From Halorussus caseinilyticus (GTDB taxonomy: Archaea > Halobacteriota > Halobacteria > Halobacteriales > Haladaptataceae), in NCBI RefSeq assembly GCF_029338395.1, contig NZ_CP119809.1, forward strand, positions 1,054,001 to 1,118,000: a DNA stretch of 64,000 bases, in the 5' to 3' direction. The notes under the pieces were generated by a model that saw only the letters and a list, made by a program, of their open reading frames with translations, was not told the DNA's origin and did no database searches. A program made the translations under genes and the position numbers. Numbering within the stretch: position 1 is the first letter of the stretch; each line of letters opens with the position of its first letter. Below, one piece after another: positions 1 to 64,000 of this stretch.

Positions 1-1
1 C

Positions 2-952
2 GAGTCCGGTACCACCGTCGAAGAGACCGAGTGGACCGACACTGGCCGCGAGGAACTGGTCGAAGTCGTGAAGGCGTTCGTCGCGGACGTGGAAGAGACG
101 CTCGACACCGACGTTTCCGCGACGGTTTCGGCCGACATCGAGGACCTCGCGGGTGCAATCGAGGACGCCGCGGTCGCAATCGGCGAGGCAGGTCTGGACC
201 CCGACGACGACGCCGAGACTATCGCACAACTGGAAGAGGCGGCCACAGAGCTACAGGCGGGCGTCGAGGACGCAGAAGAGTGGGACGACCTCGAGACCCG
301 CGAGCAGTTGCAGGCACAGGGCTTCTACGACGTACTCGACCACCGGAAGGACTACCCCCCGGAGTGGCACGCGCTGAAGATTTGGGAGAAGCGCGGGCGC
401 GCCGACATGGTTCTGCTCGCGCTAGATAGCCTCCAGTCGAACTTCATGGAGGAACACTGCAAGGAGTCACTCGTCCGGATGGGCCATCCCGAATCGCTGG
501 ACAAGATGAAAGAACTCGCCCAGCGCCGGGACGAGTTCGCCATCCGCACCATCGGGAAAATCGGCGACGAGGACGGTCTCGACGCCGTGCTGGACTACGT
601 GGACTCAGGCCCCAACCTCGCCAAACCCGCGCTGAAGGCCGTCGGCGAAATCGGGAGCGAGGAGGCGACCCAAGACGTTGCCGACCAACTCGCGTCCGAC
701 GAGTCCTCGATTCGGAGTCAGGCCGCCCGCTCGCTCGGTCTCATCGGCGACACGCGGGCCATCGACCCGCTGGCGGACCTGCTCGAAGACGACGAGGCCG
801 ACGAAGTTCGGGCGAGCGCGGCGTGGGCGCTCAACCAAATCGGCACCGAGCGCGCGCTCGAAGCGGTCCGTCCCTACGCCGACGACCGGGCGTACATCGT
901 CCAGACCGAAGCCGAGAAAGCCGTCGAGAGCCGAGCCGAGACCGCGGCCTAA
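2..952 (+). CDS. HEAT-repeat (PBS lyase-like) protein, 5' end outside window
   Basis: The frame is open from base 2, so the true start lies upstream; an internal GTG at 68 is the first start visible. The 316 visible residues begin with an acidic alpha-helical region. From about residue 150 several 30-residue alpha-alpha repeats of the HEAT/PBS-lyase type follow (for example AVGEIGSEEATQDVADQL, SLGLIGDTRAIDPLADLL and ALNQIGTERALEAV). Such repeats form a solenoid scaffold for protein binding. No catalytic motif is visible and the partner is unknown. It is followed convergently by a small membrane-protein gene. Confidence 0.85.
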   Translation, partial: ESGTTVEETEWTDTGREELVEVVKAFVADVEETLDTDVSATVSADIEDLAGAIEDAAVAIGEAGLDPDDDAETIAQLEEAATELQAGVEDAEEWDDLETREQLQAQGFYDVLDHRKDYPPEWHALKIWEKRGRADMVLLALDSLQSNFMEEHCKESLVRMGHPESLDKMKELAQRRDEFAIRTIGKIGDEDGLDAVLDYVDSGPNLAKPALKAVGEIGSEEATQDVADQLASDESSIRSQAARSLGLIGDTRAIDPLADLLEDDEADEVRASAAWALNQIGTERALEAVRPYADDRAYIVQTEAEKAVESRAETAA

Positions 953-1003
953 TCGCTCTCCCGTCGTTTTTACGACCGCGCATTCGAGAACGTGGGCTAC
1001 CTA

Positions 1004-1246
1004 TCAGGCGAGTAGCGCGGCGAGAAACTCCAGCGCGAACGCGACGATGAGCAGAAACGCGCCGACGCGACCTATCCACGTGTGTTCGGTCACTTCCATC
1101 GGAGATATATCGACGCTGTAGTCGTTGTACTCCTCGCTGTACTCGACGTAACTCGGCAGTTGGAAGAACTCGAAGAAGACTAACGCCGCGCCGAGCGCGC
1201 CGACCGCGTATCCCGACAGTTCGAGCGCCAACACGAGGTCTACCAT
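1004..1246 (-). CDS. Small two-helix membrane protein
   Basis: This 80-residue protein starts at the ATG at 1246; upstream codons in the frame overlap the neighbouring gene and are an artefact. Two hydrophobic helices (about residues 4-30 and 58-80) flank a short acidic loop containing a run of tyrosines (EYSEEYNDYSVD). I do not recognise the family and give no function. It is divergent from the phospholipase-D-fold gene, and the 79-bp gap holds that gene's promoter. Confidence 0.7.
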   Translation of the reverse strand: MVDLVLALELSGYAVGALGAALVFFEFFQLPSYVEYSEEYNDYSVDISPMEVTEHTWIGRVGAFLLIVAFALEFLAALLA

Positions 1247-1294
1247 ATTCACACCGGCGAACCTATCGAGCAAAAAGCCATCGGTCCCCGAGGG

Positions 1295-1300
1295 TTTAAA
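1295..1300 (+). promoter_or_regulatory. TATA box of the phospholipase-D-fold gene
   Basis: TTTAAA is centred about 28 bp before the GTG at 1326, which predicts a leaderless transcript. The box is palindromic and could also be read toward the divergent small gene, but the spacing (about 51 bp to its ATG) is less typical. Confidence 0.6.
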
Positions 1301-1325
1301 TCCGAGAACGGGACCAACCCTGCCC

Positions 1326-3188
1326 GTGTCCCCTTCCACGTCCACGCCTCCGACGGCCGATGCGGCGACGCTCCTCGCCGTCCTGCTTGCGGTCGTCTCG
1401 GTGACTGCTCCGGTGGCCGTCGCCGCGAGCGCGCACGCAGAGACGAGTTCGGTCGGCGCGACGGCGGCCAACGACGCGCCGGTCGATTCCCCGTCCGCGA
1501 CCACCCCACCCGAAATCGTCGCGCTCTACCCGAACCCGGTCGCCGACGGTGACGCCGGGGAGTTCGTCGTCCTCCGGGTTCCCGAGTCCACCGACCTCTC
1601 GCGGTGGGCACTCGCCGACGGCGAAGCCACCGTCTCGCTCCCGAACGCGACCGTCTCGGGCCGAGTCGCGGTCTCGACCGACCCGCGAGTCGCGCGGAAC
1701 CTGACCGACGCGCCCGTCTACCCGCTCGCGGGTGACCTCTCGCTAGCGAACGGCGGCGAAACTGTCCGACTGGTCGGCGGGGAGACGGTCCGACTGGTCG
1801 GCGGCGACACTGCCGCGAGCGAGACCGAGGACCGCGAAAACACCACTATCGCTTCAGCCGTCACCTACGAGAACGCTCCCGAGGGCGAGCGCCGCCATCG
1901 CGTCCGGACCGCTGCCCGGCGGTCCGGACGCGGGGCGGATGGCTCCGAAAGCGCGTCCGGCGCGGACGGCGAGCGCACGACTCGCTGGCGGTGGACGCCG
2001 CTGGGCGCGACCGACTTCGGCGTCGCCCGGACCGGACCCGTCGAGGTCCGGGCGTTCGTCCTCCCCGACGCGCCCGGGGTCCCCCTCGAAGCCCTCCGGC
2101 GGGCCGACCGCCGAATCCTGCTCGGTGGCTACAGTTTCGCCTCGCCGCGAGTCGCCGACGCGCTCGCGTCGGCGACTCGCCGCGGCGTCGAAGTCCGGGT
2201 TCTCGTGGACGGCGCGCCGGTCGGCGGTCTCTCGCGGCGGAGCGCCGAACTCCTCGACTCGCTGGTCGCCCGCGGCGTGGAGGTCCGCGTCCTCGGCGGA
2301 CCCCGCGCACGCTACGACTTCCACCACGCGAAGTACGCCGTCGCCGACGACCGGGCGCTGGTGATGACCGAGAACTGGAAACCCGCCGGGACGGGCGGCC
2401 ACGCGAGTCGCGGGTGGGGCGCGGTGGTGCGGAGCGAGGCGGCCGCGGGCCGCCTCGCCGACCTCTTCGAGGCCGACGCCGGGTGGCGCGGCGCGCAACC
2501 GTGGTCGGAGTTCCGGCGCGGGCGGACGTTCACCGCCGCGGAGGGCGCACCGGCGAACGCGACCTATCCGTCGAACGTCGCGTCGAGCAATCTCGACGTT
2601 GCTTCGAGCAGTATTTTGATTGCTCCAGACAATGCAGAGGATGCTTTGCTATCGGAGCTAAATGCCGCCGACGAGTCGATTCGCGTCCAGCAGGTCGCGG
2701 TCGGCGGGCGGACGCACTCGCTCCTGCGCGCGACCCTGCGGGCCGCGCGCCGGGGTGTGAAGGTCGAGATTTTGCTCTCCAGCGCGTGGTACGTCGAGGA
2801 GGACAACCGGAAACTCGTGGAGTGGTTGAACCGGGTCGCGGACGAGGAGGACCTACCGCTGGAAGCACGCCTCGCCGACTCCCGCGGGCGCTACGAGAAG
2901 ATTCACGCCAAGGGCGTGGTCGTGGACGGCGAGGCGGCGGTGGTCGGAAGCCTCAACTGGAACAACCATTCGGCGCGAGAGAACCGGGAAGTCGCAGTCG
3001 TGTTGCGCGGCGAGGAAGTCGGCGGGTTCTACGCCGACGTGTTCGACAGCGACTGGGAGGCGAGCGCGGGCGGAGCGGGAGGTGGTTCGAACCGCGTGCC
3101 GGTCGGACTTCTCGGGGCCGTCGCTGTCGGTGCGCTCGTCGCAATCGCGTTCGCAAAACGGGAGGTCGTCTTCGAGAAAGGCCGATAG
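1326..3188 (+). CDS. Secreted, membrane-anchored phospholipase D-fold protein with lamin-tail-like N domain
   Basis: The 620-residue protein has a signal peptide (residues about 13-35). Residues about 60-150 look like a lamin-tail (LTD)-like beta domain (EIVALYPNP, EFVVLRV). Two phospholipase-D catalytic modules follow: H334-A-K336-x4-D341 and H527-A-K529-x4-D534, the second followed by GSLNWNNHS. A C-terminal helix at about 588-606 anchors it, so catalysis faces outside. PLD-fold enzymes cleave phosphodiesters of lipids or nucleic acids; the LTD pairing suggests an extracellular nuclease, but the substrate is inferred. An 8-residue unit (GGETVRLV) is tandemly duplicated at 143-158. The GTG start fits the leaderless promoter. 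Confidence 0.85.
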   Translation: MSPSTSTPPTADAATLLAVLLAVVSVTAPVAVAASAHAETSSVGATAANDAPVDSPSATTPPEIVALYPNPVADGDAGEFVVLRVPESTDLSRWALADGEATVSLPNATVSGRVAVSTDPRVARNLTDAPVYPLAGDLSLANGGETVRLVGGETVRLVGGDTAASETEDRENTTIASAVTYENAPEGERRHRVRTAARRSGRGADGSESASGADGERTTRWRWTPLGATDFGVARTGPVEVRAFVLPDAPGVPLEALRRADRRILLGGYSFASPRVADALASATRRGVEVRVLVDGAPVGGLSRRSAELLDSLVARGVEVRVLGGPRARYDFHHAKYAVADDRALVMTENWKPAGTGGHASRGWGAVVRSEAAAGRLADLFEADAGWRGAQPWSEFRRGRTFTAAEGAPANATYPSNVASSNLDVASSSILIAPDNAEDALLSELNAADESIRVQQVAVGGRTHSLLRATLRAARRGVKVEILLSSAWYVEEDNRKLVEWLNRVADEEDLPLEARLADSRGRYEKIHAKGVVVDGEAAVVGSLNWNNHSARENREVAVVLRGEEVGGFYADVFDSDWEASAGGAGGGSNRVPVGLLGAVAVGALVAIAFAKREVVFEKGR

Positions 3189-3202
3189 TTCAGTCGCGGG
3201 AG

Positions 3203-5101
3203 TCAGTCGTCGGTTCGCTCGTGACCCACGGTCGTACTCTGCAACTCCTCGTCGATTTCGGCGTCGGCCATCTTCTCCACGAGGGCGTCCAGCACTTCCT
3301 CGCGCATGCCGGGCACGAACTTGATGGACCCGACGACGAGGTGGCCGCCGCCCGAGACGCCGCCGCCGACGACTTCCTCGTTGAGTTCCGAGACCATCTC
3401 GGGGATGTCCAAGCGCACGCCGTCCGAGCGCAGGACTGCGAAGTCCGGGCCGTAGCCGATGGTGATGACGGGTTCGCCGGTCTGTTGGACCTTCCGGTCG
3501 TGGATTTCGCCCGTGGTCTTGCCCGGCGCGGGGTAGGTGAACCGGTGGGCGTGGTTCTCCACGTCGATGCGGTAGAGGTTGGCGTCGCTGTCGAGTCGCT
3601 CGTGTTCGACGTGGGGCATCGCGGCGTCGAGTTGGTCCTCGACCTCGGACTCGGCGGTGTCGGCGAGGAACTCCACGAGTTCGCGGTGGCGCGACTCGTC
3701 GTCGGTTCCGACGTTCAACACGTCGTTGATGAGGTTGCGCCCCGCGTCGTACTTCAGCCAGTGAGCCTCGTAGTCGAGAGCTTCGCCGATGTCCCGGAGG
3801 AGTGACTCCTCGTAGCCTTCCGACTCGGCGAGGTCCACGTAGTCGGTCATGGTGTCGGCCTTCGACCGGTCGCACAGACCCGCGACGGCGGGAACGTGGC
3901 GGAGTTCCTCGGTGATGTCGGGCCAAATCATTCGTGCGAGTTCGACGCACATCATCCCGGTCGTGATGCGGTAGTCCTCGTCGTAGAGGTACGGGTTGAC
4001 GTGAGCGTCCACGTAGGGTTCGACCGCCTCGGGGTCGGGGTGGTGGTGGTCCACGACCACGATGGGTATGTCGTAGTGCGCGAGGTTCTTGTAGGCGGGC
4101 ACGTCCTCGGCGGTACTCCCGTTGTCGAGCATCAACAGGAGCGGCAACTTCTGGCCGTGGCGCGCTTGGTCCTCCAGCGCGAAGTTGAGGTCACGGGTCA
4201 CGTCCTCCATCTCGTAGAAGGGGGCCTTCGAGGGGAGGCGCTTGAACAGGTGGCGCTTGGCCTCGGGGTCTTGGTGCGTCTCTTCGATGAACCGCTCCAG
4301 CGCGTACTGGACCGGAATCGAGGCGCACATCCCGTCGCCGTCGGCGTGGTGGCGCACCCGAATCGGCCGACTTTCGAGGACGGTCCGGCGGAGCTGTTGG
4401 GCGACCTCTTTCAGGTCGGGTACCATCTGCTCCAGCGCGGGCCACTCCACGAGCGGTTCGACTTCGTGGGGTTCGGCGCGTTCCTCGAAGGCCGCCGCGA
4501 GACGCTCGCGGACCTCCTCGGCGTCGTCGTCGGTCAACACGTCGAGCGAGTCGGCTTCGACCTGTAGGGCGTTGTCTCGCTCTTCGACCTGTCCGGTGAC
4601 GCGAACCACGTCGTCGATTTCGACACCGGGGTAGGCGCGGACGCCCGCCTCCTCGAAGGCCGCGCAGGGGATGACGCCAGTCTCGTCGCTGACGTGGAAG
4701 ATGGTCGGGCCGCCGGTCTGCTTGATTTGGACGACTTCGCCTTCGAGGTGGACGGTATCGCCGACCGCCTCGGAGAGTTCGCCCGCGTCGGAGATGTCGT
4801 AGTCGTGGCCGACTTCGACCGTCTCGTAGTCGCCGAGTTCGGTCGGAACGAAACTCAGGTCGCCGTTCTCCCGAATCTCGGTCAGTTCGACCACGAGGTC
4901 GTCGCCGACCTCGTAGCTCCCGTCGTAGTTCGACTCGTGAGCGAGACCGGAGACAGTGTCGGAAACGTCAACGAACACCCCGTAATCGACCACGCCGTTG
5001 ACCGTGGCGTGGTAGTAGTTGCCCTCTTCTACGTCGTCGAGGGTACAGTCCGGGTCGAGGTCGTAGACTACGACCTCGCCGGAGCCATCAGTAGATGTCA
5101 T
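3203..5101 (-). CDS. DHH-family phosphoesterase (RecJ-like) with S1 and OB-fold domains
   Basis: The 632-residue protein has, in order, an S1 RNA-binding domain (about 23-88), an OB-fold (about 114-190) and a DHH catalytic domain. Metal-binding motifs are HHADGD (251-256), D326 and the signature DHH at 351-353. The DHHA1 C-terminal domain contains GGGVSGGGH. The family cleaves phosphodiester bonds; archaeal RecJ relatives degrade single-stranded DNA or RNA with the replisome or in repair. The exact haloarchaeal RecJ paralogue cannot be named from this alone. The ATG at 5101 follows a TATA box by about 30 bp, so longer upstream starts were rejected. Confidence 0.88.
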   Translation of the reverse strand: MTSTDGSGEVVVYDLDPDCTLDDVEEGNYYHATVNGVVDYGVFVDVSDTVSGLAHESNYDGSYEVGDDLVVELTEIRENGDLSFVPTELGDYETVEVGHDYDISDAGELSEAVGDTVHLEGEVVQIKQTGGPTIFHVSDETGVIPCAAFEEAGVRAYPGVEIDDVVRVTGQVEERDNALQVEADSLDVLTDDDAEEVRERLAAAFEERAEPHEVEPLVEWPALEQMVPDLKEVAQQLRRTVLESRPIRVRHHADGDGMCASIPVQYALERFIEETHQDPEAKRHLFKRLPSKAPFYEMEDVTRDLNFALEDQARHGQKLPLLLMLDNGSTAEDVPAYKNLAHYDIPIVVVDHHHPDPEAVEPYVDAHVNPYLYDEDYRITTGMMCVELARMIWPDITEELRHVPAVAGLCDRSKADTMTDYVDLAESEGYEESLLRDIGEALDYEAHWLKYDAGRNLINDVLNVGTDDESRHRELVEFLADTAESEVEDQLDAAMPHVEHERLDSDANLYRIDVENHAHRFTYPAPGKTTGEIHDRKVQQTGEPVITIGYGPDFAVLRSDGVRLDIPEMVSELNEEVVGGGVSGGGHLVVGSIKFVPGMREEVLDALVEKMADAEIDEELQSTTVGHERTDD

Positions 5102-5128
5102 TCTTGCCCGTGGTTTCGGTTCGCCCGC

Positions 5129-5134
5129 TTTTAA
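5129..5134 (-). promoter_or_regulatory. TATA box of the DHH phosphoesterase gene
   Basis: On the minus strand TTAAAA is centred about 30 bp before the ATG at 5101. It supports that start and a very short leader. Confidence 0.55.
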
Positions 5135-5301
5135 CTCATGCGATGCCGAGTCTTTGTCGCCGAAGAATCGTTCGAGAGAGCGTGTCTCTCTGGCGGCCGC
5201 GCGAATCCTCGATTCGCGCGGCCGCTTCGTCGTCGGAACTGTCGCCCTCGGGTTGTCTCGCTCCAACTCCATTGCCGTCTCCGCCCGGACCCTTCGCAAC
5301 C

Positions 5302-5307
5302 TTTAGA
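5302..5307 (+). promoter_or_regulatory. TATA box of the JAMM-ribL operon
   Basis: TTTAGA lies about 27 bp before the ATG at 5332, predicting a leaderless mRNA for the JAMM peptidase gene and its overlapping partner. Confidence 0.55.
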
Positions 5308-5331
5308 ATGCGCCCGCCCGGAGTTTCGACC

Positions 5332-5835
5332 ATGCGGTTGTTCCGGTCGAGCGAAATCCTCGGCATCGCCGAAGACGCCCTCCAGTTCGCGCTCGCGGCG
5401 TCCGAGGACGCTCATCCTCACGAGTACATGGGCTTTCTCCGCGGCGAGGACGCCCGCTCTCTCGGACTCGAACGCGACGGGACCGTCATCACCGACGTAC
5501 TGGTCATCCCCGGCACCGAGTCCAACAGCGTGAGCGCGACTGTCAAGACCAGTCAAATACCCAACGACTTCAACTCGGTGGGGTCGGTCCACTCCCACCC
5601 GAACGGGGTTCTTAAACCGAGCAAGGAAGACCTCGCCACCTTCGGTAGGGGGAAAGTCCACATCATCATCGGCTATCCGTACGACCAAGGGGACTGGCGG
5701 GCGTTCGACCGAGACGGGGAGCATCGGGAGTTAGACGTTCTCGACGTGTCGCTCCCCGAGGGCGAATCGTTCTTCGACTTCACGCAGGCCGACATCGACG
5801 CCGAGTTAGACTACGACTTCGAGGACACAGAATGA
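5332..5835 (+). CDS. JAMM/MPN+ metalloprotease, probable desampylase (HvJAMM1-like)
   Basis: The 167-residue protein carries a complete JAMM zinc site: E31, then H87-S-H89-P, S97 and D100 ([14 protein letters not shown]). Spacing is almost the same as in Haloferax volcanii HvJAMM1, which removes ubiquitin-like SAMP proteins from target lysines. The expected role is cytosolic cleavage of SAMP isopeptides, recycling SAMPs for protein tagging and sulfur transfer. The stop codon overlaps the ribL start by 4 nt (ATGA), so the two are translationally coupled. The length suits a stand-alone JAMM domain. Confidence 0.88.
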
Positions 5836-6260
5836 CACACGTCATCGCACAGGGAACGTTCGACATCCTCCACCCCGGACACGTCCACTACCTCCGAGAC
5901 GCGAAGGCGATGGGCGACCGACTCACGGTCATCGTCGCCCGGAGGGAGAACGTCACGCACAAGGAACCGCCGATTCTGCCGAACCGCCAGCGCCGGGATG
6001 TGGTCGCCGCCCTCGACGCGGTGGACGACGCCCGCGTGGGCCATCCCGAAGACATCTTCGCGCCAATCGAGGAGATGGCCCCGGACATCATCGCCCTCGG
6101 CCACGACCAGCACCACGACGAGGCCGCAATCGAAGACGAACTCGCCCGGCGGGGCATCGACTGCGAGGTCCGGCGCGCGAGCGCCCGCGGTCCCGAGTAC
6201 GAGGGCGAACTGCTCTCTACCGGACGGATTATCGACAGGATATTGGAAGAGCGCGAGTAG
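5832..6260 (+). CDS. ribL: Archaeal FAD synthase (cytidylyltransferase fold)
   Basis: The 142-residue protein is a minimal nucleotidyltransferase with the HxGH signature (HPGH, residues 14-17) in [14 protein letters not shown], and a C-terminal STGRIIDRI close to the ISST(R) motif of this superfamily. It matches archaeal RibL, which adenylylates FMN to FAD in the cytosol. It overlaps the JAMM gene by 4 nt. The related glycerol-3-phosphate cytidylyltransferase (TagD) is an alternative family name, but the haloarchaeal length and sequence favour RibL. Confidence 0.88.
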
Positions 6261-6287
6261 AAAAGCGAACGCGGATTTGTTGCGGTG

Positions 6288-7457
6288 TTACAGCGAGTCC
6301 CACGCCTTCAGCGCCTTGGGGAGCGAACTCACGTCCGCAATCCAGCGCGCGGCGATGGCCTTCTTGAGGAACTGCGCGGGGTAGGAGTTGAACGTCCGGA
6401 CGGGGAACGACATGCCACCGGCCTTCACGTTGTGGGCGACGGCGGTGTCGCCGATGGAGATGACCGTTCCCTTGTCCTCGTGCGTCCACGTCTCGAGCGG
6501 TTGGTCGTTGATGGCGCGGGCGATGTTCTCGCCGACGACCTCGGCGGCCTGCCACGCGGCCTGTGCGGTCGGCGGCGCGGGGTTGTCGCCTTGGTCGATG
6601 ACGGCCGAGTCGCCGACCGCGAAGACGTTCTCGTCGCTCGTCTGGAAGTCCGACTCGCAGGTGACGCGGTTGTGTTCGTTGTCGAGGTTACAGTCGTCCA
6701 GCGCGTCCTGACCGGTGATGCCGCCGGTCCAGACGAACACGTCGTAGTCGAGGGGGTCGCCCTCGTCGAAGTGGATGGCGTCCTCGTCGGCCTCGGTGAT
6801 GGGGTCGTCGGTCAGAATCTCCACGTCGGCCTCTTCGAGGTGTCGCCGGACCGTCCCCTGCAGTTCCGAGTCCTGTCCGGGCATAATCTCTTCGAGGGCC
6901 TCCACGAGGTAGATGTCGATGGGCGCGCGCCGCGAGTCGCGGAACTCCGCGACTTCGCCCGCGCTCTGGATGCCCGACAGACCAGCGCCGCCGATGACGA
7001 CCTTCGCGGGGTCGTTGCGCGAGGCTTCGGAGGCGGCCTGCTTGACCTGCTGGTGAATCTCGCGGGCGTCGTCCAGACCCTTCAGAGTCAGGGCGTTCTC
7101 CTCCATGCCGGGGATGCCGTAGTAGGCGGTTTGGCTCCCGAGTGCGACCAGCAGGTAGTCGTACTCGACCGAATCGCCATCGTCGAGTTCGACCGTCTGG
7201 TCGTCGGTATCGACTTCCTCGACTCGTGCCTGTAGGAACTGCGTACTCGGCGAAGCGATGTCGCCAACCGGAATCGTGATGTCGTCCTCGACGCTCGGGT
7301 CGCGGATGATACGGTGGGACTCGTGAAGGACGAGGTGGTAGTTGTTCTCCGAAATCCACGTCAGCTCTGCGTCCGAGTGTTCCAGTTCGTCTTCCAATCG
7401 CTGAACCGCGCCTGCACCGGCGTAACCCGCGCCGAGTACGACGACCTTATCAGTCAT
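6288..7457 (-). CDS. Type II NADH dehydrogenase-like FAD-dependent oxidoreductase
   Basis: The 389-residue protein starts at the ATG at 7457, about 7 nt after a GGAGGT Shine-Dalgarno. It has an N-terminal Rossmann dinucleotide motif (GAGYAGAG near residue 10), a second one (GGAGLSGI) and a C-terminal FAD motif (FAVGDSAV). Members are single-subunit, membrane-peripheral enzymes that pass electrons from NADH to quinone, or related sulfide:quinone reductases. The cysteine pair expected of sulfide:quinone reductase is not evident, so NDH-2 is preferred. It is convergent with ribL. Confidence 0.82.
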   Translation of the reverse strand: MTDKVVVLGAGYAGAGAVQRLEDELEHSDAELTWISENNYHLVLHESHRIIRDPSVEDDITIPVGDIASPSTQFLQARVEEVDTDDQTVELDDGDSVEYDYLLVALGSQTAYYGIPGMEENALTLKGLDDAREIHQQVKQAASEASRNDPAKVVIGGAGLSGIQSAGEVAEFRDSRRAPIDIYLVEALEEIMPGQDSELQGTVRRHLEEADVEILTDDPITEADEDAIHFDEGDPLDYDVFVWTGGITGQDALDDCNLDNEHNRVTCESDFQTSDENVFAVGDSAVIDQGDNPAPPTAQAAWQAAEVVGENIARAINDQPLETWTHEDKGTVISIGDTAVAHNVKAGGMSFPVRTFNSYPAQFLKKAIAARWIADVSSLPKALKAWDSL

Positions 7458-7622
7458 ATCGGAACCTCCGGAGTCCTTGGATACAAAGGCTTTGGAAGCC
7501 TCGAACGATTGGTTGAGAGTATCTAGCACGAAAAACGCGAGGACGTGAAGAACGACTGAAATAAATCCGGGCGGGCGAAAGAACGTCGATTTCAGGGCGG
7601 CGTCGATTGGGTCGCCCGCGAG

Positions 7623-8156
7623 TTAGTGTTCTGGTTCTTCCGCGGGTGCTTCCATCGAGACGATTTTCAGAATGAGAATGTTGTTGGTGTCGTCTTTCCC
7701 GTCCACCGTCCCCTCGACGACGAGTTTCGAAAGCGGCGTGGGACCGACGCGAACTTCGTCGTTCTCGTGGAACTCACGGACTGACCCGCGGACGTGAATC
7801 TCCGCGCGGCAGAGTTCCGGATGGTGGACGCTTGCGAGGTCGATTTCCTCGACGTTCGCGTCCTCGACTTCCTCTCCCTCGTGGAACAACGGTACTTCGG
7901 CCTCTTGGTCCATGTCTTGGACGCCGAGAGCGTCGAAGGCGTTCGCGGTCGGTTTGTACCCCCCTTTCGGACCGGGGACGCCTTCGACCAACTGGAGGGC
8001 CTTCAGGCTCTGCATCTGATTCCGAATCGTTCCGGGGTTGCGGTCTACCTCCTCGGCGATGTCCTCGCCTTTGACTGCGTCTTCGGTCTCCCGGTGGAGG
8101 TCTACGAGTGCGCGGAGAATTTTCTTCTGACTCGCGGTCAGTTCGATTGACGACAT
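7623..8156 (-). CDS. Winged-helix transcriptional regulator with an uncharacterised C-terminal domain
   Basis: The 177-residue protein has an N-terminal winged helix-turn-helix (about 5-65; EDIAEEVDRNPGTIRNQMQSLKALQLVEG). An acidic beta-rich C-terminal half follows (about 90-170; LCRAEIHVRGSVREF, LSKLVVEGTVDGKD). I do not recognise the C domain firmly; related haloarchaeal proteins are usually filed as Rrf2-like or CBS-linked regulators. The ATG at 8156 is preceded by a TATA box and a perfect palindrome that looks like an autoregulatory operator. The sugar epimerase gene is divergent from the same 150-bp region and could be a target. Confidence 0.75.
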   Translation of the reverse strand: MSSIELTASQKKILRALVDLHRETEDAVKGEDIAEEVDRNPGTIRNQMQSLKALQLVEGVPGPKGGYKPTANAFDALGVQDMDQEAEVPLFHEGEEVEDANVEEIDLASVHHPELCRAEIHVRGSVREFHENDEVRVGPTPLSKLVVEGTVDGKDDTNNILILKIVSMEAPAEEPEH

Positions 8157-8168
8157 TGCCGAATCTTT

Positions 8169-8182
8169 GGCAATAGATTGCC
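8169..8182. promoter_or_regulatory. Palindromic operator GGCAAT-AG-ATTGCC
   Basis: This perfect 6-2-6 inverted repeat sits between the TATA box at 8184-8189 and the predicted start near 8160 of the minus-strand HTH gene. That position would block transcription when bound, so autorepression by the adjacent gene product is the simplest reading. Confidence 0.6.
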
Positions 8183-8183
8183 T

Positions 8184-8189
8184 TAAATG
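8184..8189 (-). promoter_or_regulatory. TATA box of the winged-helix regulator gene
   Basis: TTTAAG on the minus strand is centred about 30 bp before the ATG at 8156, which gives a nearly leaderless transcript. Confidence 0.6.
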
Positions 8190-8306
8190 CGACGAACCGG
8201 TCGGAAGCGCGGACTGACGCGACGGTTCGAGTCGGCCACAGTTAACGGTCCCGAATCCGGGCGATGGAACGACAGGGATTTGACGGTGGCGGGGATGGGT
8301 CCAACT

Positions 8307-9227
8307 ATGCAGGACAAACGCGTCCTCGTGACCGGTGGCGCAGGCTTCATCGGTTCGAATCTGGCGAACTACCTCGCCGAGGACAACGACGTAATCGCGG
8401 TAGACGACCTCTACCTCGGCACGCCCGAGAATCTGGACGATTCGGTCGAGTTCCACGACGCGAGCGTCTTGGACGACGACCTTCCGACCGACGGCGTGGA
8501 CGTGCTGTTCCACCTCGCGGCGCTGTCGTCCTATCCCATGCACGAGGAAGACCCCACCAAGGGCGCGCGCGTCAACGTCGAAGGGTTCGTCAACGCGGTC
8601 GAGCAGGTCCGCGAAGACGGGTGTGACACCGTGGTCTACGCCTCGACCTCCTCGATTTACGGCGACCGGACCGAACCCTCGCCCGAGGACATGGACGTGA
8701 AAGCCCGGACCGGCTACGAGGCCTCGAAACTCGCCCGCGAGCGATACGGCGAGTACTTCGCGTACCACTACGACATGAACATGGCCGGGATGCGCTTTTT
8801 CAGCGTCTACGAGGGCTTCGGCGGCGCGGAGGAACACAAAGACGAGTACGCCAACCTCATCGCCCAGTTCGCCGACGAACTCGCAAACGGCGAGACCCCG
8901 GTCATCTACGGCGACGGGACCCAGACGCGAGACTTCACCCACGTCTCGGACATCGTTCGCGGTCTCGAACTCGCCGCGGACCACGAACTCACCGGAATCT
9001 ACAACCTCGGCACGGGCGAATCCTACAGCCTCAACACGCTGGTCGAGCGCCTCAACGACGAACTCGACACCGACATCGAACCCGAGTACGTCGAGAACCC
9101 CATCCCCGAGAAGGTGTACGTCCACGACACGATGGCCGACCCCTCGAAGATGAACGAAGCCACCGGCTGGGAACCCCAGATTAGCTTCGACGAGGGGCTG
9201 AAGCAGGTCTGCTCGTACTACGAGTAG
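8307..9227 (+). CDS. NAD-dependent nucleotide-sugar epimerase/dehydratase (extended SDR)
   Basis: The 306-residue protein has the glycine-rich NAD motif GGAGFIG near residue 10 and the catalytic Tyr-Lys pair in YEASK near residue 140. A serine-rich STSSIYG stretch precedes the Tyr-Lys pair, as in UDP-glucose 4-epimerase relatives. It should interconvert nucleotide sugars for surface glycans or S-layer glycosylation; the sugar is not predictable. The start at 8307 (MQDKR) was chosen because it places the Rossmann strand at the N terminus; an ATG at 8295 is possible. Confidence 0.82.
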   Translation: MQDKRVLVTGGAGFIGSNLANYLAEDNDVIAVDDLYLGTPENLDDSVEFHDASVLDDDLPTDGVDVLFHLAALSSYPMHEEDPTKGARVNVEGFVNAVEQVREDGCDTVVYASTSSIYGDRTEPSPEDMDVKARTGYEASKLARERYGEYFAYHYDMNMAGMRFFSVYEGFGGAEEHKDEYANLIAQFADELANGETPVIYGDGTQTRDFTHVSDIVRGLELAADHELTGIYNLGTGESYSLNTLVERLNDELDTDIEPEYVENPIPEKVYVHDTMADPSKMNEATGWEPQISFDEGLKQVCSYYE

Positions 9228-9345
9228 CGAATCGTTCGGCCGCCTCGTGCCCACGACCCCCATCCCGCGATTCGAATATTTTGGCTTGTCCAGTTGCGAG
9301 TAGAACGGAGACACGTATTCGGGCTACGGTCCACGGGATTTCGAT

Positions 9346-9624
9346 ATGAGGATACGACGACTCGTAACCGGGAACCTCGGGTACGCTCTCCTCGGTGGCC
9401 CAGTGCTGGGTATCATTTCCGTTCTCGTCGGGACGTATCTGTTCGGCACAGTGCCCGGAATCGGATGCGCCGTCGTAGTGTACGGTCTCGGCTGGGCGCT
9501 AGCGGTTCGGCGGTCCGAACGGAGGACACAGAAACCGATGCCGGACTCGGACGACGACCGAACTCGAAAAGAACTAGAGGCGGAGAAAGGGAGCTTCGGT
9601 GGAAACGGTGGCGGCGGTGGATAG
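9346..9624 (+). CDS. Small two-helix membrane protein with charged tail
   Basis: The 92-residue protein has two hydrophobic segments (about 10-32 and 36-52) and a charged cytoplasmic tail ending in a glycine-rich run. The family is not recognised. It lies alone between the epimerase and arginase genes, on the same strand. Confidence 0.55.
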   Translation: MRIRRLVTGNLGYALLGGPVLGIISVLVGTYLFGTVPGIGCAVVVYGLGWALAVRRSERRTQKPMPDSDDDRTRKELEAEKGSFGGNGGGGG

Positions 9625-9740
9625 GTTGTCTTCGCTCGCGGCGCGACCGAACGGGCGACCCACGCGAAGCTTTCGAGACCGCGATTTCTCTCGATAGCCC
9701 TCGGCACACAATATTCACGCCGAACAGAAATCACGTCTTC

Positions 9741-9746
9741 TTTATC
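9741..9746 (+). promoter_or_regulatory. TATA box of the arginase gene
   Basis: TTTATC is centred about 26 bp before the ATG at 9769, so the message is probably leaderless. Confidence 0.55.
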
Positions 9747-9768
9747 GCGGGCCTTCGATGTTCCGAGC

Positions 9769-10689
9769 ATGAACCGACAGGTGCGAATCATCGGCGTCCC
9801 GATGGACCTCGGCGCGGACCGACGCGGCGTGGACATGGGGTCGTCTACCATCCGCTACGCCGGACTCGCCGACGAACTAGACGCCCTCGGCATGGACGTA
9901 ACCGACGCGGGCGACCTGCCGGTCCCGCGGGCCGAGGAGCGCGACCCAGAGACCGAACAACCCAGCGAGGGGACGGCCAAGTTCCTGCGCGAAACCTCGG
10001 AGGTCTGCACGAACCTCGCCGACGAGGTGGCCGACGCCCTCGACTCGGGGCAGTTCCCGCTGGTCCTCGGCGGCGACCACTCCATCGCCATCGGAACCGT
10101 CACGGGCGCGGCCCGCGACGCCGACCTCGGCGTGGTCTGGTTCGACGCCCACGGCGACTTCAACACGCCCGCGACTTCGCCGTCGGGCAACGTCCACGGG
10201 ATGCCCTTAGCCGCGGTCCTCGGCATCGGCGACTTCGCGGACACCGGGTGGGCCAACGCCCCGAATCTCAGCGAGGAGAACGTCGCCATCGTCGGTCTCC
10301 GGAGTCTGGACGACGACGAACGCGAGGCCATCCGCGAGAGCGACGTGACCGCCTACACCATGTCGGACATCGACGAGCGAGGCGTCACGCCGGTCGTGGA
10401 GGACGCCCTCGACGTTGCGACCGACGGCACCGACGGCATCCACGTCAGCCTCGACATGGACTGGCTCGACCCGAAGGAAGCGCCGGGCGTCGGCACGCCG
10501 GTCCGCGGCGGCGTCAACTACCGGGAGGCCCACACCGCCCTCGAAAAAGTCGCCGAGCGCGACGAGGCCGAGGACGTTCTCCGCTCGCTGGAGGTCGTCG
10601 AGGTCAACGCGATTCTGGACGAACACAACGAGACGGCGGAGTTGGCGACCGAACTGGCCGCGAGCGGACTCGGGAAACGTATCCTCTAG
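9769..10689 (+). CDS. rocF: Arginase (ureohydrolase family)
   Basis: The 306-residue cytosolic enzyme hydrolyses arginine to ornithine and urea with a binuclear Mn centre. All metal motifs are present: GGDHS with H104; DAHGD with D126, H128 and D130; and SLDMDWLDP with D229 and D231. The segment EAPGVGTPVRGG matches the arginase loop. Agmatinase and formimidoylglutamase share the fold, but full length and the RocF-like N terminus (IIGVPMDLGADRRGVDMG) favour arginase. A T-tract follows the stop by about 20 bp. Confidence 0.88.
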   Translation: MNRQVRIIGVPMDLGADRRGVDMGSSTIRYAGLADELDALGMDVTDAGDLPVPRAEERDPETEQPSEGTAKFLRETSEVCTNLADEVADALDSGQFPLVLGGDHSIAIGTVTGAARDADLGVVWFDAHGDFNTPATSPSGNVHGMPLAAVLGIGDFADTGWANAPNLSEENVAIVGLRSLDDDEREAIRESDVTAYTMSDIDERGVTPVVEDALDVATDGTDGIHVSLDMDWLDPKEAPGVGTPVRGGVNYREAHTALEKVAERDEAEDVLRSLEVVEVNAILDEHNETAELATELAASGLGKRIL

Positions 10690-10708
10690 AGACCACCTTT
10701 CGACGACC

Positions 10709-10762
10709 ACCTTTTTTCTCGTCGGGTGCCGGACGTGCGCCGTCGGCGCACGTCCGGGCACC
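10709..10762 (+). terminator. T-tract plus GC hairpin downstream of arginase
   Basis: A run of six T (10712-10717) follows the stop codon by about 22 bp. Right behind it is a near-perfect 17-bp inverted repeat (10725-10741 and 10745-10762, with one bulged C). Haloarchaeal termination depends mainly on the U-tract; the hairpin may be secondary. Confidence 0.5.
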
Positions 10763-10908
10763 GCGCCTCGAAAAATCTGGACCAAAAATCCCGCTCGCTT
10801 CGCTCGCGGCGAAACGGCGCTTCGCGCCGTATGCTGGTCGCGGAGGATGGGCGGGCGCTCGCCGGTGGTCGGTGGAGTCGAGAGCTCGCAGTCGGCGCTC
10901 GGCAATCT

Positions 10909-11016
10909 CTACGTATGCTTTAGACGTGATATTATTTTTAATACTGTTCTTTCTCTGTTCTTAAGCCCGTTCTACGATTCCTTCGCGGGTCGGCGCTCGC
11001 GCGCGAGCGCCGACCC
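10909..11016 (+). repeat. Intergenic element: T-rich tract followed by a 30-bp GC palindrome
   Basis: A low-GC stretch with T-runs (10909-10965) is followed by a perfect palindrome at 10987-11016 whose arm is GGGTCGGCGCTCGCG. The order (T-rich tract, CTAnnATTCC-like motif, GTCGGCGC palindrome) resembles the elements at about 23.7, 31.6 and 42.7 kb. Confidence 0.45.
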
Positions 11017-11086
11017 TCTCGCCGCGGACCCCGGAGCGCCGCCCGAACCGACACGCCCAAGACCGCTCCGTGAGCCACCACGACCC

Positions 11087-11752
11087 GTGACCGACTACGA
11101 CGCGATTCTGTTCGACAACGACGGCGTGTTGGTCGAACCGCCGTCCGACGACGCCCTCCGCGGGGCCGCGGAACGAGCGTTCCGCGAGGTGGGCGTCGAG
11201 TCGCCCGACGACGACCACCTCGCGGAGGTCCTGCGCGGCGTCACGCCCGAATCGCTCCGGGAGGTGTGCGGCGTCTACGGCGTGGACCCCGACGAGTTCT
11301 GGTCCGCGCGGGACCGCCACGCTTCCGAGGCCCAACTCGCGGAGTTCCGCGACGGCGACCGGAGTCGCTACGACGACGTTGCGGCCGTCGCGGACCTCGC
11401 CCACGACTTCGGGGTCGTGAGTTCCAACCAGCACGCGACCATCGAGTTCGTCGTTGACTTCTGCGGGTTCACCGACTGGTTCGACACCTACTACGGCCGG
11501 GAGATGGGCGTCGAGAGCCTCGAAAAGAAGAAGCCCGACCCCCACTTCCTCGAACGCGCGATGGCGGACCTCGGGGCCGACGACGCTCTCTACGTCGGCG
11601 ACAGCGAGAGCGACGTGGTGGCGGCCCACCGCGCTGGTCTCGACTCGGCGTTCGTCCGCCGGGACCACTGCGCGGACGTGTCGCTGTCGGTCGAACCCGA
11701 CTACGAAGTCCGAGACCTGCACGAAGTCGCAGAAATAGCGGACGGAGAGTAA
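11087..11752 (+). CDS. HAD-superfamily phosphatase (phosphoglycolate phosphatase-like)
   Basis: The 221-residue protein has the HAD motif I FDNDGV with nucleophile D10 and acid D12, motif II VVSSNQ, motif III lysine in KKKPDPHF, and motif IV YVGDSESDVVAA. It should dephosphorylate a small phosphorylated metabolite in the cytosol; the substrate is not predictable. The GTG at 11087 places motif I at the N terminus, so longer upstream reading was rejected. It ends 2 bp before the stop of the convergent gyrA. Confidence 0.82.
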   Translation: MTDYDAILFDNDGVLVEPPSDDALRGAAERAFREVGVESPDDDHLAEVLRGVTPESLREVCGVYGVDPDEFWSARDRHASEAQLAEFRDGDRSRYDDVAAVADLAHDFGVVSSNQHATIEFVVDFCGFTDWFDTYYGREMGVESLEKKKPDPHFLERAMADLGADDALYVGDSESDVVAAHRAGLDSAFVRRDHCADVSLSVEPDYEVRDLHEVAEIADGE

Positions 11753-11754
11753 CC

Positions 11755-14229
<2,475 letters not shown>

Positions 14230-14263
14230 ATGTTGTGTCGGTGGTAGTTTCGACTGCCGACGG

Positions 14264-16285
<2,022 letters not shown>

Positions 16286-17179
16286 TTAGTCCCCGGTCAC
16301 GCTCACTTGGTCGAGGTTTCCGACCTCCTCGATGGAGATGCCGCCGGTCAGTTCCCGGTAGGGGTAGGGCATATCGACGCCTTCGGCGTCGAAGCGCTCT
16401 TTGACGCCCTGTACGTGGTCCGAGAGGACTTCCTTGAACTTCCCGCGGCCGGGGTCGGCTATCCAGATTCGGGATTCGAGTCCGACGTAGGAGTCGGCGA
16501 GTTCGGCAGTCCGGACCGAAGGTTCGGGGTCGTCCAGCACTTCTGGGATTGACCGAGCGTTCTCGCGGATGATGTCGGCCGCCTCGTCTATGTCGTCGTC
16601 GTAGCCGATGCCGAAGACGAACTGGAGGCGGAGGCGGTCGTTGGCCATCGCGTTCTTGACCGCGTTGTTGGCGAGTTCGGAGTTCGGAACCGTGATGACC
16701 TCGTTGCTGAACGTCTCGACTTTCGTCACTCGGAGGTCTATCTCCCGGACCACGCCCGTCATGTCGTTCCACTCTATCCAGTCGTCCACCTCGAACGGTT
16801 TGTCCTTCAGGATGAACACCCCGGCGACGAAGTTCGCCACGATGTCTTGGGCCGCGAACCCGAGCGCCAGCGCCAAGGCACCGCTGAGCGTGGCGAACGC
16901 CGCCAGAAAGCTTCCGAACCCCGCGACGGTGAACGCGACGGCGACGGCGACGAAGAACGCCAGCGCACCCGCGGTGGTCGTCGCCAACTGGACGACCGTT
17001 CGGTCGAACCCGCGGGCCGACAGCGACCGCCCGACGAGTTTCACCAACAGATACTTGCCGACGAAGTAGACCACCGCGAAGGCGACGACGAACGCGGCCA
17101 CGTTCCAGAGCAGGTCGCCGTACTGGGCCAACAGTTCCCCGATGGAGGTCGGCCAGTCGAACTGCTGTAGCGGTATCAT
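16286..17179 (-). CDS. MscS-family mechanosensitive ion channel
   Basis: The 297-residue membrane protein has three N-terminal helices (about 24-48, 65-90, 95-115). The pore-lining helix and beta domain signature follow (GFAAQDIVANFVAGVFILKD), then the MscS beta and alpha/beta domains. It opens on membrane tension to release solutes after hypo-osmotic shock, a common need in halophiles. It lies upstream of gyrB on the same strand but 100 bp away, so cotranscription is possible, not shown. Confidence 0.9.
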   Translation of the reverse strand: MIPLQQFDWPTSIGELLAQYGDLLWNVAAFVVAFAVVYFVGKYLLVKLVGRSLSARGFDRTVVQLATTTAGALAFFVAVAVAFTVAGFGSFLAAFATLSGALALALGFAAQDIVANFVAGVFILKDKPFEVDDWIEWNDMTGVVREIDLRVTKVETFSNEVITVPNSELANNAVKNAMANDRLRLQFVFGIGYDDDIDEAADIIRENARSIPEVLDDPEPSVRTAELADSYVGLESRIWIADPGRGKFKEVLSDHVQGVKERFDAEGVDMPYPYRELTGGISIEEVGNLDQVSVTGD

Positions 17180-17393
17180 GCTCGTGGCAGTTCCACGACA
17201 CTCGGTAAATGCGTTCGGGCCAAAATCGGAAATTTCGCTCGGAAGACGAGCGAGAAGGCTTGTATGCCCCGATTCGAAGTGTACGTTCGGTGACCGTCGG
17301 TCGAAGGTGGTCCCCGGCGGGTTCGGAGACTAATTCCTGCGAACTCACCCGAACGCCTATGCCGGTGACGCCCGTGCGTCCGGTGGAAAAACG

Positions 17394-18506
17394 ATGGGGG
17401 AGACACGACGCCGATTTCTTCGAGCGGCGGGTGCGAGCGCGGTCGGACTGTCCGGCGGAGTCGCGGGGACCGCGGCCCAGTCCGGCGGCGTCGGCCTGCT
17501 GTTGAACTGGAAACCGAACGGACTTCACGTCCCGTACTACGCCGCGAGAGCGCGGGGCTACTACGACGAACAGGGCCTGACCCTCGCCCGAATCGAGTCC
17601 GGGCAGGGGTCGGACTTCGCGGCCAAGCAGGTCGGACTCGGCAACACCGAGTTCGCAGTCACGAGCGCCGACCAGATGCTCAACGTCAACACCCGCGGTC
17701 TCTCGCCGCGGTCGGTCGGGGTCGTGATGCAACGGAGTCCGGTCGTGGTGTTCACCACCGACGGGACCTTCGGCGGGCGACTCACCGGCGCGGACCAACT
17801 CGCGGGCAAGACGGTCGGCACGGGTCCCGGCATGGTCAAGATTCTCACGAAACTCCTGCTGGAGGAGAAGGGCGTCCTCTCGGACGTGACCCTCGTGGAC
17901 ACGGGGTTCGACACGGTTCAGCAGTTGCTCGGCGGCGAAATCGACGCCGCGGGCGGGGTGTTCGCCGACGCGGTGGTCGCCCGCCGGAAGGCAGGCGGCG
18001 TCTCTTCGATTCCGGTCGCCGAGACGATTCCCTCCTACGGTCACGTCGTCGGCGCGAACGCGGACTTCGCCGACCGGAACCCCGAGAACGTCCGGGGGTT
18101 CCTGAACGCGACCGCCCGCGGCGCGGCGTGGGCGACCGACAACCCCGAGAAGGCCATCCGACTACTCGTCGAGGCGAACCCGGCCCTCTCGGAGACCGCA
18201 GGCACCCAGCGCGCCAAGTGGGTCGAGATGGCCAGCCAGTACGTCCTCTCGCAGGCGGTTCGTCGGCACGGATGGGGGTGGAGCAACCCGCGTCCGTGGG
18301 AGACGACGTATCAGGCCCTCCGCGAGGCAGACTTGCTCGGCGGCGAGACCGACCCCGCGTCGGTGTGGACTAACGAGTACCTCGACGCGGACTACCGATA
18401 CGTCGGGGAGTACGCCGCGCAGGTCTCGCCGCCCGAAGCGACGACTTCCGGGGGAACGACCGCCGAGGAAACCACAACCGGGACCACTTCCGGCGGTCGA
18501 AACTGA
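17394..18506 (+). CDS. ABC transporter substrate-binding protein, NMT1/THI5-like
   Basis: The 370-residue protein has a Tat-type signal (ETRRRFLRAAG) and the NMT1/THI5 opening (LLNWKPNGLHVPYYAARARGY). It should be exported folded and bind a small organic ligand; family members take up thiamine pyrimidine precursors, riboflavin, sulfonates or nitrate. The ligand is not predictable. A Thr/Gly/Ser-rich C-terminal tail (residues about 350-370) is unusual for a soluble binding protein. The stop codon overlaps the ATG of the permease by 1 nt. Confidence 0.85.
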   Translation: MGETRRRFLRAAGASAVGLSGGVAGTAAQSGGVGLLLNWKPNGLHVPYYAARARGYYDEQGLTLARIESGQGSDFAAKQVGLGNTEFAVTSADQMLNVNTRGLSPRSVGVVMQRSPVVVFTTDGTFGGRLTGADQLAGKTVGTGPGMVKILTKLLLEEKGVLSDVTLVDTGFDTVQQLLGGEIDAAGGVFADAVVARRKAGGVSSIPVAETIPSYGHVVGANADFADRNPENVRGFLNATARGAAWATDNPEKAIRLLVEANPALSETAGTQRAKWVEMASQYVLSQAVRRHGWGWSNPRPWETTYQALREADLLGGETDPASVWTNEYLDADYRYVGEYAAQVSPPEATTSGGTTAEETTTGTTSGGRN

Positions 18507-19399
18507 TGACGAATTCCGGTCCGCCGGAGTCCGGCCCGCCCGCGTCGGGCGCGGGCGGGCCGCGCTCAGGTGCGGGCGAGCGTGCGTCGCTCCCGAATGC
18601 GGAGGCGGGTGCGTCACGTCCGGACGCGGACGCGCGGCGCTCGGCCGAGCGCCGCGCGTCTGCGCTCGTCGCGCGGGCCGGACCGCCGCTTCTCGTGGCT
18701 GTTCTCGGTGTCCTCGCGTGGTCGGCGGCCGCTCGGACCACCTCGGTTCCGGCAGTCATCTTCCCGAGTCCGGCGGACGTGGCCGCGGCGCTCGCCGCCA
18801 ACTGGCCCGCGCTCGCGGGGGCCGCGGGAGTCACGGCGCTCACGGCGGGTCTCGGCGTCGCGGCGGGTTCGCTCGTCGGCGCGGCGCTGGCGGTGGCGAT
18901 GTCGGCCTCGGAGACGACCCGCGCCGCGGTCCGACCCTACGTCGTCGCGCTCCGAGTCGTCCCGGTAATCGCCGTCGCGCCGCTTCTCTTCCGGTGGTTC
19001 GGCGACGGCGTGCCCGCCCGCGCTCTGCTCGCGGCGACGCTGGCCGTCTTCCCGGTGACGATAGCGACCGCTCAGGGGTTGGCCGCGACTCCCGACGAGT
19101 ACGTCGCCCTCGCGCGGTCGGTCGGCGCGTCGGCCCCGGCCCGGTACCTCCGGGTGCGACTCCCCGCGGCGGCACCGCAGGCGTTCGCTGGCCTGAAAAT
19201 CGCCGCCGCCGCGGGCGTCGTCGGCGCGGTCGTCGCGGAGTTCCTGACGCTGAAGGCCGGTATCGGCTACCGGGTGTTCCGGGCCTCGACGCGACTTCAG
19301 ACCGCCCGGATGGTGGCCGCCCTCGGCGTGCTGGCGGTGGTGGGCGTCGGGTTCTATCTGGTGCCCGCGCTCGTCGAGCGACGGGTCGATTGGGGGTAG
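18506..19399 (+). CDS. ABC transporter permease (BPD type), copy 1
   Basis: The 297-residue protein has an unusual low-complexity hydrophilic N terminus (about 1-50, rich in Gly, Ala, Pro and Arg) and six predicted helices. The EAA loop follows the SSU/Tau/Thi permease pattern (RSVGASAPARYLRVRLPAAAPQAFAGLK). It forms the membrane channel for the preceding binding protein. No ATPase gene follows; the only one nearby is the minus-strand gene at 21285, next to a second permease. Confidence 0.85.
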   Translation: MTNSGPPESGPPASGAGGPRSGAGERASLPNAEAGASRPDADARRSAERRASALVARAGPPLLVAVLGVLAWSAAARTTSVPAVIFPSPADVAAALAANWPALAGAAGVTALTAGLGVAAGSLVGAALAVAMSASETTRAAVRPYVVALRVVPVIAVAPLLFRWFGDGVPARALLAATLAVFPVTIATAQGLAATPDEYVALARSVGASAPARYLRVRLPAAAPQAFAGLKIAAAAGVVGAVVAEFLTLKAGIGYRVFRASTRLQTARMVAALGVLAVVGVGFYLVPALVERRVDWG

Positions 19400-19994
19400 A
19401 GTTCACAAAAAAGGGAATCCAACTGAGGTTCATCTGGAACGAGACCCAAGCATCTCTCGGGGAAGACGGCCCACTTCAACCGCACCTTGCTTCATCTGGA
19501 ATCAAAGACGCACTTGGGTCAGTATCACTTCACGAGGCAAGTGAAATATTCGTTTCGTACTACGCTGTTGATTCTATCTCAGTTTCTTCTCTCAATGACT
19601 GCTTTGATTATCTCCACAGCCTTCGACACTATTCGGCCACGATTCATATCTCGTTGTTTGTCTTTCATGGTTGGGGAACCCATACCAGAAAGACTAAACA
19701 CCTCTAGCGAGGTAGCAATACCTGCAGCTACCCAAATGTGAGGGCTAGTCTTCTGGTCCTTGCAACCGCCTATCAGTATACCCTCCTGACACCAATCAAG
19801 CAGGGTATGCTGATTTCGTGTACTGCATGTGAACTGTTGTGTTGAAATACTATTAAAGTTTTGGAGAAGAAGGCCCATAAGAATTCTCGGTCGCTAAATT
19901 CCTGCTACACCCGACTCATTCTATCAGCGTACGGCTACAAACGACCTGTACAGACACTCTCTAGAATAATTTAGATGGCCGAGCTTTCTGTCTC
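19400..19994. other. AT-rich island between the two halves of the ABC importer
   Basis: About 550 bp here have markedly lower GC and different codon flavour than all neighbours. Short open frames exist on both strands (plus from the permease end to 19707; minus 19579-19878), none convincing. An 11-bp word, TTCATCTGGAA, occurs near 19429 and 19491. The tract looks like decayed foreign DNA. Confidence 0.5.
19579..19878 (-). CDS. Possible hypothetical protein in AT-rich island
   Basis: This 99-residue frame has a Cys-containing N half and a basic helical C terminus (MKDKQRDMNRGRIVSKAVEIIKAVIERR). The composition is not haloarchaeal-acidic, no family is recognised, and an overlapping frame is open on the other strand. 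It may be a remnant or chance frame. Confidence 0.25.
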   Translation of the reverse strand: MGLLLQNFNSISTQQFTCSTRNQHTLLDWCQEGILIGGCKDQKTSPHIWVAAGIATSLEVFSLSGMGSPTMKDKQRDMNRGRIVSKAVEIIKAVIERRN

Positions 19995-20444
19995 TCAGCC
20001 GCCGGACTCGACTTCCTTCCGGCCGGTCAGTCGCTCGGGCACGAGTCGGAACTGCCGGAACGACACCTCCTCGGGCGGGTCCTCGAACACGTCCACTTTC
20101 GGGATGTCCACGGCCCACATCCCCTGTACCGCGGCCGAATCGTAGTCCCTGTCGGTCACGTCTTCGAGTTCGCCCGTGGCGACCACGCTCCGCCACCCGC
20201 GGTCGGTCCGGTCGTGCGTGACGAAGGTGACGGGGTGGTCCACGACGCTTCGCTTGCCGCTGTTCTCCGGGAACGCGAGTCTGAAGTAGAAGCTCCCCGC
20301 GTCGGCGTCGTAGCCGTACGACACCGGCAACGAGAACGGCGGTTCGGTCTCGTCGGTCGCGAACGAGAGGGTGCCGGTGCCGCCGGTTCCGAGGAACTCG
20401 TCGCGTTCTTGCTCGGTCAGTTGTACCCACCGTAGCCCTTCCAT
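19995..20444 (-). CDS. Pyridoxamine 5'-phosphate oxidase-like (split-barrel flavin) protein
   Basis: The 149-residue protein has the FMN-binding split-barrel pattern: an LxEQERDEFL opening helix, TGTLSFAT, SLPVSYGYDADAGSFYFRLAF, a KRSVVDHPVTFVTHD core, and WRSVVATGELEDVTD. Haloarchaea have many such small proteins; most are predicted FMN or F420 binders of unknown substrate. The start at 20444 (MEGLRWVQL) puts the fold at the N terminus. It lies between the two parts of the ABC importer, but no functional tie is evident. Confidence 0.8.
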   Translation of the reverse strand: MEGLRWVQLTEQERDEFLGTGGTGTLSFATDETEPPFSLPVSYGYDADAGSFYFRLAFPENSGKRSVVDHPVTFVTHDRTDRGWRSVVATGELEDVTDRDYDSAAVQGMWAVDIPKVDVFEDPPEEVSFRQFRLVPERLTGRKEVESGG

Positions 20445-20518
20445 GGAAGGGAGTACGGCGCGGCGACGGAAAACCACTCTGGACGAAATACCATCGTATT
20501 TAAATTTCGCGTCGAGAG

Positions 20519-21268
20519 CTACCACGACACCCGATTCTCCACGGCCGCGACTGCGCCGTACACCGCCAGTCCCTCCGCGAACAGGACCGCGACGGCCGCC
20601 AGCACCGCGTCGGTCTGGACGTTCTCCGCGCCGACGAGGACCAGATAGCCCAGTCCCTCGTCGGTCAGCACCCACTCGGCGACCACCGCGCCGACCACCG
20701 CGAGCGCCGCCGACTGCTTCAGGCCCGCGAAAACCGAGGGGAGCGCGGACGGAACCCGGACGAACAGGAAGGTCCGGACCGGACCCGCTTCGACCGACCG
20801 CAACAGGTCGAGGTACTCGTCGGGCGTCTCGCGGAGTCCCGCGGTCGAACTCACGAACGTCGGGAAGAAGGCCACGAGCGAGACGAACGCCAGCGCGGTG
20901 CCCGCGCCCGTACCGAGGTAGACCAGCAGGAGCGGCGCGACGGCGATTTTCGGCAGGACGCGCGCGGTGACGAGGTAGGGCGCGAGCGCCCGCCGGAGGA
21001 ACGTCGAGTGGACGACCACTGCCGCCGCGCCGAACCCGGTGAGGACGCCAGCGAGTCCCCCGGCGAGAATCGTCCGGAGCGTCGTCGCCGCGTTCCGGAG
21101 GTAGAGACCCGGCCGGTCGGCGAGTCGGGCGGCGACGGCGGCGGGCGTCGGGAGCAGATAGGCCGGAATCCCGAGGAGGGCGACCACCGCCCACCACGCG
21201 AGGACGCCGACGGCCAGCGCGCCCGCGGGAAGCGAGAGTCGGGTGGCCGGGATTCGGTCGGCGGTCAC
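20519..21268 (-). CDS. ABC transporter permease (BPD type), copy 2
   Basis: The 249-residue protein has six predicted helices and the EAA loop RSVEAGPVRTFLFVRVPSALPSVFAGLK, closely parallel to copy 1 at 18506. It begins with GTG, 16 bp after the stop of the ATPase gene, so the two form an operon. Together the permeases could make a heterodimeric channel, as in ThiX/RibX-type importers with paired subunits. Confidence 0.85.
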   Translation of the reverse strand: MTADRIPATRLSLPAGALAVGVLAWWAVVALLGIPAYLLPTPAAVAARLADRPGLYLRNAATTLRTILAGGLAGVLTGFGAAAVVVHSTFLRRALAPYLVTARVLPKIAVAPLLLVYLGTGAGTALAFVSLVAFFPTFVSSTAGLRETPDEYLDLLRSVEAGPVRTFLFVRVPSALPSVFAGLKQSAALAVVGAVVAEWVLTDEGLGYLVLVGAENVQTDAVLAAVAVLFAEGLAVYGAVAAVENRVSW

Positions 21269-21284
21269 GGTCGGTCGGGCCTCC

Positions 21285-22145
21285 TCATCGTCGGTCGTCT
21301 CCCTCGTGGAGCGCGGTCCGGACGCGCGCGACCTGTTGCTGAAACGCCGCCGTGCCGTACACCGACTCGTCGCGCGGACGGGGCAGGTCCACGTCGAAGA
21401 CGCCCGCGATTTCGCCGGGGTGGTCGCTCATCACGACGCACCTGTCGGCGAGGAAGACGGCCTCGGGGACGCTGTGAGTGACGAACAGGACCGTCTTTCG
21501 CTGGTCGCGCCAGACGCGCCGGACCTCGACGCCCATCCGCTCGCGGGTGAGTTCGTCGAGTTCGCCGAAGGGTTCGTCCATCAGGAGGACGCTCGCGCCG
21601 AGGTGGAGCGCCCGCGCGATGGCGACTCGCTGGCGCATCCCGCCCGAGAGTTCGGCGGGCCGGGTGTCCGCGAACCCCGACAGACCGACCGTTTCGAGCA
21701 GGTCGCGGGCCGCCTCGCGGTGGGGCGACTTCCCGGCCATCTCCCGGAGGAAGACCACGTTGTCGAGCGCCGACTTCCACGGCAGGAGGGCGTGGCGCTG
21801 GAAGACGAACCCGAACTCGGCGTCCTGTCGGGCGCGCTCGGGCGGGCGGTCGCCGACCCGGACGGTGCCAGCGGTCGGGTCCTGCAACCCGCCGACGGTC
21901 CGGAGCAGGGTGGTCTTGCCGCATCCCGAGGGACCGATGACCGTGACGAACTCGCCTTCGGCGACCCGGAGGTCCACGTCCGCCAAGGCCCTGACGCCCT
22001 CGAAATCGACGGTCACGCCGTCGATTTCGAGGGCGGTCGCTCGGTCGCTGGCCGACTCGTCGGTCGCTCGCGCTCCGGCGCTGGTCTCGTCTTCCCCTCT
22101 CGGTCCCCCGCTCATCGAGTCGTCCGTGTTACGACCGGGAGCCAT
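21285..22145 (-). CDS. ABC transporter ATPase (nitrate/sulfonate/thiamine-precursor type)
   Basis: The 286-residue protein has Walker A GPSGCGKTT, Q-loop VFQRHALLPW, ABC signature LSGGMRQR, Walker B VLLMDEPFG and H-loop VTHS. It energises uptake. A disordered acidic N terminus of about 38 residues precedes the domain; an internal ATG at 22115 (MSGGPRGED) could be the real start. It is cotranscribed with permease copy 2 and probably also serves copy 1 and the binding protein across the AT-rich island. Confidence 0.88.
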   Translation of the reverse strand: MAPGRNTDDSMSGGPRGEDETSAGARATDESASDRATALEIDGVTVDFEGVRALADVDLRVAEGEFVTVIGPSGCGKTTLLRTVGGLQDPTAGTVRVGDRPPERARQDAEFGFVFQRHALLPWKSALDNVVFLREMAGKSPHREAARDLLETVGLSGFADTRPAELSGGMRQRVAIARALHLGASVLLMDEPFGELDELTRERMGVEVRRVWRDQRKTVLFVTHSVPEAVFLADRCVVMSDHPGEIAGVFDVDLPRPRDESVYGTAAFQQQVARVRTALHEGDDRR

Positions 22146-22200
22146 AGGTGGTTTACGCCCGTCGCCACGAGACGAGTCAGGCCCGTCGCGGTCCGGTCGC

Positions 22201-22234
22201 CGACGCTAATCGGGTCGCGACCCGATTAGCGTCG
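22201..22234. terminator. Perfect 16-bp inverted repeat overlapping a stop codon
   Basis: CGACGCTAATCGGGTC and its exact complement are separated by GC. The right arm contains the stop codon of the DUF2071 gene. It is a likely terminator or insulator between that gene and the downstream ATPase operon, although no T-tract follows. Confidence 0.4.
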
Positions 22235-22969
22235 GCGACTCGGGGACGCCATCACGTCGAGTCCCGGACTGTAGTAACAGATAGGGTCGCCGTCGGGCCG
22301 GTCGAACCCGTTCGCGCGGAACAGCGTGTTCTCGGCGATGTCGGCGCTCGCGCCGAAGAGTCGCCACTGCGGGTGACGGATGTCGGCGTATCGAATCGCT
22401 CCCCGCTGGTCCTCGGCGTAGAAGCGGTAGCGCTCGGTCAGGAACTCGGACAGCGACCCGCGTTCGGCCCGGAACTGCTGGCCGGTCGGGCCGTAGGTCG
22501 CCCGGAAGCGGGCCGCCCGCGCGCCGGGGTGTCGGCGGCGACTCTCGAACCGGACCGTCCCGTCGGTCGCGGCGCAGTCGATGTCCGCGAGGTAGTACGG
22601 TAGGCCGTGGAGCAGGCGCGCCCCGAGGACGCTCGCCAGTCCGACGCCCGGGAGTCCGTCGGCGTCGAGGCTGAAGAAGTAGACGCCGGGCGCGCGGTCG
22701 GGGTCGGCGGCGGGCATCCCGACAGGGACGCTCGATTCGGCGGGCCGGACGTACGTCCGCAGGTTGAGTTCCGGCAGTCGGACGCCGAGTCCGGAGGGAA
22801 CCCACGCCGGGCGCACGTCCACGTTGACGTAGGGAACGACCGAGAGCCACGCCTGCCCGTCGTAGGTGTCGGCCGCCAGCGCGTCGGGAATCCGCGGTTC
22901 GACGACTTCGGGCGCGACCGGCCAGTTGGCGAACAGGAGATGTCGCCACCCCATGTGGAGCGAGACCAT
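22226..22969 (-). CDS. DUF2071 (YqjF-like) family protein
   Basis: The 247-residue protein starts at the ATG at 22969. It matches the DUF2071/YqjF pattern (MGWRHLLFANWPVAPEVVEPRIPDAL, LSVVPYVNVDVRP, LRTYVR, GVYFFSLDAD). The fold relates to acetoacetate decarboxylase, but DUF2071 proteins have no established reaction. It is cytosolic with no signal. It lies 4 bp from the small membrane-protein gene upstream, suggesting one transcript. A perfect palindrome overlaps its stop. Confidence 0.8.
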   Translation of the reverse strand: MVSLHMGWRHLLFANWPVAPEVVEPRIPDALAADTYDGQAWLSVVPYVNVDVRPAWVPSGLGVRLPELNLRTYVRPAESSVPVGMPAADPDRAPGVYFFSLDADGLPGVGLASVLGARLLHGLPYYLADIDCAATDGTVRFESRRRHPGARAARFRATYGPTGQQFRAERGSLSEFLTERYRFYAEDQRGAIRYADIRHPQWRLFGASADIAENTLFRANGFDRPDGDPICYYSPGLDVMASPSRRR

Positions 22970-22973
22970 CGCG

Positions 22974-23222
22974 CTACTCGCCGACGGCGGTTTCGCCAGC
23001 GCTCCCGCCGCCGATGTCGGTCTCGCTCGCGGCCTCGCCGGTGACTTGGCCCTCGACGCTCTCCACGACACCGTAGACGACCCAACTGGCGACGGCGGCG
23101 ACGGTTCCGGCCGCGAGACCCGCCCGGAGACCCGTCCGCCGGTCGCGGACTACTGACCCGACGAGGAACGCGACGGCGAAGGAACTGACCCAACTCAGGA
23201 CGGCGCTCACGAGTCTGCTCAT
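22974..23222 (-). CDS. Small membrane protein (two helices, acidic tail)
   Basis: The 82-residue protein has hydrophobic segments at about 7-24 and 34-52, separated by a basic turn (VRDRRTGLRAG), and an acidic C-terminal tail. The family is not recognised. It is the first gene before DUF2071, with a 4-bp gap. Confidence 0.6.
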   Translation of the reverse strand: MSRLVSAVLSWVSSFAVAFLVGSVVRDRRTGLRAGLAAGTVAAVASWVVYGVVESVEGQVTGEAASETDIGGGSAGETAVGE

Positions 23223-23276
23223 GCGGGTCTGTTCGGCGACGACGGGGAAAAATGGGGTGGGTGCGGTGCGGTTACG

Positions 23277-23520
23277 GTACGGGGCGGTGCGGGGCGGTGC
23301 GGGGCGGTGGGGTTGCGGTTGCGGTGGAGGGCGGTGGGGTTGCGGTTGCGGTATGATTGGCTCAAGCCTGAAGTCGCGTTGCCGTCGTCCTACGTCGTCG
23401 TCCTACGTCGTCGGCGTCGAGATAGGGAGGAGTCGAGAAGAGACGGGAAGAGACGAAAGGAGCTAGCGACAGGCTGAGCCAATCATACCGCGACCGCACC
23501 GCCACCGCACGGCACCGCGC
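23277..23520. repeat. Inverted GATTGGCTCA element (two arms with G-rich flanks)
   Basis: The left arm core at 23348-23370 reads GCGGTATGATTGGCTCA then AGCCTG. The right arm at 23470-23491 is its complement with one base deleted. Outside both arms lie GCGGTG-rich stretches, so the whole looks like a roughly 240-bp imperfect inverted repeat with a 100-bp centre containing the direct repeat GTCGTCCTAC. Single arms recur at 35.73 and 47.48 kb. Confidence 0.55.
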
Positions 23521-23619
23521 CTCGTCCTCCCCAACCTCCTGCGCGTCTCGCTCCCGGCTGGTCGCTCGATGTTTGCGAACGACGTTCGCAAATCAGCGAG
23601 ACGCGAAGCGTCTCGCAAG

Positions 23620-23810
23620 CCTCGTCCCTCGCACGGTCGGCGCGAGATGAACTCGCGCCGGGGGACACCCCGCGTCCCCCGAGCAGTCGGCGCGGAGCGC
23701 CGACGACGCCAGCGCGCGCCGACGGTGGTTCGTTGTGTCTTAGCATTCCTCTGGTGTCCTAAGAATAACTATAGAGTGCTAAAGAAAATAAAAATATTGT
23801 TAAAGGAAAC
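23620..23810 (-). repeat. Dispersed T-rich/GC-palindrome element, copy P
   Basis: Read on the minus strand it has a T-rich tract (about 23810-23769), the hexamer CTATAG, about 50 variable bases, then GCTGGCGTC (23713-23705) directly before the palindrome GTCGGCGC-TCC-GCGCCGAC (23704-23686). The same order and sequence recur at 31552-31700 on the plus strand. Confidence 0.6.
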
Positions 23811-23829
23811 AGATATACATCCTTCCACT
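23769..23829 (-). terminator. T-rich tract after the bactofilin-like gene
   Basis: The minus strand just past the stop at 23832 contains several T-runs (TTTCCTTTAACAATATTTTT). This is the usual form of a haloarchaeal U-rich terminator. Confidence 0.5.
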
Positions 23830-23831
23830 CG

Positions 23832-24707
23832 CTACTCTTCGAGGTCCGCGAGCGCCGGTTCGAACTCCCGGAAGCCGTAGTAGGTCACGAGAACCGCGCC
23901 GAGACCCGTCACGACCAGTAGGCCCTGCACCGCGGTGCCGACCAGCGGAACCCGGCCGAGCAGGTCCGCCGCGACGACGACAACTGCGGACCCGACGGCC
24001 GACGCGAGGTCCGGCCTGTCGATGGGGAGCGCCCTGCCGACCAGATAGCCGTAGACGACGTAGGCGTACGCCAGCGTGAACAGGCCGACGGCGAGACCGA
24101 AGAAGCTGACCGGAATCAGAATCAGCGTGAACGCCATAAACACGAACAGCGCGAGGGCCGTCGCGCCGGTGAACGCGCCCACGACGCCGCTGACGACCGA
24201 GTGGTGGACCACCGAGTCGGCGACGTTTTCGAGGAGCGCCGGGCGACGGCGCGCGAGCGCACCGCCCGCAAGCGCGAGGACGAGCGCCTGCAACGCCAGA
24301 AAACCGACCGCCTCGGCGGTCGAGCGTTCCCGCTGGACGAACTCGACCGTAGAGCGCGCGCCGACCGTCGCGCCGTCCGCAACCGCCGCGTCTCCCGCAA
24401 TCGTCCGGAGTTCGCCCGAAATCGCGCCGCCGTCGCCGACCGAGACGTTCCCCGCGAGTTGGGTCACGTCGCCATCGACTTCGCCAGCGACTCGGAAGTC
24501 GCCGCCCACGACGTAGACGGTGCCGGAGACCGACTCATCGGCGGGTACCGTGACCGTCCCGCCGCCCACGACCAGCGCGTCCGAGACGGACGCTACCTCC
24601 CGGTCGCCGTCGAAGACGACTTCCATCTGCTCGACCTGTTGGCCGCTGGCGGTCATCAGCAACACCGCGACCACGAGCAACGGCAGGACCTCCACCGGGT
24701 CGGCCAT
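23832..24707 (-). CDS. Bactofilin-like beta-solenoid protein with C-terminal membrane domain
   Basis: The 291-residue protein has a signal or anchor helix at the N terminus. Residues about 30-125 form short Gly/Val/Asp-rich beta repeats of the polymer-forming bactofilin type (GTVYVVGGDFRVAGEVDGDVTQL). About four membrane helices follow (150-285). Bactofilins self-assemble into scaffolds; with membrane helices this may form an extracellular or membrane-attached lattice. Its ATG overlaps the stop of the upstream MFS gene by 1 nt, so the pair is coupled. Confidence 0.75.
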   Translation of the reverse strand: MADPVEVLPLLVVAVLLMTASGQQVEQMEVVFDGDREVASVSDALVVGGGTVTVPADESVSGTVYVVGGDFRVAGEVDGDVTQLAGNVSVGDGGAISGELRTIAGDAAVADGATVGARSTVEFVQRERSTAEAVGFLALQALVLALAGGALARRRPALLENVADSVVHHSVVSGVVGAFTGATALALFVFMAFTLILIPVSFFGLAVGLFTLAYAYVVYGYLVGRALPIDRPDLASAVGSAVVVVAADLLGRVPLVGTAVQGLLVVTGLGAVLVTYYGFREFEPALADLEE

Positions 24708-26017
24708 CAGCGTCCACCCCCTCCACTCCGCGCCGCCGCGAGCAGTCGGCGCAGGTAGAGACTCGCCACCAGCGCCGTGAACAGCGCCAGCGCCAGCGCG
24801 TTCACGACGTTGAGGTGCGAGAGAAGCGTCACCTCGGCCGTCTCGAAGTAGAGCGCGACCGCGGTGCTGAGGAACGTCGCCAGCCACCCCGCGAGTCCGA
24901 CGCCGATTGCGGTGTGGGTGCCGACCGTCTCGGGCGTCGAGAGGTCGGGCCAGAGCGCGAAGTTGAGCGTCGTGTAGAAGCTCACCGCCACCGCGTAGAC
25001 CGCCGAGTTGAGTGGCGACGACGCTCCGCGAGCGAGACCCGGCAACCACGCCGCCATCCGCACGTCGGTCGTGTAGAACAGGTGGGTCAGCGAGAACAGG
25101 CCGAACACCCACAGAAACAGCCAGTTGCGGTCGAAGTTGGTGTAGAGGACGCCCCCCACGAGCGCGCCGAGGACGTGTACCGCGCCGAGAAAGAGGTGGT
25201 CGCCGAAGTCCGGCGACTGCCACGCGCTCTGGACGAACGTCGGCGTCTCCACGATGCGCAGAAAGCCGAGACTGTCCACGAAGAACACGCCGAACATCAG
25301 TACCACCGGTCCCCAGAACGCGAAACTCCGGGTCGGGACTCGCGCGGGGCGACAGAACCGTCCGACGCCGAACGCCCGTCGCTCGTGCTGGTCGGCGAGT
25401 CGCGCGACGAGGCGATTCGCCGGGCCGACGCGCCCGGAGGCCACCACGCCGAGCGCAACTAGCCCCGGAAGCATCGCCGCGACCATCACGGCGCTGAACG
25501 CCTCGACGCGCCACTCCAGCGGGTAGACGTTGGCCGCGAAGTACGCCAGCGCCGTAATCGCCGCCGCGACGTACCCCCGGTCGGCCACCGCTACGAAATC
25601 GATGGTCATCCCGAACGTCACCGGAATCCCGACGCCGAGCGCGACCGACCCGAGCAGAATCCACGCGCCGAACGCCGGGACGGTCCGGACGGCGGGCGCG
25701 ACCAGCGTCAGCAGAAACTGGAGCGCGACCACGCCGAACAGCAGGCGGAACTTGACCAGTAGGTTCTTGCTCCACCCTCGTCGGTCCATCGTCATCCCGG
25801 TCAGGACGGCGACGGCCAGCGTCAACAGCGCGAGCGCCGCCATCCACGCCGATACCTGCGCCTCCGACATGCCGACGAGTCGCGTCCCGAGGTCCAGCAG
25901 GCCCAACTGGACGAACGTGACGTTGTAGTAGTACCCGGCCGCCAGCAGGGTGACGAACAGCGCGTAGCCCAACACGGTCGGCCACTCCCGTCGGCGGAGG
26001 AACGCGAAAAGTGCCAT
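24707..26017 (-). CDS. MFS-like multi-helix transporter
   Basis: The 436-residue protein has about twelve hydrophobic helices. An MFS-like loop (TMDRRGWSKNLLVK) sits between helices 2 and 3, and a large hydrophilic linker lies near the middle (HERRAFGVGRFCRPARVPTR). It is probably a secondary transporter of unknown substrate. It is the first gene of a two-gene operon with the bactofilin-like protein and is divergent from top6B. Confidence 0.75.
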   Translation of the reverse strand: MALFAFLRRREWPTVLGYALFVTLLAAGYYYNVTFVQLGLLDLGTRLVGMSEAQVSAWMAALALLTLAVAVLTGMTMDRRGWSKNLLVKFRLLFGVVALQFLLTLVAPAVRTVPAFGAWILLGSVALGVGIPVTFGMTIDFVAVADRGYVAAAITALAYFAANVYPLEWRVEAFSAVMVAAMLPGLVALGVVASGRVGPANRLVARLADQHERRAFGVGRFCRPARVPTRSFAFWGPVVLMFGVFFVDSLGFLRIVETPTFVQSAWQSPDFGDHLFLGAVHVLGALVGGVLYTNFDRNWLFLWVFGLFSLTHLFYTTDVRMAAWLPGLARGASSPLNSAVYAVAVSFYTTLNFALWPDLSTPETVGTHTAIGVGLAGWLATFLSTAVALYFETAEVTLLSHLNVVNALALALFTALVASLYLRRLLAAARSGGGGR

Positions 26018-26162
26018 TCGTTCGGGAGACGACGGTTTCGGCCTTCAAACCTCGCGTCGTTCCGGACGGAGACACGGCGTCATCGAAGTCGAACGAGACA
26101 GTTTCGTATAGCCCTCTCTGATTTATTCACTGTTTTTACTTCCACTTTGCCACCGAGAAGCC

Positions 26163-26168
26163 TTTAAC
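26163..26168 (+). promoter_or_regulatory. TATA box of top6B-top6A
   Basis: TTTAAC is centred about 30 bp before the ATG at 26196, predicting a near-leaderless operon transcript. Confidence 0.6.
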
Positions 26169-26195
26169 ATCCACGCGGTTACGACGTACCACAGA

Positions 26196-28610
26196 ATGCC
26201 ATCTATCCAGTCGACACTCGGCGAGGAGGAGGGGATTGCCGAAGAGTTGGCCGAGAGCCAACGGCAGATTTCCATCGCCGAGTTCTTCGAGAAGAACAAA
26301 CACATGCTCGGGTTCGACAGCGGTGCCCGAGCGCTGGTGACGGCAGTAAAGGAGGCGGTGGACAACGCGCTGGACGCGACGGAAGAGGCCGACATCCTCC
26401 CCGACATCTACGTCGAAATCGACGACGCGGGCGACTACTACACCCTCGTCGTCGAGGACAACGGGCCGGGCATCACGAAAGAGCAACTTCCCAAGGTGTT
26501 CGGGAAACTCCTCTACGGGTCCCGGTTCCACGCCCGCGAGCAGTCCCGCGGCCAGCAGGGAATCGGCATCTCGGCGGCCGTACTCTACTCTCAGCAGACC
26601 TCCGGCAAGCCCGCCAAGATTACGAGCAAGACCGAGGAGGGCGGCGAGCAGTACTTCGAACTCATCATCGACACCGACGAGAACGAACCCGAAATCAAAG
26701 ACGAGTCCGGCTCCCCGCCCGCTGGGAAGCACGTCAACCACACCCGCGGCACGCGCATCGAACTGGAGATGGAGGCCAACATGCGCGCCCGCCAGCAACT
26801 CCAGCGGTATATCAAGCACACCGCGGTCGTCAACCCCCACGCCAGAATCGAGTACCGCGAACCGGGCATGGACGAACCACAGCAGTTCCAACGGGCCGAG
26901 GGTGCCGAGCTCCCGGCCGAAACCGAGGAGATTCGCCCGCACCCCCACGGGGTCGAACTCGGCACCGTCCTGAAGATGCTGGCGAGTACCGACTCCCACA
27001 GCGTCTCGGGGTTCGTCCAGTCGGAGTTCACCCGCGTCGGAAAGAAGACCGCCAACTCCATCCTCGACAACTTCCGCGACCGCCACTTCGGCCGGGAGGC
27101 GGCGTGGCAACCGCCCCAGACTCACGAGAAGTCCGACTTCGCCCGCACGGTCGCAAACGCAGTCTCGAACAAGAGTAAGGACGCGAAGATGGCGTTCGGC
27201 GACGAGGTGGCCGAAGCGGTCGTCGGCCGGAGCCGAGTCGCCCACGGCGAACTGGTCGAAATCGTGGCCGAGACCGCCGAGGAGGTCGGCGACGGCGAGA
27301 CGTTCAGCGAGACGTTCGGCGACACGGTCCAAGCGAACGTCGTCGAGGCGGCGTGGGCCGAACTCACCGACGACCGGACGAGCGACCTCTACCAACTCGT
27401 GGACGCGGCGACCAGCACCCGGAAGGACGACGAGACGGTCCACGGACTCGCCGAGCGACTCGCCAAGCGCTTCGAGAAGGGCCGCGAGCGAGACCGGGCG
27501 ACTCACGACGAACTCCGGGGGTACGTGGACAAGGCCGCCGACCAGACCGAGGAGTACGACGACGCGACCATCGGCGAGACGGCCCGAGAGAACGTCGTGA
27601 TGGAGGTCTGGAACACGATGGTCACGGTGCCCGACGAGGTGCCGAAGGTCCGGGAGTTCGTGGACGACCGGGACGCCTCCAGCGACCTGATGGAGGCGAT
27701 GAAAGAGACCGACATCATCTCGCCGCCGACCAACTGCCTGTCGCCCATCACCGACGAACTCGTGGAGGCCGGACTCCGCAAGGAGTTCGACGCCGACTTC
27801 TACGCGGCCTCGACCCGAGACGCCGACGTTCACGGCGGCGACCCCTTCATCGTGGAGGCGGGCATCGCCTACGGCGGCGAACTGGAGGAAGACGGGAAGG
27901 CCGAGGTTCTGCGGTTCGCCAACCGGGTTCCGCTGGTCTACCAGCGCGGGGCCTGCGCGACGACCGACGTGGTGAAGTCCATCGGGTGGCGAAACTACAA
28001 CCTCAGTCAACCCGGCGGGTCGGGCATCCCGACCGGCCCGGCGGTCATCATGATTCACGTCGCGTCCACGAACGTCCCGTTCACCAGCGAGAGCAAGGAC
28101 GCGCTCGCCAACGTCCCCGAAATCGAGGACGAAATCGAGTTGGCGATTCGGGAAGCCGCCCGCGAGTTGAAGTCGTACCTCAACAAGCGCAAGTCCCTGC
28201 AAAAGCGCAAGAAAAAGCAGAACGTCATCGCCTCCATCCTCCCGAAGATGGCCGAGAAGTTGGCCGACGTGACCGAGAAAGGCGAACCCGCCTACGAGGA
28301 CGCGCTGGCCCGAATCATGAACAACGTGCTGGTAGAGCGCGAAGTCGAGGACGGCAACGTCAGACTCGTCGTGGAGAACAACACCAGCGCGAACGCTTCC
28401 CCAGAGATTACCGACATCGTGAGCGCACAACCCCGGAACCTCTCGGACGGTGCGACGGTCGTGGACATGGACGGCGAGTGGTTCGTCAAGTGGTCCCCGA
28501 CAGTCGAGAGCGGCGAGGAAGTCGTGCTGGAGTACGAAGTCGATGGAGAGGCAGAGTTCGACGTTAGCGTCGAAGGAATCGAAGACCCCAAACTCACTAA
28601 AAACACATGA
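26196..28610 (+). CDS. top6B: DNA topoisomerase VI subunit B
   Basis: The 804-residue ATPase subunit has the Bergerat/GHKL motifs [15 protein letters not shown] and [17 protein letters not shown]. The H2TH and transducer regions follow. It is far longer than the roughly 530-residue Sulfolobus protein because of a halophile-typical acidic insertion at about residues 310-530. Together with Top6A it relaxes and decatenates DNA through double-strand passage. It overlaps top6A by 4 nt (ATGA). Confidence 0.96.
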
Positions 28611-29698
28611 GCGCAGACAACGAAGCCAAAGCCCGAGAGCAACTCATCGACCTCGCGGCACAGTTCTACGACCAGTTCGAGCAGGGCGAAATCCCCGAGA
28701 TGTCGGTCCCGACCCGGACCAAGAGCAACATCGTCTTCGACGAGGAAGAGGACGTGTGGGTGTACGGGGACCGCGAGAGTACCCGGAGCGCCAACAGCGT
28801 CCGGGGCGCCCGTAAACTCCTTAAGGCTATATACACTATCGACTTCCTCTCCGAGCAGTTGGAGGAAGACCGGTCTTCGACCCTGCGTGAACTCTACTAC
28901 CTCAGCGAGAGTTGGGACGTAAAGGAAGCCCAGTTCTCCTCGCAGGACGAGTCCAACCAGTTGGTAGAGGACTTGGAAATCGTCTCGGAGGTCACGCGCG
29001 AGGACTTCCACATGCGCCCCGAGGAGTCGGGCGCGACCATCATGGGTCCGCTCCACCTCCGCGAACAGACCCGGAGAGGCGAGCGCGACATTCACTGTCA
29101 GGAGGACGTGGGCGAAGGGGGCTATCAGATTCCGAACAACCCCGACACCATCGAGTTCCTCGACAACGACGCCGACTTCGTGCTGTGCGTCGAGACCGGC
29201 GGCATGCGCGACCGACTGGTCGAGAACGGTTTCGACGACGAGTACAACACCATCATCGTCCACCTCAAGGGGCAACCGGCGCGCGCGACCCGGCGCATCA
29301 CCAAGCGCCTCCACGACGAACTCGGCCTGCCCGTGACCGTCTTCACGGACGGCGACCCGTGGTCGTACCGCATCTTCGGGTCGGTGGCCTACGGGTCCAT
29401 CAAGTCGGCCCACCTCAGCGAGTATCTGGCCACGCCCGAAGCCCAGTTCATCGGCATCCAACCCGAGGACATCGTGGAGTACGACCTGCCGACCGACCCG
29501 CTCAGCGACTCGGACGTGAACGCCCTCGAAAGCGAGTTGGAGGACCCGCGCTTCCAGACCGACTACTGGGAAGAGCAGATAGAGATTCAGTTAGACATCG
29601 AGAAGAAGTCCGAACAGCAGTCGCTTGCGTCTCACGGTCTCGATTTCGTGACGGAGACGTACCTGCCCGAGCGGTTGGACGCGATGGGCGTGCTGTAG
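28607..29698 (+). CDS. top6A: DNA topoisomerase VI subunit A (Spo11 family)
   Basis: The 363-residue DNA-cleaving subunit has a winged-helix domain with the catalytic tyrosine in LRELYYLS (Y98). The TOPRIM domain carries a conserved Glu (VLCVETGGM) and the metal-binding pair in TDGDPW. It acts as an A2B2 complex with the upstream subunit. It ends directly against the stop of the convergent zinc-ribbon gene with no spacer. Confidence 0.96.
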
Positions 29699-30547
29699 TC
29701 AGGCGAACTCGCGTTCGCGCTCTTTCTCTCGGTCGTCGGCGACGTTCCCGACGAACGGGTCGCCGTTCGCGCACGCTCGGCAGTAGCTGTTTTCGCCCGT
29801 TTCGAGCGTCTCGACCGGAATCCCGGCGACGTAGCGCTTCTCGGTGAAGGTCCGCTTGACTCCCGTCCCGACCGGTCGCGCGCAGGCCGAACAGGGCGTG
29901 GTGGGTTCCGTAACGACTTCCTCGTCGGTCCGGCGTCGGCGGCCGAACGTGGTCGGCGACTCGACGCCGGGGACGAACTGGGCGCTGAACAGCACGGACG
30001 CGACTGTCGTGAGCAGGAACGTGACCGCGAGGAGGGTCGGAACGAGCGACGACGTAACCCACAGGAGCAACACCGCGGCGAGCGCCGTGGAGACTCCGAG
30101 CGTGAGACCGGCGGCGACGGCGACGGCGGACCGCCAGTTCCACCCGGACGAGTGTCCCTTCGACGGGCGGCGCTCGGTGCCGTCGGCGTGGAGTTCGACC
30201 CGTTCAGCGCCGACCGAATAGCTGTACCACCCGTAGAGCAGGTTGCCGACGCCGCTGGTGAACACGAGCAGTAGCGCGTGCATCCCGATGGACCCGATTC
30301 CGCGGTTTATCATGACCACTCGGTCGCCGTGGTCGCGTTTCACGTCCCAGCCATCGACCGCGAAGCCCTCGACGCGGCGACGGAGGTCGGCGTGACGCGC
30401 CGGACCGGTCGTACCGGTCGAAAACGCTTCGGTCGAGGCGGTCGTTTCCTCGCCCACGCTGGCCCCGCACTGCGAGCAGAACGAGTCGCCCGACGACAGC
30501 GACTCGCCGCACTGCGAGCAGAAGTTCGGAGTAGTGGGAGAACTCAC
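29699..30547 (-). CDS. Zinc-ribbon membrane protein
   Basis: The 282-residue protein has an N-terminal double zinc ribbon (CSQCGESLSSGDSFCSQCG), a basic soluble stretch, about three or four membrane helices (about 95-115, 150-200), and a C-terminal zinc site (CSACARP ... YCRACANG). Zinc-ribbon-TM proteins are common in haloarchaea and mostly uncharacterised. The GTG at 30547 was chosen because it starts directly before the first zinc ribbon. It is tail-to-tail with top6A. Confidence 0.72.
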   Translation of the reverse strand: MSSPTTPNFCSQCGESLSSGDSFCSQCGASVGEETTASTEAFSTGTTGPARHADLRRRVEGFAVDGWDVKRDHGDRVVMINRGIGSIGMHALLLVFTSGVGNLLYGWYSYSVGAERVELHADGTERRPSKGHSSGWNWRSAVAVAAGLTLGVSTALAAVLLLWVTSSLVPTLLAVTFLLTTVASVLFSAQFVPGVESPTTFGRRRRTDEEVVTEPTTPCSACARPVGTGVKRTFTEKRYVAGIPVETLETGENSYCRACANGDPFVGNVADDREKEREREFA

Positions 30548-30680
30548 GTTCGAACGTTCTCGGGATGCAACAAGTAGATTGTGTTGGATTTCCGAATATC
30601 GGTAGTGGAACCGAACCGCGAGCGCCGTCGGGTCTCGGCCCGCCAAAGGACGTATTACGGGGCGCGGCGTACTCCGGTCG

Positions 30681-30890
30681 ATGCCACTCAGCGCGCGCAA
30701 CCGACTCGCGGGAACCGTCGAATCGCTCGATACGGAGGGATTGATGGCCGAAATCGTCGTAGCGACCGACGGCGGGCAGGAAGTGACCGCAATCATCACC
30801 AGCAACTCGGTCGAACGCCTCGGCATCGAGGAGGGCGACGAAGTGAACGCTGTCGTCAAAGCGACCGAAGTGATGATAGACGCCGAGTGA
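30681..30890 (+). CDS. TOBE-domain molybdate-binding (molbindin-like) protein
   Basis: The 69-residue protein is a single TOBE/Mop domain (LSARNRLAGTVESLDTEG, AEIVVATDGGQEVTAIITSNSVERLGIEEGDEVNAVVKATEVMI). Stand-alone Mop proteins assemble into rings that store or buffer molybdate or tungstate in the cytosol. No molybdate transporter is adjacent in this window. Confidence 0.85.
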   Translation: MPLSARNRLAGTVESLDTEGLMAEIVVATDGGQEVTAIITSNSVERLGIEEGDEVNAVVKATEVMIDAE

Positions 30891-31032
30891 GGTCCGCCAC
30901 TGGCCGTCTCCGCGCCGGTCCGTCTCCGGTCGGAGACCGACCGTCAGCCATCGTCCACCGTCCGTCGGCGAGACGCCCCGTCGTGACGCGTTCGCGGCCG
31001 TCCAGACGCGGGGGTCCGGCCGAGCGCCCGAC

Positions 31033-31476
31033 TCACCGCTCGAACCACGCTTCGAGTATCGTCTCTACCGTCTCGTCCTGCGAGCGGACGTGTTCGCGTT
31101 CCGGGTCGCTCCGGAACTCCAGCGGTCGAAGGTCGTCGACCGCGACTCGCTCGGCGTCGAGTTTCGCCGCGGCGGCGACTTTCTCGTCGTCCAGAGCGAA
31201 CGACCGGCCGGGTTCGCCCCGACCCTCGCGGGCGACGAGGGTCCGAGCGTCGTCCAACACCTCGACGCCCTCGTCGGTCCAGCAGTCGTGACAGCACCGA
31301 AATTCGAGGGTGCCGCCGTAGTCGCCGACTTCGGTCGGGGCGAGTCCGCCGCGGGTCGCCGCGCCCCAGACGAGTCCGAGCGTATCGACCGTGACGTACC
31401 GGTCGTCGTCGCTCCCGCAGGCCGCGCAGACCGCGGGTTCGTCGGCGTAGGGCCAGTCGTCGGGGACCGTCTTCAT
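31033..31476 (-). CDS. Cysteine-pair (zinc ribbon-like) protein of unknown function
   Basis: The 147-residue protein has two Cys pairs (CAACGSDDD near residue 15 and CCHDCW near residue 55) that probably bind zinc, followed by an acidic helical tail. No family is recognised. The ATG at 31476 starts at the conserved-looking MKTVPDDWPYADEP; an ATG at 31503 would add nine residues. It lies 130 bp downstream of a dispersed repeat. Confidence 0.6.
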   Translation of the reverse strand: MKTVPDDWPYADEPAVCAACGSDDDRYVTVDTLGLVWGAATRGGLAPTEVGDYGGTLEFRCCHDCWTDEGVEVLDDARTLVAREGRGEPGRSFALDDEKVAAAAKLDAERVAVDDLRPLEFRSDPEREHVRSQDETVETILEAWFER

Positions 31477-31551
31477 GCTTCGAAGTTGATGCAGTACCGA
31501 CATATGCGTACCGCTCGGGACCGCGGCGTCGGTCGGTCGCACCCGGACACT

Positions 31552-31720
31552 TTTATCTGTCTTTTAGACTTGTTTTACTTTTCTTTAGCATTCTATAGCC
31601 GTCTCTCAGAACGAGGTAGCTGTCTCTCCCGTCCACGTCGGTGCGTGCTGGCGTCGTCGGCGCGGAGCGCCGACGACTCGTGGGCGGGTCGTCTCCGGGC
31701 GCGACCGCGAGCGGACAGGG
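31552..31720 (+). repeat. Dispersed T-rich/GC-palindrome element, copy Q
   Basis: A T-rich tract (31552-31590) is followed by CTATAG (31593-31598), about 45 variable bases, GCTGGCGTC (31647-31655) and the palindrome GTCGGCGC-GGA-GCGCCGAC (31656-31674). It is a clear second copy of the element at 23.62-23.81 kb in the opposite orientation; the two share nearly 30 consecutive matching positions around GCTGGCGTC. Confidence 0.6.
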
Positions 31721-31746
31721 ACGTTCGAGGGCGGTATCGCGCCTTC

Positions 31747-32085
31747 CTATCGAAGCAACACCGCGAGTCCGACGACGTTCCAGACGACGAGACCGAGACC
31801 GTAGAACAGCAGTTTCGCCCGGAGCGAGTAGTCCGAACTCGACCCCGGAAGCATCTCCATGCCCTCCGTGAGACCGGCCATGTCCATCTCCTCGGCCTGT
31901 CCGAACCCGGAGGCGGGCGCGGCCCCGGCCTCGCCAGCGCCGAGGACGACCAAGATGACTCCGGTCCCCGCGAGGACCAACAGCGGCAGTCCCGACCGGA
32001 AGACCAGATACGCCGTGCCGACGGTCACGACTGCGGCGAGCAGGGTGTAGCGAGCGAGAGGGGCTATCAGGGCGTTCCAGTCCAT
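31747..32085 (-). CDS. Three-helix membrane protein
   Basis: The 112-residue protein has hydrophobic helices at about 12-30, 33-52 and 88-110, with a Gly/Met-rich loop (about 55-85). No family is recognised with confidence. It sits 95 bp downstream of the metal-dependent hydrolase gene on the same strand. Confidence 0.6.
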   Translation of the reverse strand: MDWNALIAPLARYTLLAAVVTVGTAYLVFRSGLPLLVLAGTGVILVVLGAGEAGAAPASGFGQAEEMDMAGLTEGMEMLPGSSSDYSLRAKLLFYGLGLVVWNVVGLAVLLR

Positions 32086-32180
32086 ACGTACTCGTCGGCC
32101 AGCCGAAAGAAAAAGCCGGGGGTAGTTCGGGCGTCAACCGACGATGGCTCCCGGACCCGGCCACCGTCCGGTCCGGAGGA

Positions 32181-32954
32181 TTACCCGTCGCTCCGTTCGT
32201 CCAGCACGACCGGAACGCCGCGCCCGGCCACGTCCGCGGCGAACGCGCCCGAGTCGGTTTCGAGGGCCTCGAAGGTGTTGTAGTGAATCGGAAGCACGAG
32301 GTCGGGGTCCATCTCCTCGGCGAGTTCGGCCGCCTCGCGTCGGTCCATGGTGAACGACCCGCCGATGGGCGGGCAGAAAAGCGACACGTCGAGTTCCGCG
32401 TGGCCCGGCAGAGCGTCCGAGTCGCCCGGCCAGAACACCGTCACGTCGTCGCCGCCCTCGCCGGGAAGCGTGAGGTGGTAGCCGACGCCGAAGCCCTCGG
32501 GGTGGAAGGGTTCGCCGCTCGAATCGGTGTGGGGACCGTCGGGGTCGTTGTACCCCGGAATCGACCGGACGATAACGTCGCCGAGCAGTCGGTCGTCCGC
32601 GTCGCCGACGCGGACGACTTCGTAGGGCAGGTCGTCTACGTCTTCCACGTCGCGGTCGATTTTCGGCGGGTAGACCGCCTCGTAGACGACCACGGCGGCG
32701 TCGTCTCCCGCCACGCGCCGGATGCCCTCGGAGTCGTAGTGGTGGTCGTGCGTGACCAACACGAGGTCGCCGTCCTCCGGGCGGTAGTCGCGCGCCTCGG
32801 GGTGGCCGACGCTCGGCGAGTCGGGCCGCCACTCGCCCGTGAGCGTCCCGTACCGGCCGGGGTCCACGTAGACTACGGTGCCGTCGGGCGATTCGAGGCG
32901 CAGACCGGCGTAGCCGAGCCACTCTACGAGAAGTCCGTCGTGTCGAACCGTCAT
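32181..32954 (-). CDS. Metallo-beta-lactamase-fold hydrolase (UlaG/UPF0173-like)
   Basis: The 257-residue protein has the MBL metal motif in a variant form, THDHHYDS near residue 70. Later ligands appear at FWPGDSDALPG and LPIHYNTFEAL. Family members hydrolyse lactones, phosphodiesters or act on RNA; the substrate is unknown. It is soluble with no signal peptide, and its N terminus (WLGYAGLRLESPDGTVVYVDP) matches the UlaG-type opening strand. Confidence 0.82.
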   Translation of the reverse strand: MTVRHDGLLVEWLGYAGLRLESPDGTVVYVDPGRYGTLTGEWRPDSPSVGHPEARDYRPEDGDLVLVTHDHHYDSEGIRRVAGDDAAVVVYEAVYPPKIDRDVEDVDDLPYEVVRVGDADDRLLGDVIVRSIPGYNDPDGPHTDSSGEPFHPEGFGVGYHLTLPGEGGDDVTVFWPGDSDALPGHAELDVSLFCPPIGGSFTMDRREAAELAEEMDPDLVLPIHYNTFEALETDSGAFAADVAGRGVPVVLDERSDG

Positions 32955-33028
32955 ACCGGGAGGTAAGAGCGGGCGGGCCTAAAGGTTCGGCATCGGCGCG
33001 CCGAGCGAAGAATCGCCGCGACTGCCGT

Positions 33029-33060
33029 ATTCAGCGCGCACAGTCCTGCGCGCGCTGAAT
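33029..33060. repeat. Intergenic inverted repeat
   Basis: ATTCAGCGCGCA and its complement (with an extra GC pair in the right arm) flank CAGTCC. It lies between the methyltransferase stop and the hydrolase start and may act as a terminator stem. Confidence 0.35.
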
Positions 33061-33108
33061 CGCGGCCACGCGCGGACGACCACGCGAGCGCGAGCGGTGC
33101 GAGCGGAG

Positions 33109-33762
33109 TCAGGAACCGTCGGGGCGGCGGAACGCCCGGAGGGTGTCGCGCTTGGTCGCTCGGTGTGCGACCTCGGTAAGTCCGCGGTCGGTGAAGATGC
33201 GGTTCCAGTTTCGATAGTAGAGCGGGAACTCCTCGTTGACGTAGTTGACGCCGCGGCGCGCCTCGCGTTCGGTGTCGTCTTCGTTCTCGGAGACCGGCTC
33301 GCCGTCACGGTCCTCGTTCTCGACGGTGACGAGCAGGTCGTCGGTAATCCGGGCCAGTTCGCCGAAGACCGCCTCGTCGTCGGGATGGATGTGCTGGAGC
33401 GTCTCGACCGAGAACACCGCGTCGAACCGGCGGTCCTCGAACTCCGCCGCGACCGTCTCGATGGCGTCGTTGTAGAACGTCCCGGCGGCGGCGAGGTCGG
33501 GGTACGCGTCGTCCATCACCTCGAAGGCTTCGTCGTTGATTTCGACGCCGTGAACCCGGTGGTAACCGTGTTCGTGGAGGTGCGCGAGGTGGCGGCCCGA
33601 ACTGCACCCCAGTTCCACGACGGACGCGTCCGACCCCACGAACGAGTCGAGCAGGTCCAGAATCATCTCGCTCGTCTCGTCCGGGCCGTAGTACGCGTAG
33701 TAACTCGGCGAGTACTCCCCCGACCGCTCGGCCCACCGCTCTCGAACTTCGTCGGAATTCAC
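33109..33762 (-). CDS. Class I SAM-dependent methyltransferase
   Basis: The 217-residue protein has motif I VVELGCSSGRHLAHL, motif II GVEIND and post-I FDAVFSVETLQHI, all typical of the Rossmann-like methyltransferase fold. The substrate is not predictable; a small molecule is likely. The start codon is GTG. No operon partner is evident. Confidence 0.82.
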   Translation of the reverse strand: MNSDEVRERWAERSGEYSPSYYAYYGPDETSEMILDLLDSFVGSDASVVELGCSSGRHLAHLHEHGYHRVHGVEINDEAFEVMDDAYPDLAAAGTFYNDAIETVAAEFEDRRFDAVFSVETLQHIHPDDEAVFGELARITDDLLVTVENEDRDGEPVSENEDDTEREARRGVNYVNEEFPLYYRNWNRIFTDRGLTEVAHRATKRDTLRAFRRPDGS

Positions 33763-33886
33763 CTCTATCGGGACGGACCGCGGCCGTAAAACCCCACCGG
33801 CCTCGGGACGGCGGGCGTGGCCGGGGCGGTGTCGTTGGACGCGGTGCTGTGGTGGGCCGCGAGAAGTCGATAGGGCGCGTCGGGAG

Positions 33887-35323
33887 TCAGTCGTGAGGTG
33901 GTGCGTCGTCGTCCGCGCGGACTCGGCCGCCGTCTTCGGTCTCGGGGAACACCTTCCCCGGATTCAGGGTGTCGCGGGGGTCGAACGCCCGCTTGAGGCG
34001 GCGCATGGCTTCGACGGTTTCGGGACCGTGTTCGACTTCGAGGAAGTCGCGCTTGCCGAGACCGATGCCGTGTTCGCCCGTCGCGGTGCCGCCGAGGTCG
34101 ATTGCCTTCTCGACGGTGGCTTCGTAGAGTTCGTGGGCGGCCTCGACTCGTCCGGGGTCGTCCTCCTCGACCAGCACGGAGTAGTGGAGGTTGCCGTCGC
34201 CCGCGTGCCCGAAACAGGGGACCAGCAGGTCGCGGTCGTCGGCGGCGGATTTGACGAACCGCACCATCTCGGGGTAGGCGCTGATTGGCACCGTCACGTC
34301 GCCGGGATGGAGTGCGGTCAGGTCGGGGTCCCAGAGTTGGATGGCGTACGCGAGGTCCTCGCGGGCCTCCCAGAGGTCGGACATCTCCGCGTCGTCCGCC
34401 GCAGTCTCGAACCGCTGGCAGTCGTGGTCGGCGAACACCTCGCGGCAGAAGTCGATTTCGCGCGCTACGCCGTGGTCGGCGTGGAATTCGAGGAAGACGG
34501 TGGGCGCGTCGGGCAGGTCGGTGCCGGTGTAGGCGTTTGCCATCCGCGCGGAGTCCTCGTCCACGAGTTCGATGGTCGCCACGTCCACGCCCGAGCGCGC
34601 GGCGTCGAAGACGGCCTCGGCCGCGGCGTCGAGCGACGGGAAGAGCGCGCGAGCGCCGCGAACCTGCTCGGGTCGGCCCGCGAGTTCGAGGGTCGCGCGC
34701 GTGACGACCCCGAGGGTGCCCTCGCTCCCGACGAAGAGGTCTTTGAGGTTGTAGCCGCTGGAGGTTTTCGCGGCCCTGCTCCCGGCGGCGACGACCGACC
34801 CGTCGGCGAGGACGACTTCCAACTCCAGCACCCAGTCGGCGACTTCGCCGTACTTGACGGTCTTCATCCCCGAGGCGTCGTTCGCTATCATCCCGCCGAC
34901 GGTCGAGATGTCGCCCGAGGAGGGGAGCGGCGGGAAGAACAGGCCTTCGTCGGCGACTGCTTCGTCCACCGCAGAGCCGTAGACGCCGGGTTCAACGTCG
35001 ATTTGGAAGTCATCGGCGCGCACGTCCAACACGGCGTCCATTCGCGAACAGTCGAGGCTGACGCCGCGGCGGGCGGGGACGGCGTTGCCCTCCAGACTCG
35101 TCCCCGCGGCGAACGGCGTGACCGGGACCCGGCGCTCGTCGGCCGCCGCGAGGACGGCCGACACGTCGGCGGTCGATTCGGGCCAGACCACGGCGTCGGG
35201 GGTGACGCCCAGTCCGCGCTCCTCGGCCCCGAAGTCGGCCGCGTGGCTCTCGCGGGCCGACTCGCCGAACGAGACTTCGCCGTCGAGCGCGAGGTCCGAG
35301 AGGAACGAGCAGTTGTGTGTCAT
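33887..35323 (-). CDS. FAD-linked oxidoreductase, glycolate oxidase GlcD / D-lactate dehydrogenase family
   Basis: The 478-residue protein has a PCMH-type FAD domain (PVTPFAAGTSLEGNAV, GGMIANDASGMKTVKYGEVADW) and a C-terminal FAD-oxidase domain (FGHAGDGNLHYSVLV, TATGEHGIGLGKRDFL). It oxidises a 2-hydroxyacid such as D-lactate or glycolate and passes electrons to the respiratory chain. No GlcE or GlcF iron-sulfur partner gene is adjacent. The length is normal for a stand-alone enzyme. Confidence 0.88.
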   Translation of the reverse strand: MTHNCSFLSDLALDGEVSFGESARESHAADFGAEERGLGVTPDAVVWPESTADVSAVLAAADERRVPVTPFAAGTSLEGNAVPARRGVSLDCSRMDAVLDVRADDFQIDVEPGVYGSAVDEAVADEGLFFPPLPSSGDISTVGGMIANDASGMKTVKYGEVADWVLELEVVLADGSVVAAGSRAAKTSSGYNLKDLFVGSEGTLGVVTRATLELAGRPEQVRGARALFPSLDAAAEAVFDAARSGVDVATIELVDEDSARMANAYTGTDLPDAPTVFLEFHADHGVAREIDFCREVFADHDCQRFETAADDAEMSDLWEAREDLAYAIQLWDPDLTALHPGDVTVPISAYPEMVRFVKSAADDRDLLVPCFGHAGDGNLHYSVLVEEDDPGRVEAAHELYEATVEKAIDLGGTATGEHGIGLGKRDFLEVEHGPETVEAMRRLKRAFDPRDTLNPGKVFPETEDGGRVRADDDAPPHD

Positions 35324-35623
35324 ACGCTAGCGTCGGTCGGGGGTCGCTTAAAGTTTGGACCGCGCTCGGGCGGTCAGGTGGGAAGTCGTCGGTGACGCCG
35401 AGCGCGAAAAGCCGGTGAGACAGCGACCGACGACGTGAGAGACGAAGAGCGCCAGATTCGGAGGACGGCCGACAGCGACCGACTGCTCGAACCGATGACT
35501 CGTGCCACCGGCCGAAACTCGTGGTCCGGTCCGCCGGGCGCTATCGCTGGCTTCGGGATGTGGCGTTTCGTGGATTGAGACAATCCGCGGAACCGCGAAT
35601 TGGGACAGACCACGGGACGCGCC

Positions 35624-35664
35624 GCGTCTGCGCTCGCGCTCGCGGTCCGCGCGAGCGCAGACGC
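35624..35664. repeat. Perfect 16-bp inverted repeat
   Basis: GCGTCTGCGCTCGCGC and its exact complement are separated by nine bases. It would form a very stable stem and is not next to a gene end. Confidence 0.5.
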
Positions 35665-35694
35665 ACGCGGGGAGGTTCGGGGCGCGGTGCGGAT

Positions 35695-35751
35695 GTGGTG
35701 CGGAGGCGGTGCGGAGGCGGTGCTGTGCAGTTTTGATTGGCTCAGGCCTGA
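35695..35751 (+). repeat. GATTGGCTCA element, single arm
   Basis: A GCGGAGGCGGTG-type G-rich stretch leads into TTTTGATTGGCTCAGGCCTG (core 35735-35750), matching the arms at 23.36 and 23.48 kb. Confidence 0.5.
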
Positions 35752-35790
35752 CGCCCGCGACTCCGGGTCGTCTGCTGTTCGCGGTCCGGG

Positions 35791-35870
35791 GTCGGCGGTG
35801 TCGTTCGGTCGGCAGTGCAGTCGGCGGTGTCGCGCGGTCGGCGGTGTCGCGCGGTCGGCGGTGTCGTGCG
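35791..35870 (+). repeat. 17-bp tandem repeat array
   Basis: Four full units of GTCGGCGGTGTCG(C/T)(G/T)CG (35791, 35820, 35837, 35854) and one 12-bp degenerate unit (35808) lie head to tail. There are no spacers, so it is a minisatellite and not a CRISPR array. Confidence 0.7.
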
Positions 35871-35944
35871 GCCGCAGTTGACCCGACCGTGCGGTCGTGA
35901 CCGTCGCCGACTTCGCAGAGCAACAATCACAGACGTAATCCGCG

Positions 35945-35980
35945 TCTACATAATTCTGAAACAAACAAAAATAATTCTCT
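35945..35980 (-). terminator. T-rich tract after the P450 gene
   Basis: On the minus strand the stop codon runs into AGAATTATTTTTGTTTGTTT, a U-rich terminator form. Confidence 0.5.
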
Positions 35981-37361
35981 ACGAAATCTCTACCTCGGTC
36001 TCGGACACGTCCCACTGGGTGCCCTCGCGCTCGTGAATCTTCATCTGGACCGGGTTCTGCGGCCGCGCGGTGATGCTCGGTTGGAGGTCCAACGCGGGTG
36101 AGGAGACGAGTTCGAGGTGGAACTCCTGTAGAATCGTCGCCAGCACGAGGCGGGCCTCCAGCATGGCGAAGCGGTCGCCGATGCACCGGCGCGGTCCCGC
36201 CGCGAACGGGAAGTAGGCCAGTCGCGGGATGGACTCGCGGAAGCCGTCGGTCCACCGCTCCGGTCGGAACGCCATCGGGTCGTCGTACCACCGCGGGTCG
36301 CGGTGGACGTGGTACTGACTCATGCTGACCGTCACGCCCGCCGGAATCCGGTAGTCGCCCACGTAGTCGTCCTCGACCGGTTCGCGGACGATGCCCGGCA
36401 CCGGCGGGTAGAGGCGCATCGACTCTTGGACGACCTGTTCGAGGTACGTGAGGTCGTTCAGGTCCGCCATCGTCGGCCGGTCGCCGCCCAGCACGTCGTC
36501 GAGTTCCGCGAGTAGTTTCTCCTCGACGCCGGGATTCTGGGCCAACACGAAGAAGGTGAACGTGAGCGCCAGCGCGGTGGTCTCGTGGCCCGCCAGCAGG
36601 AGCGTCATCACCTCGTCGCGGACCTGCCGGTCGCTCATCCCCTCGCCCTCCTCGTCGCGGGCCGACAGGAGCATCGATACCACGTCGTCGTCGGTCGGGT
36701 TGCGCTTTCGCTCGCGGATGATGCGGGCGACCACGCGGTCGAGCGTCTCGACCGCGTTCTCCAACCGGCGGCGGCCGGGCGTCGGAACCTCCTTCGGGAG
36801 CAGGTCGGCCAGCGAGAACTCCGAGGCGTCCATCACGACCTCCAGCGCGTCGCCGACGCGCTCGGACTCGTCGCTCAGGTCCAGACCGAACAGGGACCGG
36901 CCGACGATTTCGAGCGTCAGCGCGGTCATCTCCGAGTGAACGTCTCGCACCTCGTCGTCGCGCCACCGGGCGGTCTGGCCTTCGGTCACATCCACCATCA
37001 TCTCGGCGTACGTCGAGATGCGCTCGGGGTGGAACGCGGGTTCCACGAGGTGGCGCTGTCGCCGCCAGAACTCGCCTTCGCTGTTCAGGATGCCGTTGCC
37101 CGTGACCGGCCCGAGCGCCTCCTGAAACGCTTCGCCCTTCACGTAGTTCTGGTTGTTCCGGACGAGGACGTGTTCGATGTGGTCGGGGTCCGCGAGGTGG
37201 TATATCCACCCGTTGGGAATCTTCCAGCGAACCACGTCGCCGTACTCGCGGTGCATCCGGCGCTCGAACTCGAACTGGTCGCGGGCGAACTCGTGGAGGC
37301 TTCCGACGACCGGCAGTCCGTCGGGACCCGGCGGCGTCTTGGCCTTCCGGCGATTAGTCAT
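35979..37361 (-). CDS. Cytochrome P450
   Basis: The 460-residue protein has the I-helix oxygen-binding motif AGHETT, the K-helix ESMR (ExxR), the PERW motif, and the heme-thiolate loop FPFAAGPRRCIG. It should insert one oxygen atom into a lipid-like or terpenoid substrate, with electrons from a ferredoxin. No N-terminal membrane anchor is seen, so it is soluble. The ATG at 37361 (MTNRRKAKTPPGP) puts the proline-rich hinge at the N terminus; an upstream ATG was rejected. Confidence 0.93.
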   Translation of the reverse strand: MTNRRKAKTPPGPDGLPVVGSLHEFARDQFEFERRMHREYGDVVRWKIPNGWIYHLADPDHIEHVLVRNNQNYVKGEAFQEALGPVTGNGILNSEGEFWRRQRHLVEPAFHPERISTYAEMMVDVTEGQTARWRDDEVRDVHSEMTALTLEIVGRSLFGLDLSDESERVGDALEVVMDASEFSLADLLPKEVPTPGRRRLENAVETLDRVVARIIRERKRNPTDDDVVSMLLSARDEEGEGMSDRQVRDEVMTLLLAGHETTALALTFTFFVLAQNPGVEEKLLAELDDVLGGDRPTMADLNDLTYLEQVVQESMRLYPPVPGIVREPVEDDYVGDYRIPAGVTVSMSQYHVHRDPRWYDDPMAFRPERWTDGFRESIPRLAYFPFAAGPRRCIGDRFAMLEARLVLATILQEFHLELVSSPALDLQPSITARPQNPVQMKIHEREGTQWDVSETEVEIS

Positions 37362-37427
37362 GTCGCTCGCTACGCGGCGGAGACCCAAGTAGCCGACGTT
37401 AGCAACGCCGTACAACCCGAATCCGGT

Positions 37428-38462
37428 TCACGAGTCGTCGCTGTAGGACTGCCGGAGGACGAACGGCCCGATTGCCAGCGCGTGCTTGGCCACGACCACG
37501 ATGCGCAGGATGTAGGTCAGAAACAGGAGGAACGGGACCAGCGTGACGGTGAACGCCGCGCCGACGACCCACGTCACGTTCGGCACGCCGAGCGTCGCCC
37601 CCGGAAAGGTCGCCGCGCCGACGAACGCCAGCATCGACCCGGCCACGACCAGCGCCGGGACCGCCGCGTAGAGGATGTACCGCGAGAGGTCGATGAGTTC
37701 CCACTGGAAGTACAGCGTCTTGATGTGTTCGCGCGCCGGGCCGAACATGGTCAGGGCCGTCTCCAAGTCGTGGAACGCTTCGCGGTCCCCGTCGTCCAGA
37801 CTGTCCTCGAACTGGTCGGTCAGGCGCTCTATCTGGTAAATCTTCCACGCGTAGTTGTAGTCGAGCGCCGCGCCCAACACCCCGAACGTGCCGAACTGGG
37901 CGTCGCCGAGTTTGTCGAGGGTCGTGTCGGCGTTGTTCCGCAGACTGTCGAGCAGTTCGCCGACCTGTCGGCGGAGTTCCTCGTCGTCGTTGTCCGCGAG
38001 GCGTTCTTCGAGCGCGTCCGCCCGGCGCTTGTTCACGTCCAGAAGTTGGCCGAGGAACTGGGCGGGGTCGGCCTCCGGTGCCGACTCGAAGAGTTCGGTC
38101 GCGTAGGTCCGGAAGTCCATCGCGTCGCTCATCCGCTGGCGCTGGTCGCCCAGCGGTCCGTTCTCTTGGGAGATGACGAGTTGGCTGATGGTGACGACCA
38201 GCGTCGTCCCGGTGATGACGGCTCCTATCATGGTCGAGAACATGGTCTCGACGGTGTCGGACGACCGGATGGCGACCTGTAACGACGGGACCGAGACCGT
38301 GCTGGCGGCGACGAACCCGGCGAAGACGCCGAGGGCCAACAGACCCGTCGCGCCGAACCGATTGCCGCCGAGCAGGAACCAGTTGTAGAAGCGATTCAGG
38401 CCGATGCGCTCGCGGAGCGTGTTCGCCGACCGAATCTCGTCGGACTCGGGGGTCTCACTCAT
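37428..38462 (-). CDS. Membrane protein with large helical cytoplasmic region (DUF2254-like)
   Basis: The 344-residue protein has two N-terminal helices (about 35-60, 78-100), a long acidic helical region (about 105-230) and three C-terminal helices (about 250-335). The opening and GxVITGTTLVVTISQLVISQENGP segment resemble DUF2254-type proteins, which have no known function. Its ATG overlaps the stop region of the upstream 77-residue gene by 8 nt, so the two are coupled. Confidence 0.7.
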   Translation of the reverse strand: MSETPESDEIRSANTLRERIGLNRFYNWFLLGGNRFGATGLLALGVFAGFVAASTVSVPSLQVAIRSSDTVETMFSTMIGAVITGTTLVVTISQLVISQENGPLGDQRQRMSDAMDFRTYATELFESAPEADPAQFLGQLLDVNKRRADALEERLADNDDEELRRQVGELLDSLRNNADTTLDKLGDAQFGTFGVLGAALDYNYAWKIYQIERLTDQFEDSLDDGDREAFHDLETALTMFGPAREHIKTLYFQWELIDLSRYILYAAVPALVVAGSMLAFVGAATFPGATLGVPNVTWVVGAAFTVTLVPFLLFLTYILRIVVVAKHALAIGPFVLRQSYSDDS

Positions 38463-38688
38463 CGTCGGCCTCGGAGCCATCTCGCCGGGTGTCGGTCTCG
38501 GCGACGGGTCGCCGGAAGACGAGGAACTTGGTCCCGCCGCCCACGTAGTCGATGGTCTCGTCGAGTTCCCACCCGTCGGCGGCGAACTCCGCTAAGGTCG
38601 GCGTGGGGTCGCGGGCCTCCTTCTGCGAGGTCTCTCGGGGTGGCTTGACCACTCGGTACTCCCATCTGGCGGACGACTCGGAATCCAC
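38455..38688 (-). CDS. DUF4177-like small protein
   Basis: The 77-residue protein has the WEYRVVK opening and LAEFAADGWELDETIDYVGGGTKFLVFRRP, the two-strand-helix pattern of DUF4177. The GTG start at 38688 is used. It precedes and overlaps the multi-helix membrane protein gene, suggesting a soluble partner of that protein. Confidence 0.7.
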   Translation of the reverse strand: MDSESSARWEYRVVKPPRETSQKEARDPTPTLAEFAADGWELDETIDYVGGGTKFLVFRRPVAETDTRRDGSEADDE

Positions 38689-38735
38689 GTGACCGGAGTG
38701 ACGGGAGTAGAGAGGCTAAAGGTGGCGGCCAGTGA

Positions 38736-38764
38736 GACGGCGAACCCGACTCGGGTTCGCCGTC
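38736..38764. terminator. Perfect 14-bp hairpin at the end of the ABC-2 operon
   Basis: GACGGCGAACCCGA, one C, then the exact complement; it touches the stop codon of the last permease gene on the minus strand. It is the likely operon terminator or processing stem. Confidence 0.45.
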
Positions 38765-39813
38765 TACTCGCCGAGTCCCCGACGCCCGACGAGTCGCCGG
38801 AGACCGACGAACGCGGCGAGCGAGACGACCAGATACGCCGCGACCGAGAGGTGAGTCGTGGTCGTCGGACTCCCGATGGCCAACTTCGCCACCGCGTTGG
38901 CGGGCGACTCCGGCAGGAGGTAGGTCGCGCTGAACACCACCAGCACGCCCATCGAGAAGAGGAACTGGGCCTGCTTTCGCTCGCGGAACGCCAGCGCCGC
39001 CGTCGCGCCCATCGTGACCACGCCGACCGAAAAGCCGGTCACGAGCAGGAGGATTTCGAGGGGGTTCGAAATCGCGGTCCCGTTGAGCGACAGAAGCGCC
39101 AGCCACGCGCCCGCCTGCACGGGCGCGAGGACGCCCATCGCCAGCATCTTCCCGTCCACGATGTCGGTGGCGGTCAGCGGCGTCACCCGGAGCAGTTCCA
39201 GCGTCCCGCGGTCGTACTCCTCGGCGATGGCGTCCACCGCGATGGACCCGCTGACGAACACCGGCAGGAACGTGAGGAGGGGAACCAGCACGGTGTAGGT
39301 GAACCCGAAGTAGGGACTCGACGACGACTCGGGCGGAAGTTCGACGGGTCGGCGGTCGAGTCTGGAGTCGAGTCGCTGTCGCTCGTTTCGCTCGAACGCC
39401 TCCAGCACGCCCTTAATCTGGGTCACGACCAGCGTCGTCCGGACGTTGCCGTCGGGCGCGACCGCTCGCACGCGCGCCCGACCGTCGGGCGCACGTTCTA
39501 CCATAAGTACGGCGTGAATCTCGCCTCGGCGGAAGTCCCGCATCGCGGCCTCCTCGGTGCCGTACTCGACGGCCCGCCACCCGCGTTCGTCCTCGACGAC
39601 GGGCACGATGTCCTCGCCCGCCTCGCCCGTGACGCCGAACTCCACGACGAACTGGTTCGAGACCGACCCGGGGTCGTACAGCGAGACGAGTCCGACCGCG
39701 AGGAACGACGAGAACGCCGCGACGAACAACTGGATGAGGATTGCCAGCACGATGGTCTTCTCGCTCCGGAGCGAGGCCAACTCGCGCTTGGCGACCGTCA
39801 GGCGCTTACCCAA
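38764..39813 (-). CDS. ABC-2 type permease (NatB-like), second subunit
   Basis: The 349-residue protein has one N-terminal helix (about 22-45), an extracellular loop of about 130 residues, and five C-terminal helices with the ABC-2 signature region (DAIAEEYDRGTLELLRVTPLTATDIVDGKMLA). It exports an unknown substrate with the ATPase at 41662. The apparent start is TTG inside an 8-nt overlap with the upstream gene; a downstream start cannot be excluded. Confidence 0.82.
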   Translation of the reverse strand: MGKRLTVAKRELASLRSEKTIVLAILIQLFVAAFSSFLAVGLVSLYDPGSVSNQFVVEFGVTGEAGEDIVPVVEDERGWRAVEYGTEEAAMRDFRRGEIHAVLMVERAPDGRARVRAVAPDGNVRTTLVVTQIKGVLEAFERNERQRLDSRLDRRPVELPPESSSSPYFGFTYTVLVPLLTFLPVFVSGSIAVDAIAEEYDRGTLELLRVTPLTATDIVDGKMLAMGVLAPVQAGAWLALLSLNGTAISNPLEILLLVTGFSVGVVTMGATAALAFRERKQAQFLFSMGVLVVFSATYLLPESPANAVAKLAIGSPTTTTHLSVAAYLVVSLAAFVGLRRLVGRRGLGE

Positions 39814-41665
39814 GGAAACTCACCACCGTTAGGTTGTAGACGGCGTGAAGCAGGGTCGCCGCGACCAGCGTCCCGGCGTACCAGTTGCGGTCCCGGGTCG
39901 CGCCCGCGGCCGTAATCGTCGCGGTGACGGTGTGAAGCGCGAGGGGCGCGAACAGCAGGCCGAGAAGCGCGAGCGGCGAGGTTTCGACGCCCAGACCCGT
40001 CACGGTGCCGAACGCGGCCTGTCCGAGTTCGAGGTTGGGCAGGCCGACCAGTTGGGCGACTGCGGTCGCCTTCTCGCCGAGGAAGAAGCCCAGACCCGAC
40101 AGGAACCCGAGAACCGCGGCCGACCGGAAGGTCCGCTCGAACCGCGAGTGGGCGAACCCGGCGTAGACGTGGACGCTCTTTGCGACTTCCTCCACGAGGG
40201 CGATGGCGACCAGCAGGACCGGCATCGACAGCGACACCGGGAGCGCGAACAGCAAGGCCACCGCGAGCAGTTCGCCGACGAAGACGAACGGAATCGAGAG
40301 CGCGCTGACCTTCGCAATCGAGCGCCGCCCGGAAATCTGGCTGTCGAGCGCGTCGAGGAACTTCAGCGGGACCGGACGCTGGGTGAACATGTCTTCCTCG
40401 CGGTAGACGCCCGCGCCGAGCGCGAACAGGACGCCCGCCGAGAGGTAGAGCGGTCCGGTCGAGAAGGCGTAGTCGCCGAGCGAGAACGCGGTGCCCCGGA
40501 GGGCCTTCACCACGAGGGTCAGCGGCGAGATGGCCGCTACTGGGTGGACGTTGGTGAAGATGGCCGGGACGAAGGCGTAGGAGGTCAGGAACACCGAGAG
40601 CGTCACCGTGACGAAGGTGAGTTCCTTGAACGACCGGGCGAACATCCCGCCGACGAACGACGCCGCGAGGAACAGCAGAGCGATTGGGACCACCGCCGAG
40701 ACGGACTTTGCCGCGGTCGCGGCGATTGCGGCGATTCCCTCCGCGGCGGGCGTCAGGACGGCGATTCCGACCGCAGTCGCCGAGGCGATGGCGACCATCC
40801 CGAGGAAGTACGGCAGGGTCTTGCCCGCGATGATGTCGCCGCGCGAGACCGGCGAGACCAGCAGGAGTTCGCCGCGTTCGTTGACTCGCTCGTCCAGAAT
40901 CGTGGAAGCGTAGGCCTGAATCACGAAGTTCATCGGCAGGACGAACGCGAACGCCAGAACCAGCGACTCGAAGGGGAACGGCGGCGCGATGTCCGCCGGG
41001 GTGCCACCGCGGGCGTTTCCGCCGAACAGCGACCCGCCGCTTCCGACCGAGGGGGCCTGCACCGGGTCGCCGGTCTCGCCCGCGCCGGGCGAGGCGGTGG
41101 CCGAGTCGCCGGACTCGGACCCGTCGCTCTCGGTTCCGTCTCCGCCGCCGAGACGCTTCTCGCCCGCGCGGGTCGTCCGCGTGGCGACCGAATCAGCGCC
41201 GCTCGCGCCCGCCCGGAGACCGGTCTGCTCCTCGTAGCGGACCGACACCTCGACCGGGAAAGCGGCGGCTTGGTCGGACTCTTGGCTCATCAGGCCGTCG
41301 TTGTACCGCTTGACGGTCTTGCGGAACTCCGCGAGGGCGGCCTTTCCTTTGGGAGTGTCGGCCGCGACTATCGGTTGGCCGCGCTGGACGAGAACGTCGA
41401 TTCGCTCCGGGAAGTGCTGGGCGTTCGGTTCGACCGCGACGAACGTCGGGTCCGCTTTCACGGGGTCGTAGTAGGGGCTATCCTGCGAGACGCCGACGCG
41501 GTAGATGCCGTCGTCTAGAGTGACGCCCTCGCTGGCGACCATCGGGGTGAGCGCGCCGACCGCCAGCAGGACGACGAGACCGATTGCGGCGGTCCGGCGG
41601 TCGAGTTGGCCCGCGTTCTTCGACACCTCCCAGCGCGCGATGCGGAGGACCTTCCGGGGGTTCAC
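39806..41665 (-). CDS. ABC-2 permease fused to a PrsW-like intramembrane protease domain
   Basis: The 619-residue protein has an N-terminal ABC-2 permease half: helix at about 25-45, a long Gly/Ser-rich external loop, and a helix bundle with STILDERVNERGELLLVSPVSRGDIIAGK. From about residue 440 a PrsW-like module of about seven helices follows, with EEVAK (492-496), GFFLGE (E531), HTVTATITAAG (H578) and LLHAVYN (H607). PrsW enzymes cleave membrane substrates such as anti-sigma factors. Start GTG overlaps the ATPase stop by 4 nt. Confidence 0.8.
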   Translation of the reverse strand: MNPRKVLRIARWEVSKNAGQLDRRTAAIGLVVLLAVGALTPMVASEGVTLDDGIYRVGVSQDSPYYDPVKADPTFVAVEPNAQHFPERIDVLVQRGQPIVAADTPKGKAALAEFRKTVKRYNDGLMSQESDQAAAFPVEVSVRYEEQTGLRAGASGADSVATRTTRAGEKRLGGGDGTESDGSESGDSATASPGAGETGDPVQAPSVGSGGSLFGGNARGGTPADIAPPFPFESLVLAFAFVLPMNFVIQAYASTILDERVNERGELLLVSPVSRGDIIAGKTLPYFLGMVAIASATAVGIAVLTPAAEGIAAIAATAAKSVSAVVPIALLFLAASFVGGMFARSFKELTFVTVTLSVFLTSYAFVPAIFTNVHPVAAISPLTLVVKALRGTAFSLGDYAFSTGPLYLSAGVLFALGAGVYREEDMFTQRPVPLKFLDALDSQISGRRSIAKVSALSIPFVFVGELLAVALLFALPVSLSMPVLLVAIALVEEVAKSVHVYAGFAHSRFERTFRSAAVLGFLSGLGFFLGEKATAVAQLVGLPNLELGQAAFGTVTGLGVETSPLALLGLLFAPLALHTVTATITAAGATRDRNWYAGTLVAATLLHAVYNLTVVSFLG

Positions 41666-42549
41666 GGTCGTCCCTCCACGTCCGGGGACTCCTCGGCGAG
41701 GTCCAGAAAGATGTCTTCGAGGCTCGGGGTGTGGGTCTGGATGTCCTCGACTTCGCCGCCCGCGCTCTCGGCGAGTTCGCGGGTCTCCTCTACGGCGTCC
41801 ATGCTCTCGACGACCCGGCAGAAGTGGCCGTTCTCCCGGACCGCGCCCTCGACTTCGACGGTGGTGTAGACGCGGTACTCGGTCCGGCCGTGTTCCTCGC
41901 GGATGTTCTCGACGCTCCCGCGGGCGACGATGCGGCCGTCGTTCATCACGGCCACGCGGTCGCAGATGCTCTCGACGTGGAAGAGGTTGTGGGCACTGAA
42001 GACGACGGTCTTGCCCGACTCGGCGAGTTCGCGGGTGAACTCGATGATGTAGTTGGTCGTGAGGGGGTCGAGTCCGCTCGCGGGTTCGTCGTAGACCAGC
42101 ACGTCGGGGTCGTTGACCAGCGAGCGCGCGATGGCGACTTTCCGGGTCATCCCCTTGGACATGTCGCCTATCTTCCGGTCGCGGTGGTCGAGTTCGAGGC
42201 GGTCCAAGGTGTCGTGGATGCGCTCGCGAGCGGCGTCGGAGGGCACGTCGTAGAGGTCGGCGAAGAACCGGAGGTAGGAGACGGCGGTCATGTCCTCGTA
42301 GAGGGGCGACTCCTCGGGGAGGAAGCCGAGGCGGGTCCGCATCTCGGGGTCTTGGGCGTCGTACCCGGCGACTCGGGCCGACCCGGAGGTGGGTTCCACG
42401 AGTCCGGAGAGCATCTTCAGGGTCGTGGTCTTGCCCGCACCGTTCGGGCCGATGACGCCGAACACTTCGCCCTCGGGGACCGAGAAGCTACTCCCCTCGA
42501 CGGCGGTGAACCCGCCGTACTCCTTGCGCAGATTTTCGACTTCTATCAT
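41662..42549 (-). CDS. ABC-2 transporter ATPase
   Basis: The 295-residue protein has Walker A GPNGAGKTT, Q-loop LGFLPEESPLYEDMTA, signature MSKGMTRK (a variant of LSGGQ), Walker B VLVYDEPASGLDP and switch H in SAHN. It is the CcmA/NatA type that drives efflux through the two downstream permeases. It is the first gene of the three-gene operon, joined by 4-nt and 8-nt overlaps. Confidence 0.9.
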   Translation of the reverse strand: MIEVENLRKEYGGFTAVEGSSFSVPEGEVFGVIGPNGAGKTTTLKMLSGLVEPTSGSARVAGYDAQDPEMRTRLGFLPEESPLYEDMTAVSYLRFFADLYDVPSDAARERIHDTLDRLELDHRDRKIGDMSKGMTRKVAIARSLVNDPDVLVYDEPASGLDPLTTNYIIEFTRELAESGKTVVFSAHNLFHVESICDRVAVMNDGRIVARGSVENIREEHGRTEYRVYTTVEVEGAVRENGHFCRVVESMDAVEETRELAESAGGEVEDIQTHTPSLEDIFLDLAEESPDVEGRP

Positions 42550-42648
42550 CGGGACACTCGGGAGTGTTCACCGGGGGAACTTGATTTTATGGTTGGCGAG
42601 TAGAAATCAGGCGGTCTCGGGGACGGCCGTCGTGCGTTTCGGAACGCT

Positions 42649-42763
42649 CTACAGTATTCTTAAAAATATAAACAATTATCTAAGAAAGATTTTTCATTGT
42701 TTTACAGTTCTCTACCATTGCCTTCCGCGATGGCTCGCGGGTCGCTCCGAACGGAGCGACCCG
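42649..42763 (+). repeat. AT-rich tract plus GC palindrome, intergenic element R
   Basis: A 70-bp low-GC tract with A-runs then T-runs is followed by CTACCATTGCC and, after a short gap, a palindrome with arms CGGGTCGCTCCG and its complement. The architecture matches elements at 10.9, 23.7 and 31.6 kb, although the palindrome sequence differs. Confidence 0.45.
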
Positions 42764-42772
42764 CCGATTTCC

Positions 42773-42845
42773 TTTAAGTAGTTCTGGCGACAACGGATAG
42801 ATACGACGGGAAGACGGTCGCGTTCTACCGGACTCACGCTCGCTA
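42773..42845 (+). promoter_or_regulatory. Promoter-like repeat, copy A
   Basis: TTTAAGTA (42773-42780) is followed by TTCTGGCGACAACGGATAGA and a conserved tail ending in CGTTCTACCGG and CGCTAG. The TATA-like box predicts a start near ATACGA about 27 bp on. It differs from inverted copy D at only six of the first 64 positions. Confidence 0.6.
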
Positions 42846-42900
42846 GCCGCCGGTGCGTCGGTCGTCTCCGGACGGAACGAGTCGGCGGCCCGGACGTTCG

Positions 42901-42980
42901 TTTAAGTTCTTCCCGCGACAAGGAGTAGATACGAGCGACGTGCGGTCTCGTTCTGACGGAGTTGTCCCGACACTCGCTAG
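42901..42980 (+). promoter_or_regulatory. Promoter-like repeat, copy B
   Basis: TTTAAGTT then a diverged core (CGCGACAA, GTAGATACGA) and the same tail features (TCTCGTTCTGACGGA, CACTCGCTAG). It starts 128 bp after copy A. Confidence 0.55.
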
Positions 42981-43019
42981 TCTTTAGGACGGACTGCGGG
43001 AGTGCGAGACGCGCGCTGA

Positions 43020-43085
43020 TTTAAGTACTTCTGGCGACAACGGGTAGATACGAGGGAAGTTCGCCGGTTCACTTCTGCGGTTCGT
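43020..43085 (+). promoter_or_regulatory. Promoter-like repeat, copy C
   Basis: TTTAAGTACTTCTGGCGACA and GGTAGATACGA are conserved. The predicted start near 43050 lies about 18 bp outside the 3' end of the minus-strand gene, so a transcript would be antisense to it. It starts 119 bp after copy B. Confidence 0.55.
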
Positions 43086-43851
43086 CTCTTTCGGCCCACT
43101 GACCAGTCTCCTCGGCACCGCCTTCCTCGCTCCGACGAGCGTCGAGACTCGGCAGGTTGGGGTCCCGATAGGGGTTGCGGCCGTACACCGCCTCTTCGAG
43201 GTCCTGCTCGCGGAGTTGGTCTTTCAGGACGCGCCGGAGGCGGTTCAGATTCGTGACGTTCAGACCGTGCTTGGCGACGAGTTCTGAGAATCGTTCTTCG
43301 TCGGTAATCGACCGGAACTGGTCGTAGAGGTCGTCGAGTTCGGCGGGCGACAGGTCCCGAATCCACTCTTGGTCGTGAAGTCCCAGATAGTGTTCGCGCT
43401 CGCGGTCCACGACGTGGCGGATGACCACCAGCGCCACCTTCGGAATCGCGCGCTGACTCCCGAACGCCGTCAGGTCCAAGTCCGACACGATGCCGACCAC
43501 CCGGTCGCGTTGCCACGGCGTCAGCGACAGGTCGTTGCACAGGGCGTGGGCGATGCGGAGTTTGTCGAGGCGGTGCATCCGGGAACTGTGCCCGGCCATC
43601 GCGGAGTGGCGTTCCTCGTGGAGTCGGCGAACGCTGTCGGGAAGGTCGGCGTCGGGCGACTCGGCCCGGCCGATTTGGGTCGCGCTCGGCGTCACCGGTC
43701 CCCACTGGCGGACCGTCTGGTCTCGCTGGAGGTCCGCCCGGCCGACCGAACCGTCGCCGGGACGCTGGCTAAGCGGTCTCTCGGCGTCTCGGTCGTCGGG
43801 CACTGGCCCGGATTCCCACGACGGCGTCTGGTCGGTCCACCCCTCGGTCAT
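43069..43851 (-). CDS. Haloarchaeal RNA polymerase epsilon-subunit-like protein
   Basis: The 260-residue protein has a disordered N terminus (about 1-85), then a conserved helical core (HSSRMHRLDKLRIAHALC, LTPWQRDRVVGIV, DLTAFGSQRAIPKVALVVI). I recall this core from haloarchaeal proteins annotated as DNA-directed RNA polymerase subunit epsilon, and the core has a cyclin/TFB-like helical look; both points are memory or inference. It may modulate transcription. Two promoters precede it: a palindromic GTTTAAAC giving a leaderless message, and the more distant repeat copy D. Its 3' end faces copies A-C. Confidence 0.65.
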   Translation of the reverse strand: MTEGWTDQTPSWESGPVPDDRDAERPLSQRPGDGSVGRADLQRDQTVRQWGPVTPSATQIGRAESPDADLPDSVRRLHEERHSAMAGHSSRMHRLDKLRIAHALCNDLSLTPWQRDRVVGIVSDLDLTAFGSQRAIPKVALVVIRHVVDREREHYLGLHDQEWIRDLSPAELDDLYDQFRSITDEERFSELVAKHGLNVTNLNRLRRVLKDQLREQDLEEAVYGRNPYRDPNLPSLDARRSEEGGAEETGQWAERDEPQK

Positions 43852-43876
43852 TACTGTCGTGTAGTCGGCGGGGGTA

Positions 43877-43884
43877 GTTTAAAC
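43877..43884 (-). promoter_or_regulatory. Proximal TATA box of the epsilon-like gene
   Basis: The palindrome GTTTAAAC is centred about 29 bp before the ATG at 43851, predicting a leaderless transcript. Confidence 0.6.
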
Positions 43885-43934
43885 ATGTGCCTCGGAACCC
43901 CGCCGGGGCGACTGGACTCGGCCCGGAGTCGCCG

Positions 43935-44009
43935 CTATCGAAAACTGAGGCCGGTAGAACGCTGGCGTCTCCCCGTCGTATCTATCCGTTGTCGCCAGAA
44001 GTACTTAAA
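43935..44009 (-). promoter_or_regulatory. Promoter-like repeat, copy D (inverted)
   Basis: On the minus strand TTTAAGTACTTCTGGCGACA is followed by the same core and tail as copy A. It points toward the epsilon-like gene and would give a leader of about 130 nt. Confidence 0.6.
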
Positions 44010-44059
44010 GAGAGTCCGAGAGTAGTAGCCCAATCGCTTCGTCGCCCGCGGTCGAAATC

Positions 44060-44671
44060 CTACTCGCCGCGGTCGGTGTCGTGGAACTCCGCGCGCAGGT
44101 CCTCGTCGTCGAGGTCGGTCGCGGTGTTCGAGAGTTGGGCGCGGAGTTCGGCGAGTTCCGAGACGAGTTTCTCGTACTCGTCGTTCGCGTCGAGTTCCGC
44201 GGGACTCTTCTTGGTCTCCAGTGCGGCCTTCTTGTTCGCCAGCGAGAGGAACCGTTGCATCTGGGCGTCGTAGGTCGAGCGCCGGAGGAGCGTCTCGACG
44301 GTTTCGAGCAACTCCTCGGCCTCCGAGACCGGTTTTTCCAGATACGCGTCGAACCCGAGGTCGAGGATGTCGAAGTCGGGTTCGACCGCCGAGACGAGTG
44401 CGACCCGACAGGTGAGACCCTCCTCGTGAATCCGGTTCAGTACGTCCTCGCCCGAGAGGTCCGGCATCCGCCGGTCGAGCAGAACCACGTCCACTTCGTC
44501 GTCCAGTTTTTCGAGGGCTTCGGACCCGCTGTACGCCGTTCGGACGTGATAGTCGTCGTCCAACCACTGGGCATAGGCGTCGGTAATCGGCTTCTCGTCG
44601 TCTACGATAAGTACTGTGGCGTCGTTGGGCATAGTTCCGGTTTCGCTTGCGGTCTGTAGTGATTCACTCAT
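44060..44671 (-). CDS. Response regulator receiver with HalX domain
   Basis: The 203-residue protein has a receiver domain (VLIVDDEKPITDAY, phosphoacceptor Asp in VVLLDRRMPDLSG, and K in EKPVS) and a C-terminal HalX helical domain (about 135-200). HalX domains occur in archaeal signalling proteins and may dimerise or sense. No histidine kinase is adjacent. A TTAA box at about 44684-44687 is too close to the ATG at 44671; an internal ATG at 44632 (MPNDATVLIVDDE) fits the promoter better. Confidence 0.88.
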   Translation of the reverse strand: MSESLQTASETGTMPNDATVLIVDDEKPITDAYAQWLDDDYHVRTAYSGSEALEKLDDEVDVVLLDRRMPDLSGEDVLNRIHEEGLTCRVALVSAVEPDFDILDLGFDAYLEKPVSEAEELLETVETLLRRSTYDAQMQRFLSLANKKAALETKKSPAELDANDEYEKLVSELAELRAQLSNTATDLDDEDLRAEFHDTDRGE

Positions 44672-44765
44672 ATTGCCTCGAAGTTAAAACGGCACTGTCT
44701 CGGCGGTTCCTGTCGTGAGTCGTCGCAACCGCACACGACCGGTGACTGACTACTCGGGGCATCTG

Positions 44766-45866
44766 TCAGTCGGTCTCCTGCTCGAACGGCGATTTGGCCG
44801 TCTCGGGTTCGTATCCGCTCAGGAACACGAGGTTCCCTCGGCCGACCTGTACCCGAGTGACGAGTCCTTTCTCCTCCATCTTCGAGAGTTTCCGACTGAC
44901 GGTAGATTTCGACCAGTCGGTCTCCTCGGTCACGTCGGCCTGCTTCATCCGGCCGCCGTACTGCGTGAGCAGTTCCCGGATTCTGTCCTCGTCGGTCAGC
45001 ATCGCCTCCTCGGGCAGGTCGTCTACGCCCGAGTTCGCGCCCGACTGCACCGCCGACGGGGACGATTCCCCGTCTTCGCTTGCCCTCGGCGAGTCGGACC
45101 GACCTGCCGCGCTCGGCGAGTCGGAACCGCTCTCGCCAGAGAACACGCCCGACAGCGAGTCCCGAATCGAGGTGAACAGGCCGCTCTCGGACTCCGGAAC
45201 CGAGACATCCGTGTCGTGAGACTGAACGTGGTCGCTGGTCACGCTTCGGTCGCCGTAGGTTTCGGCGACCGACCACTCCTCGCCGTCGTCCGAGACTTCG
45301 ACAACCGCGTCGAAGAGGGTCTTCAGCGTGTTGACCGTCTCCTCGTCGTGGATGTCCGGGTCCATGTGGTAGAAGCCGATGGCGTCGGCGGCCTGCACCC
45401 GGTGGGTGAGGATGTGGAGGTATCGGAACGCGGTGTCGAAGTTCACGTACTCAAGCAGGACGGTCAGCGTCTGGACCGAGACGACCGTCTGGTTCCCGTT
45501 GCCCTTCCACCGAGTCAACTGCTCGCTCAGCGGTGCGATGATGTCCATCGGTTGGTTCGGGTCTACCCGAGCGACGGACACGTCCGACGGGAGTTCGGTG
45601 CTGGCGTCTTCGCCGGACTTCTCTACGGTGTTGGCGTGGATGAACGCGAGTTCCGCCGGGAAGTCCTCGACATGGGCCTTCCAGTCGGCTATCCACGTCT
45701 CGGGTGGTGGCGTGTACGTCACTGCGGCGACGTTCGTCTCGTGCGGTGGTGTCGTGGAAGCGAGCAGTTCGAGGCACGCTCTGTTGCCGGTCGGCGTCAG
45801 CGGTGCCAGCAGGAGTACGTTCGAGGACTGCTTCAACTGTCTCCTGTCGGATGTGTCGATGTTCAT
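44766..45866 (-). CDS. KaiC-like (DUF7504-type) protein with C-terminal winged helix
   Basis: The 366-residue protein begins with a RecA/KaiC-like domain lacking a Walker A motif (SSNVLLLAPLTPTGNRACLELL, LTVLLEYVNFDTAFRYLHILTHRVQAADAIGFYHMDP). A disordered Ser-rich linker (about 205-285) follows, then a winged helix (EDRIRELLTQYGGRMKQADVTEETDWSKSTVSRKLSKMEEKGLV). It looks like a ligand- or phosphorelay-responsive DNA-binding protein. It sits just upstream of the HalX regulator gene on the same strand, 95 bp away. Confidence 0.78.
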   Translation of the reverse strand: MNIDTSDRRQLKQSSNVLLLAPLTPTGNRACLELLASTTPPHETNVAAVTYTPPPETWIADWKAHVEDFPAELAFIHANTVEKSGEDASTELPSDVSVARVDPNQPMDIIAPLSEQLTRWKGNGNQTVVSVQTLTVLLEYVNFDTAFRYLHILTHRVQAADAIGFYHMDPDIHDEETVNTLKTLFDAVVEVSDDGEEWSVAETYGDRSVTSDHVQSHDTDVSVPESESGLFTSIRDSLSGVFSGESGSDSPSAAGRSDSPRASEDGESSPSAVQSGANSGVDDLPEEAMLTDEDRIRELLTQYGGRMKQADVTEETDWSKSTVSRKLSKMEEKGLVTRVQVGRGNLVFLSGYEPETAKSPFEQETD

Positions 45867-46147
45867 TAGTTCTCTATCATTCTTCGGGATTGTTTCCTCA
45901 GTTCTGAAGATATCACGAGACTATTTGCAGGTAGTACGTGTTGACGGTGCGACGGATATTAAATTATTTCCTACGGGGCGCGCCGTCGGAAACACTGCAA
46001 CTGACGACGCGATAGCCGATTGTTTTAGGAGAAAGGAGATACTCCGGACGTAAAAGGCCGCGCCAGTACCAATCACGGGGTTCAAATAGGGGTGGCTCGC
46101 CGAGCGACTCCGAGGGACTGAAACCCGACGCCGCCGAATCGACGGCC

Positions 46148-47329
46148 ATGCAAGCAGTGATTCTCGCGGCCGGGGAGGGAACCCGGATTCGGCCGCTGTC
46201 GGCGTCACGCCCCAAACCGACGTTGCCGGTGGCGGACCGACCCCTCGTCGCGCACACTGTCGACGCCGCCGTGAGAGCGGGCACGGAGGAACTGATTTTC
46301 GTGGTGGGCTACGAGGCGGACGCGGTGCGCGAGTACTTCGGCGAGGAGTACGCCGGGGTTCCAGTGCGCTACGCCGAACAGGACGAACGGGCCGGAACCG
46401 CCGACGCGGTTCGGGCGGCCCGCGACCAGTTGGACGGCCCGTTCGCGGTCTTCAACGGCGACAACCTCTACGACCCCGACGCCATCGCCGACCTGTTCGA
46501 GTCCCGTCCGGCAGTCGGCGCGGTCCGAGTCGAGGACCCCTCGAACTACGGCGTCCTCTCGGCGGAGGGGGGCGTCGTCACCGACATCGTGGAGAAACCC
46601 GCCGACCCGCCCACCGACCTCGCCAACGCCGGGGCCTACGTCTTCCCCGAGGCGGCCCGCGAGTGGTTGGACGTGCCCGAGAGCGAACGCGGCGAACACG
46701 AGATTACCGACGTTCTCGCTCGGACCGTCGCGGAGTACGACGTGTCGGCGGTCGAACTCGACCGGTGGATGGACGTGGGCCGACCGTGGGAACTGCTGGA
46801 AGCCAACGAGTGGAAACTCGCCGAGTTGGACCGCGACGTTCGGGGAGAAGTCCACGAAACGGCCGACTTGCGAGGGCCGGTCGTGGTCGAAGAGGGTGCA
46901 ACTATCGACGCCGGAGTCGTTATCGAGGGTCCCGCGCTCGTCCGGGCGGGCGCGAGCGTCGGCCCGAACGCGTACGTCCGTGGCGCGACCCTTCTCGGCG
47001 AGGACGCTAAAGTCGGCCACGGCGTCGAAGTCAAAAACAGCGTCGTCGGCCGCGGGACCCACGTCGCGCACCTGAGTTACGTCGGCGACAGCGTTCTCGG
47101 CCGAGACGTGAACTTCGGCGCGGGAACGAACGTCGCCAACCTCCGCCACGACGACGAGCCCGTGAAACTCACCGTGAAAGGCGAACGGGTTTCGACCGGC
47201 CGCCGGAAGTTCGGCGTCGTCGTCGGCGACGACGCCAAGACCGGCATCAACACGAGTCTGAACGCGGGCGTCACGCTCTCTGCGGGCGCGAGGACGAAAC
47301 CGGGAGAGACTGTTACGCGGGACCGGTAG
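46148..47329 (+). CDS. Bifunctional sugar-1-phosphate nucleotidylyltransferase/acetyltransferase (GlmU-like)
   Basis: The 393-residue protein has an N-terminal nucleotidyltransferase domain (ILAAGEGTRIRPLSASRPKPTLPVADRPL, FNGDNLY). The C terminus is a left-handed beta-helix of hexapeptide repeats (about 245-390). It should make a UDP- or dTDP-sugar and may acetylate the amino sugar, supplying glycan synthesis for the S-layer and lipids. Archaeal relatives often act on both glucosamine and glucose phosphates. It is monocistronic here. Confidence 0.88.
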   Translation: MQAVILAAGEGTRIRPLSASRPKPTLPVADRPLVAHTVDAAVRAGTEELIFVVGYEADAVREYFGEEYAGVPVRYAEQDERAGTADAVRAARDQLDGPFAVFNGDNLYDPDAIADLFESRPAVGAVRVEDPSNYGVLSAEGGVVTDIVEKPADPPTDLANAGAYVFPEAAREWLDVPESERGEHEITDVLARTVAEYDVSAVELDRWMDVGRPWELLEANEWKLAELDRDVRGEVHETADLRGPVVVEEGATIDAGVVIEGPALVRAGASVGPNAYVRGATLLGEDAKVGHGVEVKNSVVGRGTHVAHLSYVGDSVLGRDVNFGAGTNVANLRHDDEPVKLTVKGERVSTGRRKFGVVVGDDAKTGINTSLNAGVTLSAGARTKPGETVTRDR

Positions 47330-47456
47330 CGTTCCATTCGCTCGGACTCGACTTTTCGGTCCAGCACGCGCTGGCTTGGCTTTTCGGTCCGGCGCGCGAG
47401 GGAGCGGCCGCCCGAGGCGGTCGCGAGGGTGGGGAGGCGTGAGGTTCTCGCGGTAC

Positions 47457-47492
47457 GGGGCGGTGCCGTGCGGTCGTGATTGGTTCGAGCAG
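47457..47492 (+). repeat. GATTGGCTCA-type element, diverged single arm
   Basis: GGGGCGGTGCCGTGCGGTCG leads into TGATTGGTTCGAGCAG (core 47478-47492). It keeps the G-rich flank and the GATTGGyTC core of the 23.4 and 35.7 kb copies. TAGCTAGCGA downstream echoes AGCTAGCGAC beside the right arm at 23461. Confidence 0.4.
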
Positions 47493-47600
47493 TAGCTAGC
47501 GATTCCGTCGCTGTAGAACCAGTAGCCAGCGACCCTACTGACGTTGCCGAACTACCGAACTCGACCGACTGGGTGACGCTCCGTCCCGGAGACGGCCGAC

Positions 47601-48029
47601 TTACCGACGTATTTTGGCGGTGTGCCACGCGTTCCTCCCCAACTCCCCGAACGCCGATTTCGCCGCCTCGGACATCGGATACGCGCCGTGGTAGGGGTCC
47701 GGTCTCCCATCGACGCCGGTCACGGTCCGAATCGCGTCGGCCAGCGACTCGTAGTTGTCGCCCACGATGTCACCGACGAGGACGGGTATCCCGGCCCGGT
47801 CACAGAGTTCGCGGGCCGCCTCGCGGCCGACGTAGACCCGACCTTCCCGACCGTCGGCGAACGCCAGCGCGAAGGGCGTCTCGCCGAACTGGGCTTCGAG
47901 GAACGACTGGGCGGGGTCGTCCTCCCACGCGATTGCGCCGACGCCTTCGACCCGGCGGAGCGCCGACGCCGCCGCCGAGCAGAACGGACAGTCGCCGTCG
48001 TACACGAGGACTGCGTGGTAGTCGCTCAT
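47601..48029 (-). CDS. DCC-family thiol-disulfide oxidoreductase (DUF393)
   Basis: The 142-residue protein has the DUF393 hallmark YDGDCPFC near the N terminus and the helical continuation AAASALRRVEG. The CPFC pair suggests a thiol redox role, though substrates are unknown. The ATG at 48029 starts the beta strand directly (MSDYHAVLVYDGDCPFC); an upstream ATG would add an unrelated stretch. It is the last gene of a minus-strand run. Confidence 0.88.
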   Translation of the reverse strand: MSDYHAVLVYDGDCPFCSAAASALRRVEGVGAIAWEDDPAQSFLEAQFGETPFALAFADGREGRVYVGREAARELCDRAGIPVLVGDIVGDNYESLADAIRTVTGVDGRPDPYHGAYPMSEAAKSAFGELGRNAWHTAKIRR

Positions 48030-48147
48030 GGGCGTCAGTTGGGCCGCTGGCGATAAAAGTCGGTTGCCCGACTGCATCCGCGAAGGATTCATAAATATTT
48101 GCGAGAGAAATGTAATTCTTTGTTTAACGTGTTCGGAGAATTCCTAA

Positions 48148-48510
48148 CTATCGCTTCGACCGGCCCGGCGGCTTGTCGTGGTCCGCGCGGTGGTCCAGCA
48201 TTTCTTCGTACTGGCAGGCCCGAATCCGGAGGTCCGACCGCGGTTTGGCCGTGCAGGGCAGAATCATGTCGGCGTCCTCGTCTTCCTCGTAGTAGCGCCG
48301 GGCGTCGGACTGGTCTACCTCGCCCTCCAGCAACTCCGCGGCGCAGGTGGTACACCACCCCTGTTGACAGTCCGCCGGTAGCCAGACTCCCGCGCTCCGG
48401 GCGGCCGAGAGGACGTATTCGGTGTCGGGAACCTCGATTTCGACGGTCTCTCCGGCCTGCGCTACGTCGCAGTCGTCCGGCACCTCGATAGCGACGGTGT
48501 AGCTACTCAC
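48148..48510 (-). CDS. [2Fe-2S] ferredoxin (plant/halobacterial type)
   Basis: The 120-residue protein has cluster ligands in CQQGWCTTC (Cys-x4-Cys-x2-Cys) and ILPCTAKP, and a beta-grasp N terminus (YTVAIEVPDDCDV). A C-terminal basic-acidic tail follows. It carries single electrons, possibly to the P450 at 36 kb or reductases. The GTG start is 39 bp after the stop of the ferritin-like gene, so cotranscription is likely. Confidence 0.88.
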   Translation of the reverse strand: MSSYTVAIEVPDDCDVAQAGETVEIEVPDTEYVLSAARSAGVWLPADCQQGWCTTCAAELLEGEVDQSDARRYYEEDEDADMILPCTAKPRSDLRIRACQYEEMLDHRADHDKPPGRSKR

Positions 48511-48548
48511 GGCGTCTGCTAGCGGGCAAATCGGGATGAACGTGACGG

Positions 48549-49205
48549 CTACGCCGAGTCGTTGATGCGCCGGTTGGTCGAGTAGGGCGCGTCACCCGGT
48601 TCGCCCCGGATGAAGTGGCCCGCCGGGTTGATTTCGCCGTCTCGCTCCATGCTCAGGAGTTCGATGAACCACGCTTCGTGTTCGACTTCCTCCTGAAGGA
48701 TGCGCTGGGCCATGTCGTAGGTCCGCGGGTCCGCGCCCTCGGTCATGTCGCACACCTCGCTCCACGTCCGGATGGCGCATCGCTCGGCCTCCAACAGGAT
48801 TTCGAGCATCTCCTCGGTGCTGAGGTCCTGCGGGTCGGGTTCCTCGCCGGACTGCGGGTTCGGCAACTTGGCGTCCGGACACGACGCCCGGTCGGCGAAG
48901 TCCCGAATGTCGTTCGGGAGCGACCCGCCGAGTTCGTAGATTCGGGGCATCACGAGTTCGAAGTGGGCGCGGTCCTCCAGTCGCGCGTCCTCGGTAATCT
49001 CCTTGTAGTCCTCGTGGCCCGCCATGTGCATCCGCAGGTTGGTGTAGTAGTAGTACGTCGTGAACTCCGCGCCGACGGCGTCTATCAGTTTCTCGCGGAG
49101 TTCCTCGGGGTCGAGTCCGCGCTCCCGAATCGACTCCATGCCGACTCGCTGACTCGTATCTCCCGTCTCGACGCTCCCGGAACCGTGCTTCTTCTCGTCT
49201 GACAT
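48549..49205 (-). CDS. DPS-like ferritin (DPSL/thioferritin family)
   Basis: The 218-residue protein is a four-helix bundle with ferroxidase-type ligands spread along it ([75 protein letters not shown]). The cysteine in ERC plus one in ASCPDAK could be the pair typical of DPSL. It differs clearly from the classical halobacterial DpsA. It should oxidise and store iron and detoxify peroxide in the cytosol. A GGGGGAGA Shine-Dalgarno precedes the ATG at 49205. Confidence 0.82.
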
Positions 49206-49332
49206 TCTGTCTCCCCCACGAACCGTGACGACTTTCAAACCCTTAACTATTCTTCCCAGATTAGAAACACCGGTTCGTGATTGGGAAAACCGAGGGGCGA
49301 GGAACGCGCGGGTCCGACGTTCCCCGCGAGAG

Positions 49333-50211
49333 TCATCGGGGCATCGTCGCCTTCCCGAGTACCTCGACGGTCGTCTCACGGTCGGCGACGGCAGACCGGA
49401 GGTGCAACCGCACTCGCTCGGTGCCCGACGTGACGTACTCGCCGAAAGTCCACGTTCGTTCGCGGCGCGCGCCCGCAGGAACCCGCATCTTCGCCCGGTT
49501 GGGACTGTACGTCGGTCCGGCCTGATTCAGACTCGCCCGAAAGATGCCGTCGCCCTCGCCGACGTTCTCGACCACCAGCGACGCGTCGAACGACTCGTCG
49601 TGGGCGACCTGTTCGGGCACGTCGAACGAGACGAGTTCGAAGTCGGCGGGCGGTGACCGGAGGTCCGCGACGACTTCCTCGTCAACTGGCCGGTCTCGCC
49701 CGCGATAGGTCAACTCGACGGTTTCGGCGTCGAGTGGGTCGGGTACCTCGAAGGCGACCCATCCGGACCGGTTCTTGTCGGCGCGGTACCCCGGTCCTAA
49801 CTCGTGGAGACGGTGGGGACCGCCCATCTCGCCGGGCGCGAGCGTTCCCCAGAAGTGTCGGTCATCGACGACCAGCGAGAAATCGCTCGGCGGCGGCGAG
49901 TCGGTACGCGGGCGGACCTCCACGAACGCGAACTGGGTCCCCTCGACCGCTTCCACATCCATCGAATCCGGAGTCGTGAGGTAGAAAAACGACGACTGAA
50001 CTCCGACGGGCACGAAATCGACCACCGGAACGTCGGCGGTCGGGGACTCTCTCGTAGGCCGAGGTCCGTCTTCGGCAGTCGTCTCGCGGGGACGCCGGGG
50101 AGTCGTCTCGGGCGGTTCGTCGTCACCGTCGCGGAGATTGCCGACGCAACCGGTGAGACCCGTGAGTGCGACGGTCCGGAGGAGGGCACGTCGGTTCCGG
50201 CGTTTTGTCAT
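49333..50211 (-). CDS. Secreted lipoprotein with CARDB-like beta-sandwich
   Basis: The 292-residue protein has a basic N terminus and a Tat-like, lipobox-bearing signal ([16 protein letters not shown]), so the mature protein would be anchored outside by Cys. A Thr/Pro/Arg-rich linker leads to beta-sandwich domains; the last (about 195-290, [29 protein letters not shown]) resembles CARDB. The function is unknown. The ATG at 50211 follows an AT-rich promoter element by about 33 bp. Confidence 0.72.
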
Positions 50212-50521
50212 CGGGACCAACGTTCAACGATTATCGGAATAAGTTTTATGACATCACCGGGAAGGGTTCGACCGCCGTGTGCGAGATTTCAAATACGAAG
50301 GCGGAACCAACTCGTCCCGTGACCTGAAAATCGCCGCGGGGAGGTCAGCGATAGCACGGCACTTCTCCCCGCGAGCCGACCGGGTATCCAATCCGGGCCG
50401 TCCGTGCCGTCTGTTCGCCATTTGCGCCACCCGAACTATTCGCGCCAGCGGTTGCTTTCTCTCTCTTTCACTTCCGCTCCGCGGCGAAAGCGGTTAGGTA
50501 CCCCGACCCTATCGCCGACTC
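50212..50521. other. 310-bp gap before the helicase gene
   Basis: It holds the lipoprotein promoter near 50240-50250 and an imperfect inverted repeat around CGCGGGGAG (about 50335) and CTCCCCGCG (about 50371). A pyrimidine-rich stretch lies near 50455-50475. No gene or RNA family is recognised. Confidence 0.4.
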
Positions 50522-52864
50522 GTGGACGAGACTATCGACTGGCTTCGGGGTCGGCCCTACTACGACGCACAGGTCGAGACCCATCGGACCCTCCCCGGAC
50601 GCGACGGCGACTTCTGCGAGGTAGACCTCGAACCGCGACTGGAGAGTGCGCTCGCTCAGCGAGGCATCGAGAACCTCTATCGCCATCAGGCCGACGCCAT
50701 CGAAGCGGTCCGCAAGGGCGAGAACGTCGTCGTCGCCACGCCGACCGCCAGCGGAAAGAGTCTCGCGTACACGGTGCCCGCGTTCGAGCGCGCGATGGAC
50801 CACGGCGGGCGCACGCTCTATCTCGCTCCGCAGAACGCGCTCATCAACGACCAAGACGAGACGCTCTCGGACCTCGCGCGTGACCTCGGGTTCGGCAGTC
50901 GCGTCTCGGTCGAACAGTACACCGGCCGACTCAGCAGGAGTGAGAAGCGCGCGGTCAGGGACCGGCGACCGACCGTCGTCCTCTCGAACCCCGACATGCT
51001 CCACTACGCGCTCCTGCCTCACGCCCACCGGCTCTGGGACTGGTTCTTCAGAGGGTTAGAGACGGTCGTGCTGGACGAGGTTCACGAGTACCGCGGCGTG
51101 TTCGGGAGCCACGTCGCGCTGGTTCTCCGGCGACTTCGCCGACTCTGCGACCGATTCGACGCCGACCCCCAGTTCGTCTGCTGTTCGGCGACCATCGGGA
51201 ATCCGGTCGAACACGCCGCGAACGTCACGGGGACGCCCGCGGACTCGTTCCGACTGGTGGACGAGGACGTGAGCGACACCGGACCGACCCACTGGCTTCT
51301 CTGGAACCCGCCGGAGTACGAAAACCCGGAGGCAGGGTCCACTGGCCGCCGGAAGTCGAACCACGCCGAGACCAAGCGCCTGTTCGCCGACCTCGTGTCG
51401 AAGGGCCACCAGACGCTGACGTTCACCCGCGCGCGGCAGGCCGCCGAGCAGTGGGCGATGGAGAGCGCGAAGGAACTCCGAGAACGCGGACGAGGCGACC
51501 TCGCGCCCGACGTGACGGCGTATCAGGCCGCGCTCAAGAACGACCGTCGCAAGGAGATAGAGGAGGGACTGAACGACGGGGAAGTCAGGGGCGTCTGGAG
51601 TACCAACGCGCTCGAACTCGGCGTGGACATCGGCGGTCTGGACGCGGTTCTGCTCGACGGCTACCCCGGCACGCGGATAGCGGCGTTCCAGCAGGCCGGG
51701 CGCGCGGGTCGCGGCGACGACCCGAGTCTCGTCGCCCTCGTCGCGGGCGAAGACCAGTTGGACCAGTACCTCGTGGCGAACCCCGAGGACTTCTTCGCGG
51801 GCGACCCCGAGCGTGCGGTCGTCAACCCCGACAACGACCAACTCCTGCCCGACCACGTACTGTCGGCCGCCCGCGAGACGTGGCTCTCGCCCGAGGACGG
51901 CGACTACTTCGGCGAGGGATTCCCGGACCTCGTGGCCGACCTCGAAGCAGGGGGACTACTGGAGCGCCGGACGACCGACGAGGGCGTACGCTGGACCTAC
52001 GACGGCGAGGAAAGCCCACAGCACGAGATGAACCTCCGGTCAATCGACGACCGGGAAGTGGAGTTGCTCGACCGGCGCAACGGCGACACGATTGCCAGCC
52101 TCCCGTTCGAGGACGCGCTGAACGACGCTCATCCGGGCGCTATCTACCATCATCAGGGCCAGTCCTACGAAGTGGTGGACCTCGACTTGGGGAAGCAAGT
52201 CGCGGAACTCTCGCCGACGTGGGCCGACTACCACACCAAGGTCCTCCACGAGAAGGAGATTACCGTCGAGGAGGACCTGCGGGAGAAACACCTCTCGACC
52301 CGCGAGGACGTGCCGGTCCGGTTCGCCGACGTGACGATGCGCAAGCGGATAACCGGCTTCGAGCGCCGGGACCCGACCGGCGAGACGCTGGGTCGGGAGT
52401 CGCTGGACCTGCCTGAGGTCTCCCTGCGGACGAAGGCGCTGTACTTCACGGTGCCCCGAGACGTGGAGGACGCGATGCGCGCCGCGGGCGACTTCAACGG
52501 CGGCATCCACGCCGCCGAACACGGGATGATTTCGCTGTTCCCGCTCGAACTGCTCTGCGACCGGGGCGACATCGGCGGTCTCTCGACGCCGATGCACCCC
52601 CACACCGGCCGGAGTACCATCTTCGTCTACGACGGCTACCCCGGCGGCGTCGGACTGGTCCGCGAGGGCTACGAGACGGTCGAAGACCTGATGGCCAACA
52701 CCGCCGAGATGATTGGGTCCTGCGACTGCGACTCGGCGGGCGGGTGTCCGGCGTGCGTCCAGTCGCCCCACTGCGGGAACGCGAACGACCCGCTGGACAA
52801 GGAACAGGCCCGGTTTCTGCTGGAGGAACTGACCGACGCCGAGACGGACGACGTAGCGGGGTAG
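50522..52864 (+). CDS. DEAD/DEAH-box helicase, Hrq1/MrfA type with zinc-binding C terminus
   Basis: The 780-residue SF2 helicase has motif I PTASGKS, motif II DEVH, motif III SATI, motif VI QQAGRAGRGDD, and a C-terminal domain (DUF1998-like) with four cysteines in CDCDSAGGCPACVQSPHC. MrfA/Hrq1 proteins unwind DNA 3' to 5' and act in repair of mitomycin or cisplatin damage. Another haloarchaeal name is ATP-dependent helicase YprA. The GTG start at 50522 follows in-frame stops. Confidence 0.9.
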   Translation: MDETIDWLRGRPYYDAQVETHRTLPGRDGDFCEVDLEPRLESALAQRGIENLYRHQADAIEAVRKGENVVVATPTASGKSLAYTVPAFERAMDHGGRTLYLAPQNALINDQDETLSDLARDLGFGSRVSVEQYTGRLSRSEKRAVRDRRPTVVLSNPDMLHYALLPHAHRLWDWFFRGLETVVLDEVHEYRGVFGSHVALVLRRLRRLCDRFDADPQFVCCSATIGNPVEHAANVTGTPADSFRLVDEDVSDTGPTHWLLWNPPEYENPEAGSTGRRKSNHAETKRLFADLVSKGHQTLTFTRARQAAEQWAMESAKELRERGRGDLAPDVTAYQAALKNDRRKEIEEGLNDGEVRGVWSTNALELGVDIGGLDAVLLDGYPGTRIAAFQQAGRAGRGDDPSLVALVAGEDQLDQYLVANPEDFFAGDPERAVVNPDNDQLLPDHVLSAARETWLSPEDGDYFGEGFPDLVADLEAGGLLERRTTDEGVRWTYDGEESPQHEMNLRSIDDREVELLDRRNGDTIASLPFEDALNDAHPGAIYHHQGQSYEVVDLDLGKQVAELSPTWADYHTKVLHEKEITVEEDLREKHLSTREDVPVRFADVTMRKRITGFERRDPTGETLGRESLDLPEVSLRTKALYFTVPRDVEDAMRAAGDFNGGIHAAEHGMISLFPLELLCDRGDIGGLSTPMHPHTGRSTIFVYDGYPGGVGLVREGYETVEDLMANTAEMIGSCDCDSAGGCPACVQSPHCGNANDPLDKEQARFLLEELTDAETDDVAG

Positions 52865-52886
52865 AACCTCCGAAATCCCCGAGCTT

Positions 52887-52918
52887 GCCGGGCGCGGCCC
52901 GACCGGGCCGCGCCCGGC
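52887..52918. repeat. Perfect 14-bp inverted repeat downstream of the helicase gene
   Basis: GCCGGGCGCGGCCC, a GACC loop, then the exact complement. It is a plausible transcript-end stem, but no T-tract follows. Confidence 0.4.
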
Positions 52919-53143
52919 GAGACAACCGCCAGTAGCGCGACGATGAACCGTCCGCCGGTAGCGCGACGACCGACCAACCGACGGGACGCGCTCGGCGTGT
53001 CAACCGACGGGGCGGACGCTTCCGAAGCAGTCGTCCCGACAATCCGGCGTCTACGACGGTCGGTAGCCGACTCCGAGCAGAATTATCAGAAGTGAGAAAA
53101 GAGGCGTAAAATTAAGTTGTCCGATTCGCTACCCCCATCTAAC

Positions 53144-53539
53144 ATGAACGACGAGGACCTCGCAGAGGTACGGGAGCGCAAGAAGCGTGCGCTCATGCAG
53201 GAGAACGGCCTCGGCGCGCCCTCCTCGCCAGTCTACGTCGATGGCTCGAAGAACTTCGAACAGTCCGTGGCGGCCCACGAAGTCGTCTTGGTCCACTACT
53301 ACGCCGACGGCGGCGCGGGCCAGCGACTCCACCCCATCGTGGAGTCGGTCGCGCGCGAGACGTTCGCGGCGGTGGCGAAGGTAAACGTCGTGCATCACCA
53401 GAAGTTGGCCTTAGAGCAGGGTATCGGGGGGACGCCGACGTTCGACCTTTTCGCCGACGGCGAACGCCAAGAGCGCGTCCGGGGGCGCGTCGAGAAAGAC
53501 GAGTTGGTCGAACTCGTAGAGGAGTACACGCAGTTCTGA
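53144..53539 (+). CDS. Thioredoxin-fold protein lacking the CxxC active site
   Basis: The 131-residue protein follows the thioredoxin pattern: a beta strand VVLVHYYADGGAGQRLHPIVES in place of the WCGPC region, a VAKVNVVHHQKLALEQGIGGTPTFDLFADGE segment with the cis-proline TP, and a C-terminal helix. There is no cysteine at the catalytic position, so it cannot catalyse disulfide exchange and may be a binding or scaffold version. The ATG at 53144 lies about 32 bp after an AATTAAG promoter element. Confidence 0.82.
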   Translation: MNDEDLAEVRERKKRALMQENGLGAPSSPVYVDGSKNFEQSVAAHEVVLVHYYADGGAGQRLHPIVESVARETFAAVAKVNVVHHQKLALEQGIGGTPTFDLFADGERQERVRGRVEKDELVELVEEYTQF

Positions 53540-53592
53540 AACCCATCTAATCCGTCTCTTCGGCAATATTTTAGTTGCTTTCGGAAATTCCT

Positions 53593-53611
53593 ATAATTCT
53601 CTTAGAATTAT
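53593..53611. repeat. AT-rich perfect inverted repeat
   Basis: ATAATTCT, CTT, AGAATTAT. It lies about 90 bp upstream of the iron-box operon and could be a terminator stem for the thioredoxin-like gene or a regulatory site. Confidence 0.4.
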
Positions 53612-53661
53612 GTCTGTGTCTCTCCTTCGGCGACGGGCGCGCCACCCATCCGAAAGCCATT

Positions 53662-53695
53662 TTAGGCCGACCTAACATAGATTAGGCCAGCCTAA
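53662..53695. promoter_or_regulatory. Two DtxR/SirR-type operators
   Basis: TTAGGCCGACCTAA (53662-53675) and TTAGGCCAGCCTAA (53682-53695) are both TTAGG-N4-CCTAA palindromes, 20 bp apart centre to centre (two helical turns), ending 4 bp before the ATG at 53699. The pattern matches the dyad bound by metal-dependent DtxR-family repressors (IdeR/SirR/Idr). The boxes would cover the TATA-to-start region, so metal-dependent repression is expected. Confidence 0.75.
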
Positions 53696-53698
53696 ATC

Positions 53699-54145
53699 AT
53701 GGTCGATTCCCTCGACGCCATCCGCCAGAAAATCGGTGACTTAGCCAGCGAAGACGGCGATTTCTACGTCGCGTGCGCCGAAACGGACGACTGCCCCGCG
53801 CCGCTGACCGGTCGGCGCTTCCCCACCGAAGCGGCCGCCGACGAAGCCGCGGACCTCGCGCGTGAGTACCGCGCGACCCTCCGCGAGTCCGACCCCGACC
53901 TCCCTCACCACCGCCTCGCGGTCTACGAGCGCTCCGGCGGCCCGCTGACGTTCGTCTCGACCCGCGAGCGTACCGCGGGCCAGCGAGAGAACGGCCTGCC
54001 CCGGACCTCGCGGTCCGTCGTGGTCTCGGGCGACGGCGAACGCGAGTGGCTCCGGATGGACAACGCGCCGCTGGTCCACGTCCGGCAAGACGGCGAACCG
54101 CTCCCCGACGACGCCATCGAGCGCCAACTCGACTCGAAGCTATGA
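53699..54145 (+). CDS. Conserved haloarchaeal protein, paralogue 1 of the iron-box operon
   Basis: The 148-residue protein has an acidic helical N part and a hydrophilic C part (SRSVVVSGDGEREWLRMDNAPLVHVR). It resembles DUF7552-type haloarchaeal proteins; the function is unknown. The third gene of the operon is a paralogue sharing FxVxC, an AxxLxxEYRxxLRExDP helix and EWLRMDxAPxVHVR. Two cysteines occur early (YVACAETDDCPAP). The stop overlaps the next ATG by 4 nt. The twin operators end 4 bp before its ATG. Confidence 0.75.
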   Translation: MVDSLDAIRQKIGDLASEDGDFYVACAETDDCPAPLTGRRFPTEAAADEAADLAREYRATLRESDPDLPHHRLAVYERSGGPLTFVSTRERTAGQRENGLPRTSRSVVVSGDGEREWLRMDNAPLVHVRQDGEPLPDDAIERQLDSKL

Positions 54146-54987
54146 CCGCCGAACTCCGGACGACCGCCGAACTCCGGACGACCGCCGCCGTCGAACGTGC
54201 CGACGCCGAGCGCGAGCGAATCGAGGGGAAAGTCGAGGCCTTCGAGACGTTCGCCGAGCGCGTCCGACAGACGCGCTCGGCGAACGTCGGCGGGCGGACA
54301 GGCGCGAGCGGACAGGCGAACGCGGGCAAGCAGGTCCGCGCGTCCGCGCACTCGCCCGCGGGTCGGCCCGTCGGCGATACGCTGGCGGTCGGCGCGTCCT
54401 CGTCCGGGCCGTCCGGTGACGCCGCGACCGTCCGCGAGGCGTTCTGCGAGACGGTGTTTCCCTACGCCGACGCCGACTCGCCGCCCGAGGCGATGGCCGA
54501 CGAACTCTCGCCCGAACTCGCCGCCGCGCTCTCGCCCGCGGCGGGCGGGTTCACCCCCGGTCTCGCCGACCAGTTGGTCTCGCGCGCCGAGACCCGAAGC
54601 GAGGAGTGCGCACTGCTCGCCGACGCCGTCGGGACCGAGCGCGACCGACTCCGAGAAGTCGGCGACGAACTCGACCGCATCATCGACTGGCTCTCGGAGG
54701 CCGACGAGACGCCACTGCTTCAGCTCGGCTTCGAGGAACTCCGCGAGCGCCACGACCGACTGGCGGACTTCCGCGAGACCTGTGACCGACTCGCCCGCCA
54801 GCGACAGGCGACCATCCGCGGCACCCGGCGCGACGGCCTGACCGGAATCCGCGAGCGAGAACTGCTCGACCACCTCTACGCCGACTTCGAGGACGACCAT
54901 CCGATGCTGGCCGACGTAGCGCGGGTGGCCGACCTGCTCGACGACTCCCAGCGCGCGGTCCGCCGACACCTCTGTGCGCGAGTCTGA
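54142..54987 (+). CDS. Conserved haloarchaeal coiled-coil protein (DUF7260-like)
   Basis: The 281-residue protein has a helical N terminus with a tandem 8-residue repeat (ELRTTA twice), a Gly/Ser/Arg-rich low-complexity region (about 50-90), and a helical C domain (VREAFCETVFPY ... ADELSPELAAALSP ... RSEECALLADAV). This resembles DUF7260. No catalytic motif or membrane helix is visible. It lies between two paralogous genes and overlaps the first by 4 nt. Confidence 0.75.
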   Translation: MTAELRTTAELRTTAAVERADAERERIEGKVEAFETFAERVRQTRSANVGGRTGASGQANAGKQVRASAHSPAGRPVGDTLAVGASSSGPSGDAATVREAFCETVFPYADADSPPEAMADELSPELAAALSPAAGGFTPGLADQLVSRAETRSEECALLADAVGTERDRLREVGDELDRIIDWLSEADETPLLQLGFEELRERHDRLADFRETCDRLARQRQATIRGTRRDGLTGIRERELLDHLYADFEDDHPMLADVARVADLLDDSQRAVRRHLCARV

Positions 54988-55059
54988 GTGTCAGCTTTTC
55001 GGCCGATGGCGATTCCGAAACCTCTTAGCGGTTGGTGTGCCCTCTCGCATTCGACCGTC

Positions 55060-55482
55060 ATGCCCGACCGCCTCGAAGCCCTGCACCGACGAATCGACGA
55101 CCTGACCCACCCCGAAGGCGAGTTCGCCGTCGTCTGCCCGCGTTCGGGCAAGCGCCCGGTCCCGGTCCGCGGGGCGTCGTTCCCGTCCGCGTCCGCCGTC
55201 GAGACGGCCGTCGAACTCGTCTGCGAGTACCGGGACCTCCTGCGGGAGGTGGACCCGCACCTCGAATCCATCCCCGTCGTCGCGGCCGAGAAGACCGCCG
55301 ACCCGCTCACGTTCTCCGGCGCGTCCGAGAGTCTCGGACGCTCCTCGCGGTCGGTCACGCTCTCGGGCGAGGACGACGATGAGTGGCTCCGGATGGACGA
55401 CGCGCCGGTCGTCCACGTCCGGCGCGGCGGGGAACTCCTCGACGACGGGACCGTCTCCCTGCAACTCCGGTCGAAGCTCTGA
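55060..55482 (+). CDS. Conserved haloarchaeal protein, paralogue 2 of the iron-box operon
   Basis: The 140-residue protein is a paralogue of the 53699 product: LEALHRRIDDLTHPEGEFAV, VCEYRDLLREVDPHL, PLTFSGASESLG and EWLRMDDAPVVHVR align throughout. It also has an early cysteine (FAVVCPRSGKRP). The ATG at 55060 was chosen from the paralogue alignment; a longer upstream start is unlikely. A 72-bp gap separates it from the middle gene. Confidence 0.75.
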   Translation: MPDRLEALHRRIDDLTHPEGEFAVVCPRSGKRPVPVRGASFPSASAVETAVELVCEYRDLLREVDPHLESIPVVAAEKTADPLTFSGASESLGRSSRSVTLSGEDDDEWLRMDDAPVVHVRRGGELLDDGTVSLQLRSKL

Positions 55483-55655
55483 GGACCCGGCGTCTCTCCT
55501 TATGGAAATCGCAAGGCTAAAATCCCGCCCTTCAGGGCGGGGATACAGCCGACAACTCCTCCACTACTCACGCTCGATAGCATCGCCGGATATTCCACGC
55601 TCCGGTCGTCACTTTTAATATATAATATCTCATAACTAGTTATGAATACAGTCAG

Positions 55656-56921
55656 ATGTTGGAGACAACCCGCACCTATCGAGCGAAAATCGTCAACCAC
55701 TCCCAAGTGAGTGACGACCTCGATGACTGTGGGTTCTCTGCGTCGAAACTGTGGAACGTCGCCCGATACTACACGCAAGGCCGGTGGGACGAAGACGGGG
55801 AAATCCCCGACGATGGCGAACTCAAATCCGAACTCAAGGAACACGAACGATACAGTGACCTCCATTCTCAGTCAAGTCAGCGAGTTCTCGAAGAGCTTGC
55901 TGAGTCGTTCACCAGTTGGTACAAAGCACGCCAACGCGGAGACGACGCCAACCCACCCGGCTACCGCAAACACGGCGACAACCATCCACGCTCCACCGTG
56001 ACGTGGAAACAGAAAGGCATCAAGCACGATTCCAAACACAACAAACTCCGTCTGAGCAAGGGGTTTAACCTGAAGAATCACCGTTCAGACTTCATCCTCT
56101 GTGAGTACGAGACGCGACCGGACGTACAGGTGGAGAACATCCAGCAGGTGCGAGCCGTGTGGAACGGCGACCATTGGGAACTTCACCTTGTCTGCAAGGT
56201 CGAAATCCCCGTTGAGGACGCGCCCGGCGACAACACGGCGGGCATCGACCTCGGCATCAAGAATTACCTCGCCATCGCCTACGACGACGGGGACGCCGAG
56301 TTGTATCCGGGGAACGTGTTGAAACAGGACAAGCACTATTTCACCCGCGACGAGTACGACACCGAGGGTGAGAACGGCCCATCGCGCCGTGCGCTTCGCT
56401 CTCGGAAGAAACTCTCGCGTCGGAAAGACCACTTCCTCCACACACTCGCCAAGCATGTCGTTGGCCGGTGCATCGACCACGAGGTTGGTCGCATCGCTAT
56501 CGGTGACTTGAGCGAGATTCGTGAAGACGAGAACGGTGACTCGCGGAATTGGGGTCGGAGTGGGAACAAGAAACTCCACGGCTGGGAGTTCGAACGGTTC
56601 ACCACGTTGCTTGAATACAAGGCCGAAGAACACGGCATCCTCGTAGACCGCACAAGCGAGCGAGACACGTCAAAGACGTGTTCGTGTTGTGGTCGGAAGC
56701 GTGATGCCAACCGCGTGGAATGTGGCTTGTACGTCTGTTCGTCGTGCGAAACGACGATGAACGCAGACGTGAACGGTGCAGTGAATATTCGCAGAAAGAT
56801 AACTCAGAATCTTCCCACCGAGGATATGAGTAACGGTCGTTTGGCACGGCCAGTAGCCTACCTGTTCAACCAAACCTCCGGGTCGTTCCACCCGAGGGAA
56901 CAGGTTGGTTGCGAACCGTAA
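55656..56921 (+). CDS. tnpB: TnpB RNA-guided nuclease-family protein of IS200/IS605
   Basis: The 421-residue protein has a RuvC-like core: D198 in GIDLGIKN, the helix motif AIGDLSEIRE at 281-290, and D371 in NADVNGAVNI. The zinc ribbon is CSCCG (C342, C345) ... CSSC (C361, C364). TnpB uses an omega-RNA from the element's right end to cut DNA and aid element retention. The residue usually acidic in the second motif (canonical E-D-L) is Gly283, with E287 and E290 nearby. Codon use is less GC-rich than neighbours, as expected of a mobile gene. Confidence 0.92.
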   Translation: MLETTRTYRAKIVNHSQVSDDLDDCGFSASKLWNVARYYTQGRWDEDGEIPDDGELKSELKEHERYSDLHSQSSQRVLEELAESFTSWYKARQRGDDANPPGYRKHGDNHPRSTVTWKQKGIKHDSKHNKLRLSKGFNLKNHRSDFILCEYETRPDVQVENIQQVRAVWNGDHWELHLVCKVEIPVEDAPGDNTAGIDLGIKNYLAIAYDDGDAELYPGNVLKQDKHYFTRDEYDTEGENGPSRRALRSRKKLSRRKDHFLHTLAKHVVGRCIDHEVGRIAIGDLSEIREDENGDSRNWGRSGNKKLHGWEFERFTTLLEYKAEEHGILVDRTSERDTSKTCSCCGRKRDANRVECGLYVCSSCETTMNADVNGAVNIRRKITQNLPTEDMSNGRLARPVAYLFNQTSGSFHPREQVGCEP

Positions 56922-56966
56922 TATCCCAACGCTCGGGAATCCTCGCCCTTTAGGCCGGGGAGGATG
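56800..56966 (+). ncRNA. Probable omega-RNA region at the tnpB 3' end
   Basis: In IS200/IS605 elements the guide RNA overlaps the end of tnpB and runs to the right element end, with the guide beyond it. Here the 3' part of tnpB and the right-end hairpin fit. The exact start is not visible in sequence alone. Confidence 0.4.
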
Positions 56967-57989
56967 TCAACCGGTCTCGCGCACGTCCCGACGGAGTTCG
57001 GGAATCAGGTCGAAGTCCGACTCGGTGTCGCCGAGGACGAGGAGCGCGTGATACCGGAGGTACGTCTGCACCGGCACGAACACCAGCGAGAGCGCCGCCG
57101 TCAGGAGAGCCAGATACCCGAGTAGGAGCGCGACGGCGACGGCGACGGCGACCGGGTTCGAGAGAAGCGCCGCCGGACCGCCGAACGCGGGCACCGCCAG
57201 CACGCCGACCACCGCGAGGGGGGCCGCGAGTAGCGCGCCGACGATGCCCCCGACCACCGACGCCAACAGGCCGACCGCCAGCGCGAGACCGAACCGGACG
57301 AGAACGTAGACGCCGTACTGCTCCCACTGGCCGGTCAGCGCGGGCCAGAACCGCCGCCACCCGTCGAGAATGCCGACGTTCTTGAGAATCATCACCGGCA
57401 CGACGAAGTTGGTCGTGAAGCCGTCTACCACGGCGACGGCGATGCCGAGGAAAATCAGCAGTGGTACGAACACCGCGAGCAGGCCGACCGAGAACCCCGG
57501 TTGCCCGCCCGCGAACGAGACCACCGACGCGAGTATCCCGAGGACGGGGACGACCACCAACAGACCAAGCGCGACCCGGAACGCGAACAGGCGGAGGGCC
57601 TGCCCGAAGTGTTGGTCGGCGTAGGGCCGAATCCGGACGCGCTGGCGACGGAGCGACTCCACGAAGACGAACTCCATCACCGACCCGACCAGACTGTACA
57701 CCAGTCCGACGACCAACGCGACGGCGACGATTCCGAGGACGACGGGCAGAACCTCCCCGAACGCGAACGGGAGGTCCACCTCGACGCCGGTCGGACCGGC
57801 CGGGCCGGGCGGCGCGTCCGGGGGCGCGTCGGTCGAACTCCCGGCCGTCCACGACGACCCGCTACTCGCGTTCCCGAGGAAGAAGACCACGAGCGCGAGT
57901 TTGAGCCACTGGCGGGCGTCGAACGGCGTCAGTAAGGATTTGGTAGCGTCCAACGCGTCATCGAGGTCCTCCACGGCGTACCACGGCAT
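56967..57989 (-). CDS. Multi-helix membrane protein (DUF7544-like)
   Basis: The 340-residue protein has about seven to eight helices: one amphipathic N-terminal (VEDLDDALDATKSLLTPFDARQWLKLALVVFFLG), an external Pro/Ser-rich loop, then tightly packed Val/Leu/Ala helices, and a cytoplasmic tail (RYHALLVLGDTESDFDLIPELRRDV). Such haloarchaeal proteins have no known function. Its stop codon lies inside the right end of the tnpB element, so its last residues may have been changed by the insertion. Confidence 0.72.
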   Translation of the reverse strand: MPWYAVEDLDDALDATKSLLTPFDARQWLKLALVVFFLGNASSGSSWTAGSSTDAPPDAPPGPAGPTGVEVDLPFAFGEVLPVVLGIVAVALVVGLVYSLVGSVMEFVFVESLRRQRVRIRPYADQHFGQALRLFAFRVALGLLVVVPVLGILASVVSFAGGQPGFSVGLLAVFVPLLIFLGIAVAVVDGFTTNFVVPVMILKNVGILDGWRRFWPALTGQWEQYGVYVLVRFGLALAVGLLASVVGGIVGALLAAPLAVVGVLAVPAFGGPAALLSNPVAVAVAVALLLGYLALLTAALSLVFVPVQTYLRYHALLVLGDTESDFDLIPELRRDVRETG

Positions 57990-58065
57990 GGGCCGAGATA
58001 CGAGGCCGACCGAGAAAACTGTCGGGGTTTCGAGAAAATCGGGTTACAGGTCGGGTCGTCGGACC

Positions 58066-58836
58066 TCAGACCGACACCGAGTCGCCGAGTCCGCCGTCGA
58101 TGAGTTGGACGAGGACCGCCGCGATGCCCGTCCGGGACGACCAGAGTGCGGTCTCGTCGTCCAGTTCGGGGTCGTCACCGCCGTCGCGGACGCTCAGCAG
58201 GACCGTCTCGCCGTCTACCACGAGGACCCGGCCCACCGGGTCGTCGCCCTTCGGAGGGTCGGTCGGGGGGTCGGCGATTTCGATGCCGGTGTCGGCGAAG
58301 TGTTCTTCGAGGGTCGTATCACCGACTACGATTACCTCGACACCCGACTCGGCCTTCTTCCGCAGTAGTTCGGCGAGTTCGTTCGTCAGGCCGCGAGCGT
58401 CCCGGCCCACCGCGAAGACTATTCGTCGCTCGGCCTCTTTCAGCAGTTGCTCGGCCCGGCCGTCGATGCTGGTCCGGCCGTGGACCGTCCAGATGTCCTC
58501 GCGGCGCTCGTCGCCCTCGCCGCGCTGTTGGCGAGCGTCTTCGAGATAGTCGAAGGCGCGCTCTTGGGTGCGCTCGAACTCGCCGCGGAGGTGCGACCGG
58601 GCGGCTTCGAGGCTGACGGGCCGGTACTGGATGGGCTTGGACTGCTGGACCTCTACGAGACCACGGTCCTGAAGCGACTCGGCCGCGCCGTACACCTGCG
58701 ACCGGGGCACGTCGGTCGCCCGATGCACGTCGCGGGCGGTGCCGGTACCCAACCGCTGGAGCGCGGTGAACACCTTCGCCTCGTAGTTCGAGAGACCGAG
58801 GTGTTCGAGGGCCTCGATAGCGTCGTCTTCGTCCAT
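58066..58836 (-). CDS. TrmB-family transcriptional regulator
   Basis: The 256-residue protein has an N-terminal winged helix (about 5-75, EALEHLGLSNYEAKVFTALQRLGTGTARDVHRATDVPRSQVYGAAESLQDRGLV) and a C-terminal sensor domain (about 110-256, AEQLLKEAERRIVFAVGRD). Archaeal TrmB proteins sense sugars or other metabolites. Its ATG overlaps the stop of the RND gene by 1 nt, so it is cotranscribed with the transporter it may control. A palindrome upstream of the RND gene is a candidate operator. Confidence 0.88.
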   Translation of the reverse strand: MDEDDAIEALEHLGLSNYEAKVFTALQRLGTGTARDVHRATDVPRSQVYGAAESLQDRGLVEVQQSKPIQYRPVSLEAARSHLRGEFERTQERAFDYLEDARQQRGEGDERREDIWTVHGRTSIDGRAEQLLKEAERRIVFAVGRDARGLTNELAELLRKKAESGVEVIVVGDTTLEEHFADTGIEIADPPTDPPKGDDPVGRVLVVDGETVLLSVRDGGDDPELDDETALWSSRTGIAAVLVQLIDGGLGDSVSV

Positions 58837-61800
58837 CAGTCCTCGCTCACCTCGCCTCCGTTTGCGACTGCGGCGCTCGGGTCGGCGGCGCTGGCCTCGC
58901 CGGGTCCGAGGTAGCGCGTCCACAGCACCAGCAGACTCGGCAGGACGAGGACGCTGGCGAGGAACGCGTAGATGATTGTCAGACCCGTGATGATGCCGAA
59001 CTGCTGGAGCGCGGGCAGGATGGCGAACCCGAGGACGCCGAACCCGCCGACGGTGGTCGCGGCGCTCCCGAGAAGCGCGCCGCCGGTGCCGGTGACGCTC
59101 TCGTTCATGGCCTGCCAGATGGTGTCGCGCCGCCCGAGTTCCATCGTGTAGCGCTCGCTGAGGTGGATACTGTAGGCCACCCCGAGACCCACCGTGAGGC
59201 TGGTAATCATCCCCGTCAGGACGTTGAACGGCATCCCCAGCAGGTACATCGTTCCGAGAATCCACGAGACGCTGAACGCCACCGGGAGCAGGGTGATGGC
59301 TCCGAGCGTGGCGCTCCCGTGGGCGAGTCGGTAGGCCAGCATCAGGAACGCGAACGTCGCGCCGAGCGTGATGACGAGGCTCTGGATGACCGTGTCCAGC
59401 AGTTGGTTCTGGACGATTTCGAAGACGATTGGTTGACCGGTCGCGGTGGCGGTCAGGCCGTCGCCGTCTACGTCGTCGGCCACGGCGCGCATCTCCTCGG
59501 TGACCGTCGAGGACGAGGCCCCACCCTTGACCGAGACGACCATCCGGACCGCTCGGTACTCGCCGTCCTCGCGGTGGATGACGCCTTTCGCGTCCTGCGG
59601 GGCGACTGCGAACAGTTCGTCGTACACTTGCTCGACGTTCCGGTCGGGCACGCCGTCGCCGTCGGTGTCGGCCGCGGCGAGCGTCGCGTTGAACGACTCG
59701 TTCTGCGCGGCGACCTGTTCCATCACGGAGATGGGACTCCGAATCTGGGGTTCGCCATTCGAGAGGACGACCACCACGTCGCGTTTCTCCCGCGCGGCGT
59801 CGTTGGCCTGCTGGAGCTTTTCGAGGGTTCCCGCGGTAGCTACGTCGCCCTCGACCAGAATCTGGGCCTGCGAGTCCTGTCGCAAGAAGTTCTGGTTGAC
59901 GTATTCGAGGTTCGCTTTCGCGGAGTAGTCGCCGGGCGCGAACGGTTCGGGCAGGTCTTTCATCCACCCCGCCGGGTCCTCGGCGAGGAAGTCGGTCTGC
60001 TCGAAGCTAGTGTCTACCTGCGTCGCGCCGTACGCGCCACCGGCCGACAGCACGAGCGTCAGGGCGATGACGACGAACGGGGCTTTCCGGGCGGCGGTCG
60101 AACCCACCGAAAGCATCGACCCGAGCGCACCGCCGCCGGTACCGAACGCTCGCTTCTGGCGGTCGAAGCCCTTCGATTCGAGGAAGGTGTCGATTTCGAC
60201 CTTGAGGGCGGGAATCAGGCCGCCGAAGACGATTAGCGCGGCCACGATGCCCACCGAACTCACGATACCGAAGTCCTGAATCGGCGGCAGGGGACTGACG
60301 AGGTTCGAGAGGAAACCGATGACCGTCGTCGCAGTCACCCAGACGAGAGCGACTCCGACGCCCGCCAGTGCGACCGACATCCCCTCGCGGACGCTCTCCC
60401 CGTCGTGTTCCTCACGCTCCTCGCGGTGGCGCATGAAGACGTGAATCGCGTAGTCGATGGAGAGACCGATGAGCAGGACCGGCACCGAGATGAAGATTTG
60501 GTTGAAGGTGATGCCCGCCCAACCCATGAAGCCGAACGTCCAGACGAGGACCGCGACGATACCGAACACTCCGAGCAGGATGTCCAGCAGGTCGCGGTAG
60601 GCGATGACCAGCGTCAAGACGACGAAGATGAGCGCCATCGGGCCGACGATGGAGATGCTGTCGGCCATCGACTGGTCGGTCTCCTCGCTGATGATGCCCG
60701 ACCCGAAGACGAGGACTTCTCGGTCCATCGACTGTTTGGAGACCTGCTGGATGGCAGTCTGGGACTCCACGATGGACGTACTTGCCATGCCCTGCACGGT
60801 CTGGCCCCGCTGTTGCTGGAACACGACGAGCATCGTCGCGTTGGCCTCGGTGCTACCGGGTTCGTAGGAGGTCGGCATGAACGCGAACGCCTGACTCGAC
60901 GGGCCGTCGCCGCCCTCGCTCAGCACCGACTCGACGGTCGATTCGACTTCCGACCGGTTCATCGACTCGAGTTGCTCGATTTGCTCGTCGAGGGTCGGTC
61001 GGGAAGCGTTCTGCAACTGCTGGCGCTGTTGCTGGAGTTTCGCGGCGTCCTGCTTGAGTTGCTGGCCGCGCTCGCGGAGTTCCGCCGTGCGCTGTTGGAG
61101 TTGTTGGTACTGGTCGGCCAACACGCCGCGGGTGCCGAGTCTGTACGCCTGCTGGAACTGCGAGCGAATCTCGGTGGCGCGCTCGCGGTACGTCGATTGG
61201 TTGATTTCGCCCTGTTGGAGCGAGGCGTTGAGTCGGTCGAGTTGAAGCTGTAGCGCCCGAACCTGACCGAACGCCCGTTCGAACGTCGCCGACTGGTTGG
61301 CCGTCAGGTTCGCCGTCGTGGAGGTCCGGACCTCCCGGAGTCGGGTCTCGATGCCCGCCGACCGCTGGCGGTAGGTCGAGTCGTTGACCTCGCCGCGGCG
61401 GTGGGAGGCGTTAAGTCGTTCATACTCGGTCTGAAGCCCGCGCGTCCGGTTCAGTGACTCGCGGAGGGTCGCCGCCGTCGCGTTCAGGGTCTGGCCGCGC
61501 TGTCGGAGTTCGGCGCGCGACTCGTTGAGCGACTGGCGGCGCTGTTGGAGTTCGGCCGCCGACTTCCGGAGTCCGCTCGCTTGCTCCTGTCGGAGCGCCG
61601 CGGAAGCGACGATGTTGGCGACGCCGCCGGTCGGCGTGTCGTTCGCCAGCGTGCCGTTTATGGTCCGGTTGTTCCGCAGGTCCTGTTGGAGCTTCAGCGT
61701 CTCGACGAGCGCGTCCTTCGAGAGGACGTTACCGTCCCTGACGATGAGTTGGACCGTCGTGGTGTTCTGCTGGCCGGTCGCGAAGTTGGTCTCGATGTAG

Positions 61801-61964
61801 TCCAACTTCCGGTCGGCGGTGCTGTCGCTCTGGAACTGGTCGAGCGACGACGACTGTTCGACCATCGGCGCGCCCGCCCCGACCAACACAGTCAGGACGA
61901 GCAGTACCGCGATGATTGGACGACTGTACTCCGTGACGGCCGCGAAGAGGTCGCTTCCGTTCAC
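58836..61964 (-). CDS. RND/MMPL-superfamily transporter with long coiled-coil domain
   Basis: The 1042-residue protein has the duplicated RND layout: one N-terminal helix, an extracytoplasmic domain, a helix block with GLSIDYAIHVFMRHREERE, a second external domain, and a final block with GLGVAYSIHLSERY. The first external domain carries a long coiled coil (about 130-325) in which a 62-residue unit is duplicated (LNAS at 184 and 246, then GExNxSTYRxR). It may export lipids or hydrophobic compounds. The GTG start at 61964 follows a GGAGG ribosome site. Confidence 0.88.
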   Translation of the reverse strand: MNGSDLFAAVTEYSRPIIAVLLVLTVLVGAGAPMVEQSSSLDQFQSDSTADRKLDYIETNFATGQQNTTTVQLIVRDGNVLSKDALVETLKLQQDLRNNRTINGTLANDTPTGGVANIVASAALRQEQASGLRKSAAELQQRRQSLNESRAELRQRGQTLNATAATLRESLNRTRGLQTEYERLNASHRRGEVNDSTYRQRSAGIETRLREVRTSTTANLTANQSATFERAFGQVRALQLQLDRLNASLQQGEINQSTYRERATEIRSQFQQAYRLGTRGVLADQYQQLQQRTAELRERGQQLKQDAAKLQQQRQQLQNASRPTLDEQIEQLESMNRSEVESTVESVLSEGGDGPSSQAFAFMPTSYEPGSTEANATMLVVFQQQRGQTVQGMASTSIVESQTAIQQVSKQSMDREVLVFGSGIISEETDQSMADSISIVGPMALIFVVLTLVIAYRDLLDILLGVFGIVAVLVWTFGFMGWAGITFNQIFISVPVLLIGLSIDYAIHVFMRHREEREEHDGESVREGMSVALAGVGVALVWVTATTVIGFLSNLVSPLPPIQDFGIVSSVGIVAALIVFGGLIPALKVEIDTFLESKGFDRQKRAFGTGGGALGSMLSVGSTAARKAPFVVIALTLVLSAGGAYGATQVDTSFEQTDFLAEDPAGWMKDLPEPFAPGDYSAKANLEYVNQNFLRQDSQAQILVEGDVATAGTLEKLQQANDAAREKRDVVVVLSNGEPQIRSPISVMEQVAAQNESFNATLAAADTDGDGVPDRNVEQVYDELFAVAPQDAKGVIHREDGEYRAVRMVVSVKGGASSSTVTEEMRAVADDVDGDGLTATATGQPIVFEIVQNQLLDTVIQSLVITLGATFAFLMLAYRLAHGSATLGAITLLPVAFSVSWILGTMYLLGMPFNVLTGMITSLTVGLGVAYSIHLSERYTMELGRRDTIWQAMNESVTGTGGALLGSAATTVGGFGVLGFAILPALQQFGIITGLTIIYAFLASVLVLPSLLVLWTRYLGPGEASAADPSAAVANGGEVSED

Positions 61965-62013
61965 GGGACGACCCTCCGCGGGACTAGTTCTCTGAACATG
62001 TGTTCGACGGTGT

Positions 62014-62032
62014 TGTTAGAAAGGTACTAACA
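62014..62032. promoter_or_regulatory. Dyad operator TGTTAG-N7-CTAACA upstream of the RND operon
   Basis: TGTTAG and CTAACA flank seven bases, about 50-68 bp before the GTG at 61964, at or near the promoter. A TrmB-type dimer could bind it; the regulator is encoded in the same operon. Confidence 0.5.
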
Positions 62033-62203
62033 GCACGCGCATAAACCCCGTGGATTCGAACACATCCGAATTTCGTCGGGTAATCGCGGGACGGCAACGG
62101 GTTCACGACGCAGAGAGATTGGCACAGCGACAGTTTTCCGGGGACCGGCGAGTCGCGTCTGGGCGCGTGACAAACGCCGCCCGGACCAGCGCCGTGAGAC
62201 CCG

Positions 62204-62246
62204 TATCCGCCGCTCGCGGCCGTATTACGGCCACGAGCGGCGGATA
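62204..62246. repeat. Near-perfect 21-bp inverted repeat
   Basis: Arms TATCCGCCGCTCG(C)GGCCGTA pair around a single T with one mismatch. It would extrude as a cruciform or form a strong RNA stem. Confidence 0.5.
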
Positions 62247-62433
62247 TTCGGTCGGAAGTCGCCGTCTCGCCGACGGCGGTGGCGATGGGGGAGGGGAATA
62301 GAAATATTTCTCAAAGCAATGAAAATCAGTCTTAGGAATGGGTTATCATGTCCCGTTCCGGGGGTCGGAACACCTGCCGTGACGGATTCGCCGGGAAGAC
62401 TATCAGAACCGACGCCGTATCGAAGTCGTCTCC

Positions 62434-62777
62434 ATGAACGACGACAGTCTCGACCGGACCGACACGGGTATCCTCTACTTGCTTCAGCGAGACGCCCGGA
62501 GTACGGCCACCGAGGAAATCGGAGAGAAAGTCGGGGTGGCCGCCAGCACCGTGGCGACCCGGATACGGGACCTCGAAACTGCGGGCGTCGTCACCGACTA
62601 CAAACCGACGAGGAAAACCTCCTCGTGGAACTGGTGAGTACCTCCCAAAACGAGACCGAGCGACGAATCGACCGACTGACCGACTGCGGCGTCGATGTCG
62701 TGCGGACCGAGTTCCTCACCCGGGAGTTGTCCCGCCCGTTCGCGCACTTCGGCGAACAGTTCACCGACGACGCCTGA
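62434..62777 (+). pseudogene. Decayed Lrp/AsnC-type regulator (internal deletion and frameshift)
   Basis: The first 60 or so codons encode an AsnC-type helix-turn-helix (LDRTDTGILYLLQRDARSTATEEIGEKVGVAASTVATRIRDLETAGVVTDYKP). The next codons run out of frame and stop at 62637. The expected last part (DEENLLVELVSTSQNETERRIDRLTDCGVDVVRTEFLTRELSRPFAHFG) is in a different frame, ending at 62777. About 45 residues of the effector domain are missing between the parts, so deletion plus frameshift is inferred. Confidence 0.7.
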
Positions 62778-62903
62778 GTTGATTCCGCGGACGGAATCCG
62801 GAAATCAGTCGCTCGGCGGGAAACCGAACCGCGAAGCGCCGCCGTTCGGCCGAATCATTGGCCTGCGACACTTTTTAGCCGGTCGCGTCGTCACAAACAG
62901 TGT

Positions 62904-63182
62904 ATGCCAACTTCGCGGACCGCTCTCAGCGACGACCGGAGCGTCAGCACTGCAGTCGTAGACGCGGTGGCGGACGCCGAGGGGGTCGCTCCGACCGAAC
63001 TGACGCCGCCACTGTATCGCGCTATCGACCCGAACGCGCTGGACGAACTGTTCGGTTCGACGGTGGCCTCCGCGGAGAACGGACTTCGAATCTCGTTCAC
63101 CTACAGCGGGTACGAGGTGACCGTCGTTGGGACGGGGAATGTCGTCGTCCGACCGGCGGACGACGCCGAGCGAGACTCCTAA
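62904..63182 (+). CDS. HalOD1 output-domain protein
   Basis: The 92-residue protein matches the halobacterial output domain HalOD1 (STAVVDAVADAEGVAPTELTPPLYRAIDPNALDELF, RISFTYSGYEVTVVGTGNVVV). HalOD1 is found alone or fused to signalling domains in haloarchaea; its output is unknown. It is monocistronic. Confidence 0.85.
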   Translation: MPTSRTALSDDRSVSTAVVDAVADAEGVAPTELTPPLYRAIDPNALDELFGSTVASAENGLRISFTYSGYEVTVVGTGNVVVRPADDAERDS

Positions 63183-63242
63183 CTCACGCGAGCGCAGTCG
63201 CTACGCCGTTCGGCAAAAAAGAAATCGAACGTCGAGTGACGC

Positions 63243-64000
63243 TTACTCCAGTGCCGCGTAGGGGTTCAGCACGCCCGCGCCGTAGTACTTCTTGTCGAAG
63301 CCTTCGGGCACGTTCGCGGTGTTTTTGAGCTTCTGGCGGACCTCGTTCGCGTTGAGACCGGGGTTCTGACTCCGGACGAGTGCGACTGCGCCTGCGACCT
63401 GCGGCGCGGCCATCGAGGTGCCCGCGAGCCACGAGTAGGTGTAGTTCGCGCCGAGGTAGTTCCCGTCGGCGTCGAACTGGGGTTCGGCGAGCGTGTTGAA
63501 CACCATGTCGTAGTACCAGCCGGCCGGGAAGTTGGCGTCGTAGTTGCCACCGGGAGCGGCCACGTCGATGGCGTTCGTGCCGTAGTTGGTGTACTTCGCG
63601 GGTGTGCCGGTCGGGGACTCCAGACCGTCGCCGCCGTGGTTGAAGCCGACGGGTCCGGTCGCGGAGACCGAAACCACGTTGGACGCCTCGTTCGGGAGAC
63701 TGACGACGTTGCCGTCGTGCTGGAGGTCCGCGGCGTCGTTGCCCGCCGCGATGACGAGAACCGTGCCCTGTCTGCGGACGTAACTCGTCGTCCGGTTGAG
63801 GACCTTGCCGTAGAACTCGCCCTGAGCCTTCCGCGTGACCGGGTAGGCACCGAGGCTGAGGTTCGCGGCGTCACAGTCGACGCGTGCGCTGTAGACCATC
63901 GCGGCCACGATGTCGGCGAACGACGCGAGTTCGCTCGGCGAGAAGACGCGGCAGTCCACGACTTCCGTGCCGGGCGCAGAGCCGACGGTACCGAAGTCGT
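63243..64000 (-). CDS. Subtilisin-like (S8) serine protease, halolysin type, N-terminal part outside window
   Basis: The frame remains open to the window edge, so only the C-terminal 251 residues are seen. Visible catalytic features are the oxyanion Asn in VIAAGNDAADLQH and the nucleophile Ser in LAGTSMAAPQVAGAVAL; the Asp and His of the triad lie beyond the window. Halolysins are Tat-exported proteases active in salt. The end of the catalytic domain (PEGFDKKYYGAGVLNPYAALE) is at the C terminus with no PKD-like extension. Confidence 0.88.
   Translation of the reverse strand, partial: DFGTVGSAPGTEVVDCRVFSPSELASFADIVAAMVYSARVDCDAANLSLGAYPVTRKAQGEFYGKVLNRTTSYVRRQGTVLVIAAGNDAADLQHDGNVVSLPNEASNVVSVSATGPVGFNHGGDGLESPTGTPAKYTNYGTNAIDVAAPGGNYDANFPAGWYYDMVFNTLAEPQFDADGNYLGANYTYSWLAGTSMAAPQVAGAVALVRSQNPGLNANEVRQKLKNTANVPEGFDKKYYGAGVLNPYAALE

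Follow-up and report, generated by a model that had tools for sequence, protein, structure and literature searches.

In the genome of the haloarchaeon Halorussus caseinilyticus, several copies of one promoter-like repeat surround a gene for an RNA polymerase subunit epsilon-like protein, raising the question of whether the gene product acts at these sites. Epsilon has been known from purified haloarchaeal polymerase since the 1980s. In Halobacterium, epsilon (rpoeps, OE_1279R of Halobacterium salinarum) is reported to purify together with RNA polymerase, and polymerase containing it to transcribe native templates efficiently; the subunit is still called enigmatic (PMC8305020).

A sequence-only reading of the window (the whole 64,000-nucleotide stretch that we analyzed) had placed four repeats at this locus, and all four are present (copies A to D, Table 1). 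As that reading held, copies A and D are identical at all but 6 of 64 positions (58/64), and pairwise comparison of the 34-nt cores gives 32-33 matches among A, C and D. Copy B, previously given as a clean match to the repeat string, is more diverged, with a core that agrees with those of A, C and D at 27, 29 and 28 of 34 positions, respectively. R1, a covariance model that uses sequence alone and was made from relatives, recovers A to D plus one more copy; the genome-wide E-values of the four range from 9e-12 to 7e-10, placing the family far beyond chance. We also looked for random scatter of the repeat through the genome, and found none: with a broader model that takes in variant copies (R2, E<=1, scoring a limited number of candidates per genome as in all our genome-wide scans), the 4.39-Mb genome holds exactly five modules, four at epsilon and one 5' of menA-menC. 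A BLAST search of the same genome with copy A as query matched A, C and D only. No known RNA families were found at the locus.

Table 1. Features of the epsilon locus and the fifth module copy (window coordinates unless a contig is given).
Feature	Position	Strand	Remarks
Copy A	42773..42826	+	TATA box TTTAAGTA, downstream element TTCTGGCGACAA; convergent to epsilon gene
Copy A start-site box AGATACGA	42799-42806	+	start site predicted
Copy A GTTCT	42822-42826	+	
Copy B	42901..42954	+	more diverged (TTTAAGTTCTTCCCGCGACAAGGAGTAGATACGA); convergent to epsilon gene
Copy B GTTCT	42950-42954	+	
Copy C	43020..43053	+	closest convergent copy, 49 nt beyond epsilon stop
Epsilon gene	43069..43851	-	260 aa; predicted cyclin fold, ~residues 86-220
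Proximal second TATA (TTTAAAC)	43877..43883	-	~31 nt 5' of epsilon ATG; putative function
Copy D	43956..44009	-	sense, upstream of epsilon; TATA begins 158 nt 5' of ATG
Copy D GTTCT	43956-43960	-	
Copy D predicted start	43976-43983	-	leader ~125-132 nt
HalX-type response regulator	44060-44671	-	just upstream of epsilon
DUF7504/DUF7343 winged-helix protein	44766-45866	-	just upstream of epsilon
Fifth copy	C1:1303890-1303928	-	TATA ~95 nt 5' of first possible menA start; menC next

We derived a consensus from 37 copies in 13 epsilon loci, and later from 119 non-redundant copies: TTTAAGTnnTTCTsGysAyAAnGGnwAGATAyGr, usually followed by GTTCT, with an information content of ~49 bits. The module comprises a TATA box, a downstream element, a start-site box and a TTCT at positions 44-54; information falls to background within ~10 nt upstream of the TATA box, and the core is conserved across families, whereas the flanks are not. 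The downstream element (TTCTsGysAyAA) begins 2 nt past the TATA box and contains a nearly invariant dyad, TTnT-N4-AnAA. A TATA box and a start-like block at fixed spacing occur in 119 copies. Applying the spacing of halovirus HF2, in which the start follows 26 nt after the beginning of the TATA (PMC8707807), we expect transcription to begin in AGATAyGr, and the TTCT element would therefore lie within the first 30 transcribed bases. The likeness that had been seen to continue into the leader (CGTTCTACCGG) is real and general, with TTCT at positions 44-54 in 74 of 119 copies versus 2-10 in same-size control windows.

We surveyed 292 haloarchaeal genomes, calling epsilon with alignment A2; 123 contain a strong match and 13 only weak ones. 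At E<=1e-4, R1 detects the motif in 107 genomes, all 107 with epsilon, and in 0 of the 169 without a strong epsilon match (Fisher value 5e-63, ignoring phylogeny). Families f2, f3, f5 and f7 each include genera with both and genera with neither. Among the 16 epsilon genomes lacking an R1 match, R2 recovers eight (E<=1e-3), a partly circular recovery given that some variants were built into R2; the absence of R2 matches from 22 epsilon-less genomes, even at a lax cut of E<=0.05, is not circular. Two more epsilon genomes, of genus g73, have a visible variant 5' of epsilon. Variants retain the TATA box and downstream element, while the start box becomes TAGTGAG or similar. With variants included, the module occurs in 117 of 123 epsilon genomes; the six without it are five of genus g39 plus G180. 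The module is very probably a promoter class functionally tied to epsilon, as judged by comparison across genomes. Moreover, a promoter confined to epsilon-bearing genomes suggests that epsilon recognizes a small promoter set of its own, and is not a general part of the polymerase.

Epsilon loci of several genera share a common layout. Across 43 loci we counted 52 upstream sense copies, often in tandem at ~130 nt and with the nearest usually 105-221 nt before the start codon; 23 convergent downstream copies, in Halorussus, Haladaptatus and Halomicrococcus, with the nearest 49-148 nt past the stop; and nine same-strand downstream copies, in genus g26 and a few others. No copy lies inside the epsilon gene or upstream in divergent orientation. 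The counterpart of copy C, kept in most Halorussus and in Haladaptatus and Halomicrococcus, mostly lies 101-148 nt past the stop and twice at ~50 nt. This recurrence gives comparative support to the earlier view of the repeats as promoter-like, with D aimed at the epsilon gene and A to C at its 3' end. Tandem copies within one locus are often alike beyond the core. Most loci of Halorussus and Haladaptatus have a second TATA (TTTRAACTA) ~31 nt 5' of the ATG, the position that a leaderless epsilon mRNA would call for, and copy D therefore probably adds a leadered promoter to it. In Haloferax, some genes are known to be transcribed from a leaderless as well as a leadered start (PMC4983044). As read from its translation, a HalX-like regulator seems to adjoin epsilon in locus L046 too. 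In genus g26 of family f8 (L030-L036, L064), several genomes contain three or four epsilon paralogs, some with a same-strand module copy 27-77 nt past the stop.

Beyond epsilon, the module recurs at a few other genes. It lies 5' of menA-menC in six of seven Halorussus genomes, and in Haladaptatus epsilon itself is near men genes, the order in L020 being menB, epsilon, menA, menC. Family f4 genomes have it repeatedly at a GNAT-thiE pair, at a cupin gene next to mptA, and in a position pointing toward the 3' end of an mgtE-like gene (names read from translations). The seventh Halorussus genome (G274; probably the same species as Halorussus halophilus, plasmid record NZ_CP044526.1) has its sole detected epsilon gene on a contig of plasmid size, and the search gave no menA promoter copy like that of the other six; the target may have been lost after epsilon replacement.

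On plasmids of H. halophilus, H. vallis and Halococcus dombrowskii, the module keeps its position relative to the epsilon gene, although the neighboring genes differ; a Halocatena plasmid epsilon gene showed no module at the cut-off used. Distant epsilon-like proteins (20-30% identity) form groups, each with a diverged promoter version of its own next to the gene, placed upstream in sense, downstream on the same strand, or upstream in divergent orientation. The pattern of a TATA box plus ACAA/CCAAC gave 14 matches in 19 paralog loci versus 4 in 296 kb of control sequence. A model from nine paralog promoter versions (R3) finds exactly one match each in 13 of 19 searched genomes with epsilon-like genes and none in 20 genomes without them; in G225, which was left out of model building, the match adjoins an epsilon-like gene. 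A promoter that stays beside a gene family and diverges with it is our strongest argument that the family may act on the promoter. The link between gene product and sites, offered as an inference in the sequence-only reading, now has strong comparative backing. Separately, L092-L110 and L178-L181 (e.g. L093:1328-1600, + strand; L098:1471-1700, + strand) represent cassettes on plasmids or small contigs, each with an epsilon-like gene and one cognate promoter. In two cassette groups, the promoter appears to drive a stretch that is rich in GC and predicted to be structured (z -1.3 to -3.4); it resembles a conserved non-coding RNA and has no Rfam match.

What kind of protein is epsilon? The assignment follows from homology to proteins so named: the product is 75% identical to a Halorussus vallis plasmid protein and 68-74% identical to three more, all annotated in RefSeq as DNA-directed RNA polymerase subunit epsilon. 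Pfam and NCBIfam searches gave no named domain, and no sequence relatives were found among solved structures. An AlphaFold model made with 33 homologs has a core pLDDT of ~90 over residues 86-220. Structure comparison of this model ranks TFIIB first (Z 10.6, r.m.s.d. 2.3 Å over 94 residues), then Brf2 (Z 10.2) and CDK cyclins (Z ~9), in agreement with a first model, though helical models can reach cyclin-like Z scores of around 10. Foldseek alone gave no significant E-value. At the sequence level, hhalign assigned epsilon-TFB homology a probability of <1%, and a TFB repeat HMM scored epsilon no better than shuffled sequences; one distant paralog matches PF00382 (E 0.025). The aligned family has no CxxC motif indicative of a zinc ribbon, and the model shows one predicted cyclin-like domain, not two repeats. 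An epsilon-TFB alignment made by eye looked good and failed every sequence test, so that the fold comparison alone speaks for a relation. Overall, we assign epsilon a predicted cyclin fold and do not claim it as a TFB. The genome also encodes two diverged TFB-like proteins (G000:C5:56511-57038 and C1:3235215-3235760), 39-45% identical to the first TFB of our alignment and candidates for serving special promoter classes.

The N-terminal cyclin repeat of Brf2 and TFIIB contacts DNA just downstream of the TATA box (PMC4671959). Because the downstream element begins 2 nt past the TATA box, where such contacts would fall, and given the biochemistry of the epsilon polymerase (PMC8305020), an epsilon-dependent, autoregulated promoter class is the simplest account of the locus. 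In this model, the repeats constitute a dedicated promoter class served by epsilon-carrying RNA polymerase. Together with TBP and TFB, epsilon would contact the downstream element, the start-site box and possibly the GTTCT near the beginning of the transcript. Copy D would let epsilon express its own gene from a leadered promoter, besides the ordinary leaderless one; A to C would let it direct transcription that runs into its own message from the 3' end, a feedback that would damp epsilon expression; and elsewhere epsilon would activate a handful of genes, here menA-menC. We judge this full statement, of epsilon as a promoter-selectivity factor with self-control and a small regulon, to be evenly balanced between right and wrong, because activation and repression are both possible. 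Several observations count against it: a dimeric regulator would fit the dyad no worse than a TFIIB-like monomer, the sequence tests gave no homology to TFB, the cyclin-like Z scores are of a size that helical models can reach, and six epsilon genomes lack the module. We advance still more tentatively, as somewhat likelier to fail than to hold, the idea that epsilon is the founding member of a set of haloarchaeal TFIIB-like cyclin-fold selectivity factors, not a general subunit, each encoded beside its own cognate extended promoter, with plasmid paralogs having separate, insulated specificities.

The same data can be read with the sign reversed, with epsilon as a negative autoregulator that sits on the dyad between TATA box and start site, keeping the promoters off or poised. 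The most constrained element, with its invariant dyad, lies at a usual place for a repressor, and the co-occurrence and co-divergence evidence fits equally. However, epsilon polymerase is reported to perform better on native templates, not worse (PMC8305020), and the TATA box, start-site box and GTTCT are also conserved, beyond what an operator needs. We consider this reading unlikely, if a serious contender. We think it rather unlikely that a different, unlinked regulator of the same distribution binds the module, with epsilon merely one of its targets. Haloarchaea have many winged-helix regulators, a dimeric protein of this type would fit the dyad, and the motif also precedes unrelated genes. 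Such a regulator would have to occur in exactly the epsilon genomes, however, while the plasmid epsilon genes have the module in common but no neighbor, and distant epsilon-like genes keep their own adjoining promoter version, at one copy per genome.

It is improbable that the purpose of the array lies in RNAs, with A to C yielding antisense or small RNAs that act on epsilon mRNA, even though convergent copies are kept in three genera, antisense transcription is common in haloarchaea (PMC6523106, PMC4983044), and relatives of the promoter family seem to drive structured regions in plasmid cassettes. The module also lies in sense orientation 5' of epsilon and menA; sequence 3' of the nearest convergent promoter cannot be aligned between genera, as a conserved stand-alone small RNA would require; and the leaders at A and D fold no better than shuffled sequences (z +1.3 and -0.07). 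The earlier suggestion that A to C are genes of specific stand-alone RNAs accordingly gives way to conserved convergent transcription as the more economical reading. It is very improbable that an ordinary promoter was simply duplicated not long ago and has no special factor. The identity of A and D and the similarity of tandem copies past the core are in keeping with this, but conservation across families is limited to the core, copies turn up at matching positions in independent genera and also at menA, and the motif is missing from 169 epsilon-less genomes.

If epsilon does act as a promoter-selectivity factor, the archaeal TBP/TFB system would gain a sigma-like level of promoter choice, epsilon would be linked to menaquinone synthesis through menA, and plasmid factor-promoter pairs could serve as tools. 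Five candidate sites, linked to the gene, unique in the genome and recurring in related species, make the epsilon question experimentally simple. In searchable papers we found no description of a promoter family, regulon, fold or autoregulation of epsilon, and the core strings of the module occur only in unrelated papers.

Among known systems, TFIIB/TFB and Brf2 come closest in structure, with the predicted epsilon fold nearest to their N-terminal repeat; unlike TFIIB/TFB, epsilon has one cyclin-like domain, no zinc ribbon and no detectable sequence homology. The module's element lies directly 3' of the TATA box, as does the BREd, where Brf2 and TFIIB make base contacts (PMC4671959), but is longer and reaches the start site. 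The class I intergenic repeat promoters of halovirus HF2 likewise form a family of ~58-bp repeats in a single genome, and each joins a TATA promoter to conserved sequence about the start site; they are viral, however, active in Haloferax volcanii and have no known cognate factor gene beside them (PMC8707807). Compared by the strings printed in that paper, CTTTAAGTC and the downstream CGTCTNNTAGAG, they are unlike TTCTsGysAyAA..AGATAyGr (PMC8707807). We considered a viral origin of the module and set it aside, with no match in phage records and no exact pattern match in viral contigs. Haloarchaeal rRNA operons also have tandem TATA promoters with repeated surroundings, a likeness that the sequence-only reading had pointed out. 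Kinship is not supported: those of this genome belong to a different sequence family (CCGATGCCCTTAAGTGTA and similar) with no module copy upstream. Their repeats lie at L006:1050-1300 and in L007, upstream of both 16S rRNA genes. Bacterial ECF-type sigma factors are typically encoded behind their own cognate promoter and control a small regulon. Epsilon is not a sigma factor, and its module resembles an archaeal TATA promoter and is paired with a predicted cyclin fold, but by analogy a factor gene preceded by its cognate promoter and serving a small regulon is the arrangement that the epsilon locus would represent.
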